From a virus: a stretch of DNA of 25,786 nucleotides. A model generated the notes under the pieces. The model saw nothing but the letters and a program-made list of their open reading frames with translations. It was not told the origin of the DNA and did no database searches. Numbering within the stretch: position 1 is the stretch's first letter; the number at the start of each line of letters is the position of its first letter. Location of the stretch: positions 1-25,786 of IMG/VR virus record IMGVR_UViG_3300023179_000459; one strand, given 5' to 3'. Both the position numbers and the translations under genes were made by a program. Below are positions 1 through 25,786 of this stretch, one piece after another.

Positions 1-1149
1 GTCACCCCGCCCCCGCCCCCTCCCCCGCCTCAGCCACCAGTCCCCCCGCCGGTAGCTCCGCCGCCTGCGCCGAAGGCCGTGAAGCCGCGAAAGGTCAAGC
101 CGCCGAAGGAAGACATTCCGGTCACGCCCCCCGTGGCCCCTCCGCCGAAACCGGCCGCCCCGGCTCCCGCCCCTGCACCTGCCACGCCACCGAAACCGCT
201 GACGATCGAAGAGCGGATCAAGGCGGCCGGCGAACGCGAGGACATCAAGACGCTGCGGGCCCGGGTGAGGGCGGTGGCAGAGGGCCGAGACGCCGAGCTG
301 CAGGCGCTCGAGGCCGAATACAAGGCCATCTCGGCCAAAATGGATGAGATCAGCAGGAAGAAGGCGGAACTGCTGGATCAACTCAATTCCGGCAAGATCA
401 AGATCAAAGAGCTGAAGAAGAGGCAGTCCGAATACGACCAGCAGTGGAGGCAAGAGCAGGAAAAGCGGATCAAGGTCTACTCTCGGCGTGGCGACGTGCG
501 AGAGGGGTACCACACGGCTGCACGTGAGGCATTCGGCGACCGCGACGTCCAGCAGTTTTCCGTTGCGCGCCCAACTGCACCCGCGAAGGTAACCACCCTT
601 GGGCGCTCAGAGGTTGAAGTCACGCCCGGGTCGGCGACGTTCAACCAGAAGCTTGGCGACGCGTTGGAATTCATTCAAAGAGTGTTCCGGCTCGGCTCCA
701 AGCCCCAGGCGGACGTCGTGCCGTACATGCTTCCTGCAGGCGAAAGAGCGTTTGCCAAACAGTCGGTTGTGTACATCACTGAGCACCACGAGACGGACAC
801 GTTCGTCCATGAGCTCGCGCATATCATCGAAAGTACATATCCGGAGATCCAGAAAGCCACAAACGAGTTTGTCGAAATGCGACTCGCGCGATCCGGGAAA
901 GCCTCGCAAAAGCTGGCAGATCTATTCCCGGCGCACAGATACCGCGACGACGAATACGGCAACGACGATGATTTCGGGGCTGTGTTTGACGGGACGGCCG
1001 CCTTCTACGTCGGCAAAAGGTACTGGTGGGGCTCCACGGAAATCCTGTCGATGGGCCTGGAGTATCTGTACACGGACGCCCCACGAATGGCAGCGGCCGA
1101 CCCCGAGTTTTTCAACTTCCTTGTGTCCGTTTTGAGGGGGGTTCTGTGA
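1..1149 (+). CDS. Minor head (MuF-like) protein, C-terminal part, with zinc-peptidase-like domain
   Basis: The frame is open from base 1, so the gene starts upstream and only its last 382 codons are seen. Visible order: a Pro/Ala-rich stretch (residues 1-65), a charged coiled-coil-like helix (about 70-160), then a compact C-terminal domain. That domain contains HELAH at visible residues 270-274 and a later TEILSMG with Glu347, the arrangement of an HExxH zinc peptidase with a downstream Glu ligand. Domains like this occur at the C-termini of phage minor head proteins encoded between portal and prohead protease, which fits this position. Whether it cuts anything is unknown; it could be structural or injected with the DNA. 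An internal GTG at 79 is not needed as a start. The stop overlaps the next start (GTGA). Confidence 0.6.
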   Translation, partial: VTPPPPPPPPQPPVPPPVAPPPAPKAVKPRKVKPPKEDIPVTPPVAPPPKPAAPAPAPAPATPPKPLTIEERIKAAGEREDIKTLRARVRAVAEGRDAELQALEAEYKAISAKMDEISRKKAELLDQLNSGKIKIKELKKRQSEYDQQWRQEQEKRIKVYSRRGDVREGYHTAAREAFGDRDVQQFSVARPTAPAKVTTLGRSEVEVTPGSATFNQKLGDALEFIQRVFRLGSKPQADVVPYMLPAGERAFAKQSVVYITEHHETDTFVHELAHIIESTYPEIQKATNEFVEMRLARSGKASQKLADLFPAHRYRDDEYGNDDDFGAVFDGTAAFYVGKRYWWGSTEILSMGLEYLYTDAPRMAAADPEFFNFLVSVLRGVL

Positions 1150-1400
1150 GGCGACTGGTCTGGAAAATCACTGGTGAGGACATCGTGGCCGACCTGGCAG
1201 ACGACTGTACTTGGGCGTGCAACTTCAGCGGCTTTCTGCCGCAGTTGCGGATCATCACCAGCGACGTGCTGGAATCAATCGGCCCGGCGGACGGAGACCC
1301 GCGGGCAAGGATCCTGCAGTCCGCAGGGCAGCGATTGAAGGCAAGCCAAGTGATCGACGACACCCCAATCGGGCCCACACCCGAATACGTTACCCCCTGA
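1146..1400 (+). CDS. Small hypothetical phage protein (84 aa)
   Basis: The GTG at 1146 overlaps the stop of the upstream gene (GTGA) and lies just behind a G-rich Shine-Dalgarno-like run at 1134-1140. I therefore prefer it to the upstream in-frame ATG at 1026, which would give a 40-residue N-terminus lying entirely inside the peptidase-domain gene. The product is short and soluble, with a Trp/Cys-containing centre and a Pro-rich tail, and has no motif I recognise. It lies in the head module between the minor head protein and the prohead protease, apparently in the same operon. Confidence 0.5.
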   Translation: MRRLVWKITGEDIVADLADDCTWACNFSGFLPQLRIITSDVLESIGPADGDPRARILQSAGQRLKASQVIDDTPIGPTPEYVTP

Positions 1401-1410
1401 AAGGAGCGAC

Positions 1411-1788
1411 ATGACCACACTCTTCAGCGTGCGATACACCCAGCAATGCGCCCGCACCATCCAGTCCGCATTCGTGCGGTGCGAGTCGACTGATATCGAC
1501 CCGGCGGCGATCAGCGGTATCATCGGAGCGATCAGCAGGAAAACCGGGGTCGACCCGGAGGACATCCACGTCTGCTGCGTGGAGCGGTTGGACGAGGTTC
1601 TGGAGGCTGCAAGCAATGGCGAGCGTCACACTGACGGAAAAGCAACTGCGGTCGCTGCTGCGGAAGGAGCGGCGGGTGGCGAGTCGGCAGGCGGCAAGCC
1701 GGCGACAGACACCCGCCCCTCTCGCAGCGGGGGCGGAAGCGGGTCCGGGTCCGGTTCAGTGCCGACTCGCCCTGCCGCTCGGCGTTGA
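1411..1788 (+). CDS. Small hypothetical protein with Gly-Ser-rich tail, overlapping the protease gene
   Basis: The ATG at 1411 follows a good Shine-Dalgarno (AAGGAG at about 1400-1405), directly after the stop of the previous gene. Residues 1-70 look like a folded domain with three cysteines (CVRY/VCC-type spacing, no known family). Residues 70-125 are Ala/Gly/Ser-rich, including a GSGSGSGS run. The last 173 bases run out of phase over the start of the prohead protease gene, so the low-complexity tail may simply be what the overlap allows. The function is unknown. The early part is supported by its RBS and position; the exact end is less certain. Confidence 0.5.
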   Translation: MTTLFSVRYTQQCARTIQSAFVRCESTDIDPAAISGIIGAISRKTGVDPEDIHVCCVERLDEVLEAASNGERHTDGKATAVAAAEGAAGGESAGGKPATDTRPSRSGGGSGSGSGSVPTRPAARR

Positions 1789-2794
1789 CCTGGACGGAGA
1801 CGAGGACGAAAACGAAGACGACGACGAACTTGGCGTCACGCACCAGTCGCAGTCGGTGTACGGGACCGACTCGCTCGAGCATCTCGCGGCCCACAACCCG
1901 GCGTGCCTGACCCAGGCCGGATACCCGTACACCACGTCGCAAGGCGCGACGATGGCAGCGAAGGACCCCGGGAAGATGAGCGCCACGTTTGTGGTCGTCA
2001 CCCGACAGAAGGACCCGAATCGCCACGGGAACATGGTGCAGATCCTCCCGGGCCCCAACGGGCAGGGGCTGCAAATCGAGGACTGGGCGGCAAACCCGGT
2101 GGTACTGTTCGACCACGGGGTGGGCTTGAATCTGCCCATCGGCACAGCAATGAAAAACGGCGAGCTGTTCTGGAACGCCCAGAAATCCAAGGCAACCAGC
2201 ACGGTGTTCTTCTCGCAGACACTCCCGGAAGCCGCCGCGATCTATGCACTGATCGACGAAGGAATCCTCCGGGCGTCGTCGATCCAATTCATGCCAAGCA
2301 GGGCGATGCGACTGACTGGAGAGCTTCCGGATCGCCCAAAGGGGGTCGAGTCGCTGGACTATCAGGGCTACGATTTCGTGGAGTCGAAGCTACTGGAGTG
2401 GTCGGTCGTGGCGATCCCAGCCGATCCCGGAGCGCTCCGCAAGTCCCTGGACTCTGGGCGAGTCGCCGGCCAGCGCATCGGCCCCGGGCTGAGATACGCA
2501 CTCGCGCAGCACTTGGGGCCGCAAAAGGCGTGGACGCCTGGCGTAGAACTGCGTTCCGAACCCGCTGCTGCAAGTGCTGTTGACGCAGCGCAGCAAAAGG
2601 CTACTCTTGCCCATGTGATTGACGGAAATGCACTGGCGGAGCAATACCGGCAGAGCATCATTGCGGCGGCCCCTGCGGTCGACCACAACGCGATTGCAGA
2701 GCAGGTGCGGCTGGAAGTCCAGCGAGCTACCGCAAGCGTGCTGGAGGGATTTCGGAAGCTCTCCAGTCGTGTGCAGTACCTCGCTGGAAATTGA
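1616..2794 (+). CDS. HK97-type prohead maturation protease (S78 family)
   Basis: This serine protease would cleave the capsid protein's N-terminal scaffold during prohead maturation. The core lies at about residues 120-280. It contains NPVVLFDHG with the candidate catalytic His167, ASSIQF with Ser221/222, and LLEWSVVAIPADPGA with Glu261, in the order expected for the HK97 gp4 fold. Residues 1-120 are an unusual extension with a basic helix and an acidic run (DGDEDENEDDDE, about 60-71). The C-terminal 110 residues are helical and could act as scaffold. The ATG at 1616 has GGAGG at 1602-1606, which favours the long N-terminus even though it overlaps the previous gene by 173 bases. It sits directly upstream of the major capsid gene, the classic order. 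Confidence 0.85.
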   Translation: MASVTLTEKQLRSLLRKERRVASRQAASRRQTPAPLAAGAEAGPGPVQCRLALPLGVDLDGDEDENEDDDELGVTHQSQSVYGTDSLEHLAAHNPACLTQAGYPYTTSQGATMAAKDPGKMSATFVVVTRQKDPNRHGNMVQILPGPNGQGLQIEDWAANPVVLFDHGVGLNLPIGTAMKNGELFWNAQKSKATSTVFFSQTLPEAAAIYALIDEGILRASSIQFMPSRAMRLTGELPDRPKGVESLDYQGYDFVESKLLEWSVVAIPADPGALRKSLDSGRVAGQRIGPGLRYALAQHLGPQKAWTPGVELRSEPAAASAVDAAQQKATLAHVIDGNALAEQYRQSIIAAAPAVDHNAIAEQVRLEVQRATASVLEGFRKLSSRVQYLAGN

Positions 2795-2828
2795 TCCGAA
2801 GCAGTTTTGAAACATCTGATTCCTCTTT

Positions 2829-2850
2829 GCCCCATAACTAGGGGCCGGAG
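2829..2850 (+). promoter_or_regulatory. Leader hairpin plus Shine-Dalgarno of the major capsid gene
   Basis: GCCCC (2829-2833) and GGGGC (2841-2845) form a 5-bp stem around a 7-nt ATAACTA loop. CGGAG (2846-2850) follows immediately as the ribosome binding site, 6 nt before the ATG. The same design, with the same ATAACT loop start but a swapped innermost base pair, precedes the tail tube gene at 10045-10066. This suggests an RNA element that sets translation or mRNA stability for the two most abundant virion proteins. Confidence 0.6.
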
Positions 2851-2856
2851 AACACC

Positions 2857-4347
2857 ATGAGCGAGTCGGCAACGGCCACCGCGCCGCAGCAGCCAGTGTC
2901 AACCGCGTTTGATCCCGCGCCCCTTCTGGCGGCCGTCCGGCAGTCCGTGACCGAGCTGGTGGCCCCGATCCAGCAGGCCCAAACGGCTCTTGCCCAGCGG
3001 GTCGAATCACTCGCAGCCCCCCAGCCCCAGGCGGCTGCCGCAGCATCGCGACTGTTCGGTGCCCCGGGAGCGGCCCCCGGCATTCGGCAGGGCGAGGACC
3101 CGATGTCGTCTCGCGGGTTCCAATACTCGCGGGCGGCGGGCATGTTTTCGGGCGTCATCCCGTCCGACCAATGCAAGGTCGAACGGCAGATGCACGAACT
3201 GCTGTCGGCCCACATGCGCCGGCTGGGATTCAGCCCCGAAGGCGACCGGTCGATGTTGTTTCCCCTCTGGATCGACGCGATCCCGGGCCTGACCGAACAG
3301 CAGACCGCCGAGATCCGCGAGACCGTGCGGCAGGGTGCTGTCGGCTGCGATCCGGGCGAGTTGCGTTCCATCGTCCAGCGGTCCCGCAGCGTGGCTGTCG
3401 CACAGGGGCTGTCGCAGTACGACGACACCGGGCTCGGCGTGTTGCTTGGCGCGACGATGCAGGGTGATCTGATCGAGCTCATCCGGGCTCGCGAGGTATT
3501 TTCGCGGGCGGGGGCCACAAACATCGCTCTGCCCCCCAGCGGTCGGATGCGATGGGGCAAGCAGACCGGTGCGACCACCGTTTACTGGGTCGGTGAGTCG
3601 GTGGCGATCACGTCCAGCGAGCCCACCACTGGCGATCTTGACTTTATCGCCAAGAAATTGGCGGTGTTGGTCAAGCTGCCGAACGAGCTGCTGCGGTTCG
3701 GAAACCCCTCGGTGGAGGCGTTCGTGCGAGCCGACATGGCCCGCGTGATGGCGCTGGAAGCGGACTTGGCGATGCTCAGCGGTCCCGGATCGTCGGTCAA
3801 GCCCAAGGGCTTGCTGAACTACGCCAACATCCAGACGCACACCGCTTCGACCACTGCGACCGACGGCGACACTTTCGAGCCGGAAGATCCGGCGCTGATG
3901 GTCGCCAAGCTGCAGGAATCCAACCACGACACCGAAGGACTCGGTGCGACCTGGGTTCTGCGCCCCTTGTTCCGCGCGACGATCTTCAACAAGCGTGCGA
4001 CGCCCTACTCGGGCGGAACGGGGAAGGGCGAGTTCCTGTTCGAGATGGACCGGTCCAGCTCGCAGAACGGCATGGTCGGACGCCTCGGCGGCTACCCTCT
4101 CGTGACCAGCACGCAGTTGCCGAAAGACGGCGCCAAGGGGTCCGGAACCGGCCTGTACCAGACGCTGTGCGGCGTGTTCGCGCACTGGATGATCGGCCGC
4201 GTTGGTGTGGCCGAATTTGCCTCGTCCAACACCGGTGACACGCCCTTCACGAACGATCAGACCTGGCTGCGGGTGATCCAGCACATGGACGCCGGGCCGC
4301 GATACGAGGACGCGTTCATTAAGTGCGTCAACCTGATCCTGGCCTAA
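2857..4347 (+). CDS. Major capsid protein, HK97 fold
   Basis: This protein forms the icosahedral shell. At 496 residues it fits an HK97 gp5-type protein with an N-terminal scaffolding (delta) region. Residues 1-90 are Ala/Gln-rich and helical. Residues from about 195 on give the typical pattern: GDLIELIRAREVF, then aromatic and Gly-rich strand segments (WVGESVAI), then KLPNELL and the long helix FVRADMARVMALEADLAML, then GLLNYANI and a C-terminal strand-rich part. The protease next door would remove the N-terminal region; a cleavage point near residues 75-95 is inference. The ATG is set by CGGAG 6 nt upstream, behind a 5-bp hairpin. Hairpins with T-runs follow the gene. Confidence 0.88.
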   Translation: MSESATATAPQQPVSTAFDPAPLLAAVRQSVTELVAPIQQAQTALAQRVESLAAPQPQAAAAASRLFGAPGAAPGIRQGEDPMSSRGFQYSRAAGMFSGVIPSDQCKVERQMHELLSAHMRRLGFSPEGDRSMLFPLWIDAIPGLTEQQTAEIRETVRQGAVGCDPGELRSIVQRSRSVAVAQGLSQYDDTGLGVLLGATMQGDLIELIRAREVFSRAGATNIALPPSGRMRWGKQTGATTVYWVGESVAITSSEPTTGDLDFIAKKLAVLVKLPNELLRFGNPSVEAFVRADMARVMALEADLAMLSGPGSSVKPKGLLNYANIQTHTASTTATDGDTFEPEDPALMVAKLQESNHDTEGLGATWVLRPLFRATIFNKRATPYSGGTGKGEFLFEMDRSSSQNGMVGRLGGYPLVTSTQLPKDGAKGSGTGLYQTLCGVFAHWMIGRVGVAEFASSNTGDTPFTNDQTWLRVIQHMDAGPRYEDAFIKCVNLILA

Positions 4348-4354
4348 TGTCGGC

Positions 4355-4399
4355 AGCGACAGGCTGAGTGTCGCTTGAATCGAGTCACACTGTTTTTTT
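4355..4399 (+). terminator. Possible attenuator/leaky terminator after the capsid gene
   Basis: Two mutually exclusive hairpins are possible. AGCGACA (4355-4361) pairs with TGTCGCT (4369-4375), 7 bp. Alternatively AGTGT (4367-4371) pairs with ACACT (4387-4391), directly before a T7 run at 4393-4399. The second, weaker stem has the position expected of an intrinsic terminator, and the first would block it. Partial termination here would lower transcription of genes beyond the capsid gene. The stems are short, so confidence is moderate. Confidence 0.4.
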
Positions 4400-4426
4400 C
4401 GCGGCGAAGTCCGCAGAGGTTTGTCG

Positions 4427-4831
4427 ATGCACGTCGATCTTCGGAATCAGCTTGTCGGGGCTCCGTCGCAGCTCCCCGGCAGCACAGCCCTGTCCGGGAC
4501 CACTGCCGCCAACGGGTCGGCGGTGGACTGCGATCTGGCGGACGGCCCCATCTACGGGATCTTCAACACCGGGGCCGCGACGGGGTCACCCACAAGTTTC
4601 ACTGTGACGTGCAAACTGCAGGAATCCGACACGTCCGGCGGAACGTACACCGATTTGGTCAGCCAGACCACGCTTGTGCTGTCGGCCGGGTCGACGATGG
4701 GGATCATTCAGGGCATTCGCACCAAGCGGTATGTCCGGACCGTCGTGACACCGGCGTTCACCGGCGGGTCGTCCCCCACTGTTCCGACCTCGGCCAACGT
4801 CGTCGGCCAGAAGCGCCGCATCGGGACGTAA
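4427..4831 (+). CDS. Small virion protein, probable capsid decoration-like protein
   Basis: The ATG at 4427 has AGAGG at 4415-4419 with 7-nt spacing, so it is chosen over the TTG at 4421. The 134-residue product is strand-rich with many Ser/Thr/Gly residues and no membrane segment. It carries segments such as GTTAANGSAVDC, GSPTSFTVTCKLQES and RYVRTVVTPAF. Small beta proteins of this look often follow the capsid gene in tailed phages and bind the shell or act in the head. The role is inferred from position and composition; no catalytic motif is present. It is followed by a strong hairpin with a T-run at 4872-4904. Confidence 0.55.
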   Translation: MHVDLRNQLVGAPSQLPGSTALSGTTAANGSAVDCDLADGPIYGIFNTGAATGSPTSFTVTCKLQESDTSGGTYTDLVSQTTLVLSAGSTMGIIQGIRTKRYVRTVVTPAFTGGSSPTVPTSANVVGQKRRIGT

Positions 4832-4871
4832 TCCCTGATGCCTGTTGAGCGGCAGGCCGGGAGCTAAGCGT

Positions 4872-4904
4872 AATCGGGCGGGGCAGGATGCCTCGCCCGA
4901 TTTT
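4872..4904 (+). terminator. Intrinsic terminator-like hairpin after the capsid/decoration pair
   Basis: AATCGGGCG (4872-4880) pairs perfectly with CGCCCGATT (4894-4902). It continues through a G-T pair into GGCA/TGCC with a GGA loop, giving a near-continuous 14-bp hairpin that ends in TTTT (4901-4904). The T-tract is short, so termination may be partial. The next gene starts 35 bases later with no clear promoter, which fits read-through of a fraction of transcripts. Confidence 0.6.
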
Positions 4905-4938
4905 CAAAGTCCAGAGACCCAGCAGTCGAAGGTGAATC

Positions 4939-5262
4939 ATGCCCCCACAGCCGAACGTGCAGGCGGTCTTCAGCGCCGACGTGAGTCTCGACCCAACCGT
5001 CGCCGGAATGGCTCTCAACCTGGCCCAGTTGGTCGCCAAGGTCGAGAAGTACAGAGCCGATTGGGTGGCCCTGATCGGAGAGGCCGGCGATTTCTTTCGC
5101 ACGGCCAATGTCGTGCAGCCGGGGTCTGCGGGGCCCCACGTTGTGCGGGCTGTGCTGGCCCTGGAATCGATCGCTGCGTCGCTGGCGGTGATCGCCAGCA
5201 ACGGCAGCCAGACCCAGCAGAACACCGAAACCATCCTCGCAATCCAGAGGGGTCAACAGTAA
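4939..5262 (+). CDS. Small hypothetical protein in accessory virion block
   Basis: The 107-residue product is mostly helical, with a long amphipathic middle (LNLAQLVAKVEKYRADWVAL) and an Ala/Val-rich second helix. It has no known motif. The ATG at 4939 follows AAGGTGA (4929-4935). The stop overlaps the next start in a TAATG arrangement, indicating translational coupling. The competing frame over the same DNA reads as Arg/Pro/Gly-rich and is rejected. It may be a small structural or assembly protein; its function cannot be assigned. Confidence 0.55.
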   Translation: MPPQPNVQAVFSADVSLDPTVAGMALNLAQLVAKVEKYRADWVALIGEAGDFFRTANVVQPGSAGPHVVRAVLALESIAASLAVIASNGSQTQQNTETILAIQRGQQ

Positions 5263-5708
5263 TGGCCTGGATCTCGCTGCTGGCGATTGAATCGCACACT
5301 GGTCCCCGCGACCCGGTGCAGGTCAAGCCGCCGATCAACGCTGCCAAGTTCGCGATTCGCTGTCCGTGGGACGCTGATTCGCGAGTCGACCCGGGCCGGC
5401 ACCTTTCGGTCCGGACCTACAAGTTGACGGTCGGCACGCAGACCGCGAGCGCACCGATCAGCCGCGGCAACTTCGACTCGACGGGCGCTCCGGAGCTCGC
5501 GCCGGATGATGTCCCGTACCCAGGCACTGGCGGATTTCCTATCGACCTGGTTGACTGGGAGTCGAACAACGAGTTGGAATTCCGGCTCCTGCACACCCAC
5601 GACAACGGAGCCCAGCCAATGGCGGCGGGGCTGCAGGTGAAGTGGTTCAACGCGGCCGGCGTGGAGCTCACGGCCGACGGAAACGTGGAGCCCAACCCCT
5701 CCGAGTAA
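5262..5708 (+). CDS. Hypothetical virion-type protein (148 aa)
   Basis: The ATG at 5262 overlaps the previous stop (TAATG) and has an AGAGGGG Shine-Dalgarno at about 5246-5252. The product is strand-rich, with WISLLAIESHTGPRD at the start and a Pro/Gly-rich C-terminus. It has no signal, membrane segment or catalytic motif. The stop again overlaps the next start (TAATG at 5706-5710), so three genes form one coupled set. A structural role on the head or a fibre base is inferred only from its place between the capsid and connector genes. Confidence 0.55.
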   Translation: MAWISLLAIESHTGPRDPVQVKPPINAAKFAIRCPWDADSRVDPGRHLSVRTYKLTVGTQTASAPISRGNFDSTGAPELAPDDVPYPGTGGFPIDLVDWESNNELEFRLLHTHDNGAQPMAAGLQVKWFNAAGVELTADGNVEPNPSE

Positions 5709-7120
5709 TGGCTCTCCCGACAACAGTTGCGACAGGCAGCGGCAGCGGATCGTCGTCGACGACTGGCACGATCAGTGCGGTGTCGGTCGCAGTCGGCGAC
5801 GTTGTCGTTGTGCGCATCTCGGAGACCAGCGGGTTCGAGCGCACGGCAACGGTGTCGGACAATCTGGGGCACACGTGGACGGCGCAGCAGACGGCGCTGA
5901 ACAACCGAAAGGCGTACATCTACACGACTACTGTCGTGACTGCCGGGACGATGACGGTCACCACGAACTGGAACGCCTCCAACACCTGGCTGTCCTACGC
6001 CAACGTTGTGCGCGACAGCGACGGGGCGGCGGCAGTCGACACGAGCGACAAGTTCACCCAGACTGCAACGAGCTGCTTTGCTGCCCAGTCTGGGAACATC
6101 GACACGTCCGCCAACGTAGTCGTGCTCGCGGTGTATGCGTGCACGACGGCACGAACATGGACTCCGGGAAGCGGGTACTCAGCCGATTCCAGCGGAGCCG
6201 GGTTCCTGTTCCAGTCGCTGTCGTCGGCGACGGCGCTGACAGACGAGCGTGCACCGGCAACGCAATCCGCGTCGGCACTGCAGAGCGCCGCGGCGGTGAT
6301 CTCGATCAAGGGGGCCGCAGGATCCGGGACGTCTATCAGTGTCGCTGACACGGGCTCAGGGTCCGACGCGACGCCGACGATCTCGTGCTCCCTGACGTCG
6401 AGCGACACAGGGTCCGGTACCGACGCGGTTTCGTGCTCGGTGTCGGCCCCAATCACCGATTCAGGCAGCGGGGCCGACGCGGCGCCCGTGATCACATGCC
6501 TGATTTCTGTGGCTGACAGCGGTTCCGGCACCGACACGGTTGCGTGCTCTGCGTCGGTGTCGGTGGCAGACACCGCCTCGGGCGCTGATGCAGTTGCGAT
6601 TGCGGTGGCGGCAGGACCGATCTCGGACTCAGGCTCAGCCGCTGAGTCGGTGTCGGTCAGCCAGTCGATCCTGATCACCGTCTCCGACACCTGCAGTGCC
6701 AGCGATTCGGTCGCGATCATTGTCTCGGTGCAACTCACCGACAGCGGATCCGCAGCCGAAACCCTGAGCGCGTCCGCGTTGCTCGGGGCGATCACGGATT
6801 CCTGCGCAGCGGTCGACGTTGTCGCTCAGATTTCCCAGGGCGTGCTGATCTCGCTGGCCGACACCGGGTCGGCTTCCGACCAGATCTCGGGGCTGACTGT
6901 CACACTCAGTGTGCCAGACACAAGTGCGGGAGTTGATTCGCTTTCAGCCCTGAATGCCCAACTGGCCGCGATTGCGGATGCGTGCACCGGGGTCGACGGA
7001 GTGACTGTCTCGACCAGTGGCGGCGGAACGCGAGTGGCCACGATCCAGTTCAGCACGCGGTCAAAGACCGCTGCATTTGCCCCGGTCGCGAAATCGGCCG
7101 TGATTGCCCCCAACCTGTAA
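5708..7120 (+). CDS. Ser/Thr/Asp-rich repeat virion protein, probable head fibre or decoration
   Basis: The 470-residue product has two parts. Residues 1-205 form a beta-sandwich-like domain (VGDVVVVRISET, DNLGHTWTAQQ, NRKAYIYTTTVVTAGTMTV) of the kind found in phage surface proteins. Residues 214-438 consist of about twelve imperfect repeats, each opening D[TS]x[SA]xxxD (for example DTGSGSDA, DSGSGADA, DSGSAAES) and spaced 18-21 residues apart. The last 30 residues are basic/aromatic, perhaps an anchor. The repeats would form a regular beta stack or extended stalk. The ATG at 5708 is coupled to the previous stop. The gene sits between the capsid and connector genes, not with the tail fibre gene, so attachment to the head is plausible. 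The Ser/Thr density makes it a candidate sugar acceptor. Confidence 0.65.
   Translation: MALPTTVATGSGSGSSSTTGTISAVSVAVGDVVVVRISETSGFERTATVSDNLGHTWTAQQTALNNRKAYIYTTTVVTAGTMTVTTNWNASNTWLSYANVVRDSDGAAAVDTSDKFTQTATSCFAAQSGNIDTSANVVVLAVYACTTARTWTPGSGYSADSSGAGFLFQSLSSATALTDERAPATQSASALQSAAAVISIKGAAGSGTSISVADTGSGSDATPTISCSLTSSDTGSGTDAVSCSVSAPITDSGSGADAAPVITCLISVADSGSGTDTVACSASVSVADTASGADAVAIAVAAGPISDSGSAAESVSVSQSILITVSDTCSASDSVAIIVSVQLTDSGSAAETLSASALLGAITDSCAAVDVVAQISQGVLISLADTGSASDQISGLTVTLSVPDTSAGVDSLSALNAQLAAIADACTGVDGVTVSTSGGGTRVATIQFSTRSKTAAFAPVAKSAVIAPNL
6347..7018 (+). repeat. About twelve coding repeats of roughly 19 residues
   Basis: Repeat units start at residues 214, 233, 251, 270, 288, 307, 327, 345, 364, 385, 404 and 424 of the protein starting at 5708. 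Each begins with Asp-Thr or Asp-Ser, followed by a Gly/Ser/Ala turn and a second Asp, then about ten alternating hydrophobic and Ser residues. DNA copies are diverged, so the repeat is kept at protein level rather than being a recent tandem duplication. Confidence 0.75.
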
Positions 7121-7132
7121 GGAGCCAGAGAC

Positions 7133-7687
7133 GTGCTGAAGTCGAAACTAAAGAGCTTGTGGCAGTGGCTCGGGGCGACGGTGGCTCTCGCCGTGCCGCC
7201 CCTGATGCCTCGCGACGCGTGCAAGTACGCGAGCGAGTGGAAGATCACCAAGTACGCCAGCGACGCGGATTACGCGGCCGGGAGGCCTTACGAGGTCTCG
7301 ATTCTGCCGGGGAACATCACGGTCAATGCGGGCATCCAGCTCATGCTGGACCTGTTGATCGGGGCCGGAGGTACGGTGTACAGCAACGCCAACGCCTACA
7401 TCGGCGTGGGTGACTCCACCACGTCCGAGTCGGCGTCGCAGACCGACCTGCAGGCCGCGACAAACAAGCTGCGGAAGGCCATGTCGGTGAGCTACCCGTC
7501 GCGCTCCGGGCAGACCCTGACGTTCCGCAGCGTGTTCGGTTCGAGCGACTCGAACTACGCCTGGAACGAGTTCGCGGTGTTCAACGCAGCGAGCGCCGGC
7601 ACGATGCTGAACCGCAAGGTCAGTTCGCAGGGCACGAAGGCCAGCGGCCAGACGTGGACGATCGACCTGGCCATCACCTGGAGCTGA
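7133..7687 (+). CDS. Conserved phage structural protein (fibre/head-fibre type)
   Basis: GTG start at 7133 with a strong AAGGAG at about 7119-7124. The 184-residue product has a hydrophobic N-terminal stretch (about residues 8-24). The body contains YIGVGDSTTSES, SQTDLQAATNKLRKAM, WNEFAVFNA and GTKASGQTWTIDL, a pattern I recognise from a common phage protein family of unassigned, probably structural, role. The hydrophobic start is odd for a virion protein and could be a membrane or anchor segment. It lies last in the accessory block before the connector gene. Confidence 0.6.
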   Translation: MLKSKLKSLWQWLGATVALAVPPLMPRDACKYASEWKITKYASDADYAAGRPYEVSILPGNITVNAGIQLMLDLLIGAGGTVYSNANAYIGVGDSTTSESASQTDLQAATNKLRKAMSVSYPSRSGQTLTFRSVFGSSDSNYAWNEFAVFNAASAGTMLNRKVSSQGTKASGQTWTIDLAITWS

Positions 7688-7694
7688 ACCGGCA

Positions 7695-8639
7695 ATGTGG
7701 GTCGTCAACGAGAAGGATTCGTTCCAATGCCCGGTGTCGTTCAAGGACGAGACCGGGGCGGCTGTGATTCCGACGTCGATCAGCTACCAGATCCTGGACG
7801 CTGAGACCGGGACCACAATTCGGGGGGCCACGTCGGTCACGGCCGCGTCCACGGTGACGATCACCCTGACGTACGACGACACAACGCTGGTCACGACCAC
7901 GCGGCGGCAGGAAGAGCGAATCCTGCAGGTCACGGCGATCTACGGGACGGACTCCGGCGGAGACCCGATCCAGAAGACCGACACGTACCAGTTTGTGGTG
8001 CGGCGGGCGGGGCTGACGACGATCGCCAAACTGAAGCTGTTTCTCGGCGTCGACACGACCGTGGAAACGAACGATCCGCTGTACCTGATGCTCATCGACG
8101 CCGCGGAAGAGGCGATCCGCGGCTACCTGAACAGGACGCTGTCTCAGGCCACGTACACCGAATACTTTGACGGGCCGGGACGCCCTGATTTGCTGCTGAC
8201 GCATCGGCCGGTCCAGTCCATCACGGGAGTGTGGGTGGACCCGGTCGGATACTACGGGCAGGCGAGTGGGTTCGGATCAGGGACGGCCCTTACGGCGGGA
8301 AGCGACTACGTCGTGATTCGGCCGGAGCAGTCGGAGCGGTCCCCCGGAATCCTGCGGATGCTGTCCAGCCTGTGGGACGGGTCGGGCAGTGCCAACTGGC
8401 CCCGCGGGCAAGGCAACATCAAGGTCACCTACGTCGCCGGCTACAACCCGGTCCCGCTCGACGTGCAGGTCGCGACGCACATGCTCTGCGCCCAGATGCT
8501 GGCACAGCGGGAGAAGGGCGTGGCCCTCAAGAGCGAGACCCTCGGCGAGTACCAGTACGAGGTGCTGGCCCACGCCGAAGACCCGAACATCGGCACGGCT
8601 CGGCGGATGCTGAATCGGTATCGCGAGGTCTGCGTATGA
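7695..8639 (+). CDS. Head-tail connector (gp6-like) fused to an N-terminal Ig-like domain
   Basis: Residues 1-110 form an all-beta domain (VNEKDSFQCPVSFKDETGAA and later strands) of a type often encoded as a separate small gene in related phages. Residues 112-314 match the gp6-like adaptor: TTIAKLKLFLGV, NDPLYLMLIDAAEEAIRGYL, YTEYFDGPG, IKVTYVAGY and a C-terminal helical pair. The adaptor forms a ring below the portal. The Ig-like domain may decorate the neck. The ATG at 7695 has only a weak RBS. The stop overlaps the next start (ATGA), as expected for head-completion genes translated together. Confidence 0.75.
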   Translation: MWVVNEKDSFQCPVSFKDETGAAVIPTSISYQILDAETGTTIRGATSVTAASTVTITLTYDDTTLVTTTRRQEERILQVTAIYGTDSGGDPIQKTDTYQFVVRRAGLTTIAKLKLFLGVDTTVETNDPLYLMLIDAAEEAIRGYLNRTLSQATYTEYFDGPGRPDLLLTHRPVQSITGVWVDPVGYYGQASGFGSGTALTAGSDYVVIRPEQSERSPGILRMLSSLWDGSGSANWPRGQGNIKVTYVAGYNPVPLDVQVATHMLCAQMLAQREKGVALKSETLGEYQYEVLAHAEDPNIGTARRMLNRYREVCV

Positions 8640-8995
8640 GCCTGCGCAGCCTGCTGAGCCAGACCTGCACGATCAAGAGAGCGGCGATCACGGTGGGAGC
8701 GACCGGGCTGCCGTCGGTCGCGTACAGCGACAGTTCGACCGGCGTGGCGTGCTTGCTGCAGGGCAAAAGCGGCCGCACCGTCAACACCGCGAACGGGCTG
8801 GATATCACATACGACGCGGTCCTGTTCGTGCTGCCGGAGACCGACGTGCGACCACAACAGGGGACCGGCGATCATCCCGACCAGGTCGTGATTTCCGGGG
8901 CGACGTACACCGTGCAGGCGGTGGTAGACAGGTCCGGAAAGTCGAACCACAAAACCTGCTACCTGAAGGGACTGCGGGCTCCCGCAGCGGCGTGA
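8636..8995 (+). CDS. Head closure / head-tail joining protein
   Basis: The ATG at 8636 overlaps the connector stop (ATGA). The 119-residue product starts SLRSLLSQTCTIKR and continues as a small beta barrel (ITYDAVLFVLPETDV, VVISGATYTVQAVVDR), the signature layout of gp16/FII-type stoppers that close the portal channel. Gene order connector, closure, gp10-like, tail terminator supports this. No catalytic residues are expected. An alternative is a generic head-tail adaptor of the same fold. Confidence 0.7.
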   Translation: MSLRSLLSQTCTIKRAAITVGATGLPSVAYSDSSTGVACLLQGKSGRTVNTANGLDITYDAVLFVLPETDVRPQQGTGDHPDQVVISGATYTVQAVVDRSGKSNHKTCYLKGLRAPAAA

Positions 8996-8999
8996 TGCA

Positions 9000-9554
9000 G
9001 TGCAGGTGACACTCGATGGGCTCGGGCCAGCGGTCGCGACGTTCACGCAGGCCCTGCATTTCTGGTCAGCGGACACGCAGCGGAAACTGCTCAAAGCCCA
9101 CAGGTGGGCCGGGCAATACTGGGTCGCGGAGGCGAAGAAACGCTGCCCGGTGGACGAGGGGCGGCTGCGGAATTCCATCCGCACCAACACCTACGCCGAC
9201 GGCGGCGGGATCCTGATCACGGAAGTCGGCTCGAACGTCCAGTACGCTCCACACATCGAGTTCGGGACGAAATACATCGCCGGCGGGCGGGTGAAGCTGA
9301 TCGGTCTGCGTCCCGACGTGACTGACGTGATGGCAATCCATGACTGGCCGGCCAAATCCGGGCAGGCGACTCCGGACACGTCTGCGTCAATCGTGACTCT
9401 CGGTGCGGACTACGGTCGTCGTCGCAACGCGGAAGGCCAGTTCGTGGCAGATGGGCAGGAGCAGATGCCGTTCCTGCGGCCCGCGTGGATGCACATCCGA
9501 CAGCGGGTGCTGGGCTGGTTTCAGGCAGCCCTTCAGCCCCCCGCCCAAAACTAA
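9000..9554 (+). CDS. HK97 gp10-like tail/neck protein
   Basis: GTG start at 9000, 4 bases after the previous stop, with a weak RBS, which fits coupling. The 184-residue product carries the gp10 pattern: a helix with AKKRCPVDEGRLRNSI, then VQYAPHIEFGT and the C-terminal MPFLRPAW followed by a helix. Members act in neck assembly, linking tail and head. About 50 extra residues (GLRPDVTDVMAIHDWPAKSG region) are inserted between the FGT and FLRPA motifs, as often happens in this family. Confidence 0.75.
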   Translation: MQVTLDGLGPAVATFTQALHFWSADTQRKLLKAHRWAGQYWVAEAKKRCPVDEGRLRNSIRTNTYADGGGILITEVGSNVQYAPHIEFGTKYIAGGRVKLIGLRPDVTDVMAIHDWPAKSGQATPDTSASIVTLGADYGRRRNAEGQFVADGQEQMPFLRPAWMHIRQRVLGWFQAALQPPAQN

Positions 9555-9569
9555 CCAAGCGGTGCACAA

Positions 9570-10010
9570 GTGGCAGACTTGAGTGAGCTGTACGGGATGG
9601 TGCGGTCCAAACTGGTGGGTGACGCTACACTGGTCGCCCTGCTGAGCAGTGCGGACGCGGTCTACCAGGAGACCAGCGCCGACATCCGACTGACTGCCCC
9701 CTGCATCCTGATGCGGCTGGTGAGCTCGCGGCCGCAGTACGAGATCGACGGGACGGGCCAATTCCGGCCTGCCTGGCGACTGCGGATCCTGGCCCAGTCA
9801 GCAGACCGCTGCCGGGCAATCGAGGCTCGGCTCGGGGCACTGCTGGAGGTCCCGCTCAACGTCCCAGCGGGACTTGTGGGGGCCACGCTGCGGATTGTCG
9901 AGATGCGGCAGGTCGACTCGCAGGAGGGGGCCGGGTGGATCACCAGTGACCAGGGGACCGTGGCGACGCTCGAAACGATCTGGAATTGCTGCGTGCGGCC
10001 GGTATCATAG
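9570..10010 (+). CDS. Tail terminator/completion protein (DUF3168-like)
   Basis: GTG start at 9570. The 146-residue product begins with a helix (LYGMVRSKLVGDATLVALL), then AVYQETSADIRLTAPCILMRLV and strand-helix-strand elements, which is the layout of small tail-terminator proteins that cap the tail tube before head joining. It is placed exactly between the gp10-like and tail tube genes. The match is to fold pattern and order, not to a catalytic motif. Confidence 0.6.
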   Translation: MADLSELYGMVRSKLVGDATLVALLSSADAVYQETSADIRLTAPCILMRLVSSRPQYEIDGTGQFRPAWRLRILAQSADRCRAIEARLGALLEVPLNVPAGLVGATLRIVEMRQVDSQEGAGWITSDQGTVATLETIWNCCVRPVS

Positions 10011-10044
10011 GTCGCGACAGAGTCGAATCACCTGCCTCTCAACT

Positions 10045-10066
10045 GCCCGATAACTCCGGGCCGGAG
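10045..10066 (+). promoter_or_regulatory. Leader hairpin plus Shine-Dalgarno of the tail tube gene
   Basis: GCCCG (10045-10049) pairs with CGGGC (10057-10061) around a 7-nt ATAACTC loop. CGGAG (10062-10066) follows at once, 8 nt before the ATG at 10075. Relative to the capsid leader at 2829-2850, the innermost C-G pair is G-C reversed while the loop start ATAACT and the CGGAGAA segment are kept. This compensatory change argues for selection on the RNA fold. Confidence 0.6.
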
Positions 10067-10074
10067 AAATCGAA

Positions 10075-10593
10075 ATGGCCAAGACCGTCGCGAACATCAC
10101 TGCCGGCCCGGCAAAAATTCTGTTGGGTGGCACGGAGATCCCGCATACCGAGAACGGGGTCATGTTCAAAATCAGCCCCAAAAACCGGATGCGGAACGTC
10201 GACAAGTACGGGGTGGGGAACATCGCCGTCATCCACACGGGCGACGACGTGCGGGTGAACACCACGCTGGCGGAGTGGTCGGCGGAGACGCTGTCGATCA
10301 TCTACAACCCGGGCAACAACACGTCGTCCGGTACCGGGTCGGGCTCGGGGGTGCGATACATCGGCGTCGGGCGGTCGGCAGGCTTCATCTACACGACCAC
10401 CACGATGGACGTTGTCCCGTTTCTTGCGGCCGACTCGGGCAAGGGGGCCTACTTTGGCAAGGTGACTCCGGTCGGGGAATTCACGGTCGACCACAAGCCT
10501 GATTCGGACCGGCTGTTCGCCTGCGAGTGGGTGGCACTTGTGGACGAGACAGCCACTGACGGCGAGTTGATCGGCAAGATCCGCCTGCCGTAA
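10075..10593 (+). CDS. Major tail (tube) protein
   Basis: The 172-residue product starts MAKTVANITAGPAKILLGG and has the strand-rich pattern of tail tube proteins, with IPHTENGVMFKI, GDDVRVNTTLAEWSAETL and a C-terminal strand pair (FACEWVALVD). A short SSGTGSGSG loop sits at about residues 84-92. It follows the tail terminator and precedes the chaperone genes, the canonical place. It shares its leader hairpin with the major capsid gene, consistent with high expression. The start is set by CGGAG 8 nt upstream. Confidence 0.72.
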   Translation: MAKTVANITAGPAKILLGGTEIPHTENGVMFKISPKNRMRNVDKYGVGNIAVIHTGDDVRVNTTLAEWSAETLSIIYNPGNNTSSGTGSGSGVRYIGVGRSAGFIYTTTTMDVVPFLAADSGKGAYFGKVTPVGEFTVDHKPDSDRLFACEWVALVDETATDGELIGKIRLP

Positions 10594-10649
10594 TCGTCCG
10601 GTCGCCGGCAGCCGCACCTGCGCTTCAACCCCCCCCTCAGGAACCACAC

Positions 10650-11003
10650 ATGGCAGCGAAACCATCCCGATACGCGGCGGCCCTGGATGCCGCTCTTGGC
10701 TCAGCCGACCAGATCGCCGACAGGGGCATCAGCGGCGAGGCCCAGAACTTGTACAACGCCCTGTGGACAGAGCAGGGGGGGAAGCTGGAGGACCAATACA
10801 GCCAGCCGTGGGAAGAGATGCGGGTGGCGGTTCGGGACGGCGATCGCGGCACAGCGATTCGTGCCGCAACCGAGTTTTTGCTGGCGATTGAGTTCGGGTT
10901 TTTCGACCCGAATGGGCCCCCTCCGGGACAGCCCGGTGCGCAGCCGTCCGCGACGAACGATTCGTCGGTCGCCGTGGACTCAGTCCGAATCCTGCGGGAC
11001 TAA
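10650..11003 (+). CDS. Hypothetical tail-region protein (117 aa)
   Basis: ATG at 10650 with AGGA 8-10 nt upstream. The first 85 residues are helical and charged. The tail is Pro/Gly/Ser-rich (PNGPPPGQPGAQ). It sits between the tail tube and the frameshifting chaperone gene, where a tail assembly cofactor is often found, but I see no motif that would prove this. No signal or membrane segment is visible. Confidence 0.55.
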   Translation: MAAKPSRYAAALDAALGSADQIADRGISGEAQNLYNALWTEQGGKLEDQYSQPWEEMRVAVRDGDRGTAIRAATEFLLAIEFGFFDPNGPPPGQPGAQPSATNDSSVAVDSVRILRD

Positions 11004-11050
11004 CTGCTGCGCGTGTGCGTGGCTCACGTGCCTCACTTGGAGAGTGATCA

Positions 11051-11566
11051 GTGGAGCGAGAGCGAACCATCGAGACCAGCGTCGGCGACATCACCGTCGG
11101 AATGCTGCAGTGGGGAGGCTACCGCAGGATCAAGGCCGGGATCCTGCAGTTTGTCGGCGAGAAGCTGGGCGAGACGATCAAGAACTCGTTCAGTGGGTTG
11201 CCGGGCGGCGTGCAGATCGACGCGGCTGTGATCGCAGCTCGGGTCGTCCCGGCCCTCGCGGTCGAGATCGGCGAGAAGATCGACGATGCAAGCGTCGACA
11301 TTCTGGAGGCGTGCGGGGTGCCCCGGGCGAAGCTGGAGCAGTGCGCGGCGATCGATGTGGTCCAATTGCGGGAAGCCGCCTACGAATTGAACTCGATTGA
11401 GCGGCTGATCGAAGCCGAAAAAAACTTGCTGGGGGGCCTCGTAGCGAAGGCCCTGAAGACCGTTGGATTCAGCCCACCGTCGCTGAGCAGCTTTGGTGGA
11501 CGGGGTGGGAATCAATCCTCACCCGCGCAGGATGGCCCCGAAGCGAGATCCTTCGAACCCCAGTAG
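11051..11566 (+). CDS. Tail assembly chaperone, zero-frame product (gpG-like)
   Basis: GTG start at 11051 behind GGAGAG (about 11038). The 171-residue product is helical with a conserved-looking core: TSVGDITVGMLQWGGYRRIK and IDAAVIAARVVPALAVEIGEKI. In tailed phages the gene between tail tube and tape measure makes two chaperones that hold the tape measure protein, a short one and a longer one from a -1 ribosomal frameshift. Residues after 125 (AKALKTVGFSPPSL onward) are low-complexity and lie in the region where a second frame is also open, as expected for the non-shifted ending. Confidence 0.75.
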   Translation: MERERTIETSVGDITVGMLQWGGYRRIKAGILQFVGEKLGETIKNSFSGLPGGVQIDAAVIAARVVPALAVEIGEKIDDASVDILEACGVPRAKLEQCAAIDVVQLREAAYELNSIERLIEAEKNLLGGLVAKALKTVGFSPPSLSSFGGRGGNQSSPAQDGPEARSFEPQ

Positions 11567-11934
11567 ACGAGGTCTTCGCGCATATCATCCACGCCCGGAG
11601 GGCTGAGAGTGATGACCGTCTCTGGCAGATCCGCGCGGCGACCGCGCCGCACATGGAAGTGGAGGGCCAGAGACGAATTCAGGCCTCCGCGGCGGCGCTT
11701 GCCGACATCGGCCGGCCCCGAAAAAAAGCCTTCGAACTCGCATCCCGGGAAGAGCGAATCATCATGATCGGCGGGGACTACAACAGCGCCGGTCAATCGT
11801 TCGTCGATGCGAACCGCGACCAGATCAACTGGCTCGAATCGCAGGGTGTGATGCTCGAAGAAGCGGCCGCTCGGGCCAATGCCTGGCTCGAAGGCCGCAT
11901 GGCTGATCACGCACGCTGGAAGGGAGGCGAGTAG
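11051..11934 (+). CDS. Tail assembly chaperone, -1 frameshift fusion (gpGT-like)
   Basis: Translation is predicted to follow the gene at 11051 to Asn125 (AAC at 11423-11425), slip back one base, and read CTT GCT from 11425 to the TAG at 11932-11934, giving 294 residues. The -1 frame is open from 11401 and looks strongly coding (TVAEQLWWTGWESILTRAGW, then VDEVFAHIIHARRAESDD). It has no ATG, GTG or TTG start before 11653, so a separate start would lose this conserved-looking part. This is the gpG/gpGT arrangement seen in phage lambda and many siphoviruses. Its C-terminus would contact the tape measure protein encoded downstream. Confidence 0.8.
11419..11454 (+). promoter_or_regulatory. Programmed -1 ribosomal frameshift site
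   Basis: A AAA AAC lies at 11419-11425 in the correct phase (GAA AAA AAC in the zero frame). A stem follows after a 7-8-nt spacer: GGGCC (11434-11438) pairs with GGCCC (11449-11453), extended by flanking G-T and T-A pairs, with an 8-nt loop. Heptamer, phase, spacing and stem all match known -1 frameshift signals. Confidence 0.8.
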
Positions 11935-11936
11935 CA

Positions 11937-12326
11937 ATGCCGGCGGCGAGCACAGTGTCATTCACCATCGGCGGGACGACCGTCACTGTGAACGGCCCGG
12001 CCGGTGCGACCGATGTGTCGGCACTGCCCATGACGGCGGTTGATCGGGCCGCCGATCACACACTCTGGAGCTACAAGTACACCAGCACCAAGAAGTGGGT
12101 CTGGTCGATGACACTGACGGACCTGACGGCGGCCCAGAAGGATGCGCTGGAGGACTTTTTCACGGACACAGCGATCGGCCCCAGCAACGCTTTTACGTAC
12201 GTTCACACCGACGGCGCGAGCTATTCGAGCTGCCGGTTTGTGATCACTGAGCTGAAGTGGCAGCGAGTGAACGAACGCATCTGGAGCGTGCCGGTTCAGT
12301 TCGAAGTCCCTTCACAGGTGGCGTGA
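11937..12326 (+). CDS. Minor tail protein (129 aa)
   Basis: ATG at 11937, two bases after the fused chaperone stop, with GGGAGG at 11922-11927. The product is strand-rich: STVSFTIGGTTVTVNGP, WVWSMTLTDLTAAQKDALEDFF, NAFTYVHTDGASYSSCRF, then WSVPVQFEV. This resembles small tail-tip or distal-tail proteins in which a strand, an AxxxALxxFF helix and a final strand pair are conserved. The exact role is unassigned. Its place just before the tape measure gene is slightly unusual for a tip protein. Confidence 0.55.
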   Translation: MPAASTVSFTIGGTTVTVNGPAGATDVSALPMTAVDRAADHTLWSYKYTSTKKWVWSMTLTDLTAAQKDALEDFFTDTAIGPSNAFTYVHTDGASYSSCRFVITELKWQRVNERIWSVPVQFEVPSQVA

Positions 12327-12330
12327 TTCG

Positions 12331-15264
12331 ATGGGACAAGAAATCCATGAGCTGCGTGGGGTAATCGGGGGGGACGCCTCGGGGTGGCTGCGCGCGATCG
12401 GGCAGGCGATTCGCGGGGCGGACGATTTTGGTCGGCGGTGGGCCCAGGTCGCCAACGATGTGGCGGAGGTCGGGGGGCGACTTGCAGCCGGGATTGCTGG
12501 TGCCGCGACGGCAATGGCGTCGGCTGTGGCGGTGACGGGCGGGAAGTTCAATTCGCTCAAGGAGAACGCCAACATTGCGTTCTCGACGATCCTGCGCGAC
12601 GGGGCGAAAGCACGGCAATTCCTGGGCGAATTGCAGAAGTTCTCGCAGGAGACGCCGTTTACGTTCGGGGGGCTGATCAAGAACTCCCAGTACCTGCTGG
12701 CGACTGGGTTCGCGCTGCAGGAGATCATCCCGACGCTGCGGATCCTCGGCGACACGATGTCGGGGCTAGGCAACGGGGAGGAAGAACTGAAGTTGGTGGC
12801 GGCTGCACTGGGGCAGATCCGAAACAGCGCAAAGCTCTCTGCAGCCGACATGGCGCAGCTCACGAATCAGGGCATCCCAGCCTGGCAGATGCTGGCAGAG
12901 GCGATCGGGACGACAGTCGGCGAAGCTCGCAAAATGAGCGAGTCGGGGGCGTTCAGCGGCCAGCAGGCGTACGAGATCCTGTTGGGCGGGCTGCAGAACA
13001 AGTTCGGCGGTGGCATGGCGGCTGCCGCGGGGTCATTCGACCAGCTCGTCAGCAATCTGAAGGACACGTTCGACATTCGCGCCGGGGAGATCACAGCGCC
13101 CCTGTTTGCGAGCCTCAAGAACGTGTTCAAGATGTTGCTGGACTACTTCGGGTCCGGAGAATTCAATCAAGCGGTGGCGGTTCTGGCCGACAAGTTCGGG
13201 CAGGCCGGAGCGGCGATTGAGCAGTTTGTCGGGGGCAACAAGGAGGCCCTGATCGGGACTGTCACGCAGGCGATTGGAGGCCTGGCCGACGGGGTGCAGA
13301 ACCTCCTGCAGTGGTCGCGTGAGGCCGGCCCGGCAATCACGGACATGGCCCAGGTGATCTGGTCTGTCGTGACCGCAGTCGGCGGGTTCGTCGCCCAGTA
13401 CCCTCAGGTTCTGGTGGCCCTGGCCCTGTGGCAGGGGGCCCAGATGATCGGGGCTGTAACCGCGGCCAGATCGCTGATTTCAGCAATCACTGGGACAATC
13501 TCGGTGGTCTGGGACATGATCAGCGCCTTCCGCTCGGCGATGGCCCCGGCTCAGGCTCTGGCAGGCCAGATGAGTCAGACCACCTCGGCGGCCGGAGGGC
13601 TGAAATCGGCATTTTCCGCCGGGGCTGCCTCTTTGATCGTCGCCGGGTTCTTCGCGGTGCTGATGATTGCCGCGCAGCAACTGCAGGCCGAGCTGGCCGA
13701 GACGCAGAAGTCGATGGACAAGATCTCCAACTGGCAGGCGGAGCAGGTCCGCAAGAAGATGCAGGCTGCCGGCCGGGAGGACAACCCGAATGCCCGGTTG
13801 GCGGGCTCCCGCGAGGCGGAGGAGGCGGCGAAGGAAGAGGTGCGAGACGCAGAGAGGGCGTTGCGGGCGAGGGAGTCCGAGACGTCCCGCATCAGGAAAG
13901 AACTGAATTGGACGAACGGCGGCATCGGGGCGATGCTCCCGGAGGCGCTCGGCGGGTTCGACCCTGTCAAACAGGCGGAAAAACAAGAGCAGGATGCACG
14001 GGACCGCCTTGAGCGGGCCAAGCAAGCGGCGGAGGAAACGGCGATTCAGCGGGAGACCGCGGAGCGTCAAGCACGTGACGCGGCGCACGGGCCGTTTCAG
14101 CCGGGAGGTGGCCTGGGGGCTGGAGCCGGGGGGCCCATGCTGGGGCAGCCGGCCAGCCCGGAAGCCGAAGCGGCTGACGCTCTGGACAAAGCAACCAAAG
14201 ATGCCGAAGACAAAATCCGCGCGGCATGGGAGCGTATCACCGACGACGTCGCCAAGCGCACGGAGGACATGGCCCTGAAATTCAGGGACCTGGCCACCTA
14301 CATGGATCCAGCACAAGTGCAGATCTTGGCGGACTCGATGACGCGGCTTAACCAAGCCGTGATGGGCGGCGAGATATCGCAGGACCAGTACGATCGTCTG
14401 GTGCAGGGACTCAACCAGGTCGGCAACAGCTCGGGCGATTTGACCGAAAAAATGCAGAAGCTGGCGGCGGAGGGCAAGATCAGCGCCGAAGACGTGGGTG
14501 CTCTGCAGGCCGGCCTGTCCAACTTGATGCAGCAATACCAGCAGGGCAACATCACGGCCGACGGGTTCGCCCGCGGCATCAACGGGCTGAACGACGCAAT
14601 GGCGGCCGCGACCTCGCAGGCCGAGGCTCAGGCCCGGGCCGAAGAGCGCAAGCGTCTGATGTCCGGGCAGTTCACCGGCGACGAAATGCGAACGGCATAC
14701 GAGGACCGGATCATCGCGTTCCAGCGGCAGCGGATGCAGGCGCTGGTGGAGCAGCAGTTCCGGCAGTGGCAGTACGCGAACGGGTTCGTGGACCAAACTG
14801 CACGCAACTTTTCGTCGCTCGGGCAGACGATGGGCAGGTTCAGCGTGGGCGTGCAACAGGCGACCGGCTACCTGAACGGCATGAGTGGCGGAGGGGGTGC
14901 ATTCGCCGCCTTGAACGGCCTGTTCTCGGGCCAATACGACTTCGCGCTGCTGTACAACGAGCTCAGCCAGCTCAAGCAGATCCTCAGCCTGCCCAACATC
15001 TCCAGCGAACGGCGAATGCAGGTCGAAGGCCGAATTGGCGAGATCCAGAGCCAGCTCAACGCCCCGCCTCCCCCGCCGATGTTCGTGGGCATGACGGGCA
15101 ACGGGCAGATCGTCGACCCGGGGATTCAGACGCAGTCGGCTCGGGCTCAGGCGATGTCGATCACGGTCTCGCTCCCGAACCTGACGCGAGTCTCGCAGAG
15201 CGAGGCACAGATGCTGGTGCAGGCCCTGCAGTCCGAGATGCAGCGACAGGGGAGGCGGCTGTAA
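12331..15264 (+). CDS. Tape measure protein
   Basis: The 977-residue product follows the chaperones and sets tail length. Residues 70-270 match the phage tape measure domain: FNSLKENANIAFSTILRDG, FSQETPFTFGGLIKNSQYLL, then ADMAQLTNQGIPAWQML. Hydrophobic stretches at about 50-72, 339-405 and 431-455 may insert in the host membrane during DNA entry. Residues 455-620 are highly charged coiled coil. The C-terminal third is helical with Gln/Gly-rich linkers and ends in SITVSLPNLTRVS. By the usual rule of about 0.15 nm per residue, the tail would be near 150 nm, an inference. ATG at 12331 has AGGTGG about 9 nt upstream. Confidence 0.85.
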   Translation: MGQEIHELRGVIGGDASGWLRAIGQAIRGADDFGRRWAQVANDVAEVGGRLAAGIAGAATAMASAVAVTGGKFNSLKENANIAFSTILRDGAKARQFLGELQKFSQETPFTFGGLIKNSQYLLATGFALQEIIPTLRILGDTMSGLGNGEEELKLVAAALGQIRNSAKLSAADMAQLTNQGIPAWQMLAEAIGTTVGEARKMSESGAFSGQQAYEILLGGLQNKFGGGMAAAAGSFDQLVSNLKDTFDIRAGEITAPLFASLKNVFKMLLDYFGSGEFNQAVAVLADKFGQAGAAIEQFVGGNKEALIGTVTQAIGGLADGVQNLLQWSREAGPAITDMAQVIWSVVTAVGGFVAQYPQVLVALALWQGAQMIGAVTAARSLISAITGTISVVWDMISAFRSAMAPAQALAGQMSQTTSAAGGLKSAFSAGAASLIVAGFFAVLMIAAQQLQAELAETQKSMDKISNWQAEQVRKKMQAAGREDNPNARLAGSREAEEAAKEEVRDAERALRARESETSRIRKELNWTNGGIGAMLPEALGGFDPVKQAEKQEQDARDRLERAKQAAEETAIQRETAERQARDAAHGPFQPGGGLGAGAGGPMLGQPASPEAEAADALDKATKDAEDKIRAAWERITDDVAKRTEDMALKFRDLATYMDPAQVQILADSMTRLNQAVMGGEISQDQYDRLVQGLNQVGNSSGDLTEKMQKLAAEGKISAEDVGALQAGLSNLMQQYQQGNITADGFARGINGLNDAMAAATSQAEAQARAEERKRLMSGQFTGDEMRTAYEDRIIAFQRQRMQALVEQQFRQWQYANGFVDQTARNFSSLGQTMGRFSVGVQQATGYLNGMSGGGGAFAALNGLFSGQYDFALLYNELSQLKQILSLPNISSERRMQVEGRIGEIQSQLNAPPPPPMFVGMTGNGQIVDPGIQTQSARAQAMSITVSLPNLTRVSQSEAQMLVQALQSEMQRQGRRL

Positions 15265-15279
15265 GCCGGCAAAACAGCG

Positions 15280-17862
15280 ATGGCCAGAACCCTCACCAGC
15301 GCGGCAACGACGGCGAAAGACACCACCAACGGCGCGTTCCCGATCTACGTTTTGGAGATCCAGTGGGGTGGCGCGACAGGCACAAAATACTACGCCGGCG
15401 AGGTGCTGACCTCCCCGGTGACGGCAGAGGGCCGCGTGATCGACTGGGGATCGATCCAGATCGGGGCCGAACCAGGCCGCGCCGGGGGGCATGGGCAGGT
15501 TCAGATCACGCTCGCCGACCCTGACTTGGCGCTGAAGCCGCTTCTCGAAACAAGCCCTGGCCCGATCAACAAGAAAGCGTTCATCCACCTGTTTTTCTCG
15601 GGTGGAACGTGGCCCACTGATCGCGTCACGATCTTTGGCGGCGTGCTCGACGCGCCGTGCGAGTGGGACGACGCGCGGGCCCAGTGGCGGATCGCATTCA
15701 AGGGGCTGGAGAGCCTCTACAACCGGCAGGTGGGCCGCTACATCGACCGCGACATTTTCAATGACGTCGCGTGCTCGGAGTGCGAGGGACAGATCATCCC
15801 GATCGCATACGGCAACCCGGTCAGACGCATTCCCTGCTGCATCATCGAGCGCCCCGGGCAGTCGGCGTTGTACTCGACGCTGCAGCCTTTCGACTCGGCG
15901 CTGTACATCCAGAACACGGCCACAAACGACCTGTTCACGACCTCGGGGACACGCACCCTGATCGTTGGATTCGCCGGGAATTACGAGACATTCACCGGCA
16001 CGTGGGACGGCAGCATCGCGAACAAGTTCAACATCGCGACGCGTGATTCGTGGATCGCCTCAGGGTACATCTCGGCGACATACGGGGTGGGCGGGCAGTC
16101 CTACCTGATGGTTCCTGTCGCTGACGTGCCAAACCCCACCAAGTCGCGTGGGGGATACCCAATCGCCCTGCAGATCGGTGGCAACTGGCACATCCTCCCG
16201 ATCACGCAGTGGACGACCTCGGGCGGGTCAATTGCGGTCCTGAACGCCGGCAACTTGGGGGCCAACGTCGGCACGCCATACAAGATCGGCCGCTACCCCG
16301 GGCAGGTGCCAGTGTGGCCGCCTGGCACACAAGTGTACGAGGTCGACACTTGGAAATTCGCGGTCAACTGGCTGCCGTCGAAGTCGGTCGACTACGTCGA
16401 GATCATGACCAAGGTGCAGATCCCGGGGGGCAACCTTGTCGATGCGTTTCTGCAGATCAACCCGGCCCTGTACTCGGTCAACCTGAACGACACGACCTAC
16501 AACACGGCTCTCGGGCGTGCGGGGGGTGACCCCGGAATCACGACGATCACCATGTCCAACCCGCCGATCAAGGCGGGTGCCAGCGACGCGCGGCTGTACT
16601 GCACCGTGAAGGGCATCACCGACGACAACACGTCGTCGGGAACGGTGCTGAGCGACCCGGCCGACATCATCAAAAACCTATTGGGGAACGCATTCATCGG
16701 GGCCGTCCCGTCGAGCGAGATCGACTCCACGTCGTTCTCGGCGGCCGCGACGGCGATCACACAGACGCTCGAACTGGCGATCCTCACCCCGCGGAAGCTG
16801 ATGGATATCTGCGGGGAACTGGCCTACCAGGCGGGGGCGATCTTTTTCTGGGACGGCGGGCAGGCCCGGATCAAGAAGCTGGCACACACGCTGAGCAGCG
16901 GCGATTCGGTCTACACGTTCGACGCGGGCAAGTACGCTCGGCAGACGTTGCGGGTGCGAGAGACTTCGCTGGCCAACACGCCGACCCAGACGACCGGCAA
17001 GTTCCGCACGTCGCTGGCGGCCCCTGAAAGCAAGCTCGTGCGACGCTGCGCAGACGCGGTGACAGCGTTCGGCTGGCGCGACGACGAAATCGACATGTGG
17101 GCGATGCAGGTGCCCGCGAACGTGGCGGCGATCATCGAGTTCTGGCTCAAATTCAAGCTCCAGCAGAACCAGACGATCAGCCTCGACTGTTTCCTGAACG
17201 GGGTGCACCTGCAGCCTGGCGACACTGTGACGCTCAACATCGCCCATGCCGGGACGAGTGTGTTGAACAACGTGCTCGGCCGCGTGAAGACGCTGCGCCA
17301 CGACCCCGGGTCGGCGAACGGGGGCAAGGTCGACCGCATCTCCGTCGAGCTCGACGTCGGGCTCTACACATGGACCGTTTCGGCTGTCACACCGTACTCC
17401 CGCGAGTGCAACCCGCCCCTCGGAAATCCCGACCTGACGGTGGGGCCGGGGGCCGCGTTGGGCAGCGGGTCGGGCTGGATCTGGGGCTCGGGGCAAGCCC
17501 AGGCGTCCTGGCACGACAGCAACAACCAGATGGCCGGCGGGTCAGTCAACAGCGGGACGGGGATTGGCACAGGCACAGGCACAGGAACCGGTTCTGGCTC
17601 TGGCAGTGGGTCGGGTTCTGGATCCGGCAGTGGATCGGGCGGAGTGACCTACCCCGCGGTGGGCAAACACGGGACCGGGGTGTGGTCGGGAGCGAGCTCC
17701 AAGACCGTCACGATCTACACTGGGGCCGGTGGATCCGAGACTGCGACTGCGTTCACTGTGTCCGCGTACCTGCCCTCTGGCCTGACTGTCGCGTCGAACG
17801 CGCTGTGCATTCTCGACCAGGTGTACGGCGGGACGATTTACGCTCACCCGAACTCGTGCTGA
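15280..17862 (+). CDS. Baseplate hub/tail-tip protein with Gly-Ser/Thr linker
   Basis: The 860-residue product starts with a strand-rich domain (FPIYVLEIQWGG, VQITLADPDLALKPLL, RVTIFGGVLDAPCEW, WRIAFKGLESLYNRQVG) like distal tail or hub proteins. It continues with a central part containing NLLGNAFIG, PRKLMDICGELAYQAGAIFFW and GDTVTLNIAHAG, typical of gp27-like hub folds. A Gly-Thr/Gly-Ser run at about residues 758-788 then separates a small beta domain at the C-terminus. Hub proteins sit at the tail tip, below the tape measure. The assignment rests on order and fold pattern; it may combine distal tail and hub functions in one chain. Confidence 0.6.
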   Translation: MARTLTSAATTAKDTTNGAFPIYVLEIQWGGATGTKYYAGEVLTSPVTAEGRVIDWGSIQIGAEPGRAGGHGQVQITLADPDLALKPLLETSPGPINKKAFIHLFFSGGTWPTDRVTIFGGVLDAPCEWDDARAQWRIAFKGLESLYNRQVGRYIDRDIFNDVACSECEGQIIPIAYGNPVRRIPCCIIERPGQSALYSTLQPFDSALYIQNTATNDLFTTSGTRTLIVGFAGNYETFTGTWDGSIANKFNIATRDSWIASGYISATYGVGGQSYLMVPVADVPNPTKSRGGYPIALQIGGNWHILPITQWTTSGGSIAVLNAGNLGANVGTPYKIGRYPGQVPVWPPGTQVYEVDTWKFAVNWLPSKSVDYVEIMTKVQIPGGNLVDAFLQINPALYSVNLNDTTYNTALGRAGGDPGITTITMSNPPIKAGASDARLYCTVKGITDDNTSSGTVLSDPADIIKNLLGNAFIGAVPSSEIDSTSFSAAATAITQTLELAILTPRKLMDICGELAYQAGAIFFWDGGQARIKKLAHTLSSGDSVYTFDAGKYARQTLRVRETSLANTPTQTTGKFRTSLAAPESKLVRRCADAVTAFGWRDDEIDMWAMQVPANVAAIIEFWLKFKLQQNQTISLDCFLNGVHLQPGDTVTLNIAHAGTSVLNNVLGRVKTLRHDPGSANGGKVDRISVELDVGLYTWTVSAVTPYSRECNPPLGNPDLTVGPGAALGSGSGWIWGSGQAQASWHDSNNQMAGGSVNSGTGIGTGTGTGTGSGSGSGSGSGSGSGSGGVTYPAVGKHGTGVWSGASSKTVTIYTGAGGSETATAFTVSAYLPSGLTVASNALCILDQVYGGTIYAHPNSC
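17551..17643 (+). repeat. Gly-Thr/Gly-Ser coding microrepeat (linker)
   Basis: Alternating Gly-Thr then Gly-Ser codons make a flexible linker of about 30 residues in the hub-like protein. The first part repeats ggcaca three times, and the later part uses mixed Ser codons. Shorter runs of the same type occur in the proteins starting at 1411, 5708 and 10075. Confidence 0.8.
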
Positions 17863-17872
17863 GAGGTGCCCT

Positions 17873-18781
17873 GTGAGTGGATGGGCGTGGTGCTGTGCGT
17901 GTGCTCCGGCAGCCGGAAAGTACGTGATCGCTTACGGTCTGCGATCGGGTGGCAATTACGTCCGCGACGTCGACGTGTACGACGCTGGGTCGTGGACCTC
18001 CAAGGCAGACGGAGTGGCGCCCGGTAGGACAGGTCACAGATCGGCGACGTTGTCGCAGAAGGGATACGTATTTGGCGGATTTGAAGGAACCAGCCCGTTC
18101 AACATGACCCGCAATGACGAGTACGTTCAGAGCTCTGACGTGTGGACGACCAAGACCGCGATGTCGGCCGCGAAAGCGTACCACAGCGGATGTGCCGCGT
18201 CCGGACAGGCGTATGCGTTTGCTGGGTACAGCGACGTCAATGCCCAGACATTTAGCGATGCAACGTATCAGTACGACACTGGCGGAGATTCGTGGTCGAC
18301 GAAAGCATCGTGCCCGTCTCCGTCGAGGCAACTCGCTACGGCCATCGAGATTGGGGCGAAGGCGTACTTGATCTGCGGTATCGCTTTGGGAGGTACAATC
18401 ATGTCGGACAACGACGAATACGACCCTTCCGGCAATTCGTGGACAGCCAAAACAGATTGCGTTTCACCGGCGAGGCACGCATCGTCTGGATTTCAGGTTT
18501 CATCGAAAGGTTACATCACGTACGGAAACCTGGGTGGCTCGCTCATCAGGGATACCGACCAGTACGTACCGGACACATGGACCAGCAAAGCTGATGGCCC
18601 TTCGCCTGCCCGGTGGTATCAGGCCGGTGCCTACTACGGAGGTGCCGGATACGCAACCGGGGGGCAGGGTTCGAGCGGACTGCTTTCAGACCACAGCGAA
18701 TTCACGCCCGACGTGTGGGCCACCAAGAATACAATTCCGTCCCCCGCACGCCAGCAACTGACATCATTTGAGGCAGCATGA
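17873..18781 (+). CDS. Kelch-repeat beta-propeller, probable receptor-binding tail fibre
   Basis: The 302-residue product is built almost wholly of Kelch-type blades. Each has an aromatic-Asp-x-W-x-x-K segment followed by a Gly-rich strand: SWTSKADGVAPGRTGH with GYVFGGF, DVWTTKTAMSAAKAYHSG with AYAFAGY, SWSTKASCPSPSRQ, SWTAKTDCVSPARH, TWTSKADGPSPARW and VWATKNTIPSPARQ. I count six blades, with the N-terminal YVIAYGL strand available to close the ring. Propellers of this kind bind surface sugars or proteins, so a receptor-binding role at the tail tip is likely. GTG start at 17873 with GAGAGG upstream. The stop overlaps the next start (ATGA). Confidence 0.75.
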   Translation: MSGWAWCCACAPAAGKYVIAYGLRSGGNYVRDVDVYDAGSWTSKADGVAPGRTGHRSATLSQKGYVFGGFEGTSPFNMTRNDEYVQSSDVWTTKTAMSAAKAYHSGCAASGQAYAFAGYSDVNAQTFSDATYQYDTGGDSWSTKASCPSPSRQLATAIEIGAKAYLICGIALGGTIMSDNDEYDPSGNSWTAKTDCVSPARHASSGFQVSSKGYITYGNLGGSLIRDTDQYVPDTWTSKADGPSPARWYQAGAYYGGAGYATGGQGSSGLLSDHSEFTPDVWATKNTIPSPARQQLTSFEAA

Positions 18782-19551
18782 TTCAAGCAATTCTGGCCGA
18801 CCACCGCCACTACCACAGCGACTGGCAGATCGATCACGCGATCACGATTCGCGCCGGGGGAACGCTCTACGGGTGCTACAAGCAGGCGGTGCGAGAGCTG
18901 CACAAGAGGTGGAGAGGGCTGCGTGAGTGCTACGCGAACAGAGAGCGATTGAGGCTCGACGTCGACGACCTGGAGCAGATGCCGGAAGCCTCCGGGAACA
19001 ACGCCCGGCGGCGGGAATTGGACCTCGCGGAGAAGCGTCTGGCGTTGATTGAAGCCGATGGGGTGGTGCGCGACACCGAGCGGGAATTCCTGCGGTTCCT
19101 GGGGCAGGCAGTCGCGTGCCGAAATGCTCTCGGGATACCTCCCGACGGGACGCTGGATGAGGCGACCAGGGACCGACTGGACGCCGAGATGTGGGAGCAT
19201 CAGATCAAGGCGATGGCGGCGGTCGACTTCATGTCGCAGGGAAGGATCGGGCGGTCGACGATCGAGTTGCTGGCTGCCTGCTCCCCGGCGATGCGTCGGA
19301 GGATTGCGGCACTGGTTCTGCACGAATCACGCCACCACGAACTGATTGAGTGGTACCTGACCGCCGAGACACCGATGCCGCCACCAGTCATTTTCACGGC
19401 CGGCGAAAGCAGAGAGGCTCTGGAATGGATCTCGAAGAGTTTGAGCGGGCCGCCCGAGAATGGAACAGCACCACGTCTACTCTCGGATCAGAGCGAGAGT
19501 ACCGCGGCCGACTGGAGGCGTGCGTCTGGTGCCGGTGGAGATGCGGGCTGA
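18778..19551 (+). CDS. Hypothetical phage protein with helical body, next to tail fibre
   Basis: The ATG at 18778 overlaps the Kelch gene stop, so the two are coupled. The 257-residue product has HRHYHSDWQIDHAITI at the N-terminus, a long charged helix (about 40-105), and a middle part with AEMWEHQIKAMAAVDFMSQG, RIGRSTIELL and SPAMRRRIAALVLH. It resembles an unassigned phage family. Coupling to the fibre gene suggests a fibre-assembly or attachment factor, but this is inference. The last 40 residues overlap the next gene out of phase and are low-complexity. Confidence 0.55.
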   Translation: MIQAILADHRHYHSDWQIDHAITIRAGGTLYGCYKQAVRELHKRWRGLRECYANRERLRLDVDDLEQMPEASGNNARRRELDLAEKRLALIEADGVVRDTEREFLRFLGQAVACRNALGIPPDGTLDEATRDRLDAEMWEHQIKAMAAVDFMSQGRIGRSTIELLAACSPAMRRRIAALVLHESRHHELIEWYLTAETPMPPPVIFTAGESREALEWISKSLSGPPENGTAPRLLSDQSESTAADWRRASGAGGDAG

Positions 19552-19688
19552 TCTGCTCTCTGGTGCACTGTGGATGCCGAATTCCGGTGTACGCCGCCAG
19601 AATCGAGAGTGAGTGCCCGATCCAGAAATGGCCAGCGATTACCCCCCACCAACCACCAGCAGAACCAGAGCATGACCAACCAGGCTGA
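19425..19688 (+). CDS. Small cysteine-rich protein, possible metal-binding
   Basis: ATG at 19425 preceded by AGAGAGG at about 19411-19417. The 87-residue product has a helical start (MDLEEFERAAREW) and seven cysteines at 33, 36, 40, 44, 49, 51 and 64, followed by PIQKWP and a Pro-rich tail. CxxC plus further Cys pairs could bind zinc or an iron-sulfur cluster. It overlaps the previous gene by 127 bases and the glycosyltransferase by 17. I do not know the family with certainty. It is real rather than a shadow because of the RBS, the Cys pattern and the coupling. Confidence 0.5.
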   Translation: MDLEEFERAAREWNSTTSTLGSEREYRGRLEACVWCRWRCGLICSLVHCGCRIPVYAARIESECPIQKWPAITPHQPPAEPEHDQPG

Positions 19689-20682
19689 GCAAAGGACACT
19701 GTACCTGCGGGCGGAAGCGCACGGGTTCGGCGATGCGTGTGTGACGTCTGTGATCAGCGAGAACAGCCGCGATCTCCCGGTTCGGCTGGTGCATTCCTGC
19801 CAAGGGGAAATGGCTGCGTTCGTGCGGATGCTGGGGCAGGAAGTCGTACAAATGCCCGACAACGAATGCGTCGACACCTTCGAGGCGTACTCCGCGTACG
19901 AGATCCAGACCCAGGGGGGCCGGGTGCCACGCGTGTGGTCTCGGGCGTTGGCGCTGGGGATCTATCTGGACCACCTGCGGCCGGAGGATCTGGTGATGCC
20001 CAAGGCGGTCATCAGCGATCGCGCGAAGGATTGGGCGAAGGCGACCTGCGACGAAATGCGGGCGTTCGGTGAGTGCAAAGCGGTGGCTCTGTGGCCCCAG
20101 ACGGTGTACGCGTGCCGGGAGTGGCCTGTCGGGTACTGGCACGATCTGGCGTGGGGGCTTCGGCAGCGGGGGATCGGGGCGAGGTTTTTTCTGGGCAAGG
20201 ACGAGCCTCGGTGGCACAACACCCCGGGGTACGTGTTCGGGATGGGCTGGGAGTACTGGGCGGCCCTGATGCTGGAGGCGGACGTCAACGTGGCGATCAG
20301 TTCCGGCCCTGCGTCGCTTGCTGCAATCCTACGTGCGTGTATAATTGTCCTTGAAGGGCCAACCAAGCCGACGATCTGGGCGCACACGCCATGGGTCGAA
20401 ATCATGCAGGTCGGGAAAGACGCTGTTGATTGTGTCGGCTGCCATTTCGGGACGCCTTTTCGGGGGGCCTGCGACTTCGGTTGCTTCGCGCTGCAGGCCC
20501 TGAATCCGGCACAGGTGCTGGCGCGAGTATTGGAAAAACTCGGTGTTGAATCACGCCAAGTGGAACGCTCGGGTGAGCCCAGTGCTCCCCTCCGTCTATG
20601 GCACTGGTCCTCATTGGGCTCAGGAGCTCTTGATTCGCGAACACGAGCCCTGGCACGACCAGGATGTGAGGGTTCTGACTGA
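19672..20682 (+). CDS. GT9-type glycosyltransferase, ADP-heptose transferase-like
   Basis: GT-B enzyme predicted to move a sugar, most likely heptose, from a nucleotide donor. The N-terminal half starts LYLRAEAHGFGDACVTS, the short form of the GT9 GLGD loop. The C-terminal half shows AVALWPQTVYACREWP, a helix with VNVAISSGPASLAAIL (SSGP at 210-213) and VLEGPT (227-231), the usual GT9 donor-site series. Cysteines at 254, 257, 267 and 271 mirror the C-terminal Cys cluster of many family members. The ATG at 19672 is chosen over the GTG at 19570 because the domain begins there. Its last 140 bases overlap the next gene and carry a low-complexity tail. Two HldE-like genes downstream favour ADP-heptose as donor. 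Confidence 0.72.
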   Translation: MTNQAEQRTLYLRAEAHGFGDACVTSVISENSRDLPVRLVHSCQGEMAAFVRMLGQEVVQMPDNECVDTFEAYSAYEIQTQGGRVPRVWSRALALGIYLDHLRPEDLVMPKAVISDRAKDWAKATCDEMRAFGECKAVALWPQTVYACREWPVGYWHDLAWGLRQRGIGARFFLGKDEPRWHNTPGYVFGMGWEYWAALMLEADVNVAISSGPASLAAILRACIIVLEGPTKPTIWAHTPWVEIMQVGKDAVDCVGCHFGTPFRGACDFGCFALQALNPAQVLARVLEKLGVESRQVERSGEPSAPLRLWHWSSLGSGALDSRTRALARPGCEGSD

Positions 20683-21346
20683 CGTTGTGCTGGACGATTG
20701 CTACGACGTGCAGGGCCACTTGGACGGCCTGTTTCCCGGTGTGATCGTCGACATTGGGGCGCACATTGGAGCGTTCGCGCTGATGTGCCGGCGGTGGTTT
20801 GGGGCGGACGTCGAATACCACGGCATCGAGGCGCACCCGCTGAACTGGGAGCTGCTCCGGCGAAACGTGAAGCGGTTCGGCTGGCGGCCGGTGCAGGCCC
20901 ACTACGCGGCGATCGACTACTGCGTGGACGGTGCACTTCTGCTGGATTCGTTTGTGTTGGGCGGGACCGCCACGGGCGGAAGCCGGGTGGTCGCTCCGGG
21001 CGAAGAGCACTTGACGTGGGGACACCCATTCGCGGCAAGTCCGCTGGACTGCACGGTGTCGACGCTGGAAGAGTTCTGCTGGGACGAGGGGATCCAGCAG
21101 ATCGACCTGCTGAAGCTCGATTGCGAGGGCAGCGAGCACCGCATTGTCGACCACTTCTGCGGCTGGCACGCGGTCCGCACGGTCGTCGGCGAGTACCACG
21201 GCCGGGAGGACTGGGAGCGGCGAATCAAGGCCCACCCGGTGCTGTGTGACTGGCGGTACACCGAGCTGAGCCGACGGAACGACAAGTCGATCGGGATCTT
21301 TTTGCTGGAGAATACGGAAGAGCACATCGGCTGGCTGGAATCGTAG
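20543..21346 (+). CDS. FkbM-family SAM-dependent methyltransferase
   Basis: Predicted to methylate an oxygen, usually on a sugar or polyketide. The 267-residue product carries VIVDIGAHIGAFAL (SAM motif I, residues 67-80), EYHGIEAHP (motif II acidic residue, 91-99), and the family hallmark LLKLDCEGSE (189-198). The GTG start at 20543 lies 140 bases inside the glycosyltransferase gene. The frame has a stop near 20500, and no later start preserves the conserved N-terminal part (REHEPWHDQD onward), so the overlap is probably real. The natural reading is that it modifies the glycan made by the neighbouring transferase. Confidence 0.8.
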   Translation: MLNHAKWNARVSPVLPSVYGTGPHWAQELLIREHEPWHDQDVRVLTDVVLDDCYDVQGHLDGLFPGVIVDIGAHIGAFALMCRRWFGADVEYHGIEAHPLNWELLRRNVKRFGWRPVQAHYAAIDYCVDGALLLDSFVLGGTATGGSRVVAPGEEHLTWGHPFAASPLDCTVSTLEEFCWDEGIQQIDLLKLDCEGSEHRIVDHFCGWHAVRTVVGEYHGREDWERRIKAHPVLCDWRYTELSRRNDKSIGIFLLENTEEHIGWLES

Positions 21347-21395
21347 CCAGTCATGCCATGCGCGAGTGCACAACTTGATTGAAGGGGGGACGCCC

Positions 21396-21752
21396 ATGTC
21401 TTACTGCCGTTGGTCGACCGACGATTTCCGCTGCGATCTGTACGTGTACGAGACGGCCGACGACTGGGTGGCCATCCATGTCGCAGGGAACAGGCCAGTC
21501 GGGGAGATCCCGAAGCGGGGCGTCCCGACGGTCGACAACGCGGCCGAATACTGCGAGCGGATGAATGCCCAGCTCGCCTGGCTGGACACGTGCGAGCGGG
21601 AGGACATCGACCTGCCGCACGCCGGGGAGAGTTTCGGCACGCCCCACACTGAGGCCCTGGGCGTGCTGTTGATGCTTCGTGAGCTCGGGTATCGGTTCCC
21701 GGACTCTGTGATTGACGCGATTCTTGGAGAGGTTCTTGAGCATGTCGAATAG
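21396..21752 (+). CDS. Conserved small phage protein of unknown function (MSYCRW type)
   Basis: The ATG at 21396 has a strong GGGGGGA at 21384-21390, so the upstream ATG at 21366 is rejected. The 118-residue product begins MSYCRWSTDDFRCDLYVYE, a start I recognise from many phage hypothetical proteins. It continues with WVAIHVAGNR, a central helix with NAQLAWLDTCE, and a C-terminal ALGVLLMLRELGYRFP. No catalytic motif is visible. It overlaps the kinase gene by 11 bases. Its presence inside the sugar cluster may reflect shared late expression only. Confidence 0.65.
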   Translation: MSYCRWSTDDFRCDLYVYETADDWVAIHVAGNRPVGEIPKRGVPTVDNAAEYCERMNAQLAWLDTCEREDIDLPHAGESFGTPHTEALGVLLMLRELGYRFPDSVIDAILGEVLEHVE

Positions 21753-22725
21753 CCCACTGATCTACGTGATTGGGGACATTTTTGTTGACCGCATGGTGGT
21801 CTACCGCGACCATCGCAAGACCATGGACGGGGTGCCCGTGGTCATGTCTCGAAAGTCGGCATCAAGGCCGGCGGACTGGAGGACAGGCCTCGGAGGAGCC
21901 GGTGCGGTGGCCCTGATGGCGTCTGCGTTGGGGGCCCGTGTGATCCTCGGTGGCGCCGGCGATGACGCGTGCCAGAAGCTGATCCTGCGTGACCAGTTCA
22001 ACCCGGACGGGGACCTGATGCGGTGGTCTTTCGTGGGGGACGCAAGTCGTCGCTGCGGTCGGAAGACGCGGCACATTGTCGACGGAATGACGTTGCTGCG
22101 GGTGGATGACGAGCGTCCCTGGCCAATCAGTGCTCACGACTACCAGGCGATGGTTGCGGCAATGTCGTCAGCGGGCCAGCCTGACGCCTTGATCCTCAGC
22201 GACTACGCCAAGGGAGTGCTGCACGAGGAATCAATTCGATCAATCCGGGCGGCATTCCCGGGGGTGCCGACGTTCGTCGACCCCAGCGCCGAAAAGCTGG
22301 ACTGGGAGGTGTACGGAGGGCAGCTCGCCGCCATCTGCCCCAATCGGCACGAGCTGTCGACCCGTCCCCATCCGCACGCGTGGATCGAGGCCGGCGCGGA
22401 GGTCATGATCGAGAAGCAGGACGAGGACGGGCTGGTCCTGTGGATCGAACAGCGAACGCCGGGCGAGATCAACCGGGAAGCCGTGTGGATGCCGTCGACC
22501 GTGAGCAAGACAGCCTCCCATTGGGAGGACCGCGTCGTCGACACCGTGGGGGCCGGAGACATGATGATCGCGGCTCTGGCGGTGGAACGCTGCAGGGGAA
22601 AGTCCTGGAAGGACGCCTGCGACTTTGCGAACGCGGCCGCCGGCGAGAAGTGCAGACACTGGGGGGCCGTGGCGGTCCACCGCGAAGCCGTTGAACGGAG
22701 GATGCGATTGTGTCCGGTCGTATAG
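21742..22725 (+). CDS. hldE: D-glycero-heptose-7-phosphate kinase (HldE kinase domain, stand-alone)
   Basis: PfkB-fold kinase that would phosphorylate heptose 7-phosphate at C1 in ADP-heptose synthesis. The 327-residue chain parallels the N-terminal half of bacterial HldE: YVIGDIFVDR (8-17), GGAGAVALMASALGA (51-65), LILSDYAKG (150-158), and the anion-hole/catalytic DTVGAGD (267-273) followed by the ANAAAG helix (296-301) and GAVAVHREAV. ATG at 21742 has GGAGAGG about 9 nt upstream. The adenylyltransferase half is a separate gene overlapping by 16 bases, so the bifunctional bacterial enzyme is split here. Another PfkB sugar substrate is possible, but the partner gene argues for heptose. Confidence 0.82.
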   Translation: MSNSPLIYVIGDIFVDRMVVYRDHRKTMDGVPVVMSRKSASRPADWRTGLGGAGAVALMASALGARVILGGAGDDACQKLILRDQFNPDGDLMRWSFVGDASRRCGRKTRHIVDGMTLLRVDDERPWPISAHDYQAMVAAMSSAGQPDALILSDYAKGVLHEESIRSIRAAFPGVPTFVDPSAEKLDWEVYGGQLAAICPNRHELSTRPHPHAWIEAGAEVMIEKQDEDGLVLWIEQRTPGEINREAVWMPSTVSKTASHWEDRVVDTVGAGDMMIAALAVERCRGKSWKDACDFANAAAGEKCRHWGAVAVHREAVERRMRLCPVV

Positions 22726-23201
22726 ACTCTGCCCACGCGGCCGCAGCCTGGGCGGCCCTTCAGCGCCGCAGGAAGCGGCCAATTGCGATCGTCAACGGCT
22801 GTTTCGACGGGCTGCACGTCGGGCATCTGGAACTGCTCAGGCAGGCTCAGACGCCGCGGAACGGGGAGGACCTGATCTACTCCGTGCTGGTGTGCGTCGA
22901 CAGCGACAGGCGGGTGGCGTTCCTGAAGGGTTCGGACCGTCCGATCTTCCCGCAGGCGGAACGCGTCGCGATGCTGGAGGCGTGCCGCTACGTGGATCGC
23001 GTGGAGGTGTTCGAGTCGCCGGACGAGCTGCGGGAGATCGTCGAGGCTGTGGCCCCGACCTGGATCGTCCGCGGCGAGGGAGAGCGAGGCCGAAAACCGG
23101 TCTGGTGCGAAGAGCTGGCGACGCGGGGGGTGCTGTGGGTGCAGACCCCGCCTGTGCACACCAGCGACATCGTGCAGAGGGTGCTGGATCGGCAGATTTG
23201 A
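22710..23201 (+). CDS. hldE: Heptose-1-phosphate adenylyltransferase (HldE nucleotidylyltransferase domain)
   Basis: Nucleotidylyltransferase that would join heptose 1-phosphate to ATP, giving ADP-heptose. The 163-residue product matches the C-terminal half of HldE: IVNGCFDGLHVGHLELL with HVGH (36-39), VCVDSDRRVAFLKG (61-74), RPIFPQAERVAMLEA (77-91), VDRVEVFESP, WIVRGEGERG and TSDIVQRV at the end (normally STTNII-like). GTG start at 22710, with GGAGG 8 nt upstream inside the kinase gene. The small size rules out a complete bifunctional enzyme. A glycerol-3-phosphate cytidylyltransferase is the main alternative, made unlikely by the adjacent kinase. Confidence 0.82.
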   Translation: MSGRIDSAHAAAAWAALQRRRKRPIAIVNGCFDGLHVGHLELLRQAQTPRNGEDLIYSVLVCVDSDRRVAFLKGSDRPIFPQAERVAMLEACRYVDRVEVFESPDELREIVEAVAPTWIVRGEGERGRKPVWCEELATRGVLWVQTPPVHTSDIVQRVLDRQI

Positions 23202-23209
23202 CGCAGAGG

Positions 23210-23239
23210 TTGCAACACTGCTGGTCTGGGTGGTAGGAT
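23210..23239 (+). promoter_or_regulatory. Possible sigma-70-type promoter downstream of the heptose genes
   Basis: TTGCAA (23210-23215), an 18-base spacer, then TAGGAT (23234-23239). Transcription would start near 23246 and run into the strong terminator at 23298-23340. The match is moderate and rests on the short transcript it would define. Confidence 0.35.
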
Positions 23240-23245
23240 TTGCGA

Positions 23246-23340
23246 CGCCTTGGCCGGCGACTGTCCAACATGAAGATTCTGGGGAAACCCAGTTCAACCC
23301 GTTCGCGCACCGCCGGCCAAGCAGCGCGAACGGGTTTTTT
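23246..23340 (+). ncRNA. Candidate small structured RNA (about 95 nt)
   Basis: Three elements lie between a promoter-like sequence and an intrinsic terminator. There is an 11-bp long-range helix between 23249-23259 and 23311-23321, a small hairpin CTGGG-GAAA-CCCAG (23279-23292) with a GNRA tetraloop, and the terminator stem. The long-range helix uses bases in the terminator loop, so it would form either a pseudoknot or an alternative fold. No ORF with an RBS explains the segment. Function unknown; it could also be just the regulated 3' end of the late transcript. Confidence 0.4.
23298..23340 (+). terminator. Strong intrinsic terminator ending the late operon
   Basis: CCCGTTCGCGC (23298-23308) pairs perfectly over 11 bp with GCGCGAACGGG (23324-23334), with a 15-base loop and T6 at 23335-23340. 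It lies 96 bases after the last heptose gene, where + strand gene density stops. Confidence 0.85.
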
Positions 23341-23801
23341 CACGCCCGTGCGCAACCGGCGAGTGGCATCGGGCCACGCCGAAGACGGTTCGAACCCGTC
23401 CGCCGGATTTCGGGGGGTGTTTCTCCCGATAGGCGTGTGGCGACTTCCAGCGGGTCTGCCACGACGTGCGCTGAGGCGAGCTGGTGAGATGCACCGCCGG
23501 CCGGGGGAAGATCCCGGAGGCTGGGATGTCGAGCTACGGCTCGCGAGTGGAAGCGTGCACCGAGAATCGCCGTGGGGGTCGCCGGACAGTTTCGATCAAT
23601 CGAAATCGCCGGCGACTACTTGACCGACCCGACCGATAGCGTTTTCACACCGAAGAGCTGCTGGACCTACAGCGCAGAGCCCTGTGAAGTGTGCGCAAAG
23701 CGACACCTCCCAGTTGACGCGTGGATCGAAACTTAAGGTGAAAATGCGGAGGGAGGCGAGGGAGAGGCCCAGTGGGCAGGGTGCGCGCAGGAGGCAGCCA
23801 T
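23341..23801. other. Gene-poor, hairpin-rich interval
   Basis: I see no convincing gene here: open frames lack RBSs and read as Arg/Gly/Pro/Ser-rich. Besides the tRNA-like fold there are two clear stem-loops. GTGGCGAC (23437-23444) pairs with GTC-GCCAC (23454-23462, one bulged T). A 39-nt hairpin at 23578-23616 has an outer 8-bp stem GTCGCCGG/CCGGCGAC, a small internal loop and an inner TTTCGA-TCAA-TCGAAA. The interval separates the late genes from the small-gene cassette and could hold an RNA, an origin or an attachment site. Confidence 0.4.
23356..23406 (+). other. tRNA-like three-way fold with a perfect T-arm (51 nt)
   Basis: CCGGCG (23356-23361) pairs with CGCCGG (23401-23406) as an acceptor-like stem. 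Inside are a hairpin GTGGC-ATCGG-GCCAC (23363-23377) and a T-arm-like hairpin GACGG-TTCGAAC-CCGTC (23384-23400), whose loop equals the tRNA T-loop consensus and stacks on the outer stem with no gap, as in tRNA. One arm is missing, so this is not a normal tRNA. It may be a degenerate tRNA, an integration-site remnant or a tRNA mimic. Confidence 0.3.
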
Positions 23802-23969
23802 TCAGTTGGCTGAAGGCTTGTGCGGCCTGGGTGGACGGCGCGCAGCCATCATTCGGCGCTCATCTTCGGGCGTCGTCTCCTTCCCGCACCGGGCGCAGAG
23901 CCACTTTAGCCCGACCTTCTGGGCAAGCACGCAACCGCAATGCACACAGAGCTTTGTGCCGATCTGCAT
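23802..23969 (-). CDS. Small zinc-ribbon protein on the minus strand (55 aa)
   Basis: Read from the ATG at 23969 down to TGA at 23804-23802. The start is KLCVHCGCVLAQKVGLKW and then LCARCGKETTPEDERRM, so two CxxC(G) knuckles (Cys8/Cys11 and Cys25/Cys28, plus Cys13) lie 13 residues apart, the classic zinc-ribbon arrangement. A basic Arg/Pro tail follows. The ATG is the first possible start after an in-frame TAG. The RBS is weak (AGG). It is the only minus-strand gene I accept. It is divergent from the promoter/operator at 24044, an arrangement common for small DNA- or RNA-binding regulators, though no such role is shown. Confidence 0.55.
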   Translation of the reverse strand: MQIGTKLCVHCGCVLAQKVGLKWLCARCGKETTPEDERRMMAARRPPRPHKPSAN

Positions 23970-24043
23970 TGCCTGATGCTACTCGGGCTGGTGGGCGCAC
24001 GCGACTTTTTCTGGAAAAATCTGGAAAAGTTGTCGATCTAGCA

Positions 24044-24083
24044 TTGAACTGAATCATACACTTGTGTATGATTTGACCATGCG
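24044..24083 (+). promoter_or_regulatory. Promoter/operator unit, copy 1
   Basis: TTGAAC (24044-24049), exactly 17 bases, then TATGAT (24067-24072). Start of transcription is expected near 24079. A 22-bp palindrome, AATCATACAC-TT-GTGTATGATT (24052-24073), fills the spacer and covers the -10. An AT-rich stretch with two CTGGAAAA copies 10 bases apart (24011-24028) lies upstream. Copy 2 at 24411 has the same design. A repressor bound to the palindrome would block RNA polymerase. Confidence 0.75.
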
Positions 24084-24127
24084 GGGCGATTGACGCAGCC
24101 GCCGAACACCAGACCTGGGAGCCTGAC

Positions 24128-24337
24128 ATGACCGGAACTGAAATCAACCTGAAGCTGAACGAGATCCTTCACCGCGGACTGGGGCTGTGCCACCCGACTG
24201 AGACGCAACTCCGGAAGATCGGAAGCGAGCTGCGGGCCATCGCCCGGGCGGGCAATGAGCTGGATCGCGACGCAGTGGATCGCGTCCGGAAGATGATTGT
24301 CTTTCGAAAGGGATCTCGGGCGGCACAGTACCTGTAG
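24128..24337 (+). CDS. Small hypothetical protein (69 aa) behind operator copy 1
   Basis: ATG at 24128 with GGGAG at 24117-24121. The product is helical, alternating acidic and basic residues: INLKLNEILHRGLGL, then TETQLRKIGSELRAIARAGNEL and DAVDRVRKMIVFRKG. No helix-turn-helix or metal motif can be asserted. It is the first gene of the small-gene cassette and is probably controlled by the palindromic operator 55-76 bases upstream. A GC-rich 9-bp hairpin begins 12 bases after its stop. Confidence 0.6.
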   Translation: MTGTEINLKLNEILHRGLGLCHPTETQLRKIGSELRAIARAGNELDRDAVDRVRKMIVFRKGSRAAQYL

Positions 24338-24349
24338 TTCGACAGACAC

Positions 24350-24375
24350 CCGCCCCGGTCGATCAGCCGGGGCGG
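24350..24375 (+). terminator. Post-stop GC hairpin without T-tract
   Basis: CCGCCCCGG (24350-24358) pairs with CCGGGGCGG (24367-24375), 9 bp with an 8-base loop, starting 12 bases after the stop at 24337. It is followed by A-runs, not T-runs, so it is not a classic intrinsic terminator. It may terminate weakly or protect the mRNA 3' end. The hairpin at 25110 has the same 12-base spacing. Confidence 0.4.
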
Positions 24376-24380
24376 ATTAC

Positions 24381-24450
24381 AAAAAAAAACAAAAAAAGCC
24401 AGATTTAGAGTTGACCCGAATCATACGCAAGTGTATGATTCATCCATGCG
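24381..24450 (+). promoter_or_regulatory. Promoter/operator unit, copy 2, with upstream A-tract
   Basis: A9-C-A7 at 24381-24397 resembles an UP element. TTGACC (24411-24416), 17 bases, then TATGAT (24434-24439). The palindrome AATCATAC-N6-GTATGATT spans 24419-24440. The 40-base core 24411-24450 matches copy 1 (24044-24083) at about 32 positions, including CCATGCG at the predicted start site. The next gene begins at 24513. Confidence 0.78.
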
Positions 24451-24480
24451 ACGGCCAGTGCGGCCAAGCAATCACAACCT

Positions 24481-24508
24481 CGGCCAGAACGGCCGGCCCA
24501 ATGGAGAG
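24481..24508 (+). promoter_or_regulatory. Leader hairpin plus Shine-Dalgarno
   Basis: CGGCC (24481-24485) and GGCCG (24491-24495) form a 5-bp stem with an AGAAC loop. GGAGAG (24503-24508) is the RBS for the ATG at 24513. The AATGGAGAGT segment recurs before the gene at 25495, so the in-frame ATG at 24501 is probably part of the RBS block and not the start. Confidence 0.5.
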
Positions 24509-24512
24509 TCCA

Positions 24513-25097
24513 ATGTCGATCACAATCGAAGTCAAGGGTGCCCGGGTTTACTTCATCGGCAACACTTTCAGCGTCAAGGACGCGATCAAGGCCCTCGGCG
24601 GTCACTGGGACTCCGAGAAGAAGGCCTGGTGGGTGGGCAAGGCGAAGCTGGAGGCGGCCCAAAAGCTGGCCGCTGGCATCGCCTCGGGCGATGTCAAGGC
24701 TGTGGAAGAGGACGATCCCCGGATAGTCGCCAAGTGCAGGTACAAGGGCAAGACGTACTTCGCCCGGTGGGTCGGGCGGACGCAGTCCGGGGCCGAGAAG
24801 GCCCACCTGTACAGCTTCGACGGCAAGATCAATTTCTGGGCCGCTGTGGGAGGAGACGGAAACGGAGACACCGCCGCCGTCATCAAGCGGTACCAGCCCC
24901 GGGTCGACGGCGGCCGGGAGGAATACCAGCGGCTGTCGTCGATCCGCAGGTTCGTCGAAAAGCTCAAGACCGAGACCCCGGATGAGGCGAGCCAGCGGGC
25001 AGCGATCCGGGAGTGCGGCGGGCGCTGCCGGTGCAGTCGGCCCACCGACGAAGGGGATGGGACCTGCATGATTTGCGGGTACGCGATCGTCGGGTAG
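24513..25097 (+). CDS. Unknown phage protein: DUF5710-like N-terminus and zinc-ribbon C-terminus
   Basis: The 194-residue product begins MSITIEVKGARVYFIGNTF and then has VKDAIKALGGHWDSEKKAWW (about 21-40), the KxLGxxWDxxxKxW pattern of DUF5710-like domains found in DNA-processing and phage proteins. A middle beta region carries KTYFARWVGRTQSGAEKAHL. The C-terminus has cysteines at 168, 172, 174, 185 and 188 (ECGGRCRC and CMICGY), suggesting a zinc ribbon. The mix suggests nucleic-acid binding but no activity can be stated. It is expressed from operator copy 2 and followed after 12 bases by a 12-bp hairpin. Confidence 0.65.
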   Translation: MSITIEVKGARVYFIGNTFSVKDAIKALGGHWDSEKKAWWVGKAKLEAAQKLAAGIASGDVKAVEEDDPRIVAKCRYKGKTYFARWVGRTQSGAEKAHLYSFDGKINFWAAVGGDGNGDTAAVIKRYQPRVDGGREEYQRLSSIRRFVEKLKTETPDEASQRAAIRECGGRCRCSRPTDEGDGTCMICGYAIVG

Positions 25098-25109
25098 GTT
25101 GAAGTGTGG

Positions 25110-25137
25110 CCGCCCCCCGGACGAATCCGGGGGGCGG
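25110..25137 (+). terminator. Post-stop 12-bp GC hairpin without T-tract
   Basis: CCGCCCCCCGGA (25110-25121) pairs perfectly with TCCGGGGGGCGG (25126-25137) around a CGAA tetraloop. It begins 12 bases after the stop at 25097. The downstream sequence is GGTGCGG, with no T-run. It may be a T-less terminator or an mRNA 3'-end stabiliser. Confidence 0.45.
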
Positions 25138-25192
25138 GGTGCGGCAGAGGTATCCCAGGCCCTGCGGGGCCGCAATTTTCTGGAGTCAGAGC

Positions 25193-25354
25193 ATGTTTCA
25201 GGCAGCGATTTTGGCGCACGTTGTGCCGCACTGGGCTACCCCCAAGACCTCTGCGCAGGGCGGAAAGGGAGATGTCTCGTCCGGCATCGTGTTGATGGCG
25301 GCAGCCATTGTGGCGTGGGCGGCAGCTCGGTTAGCGGCGAGAAGAGTGAAGTAG
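25193..25354 (+). CDS. Small single-span membrane protein (53 aa)
   Basis: ATG at 25193 with GGAG about 7-8 nt upstream, behind a small hairpin GGCCC-TGCG-GGGCC (25158-25171). The N-terminal half is short and polar. Residues about 31-47 (GIVLMAAAIVAWAAARL) form one hydrophobic span followed by the basic end AARRVK, which predicts N-out/C-in by the positive-inside rule. It could be a holin-like, superinfection or membrane-anchoring peptide, but nothing decides among these. The reading is supported by RBS, composition and cassette position. Confidence 0.5.
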   Translation: MFQAAILAHVVPHWATPKTSAQGGKGDVSSGIVLMAAAIVAWAAARLAARRVK

Positions 25355-25371
25355 TGTGCGTCCTTCCGCGA

Positions 25372-25438
25372 GCCGGCCGGGAGGTGAGAGACCCGGCCGG
25401 CACAAGTCCCCCCTGTCGGATTGTTTCCGGCAGGGGGG
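25372..25438 (+). terminator. Two tandem GC hairpins after the membrane protein gene
   Basis: First: GCCGGCCGGG (25372-25381) with CCCGGCCGGC (25392-25401), 10 bp, 10-base loop. Second: the C6-started arm 25408-25420 with 25426-25438, 13 bp with one G-T pair, 5-base loop TTGTT. Neither is followed by a T-run. With the hairpin at 25460 they occupy most of the 140 bases between genes. Confidence 0.45.
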
Positions 25439-25459
25439 CAATTCAAACAGAGTTCACCC

Positions 25460-25490
25460 GGCCGCCCATTGGGCGGCCCCAAATGGAGAG
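25460..25490 (+). promoter_or_regulatory. Leader hairpin plus Shine-Dalgarno of the last gene
   Basis: GGCCGCCC (25460-25467) pairs perfectly with GGGCGGCC (25471-25478), 8 bp with a 3-base ATT loop, followed by AAATGGAGAG (RBS GGAGAG, about 25485-25490) and ATG at 25495. The layout parallels the leader at 24481-24508. Confidence 0.5.
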
Positions 25491-25494
25491 TACC

Positions 25495-25786
25495 ATGAGC
25501 GAAATGAATTCAACTGTTGTTTCGGCCGAAGTTCCTGCGGTGGTGGCCAGAGCACTGGCCGCGGGCGAGCAATTCTGGGTTACGGACGACACCCCCTCGC
25601 TGGACCGGAGCCGGGTCAGGAGGGTGTTCTGGTTGGAGGTTGAGGGGGAGATGCGGGGGTGGGCCGGGGTGGCCCACTTCTGGGCTGGAACGACCTGGCT
25701 GGGATGCCCCCAGGCTGTGCGAGGGCTGCCGGAGTGGCTGGTCCCCCTCTTGTCGCCGCAGAAGCTGATGGTCGAAGCGCCGCCCC
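25495..25786 (+). CDS. Unknown Trp-rich protein, 5' part only
   Basis: The frame runs from the ATG at 25495 off the end of the window with no stop (97 codons visible). The N-terminal 20 residues are Ser/Val/Ala-rich. The rest has six tryptophans, with EQFWVTDDTPSLD, VRRVFWLEVEGEMRGW, VAHFWAGTTWLG and GLPEWLVPLLSPQKL. No family is recognised. The start is supported by GGAGAG and by the hairpin leader shared with the gene at 24513. It is likely another member of the same small-gene cassette. Confidence 0.55.
   Translation, partial: MSEMNSTVVSAEVPAVVARALAAGEQFWVTDDTPSLDRSRVRRVFWLEVEGEMRGWAGVAHFWAGTTWLGCPQAVRGLPEWLVPLLSPQKLMVEAPP

Follow-up and report, generated by a model that had tools for sequence, protein, structure and literature searches.

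Two near-identical promoters in a viral sequence of 25,786 bases each carry a 22-bp palindrome, and these palindromes are likely the operators of a phage-encoded repressor of the Cro/C1 type (XRE, HTH_3), with lysogenic immunity as the probable role. The sequence analysed (the window) is the whole of IMG/VR record IMGVR_UViG_3300023179_000459 and is part of the genome of a putative temperate-type phage; it encodes capsid and tape-measure proteins and holds glycan genes. On this reading, metagenomic sequence alone has yielded a likely repressor together with the operators it would recognise, for phages without a known host. It has also supplied no fewer than two, and probably three, repressor/operator pairs that have diverged in nature and could serve to test the evolution of immunity specificity.

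Probable operators in the window and in a near-complete relative

The features around the two units in the window are:

23802..23969, minus strand: gene for a 55-aa zinc-ribbon protein, transcribed divergently from promoter 1; weak zf-C2HC5 match below cut-off; conserved in the relatives G001 and G003
24044..24072, plus strand: promoter 1, TTGAAC-17-TATGAT, 5' of the 69-aa ORF; from the consensus scan, kept in G001
24052..24073: operator 1, AATCATACACTTGTGTATGATT; palindrome exact, the G001 copy differing at one central base only
24128..24337, plus strand: 69-aa ORF behind promoter 1, of unknown function; 88% identical in G001; Rv2632c-like by Pfam, below cut-off
24411..24439, plus strand: promoter 2, TTGACC-17-TATGAT, 5' of the 194-aa DUF5710-like ORF; from the consensus scan, kept in G001
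24419..24440: operator 2, AATCATACGCAAGTGTATGATT; palindrome exact, the G001 copy identical
24513..25097, plus strand: 194-aa ORF behind promoter 2, DUF5710-like (E 1.1e-5, just below cut-off); 92% identical in G001

A recount of the two units (24044-24083 and 24411-24450) confirmed the 32 of 40 identical positions of the original prediction, with flanks close to background. The -35, 17-bp spacer and TATGAT that it described were found in both by a consensus scan, the hexamers being sigma-70-like, and AT-rich tracts are indeed present upstream of each. The palindrome across spacer and -10 is exact in both copies (AATCATAC-N6-GTATGATT, with a chance expectation of 0.02 matches at three or fewer mismatches), and its symmetry extends further than had been claimed, to arms of 10 bp, AATCATACAC/GTGTATGATT, that flank two central bases; a single pair is mismatched in copy 2. 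With TATGAT taken as the -10, it spans -27 to -6. As suggested originally, the units may act as an early switch.

A search of IMG/VR returned a single close relative, IMGVR_UViG_3300016471_000620 (hereafter G001; 56,260 bases), which is ∼96-97% identical over most of the window and 93% over 23866-25786. Because window positions 1-3455 match the end of this record and 3456 onward its start, G001 is a near-complete, circularly permuted genome. Window positions 23253-23865, between the cytidylyltransferase and zinc-ribbon genes, are without a match in it, both flanks matching well. G001 carries a phage integrase family gene (Pfam), adjoined by a stretch that by eye resembles the first part of a tRNA-Met gene (L005 16254-16300, G001), possibly the attachment site. 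It keeps units 1 and 2 at the same 367-base spacing and adds three promoters built in the same way:

G001 29943: site 3, after csrA
G001 36276: site 4, after a DnaC-like gene
G001 39182: site 5, before a DUF1257 gene

Together with one intragenic site and the promoter of an HTH gene, both described below, these five promoters make up the G001 set of seven sites at ≥16/20, against 0.003 expected. Mean pairwise identity among sites 1-5 is 82% in the -35, 72% in the left arm, 100% in the right arm and 30-33% in the flanks, and outside the -35 and the palindrome sites 3-5 are unrelated. As sigma-70 needs the right arm and not the left, conservation of the left arm speaks for binding by a protein dimer. 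The motif CCATGCG, originally placed at the predicted start site as part of the unit, is shared by the two window units; we discarded it as a component, since it is changed in G001 unit 1 and missing from sites 3-5.

Several neighbouring features were recorded. A phage-encoded CsrA homologue lies directly 5' of operator 3 (L005 18876-19055), as it does in G003, and genes for an AAA ATPase, DUF1257 and DUF2997 lie behind operators 4 and 5 (L011 8484-9977, 11169-11756 and 11766-11972), the ATPase giving a weak partial match, far below cut-off, to the model of the anti-phage ATPase IteA. An intergenic 14/20 operator-like site ahead of a replication-organiser-like gene (L011 6573-6594; G001 34572-34593) could be a weak eighth site.

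A scan for the palindrome, as proposed with the original prediction, returned more copies in the window and G001. The promoter/operator in its promoter context was found in no other viral contig, operator plus -35 in none of 84,980 genomes, a set from which the true host species may be absent, and a search of genomes for prophages via the terminase returned none. This restriction to one lineage is better explained by a phage-encoded regulator than by a host one, with the proviso that the host may be unsampled, and a host SOS/LexA-type or other host regulon was discarded for the lack of any genome with operator plus -35. Four further palindrome matches, on contigs with only stray k-mers in common with these phages, were set aside: one lies inside coding sequence (L017), two form a related A+T-richer pair, lacking promoter context and probably coding (L015 and L016), and one belongs to a longer hairpin (L018).

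An HTH protein that co-varies with the palindromes

As regulator the original prediction had offered the zinc-ribbon gene, a candidate we rejected: its product has no HTH, and no operator copy lies beside the homologue in G003 (4354-4470). The HTH gene of G001, which has no counterpart within the window, occupies 46701-47090 on the minus strand, facing the terminase small subunit gene (terS), and encodes a 129-aa protein. An operator copy stands at G001 47116-47137, in the 83-base gap 5' of the gene (16/20, P ∼3e-5), and contig G002 holds a 98% identical copy of the gene with the same upstream site. The protein is of Cro/C1 type (HTH_3, E 1.8e-6, above cut-off) and matches several phage-repressor PHROGs. 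Its AlphaFold2 model has five helices in a confident core and disordered ends (mean pLDDT 72), and the best Foldseek matches, at modest scores, belong to the XRE type, HipB and 434 Cro among them. A sequence search of the PDB returned nothing meaningful, and no match was found among annotated phages and plasmids. The protein is short, with a disordered tail, and no peptidase domain was matched in it. Given the near-identity of the two phages and their matching operators, the window's own phage presumably carries a G001-type HTH protein.

Terminase searches returned two more phage types (G003-G006 and G007) at 72-73% terminase identity. In both, an HTH gene occupies the corresponding position, with an identity across the matched portion of 36% in G003-G006 and 46% in G007. 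The AATCATAC operator is absent from both. In G003 (56,793 bases) a repeat search returned, among many families, a TTGAC-17-TACAAT promoter pair sharing a different palindrome, AATTGTACGC-NN-GCGTACAATT, of the same length and in the same register at the orthologous promoters. Scored against a consensus symmetrised from these two early promoters, G003 has four matches at ≥15/20, against 0.07 expected:

G003, after csrA: 18/20
G003, after the DnaC-like gene: 17/20
G003, promoter region of the HTH gene: 15/20 (P ∼4e-4 for that gap)
G003, inside a glycosyltransferase gene: 17/20

The same four places are occupied in G001, and the HTH and intragenic matches are independent of how the consensus was made, since it was built from the two early promoters. 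Every site is a better match to the operator of its own type than to that of the other, the G001 intragenic site by one position only (16 vs 15). The HTH promoter sites are the weakest of their sets (16/20 in G001, 15/20 in G003), and that of G003 is displaced downstream with respect to the -10. The HTH promoter region of G007 contains ATTGTGCG-TTCT-CGCACAAT, a perfect palindrome with 8-bp arms that can be laid in the same register; elsewhere the G007-type palindrome was met in unrelated contigs only. The co-variation thus comprises two well-sampled types and this single G007 site; G004, G005 and G006 are not counted as independent, because G004 repeats the two promoter sites of G003 and the HTH protein is identical in G003-G006. 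No HTH homologue was recognisable in terminase relatives at a greater distance (42%) or in the RecT-like relatives.

That the sites co-vary with the HTH protein makes it the best regulator candidate. The relatives show that protein and sites changed together, so that the phages probably fall into separate immunity groups. Of the original proposal of one regulator for two promoters, the common regulator is well supported, the sites changing as a set between phage types, and the set is larger than two.

Two other repeats were seen in passing. In G003 a hairpin-like repeat, ACCAGTGTT-GAA-AACACTGGT, occurs in many copies (L030 7072, 9613 and 15643; L031 5283, 13258 and 18163), two of them directly upstream of the operator promoters. 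In phages related only via the RecT-like gene, a palindrome of approximately AGTTTAG-N8-CTAAACT covers spacer and -10 of TTGAC promoters (L097 at 5746, minus, and 686, plus; L090 at 4122, plus, and 13837, minus; L081 at 9225, minus), and these are perhaps further repressor/operator types.

An operator-like site inside a glycosyltransferase gene

A third copy in the window, overlooked in the original prediction, was found with two mismatches in the scan and lies within a gene:

19672..20682, plus strand: glycosyltransferase family 9-like gene holding the site (Glyco_transf_9 E 5e-4, below cut-off)
20318..20345, plus strand: promoter-like TTGCTG-16-TATAAT overlapping the site; read by eye, below the scan threshold
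20325..20346: operator-like site AATCCTACGTGCGTGTATAATT, a 16/20 match; the homologous G003 site is 17/20 for G003's own operator
20543..23201, plus strand: FkbM methyltransferase, PfkB kinase and cytidylyltransferase-like genes 3' of the site (Pfam)

The homologous place in G003 reads TTGCGG-16-TACAAT. When codons were drawn at random among synonyms with the amino acids fixed, the window site's score was reached with P 6e-4, a value uncorrected for the site having been chosen for its high score. The G003 position is, unlike this, fixed by homology, and there the corresponding P is 5e-6 for the score against G003's own operator. Three of the eight codons of the site encode different residues in the two phages (L/A, C/G and I/T), in a stretch otherwise well conserved. 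We read the site as real; it might serve to transcribe the FkbM, PfkB and cytidylyltransferase genes behind it, as their promoter, or act as a roadblock. Rather more tentatively than for the circuit as a whole, we propose a phage immunity system with single dispersed palindromic operators, one of them inside a glycosyltransferase coding sequence that would have changed along with repressor specificity. The site in this gene suggests that a protein sequence can bear the trace of an operator switch.

Proposed circuit, alternatives and known systems

In the circuit we favour, a dimer of the HTH protein would bind the 22-bp palindrome from -27 to -6, over spacer and -10, and so block RNA polymerase at early promoters, namely units 1 and 2 in the window and, in the near-complete relative, also those that follow csrA and the DnaC-like gene and the one that precedes the DUF1257 gene. 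Further targets would be the promoter-like site within coding sequence upstream of the glycan genes and the HTH gene's own promoter, which would make the circuit autoregulatory. Binding and repression by the HTH protein, and lysogeny of the phage, are here inferred from sequence; a palindrome across spacer and -10 at normal spacing would fit steric repression, and, an integrase being present, the simplest role for the protein would be that of a lysogeny repressor.

The HTH protein might instead bind these sites as a Cro-like shut-off protein of early genes, or as an activator, in the lytic cycle. We think this unlikely, if worth keeping in mind. In its favour, the gene sits between replication-side genes and the terminase, and the surroundings of the integrase gave no lysogeny repressor of their own. 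Yet a phage with an integrase is expected to have a repressor of its early promoters, for which the HTH protein is the sole candidate found with operator copies, and the palindrome's position at a normal 17-bp spacing is a better fit to repression than to activation. Less probable still is that the palindromes serve another regulator, a host factor or a different phage protein, with the HTH gene as one more member of its regulon. The screen for DNA-binding proteins took in part of the G001 proteins, and G001 also encodes a ParB-like protein, CsrA and an excisionase-like 104-aa protein, the last two conserved in G003; the HTH gene is nevertheless the only one of these with an operator copy directly upstream, and in two phage types, while the operator in its promoter arrangement is missing from all 84,980 genomes, which makes a host factor less likely, provided that the host's group is among those sampled. 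That the units are duplicated strong sigma-70 promoters with incidental symmetry is highly implausible: their 32 shared bases of 40, including CATGCG, could reflect local duplication, but sites 3-5 have nothing of this beyond -35 and palindrome, conservation extends to the left arm, which a promoter does not need, the orthologous G003 promoters have another palindrome that agrees with this one in length and register, and the intragenic copy follows the operator type.

For repression by a C1-type HTH protein, the reading we favour, several known systems offer parallels. Operators of MerR-type regulators likewise place a palindrome between -35 and -10. MerR promoters have a long spacer of 19-20 bp, whereas here the spacer is 17 bp, on which ground MerR-type activation was rejected, the palindrome runs through the -10 and the candidate protein is HTH_3. 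The lambdoid C1/Cro circuits (lambda, 434, P22 c2) are closer, with an HTH_3/C1-type protein, palindromic operators over promoters, apparent autoregulation, and repressor and operator diverging together between relatives. Each of these traits recurs here: an HTH_3 regulator, repeated palindromes over early promoters (five in G001, two in G003), an operator at the regulator's own promoter (G001, G003 and G007) and a specificity that changes with the regulator. What is absent is the lambdoid layout of a compact, divergent immunity region that includes a cro-type partner: single operators are scattered through the genome instead of being grouped at one divergent switch, and the regulator gene, with no cro partner seen there and no peptidase domain matched in its product, lies beside the terminase and not, as in classical immunity regions, next to the integrase or early genes. 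Because the gene faces terS, with the integrase ∼18 kb away, we do not file the system as lambdoid.

Dispersal of sites over the genome, with repressor and consensus diverging together, is shared with the Cluster A mycobacteriophages (L5, Bxb1), which have many sites per genome and whose consensus diverges with the repressor into distinct immunity types (PMC6550527). Cluster A sites are 13-14 bp long, asymmetric, bound by a monomer, present at 20-30 per genome and mostly outside promoters (PMC6550527, PMC9283540), in contrast to the approximately seven 22-bp palindromes found here, mostly in promoters, and by this difference in site type and number the circuit is not a Cluster A system. Most likely it is an immunity-repressor/operator circuit of a known kind, which works like C1/Cro and resembles Cluster A in having its palindromic operators dispersed.
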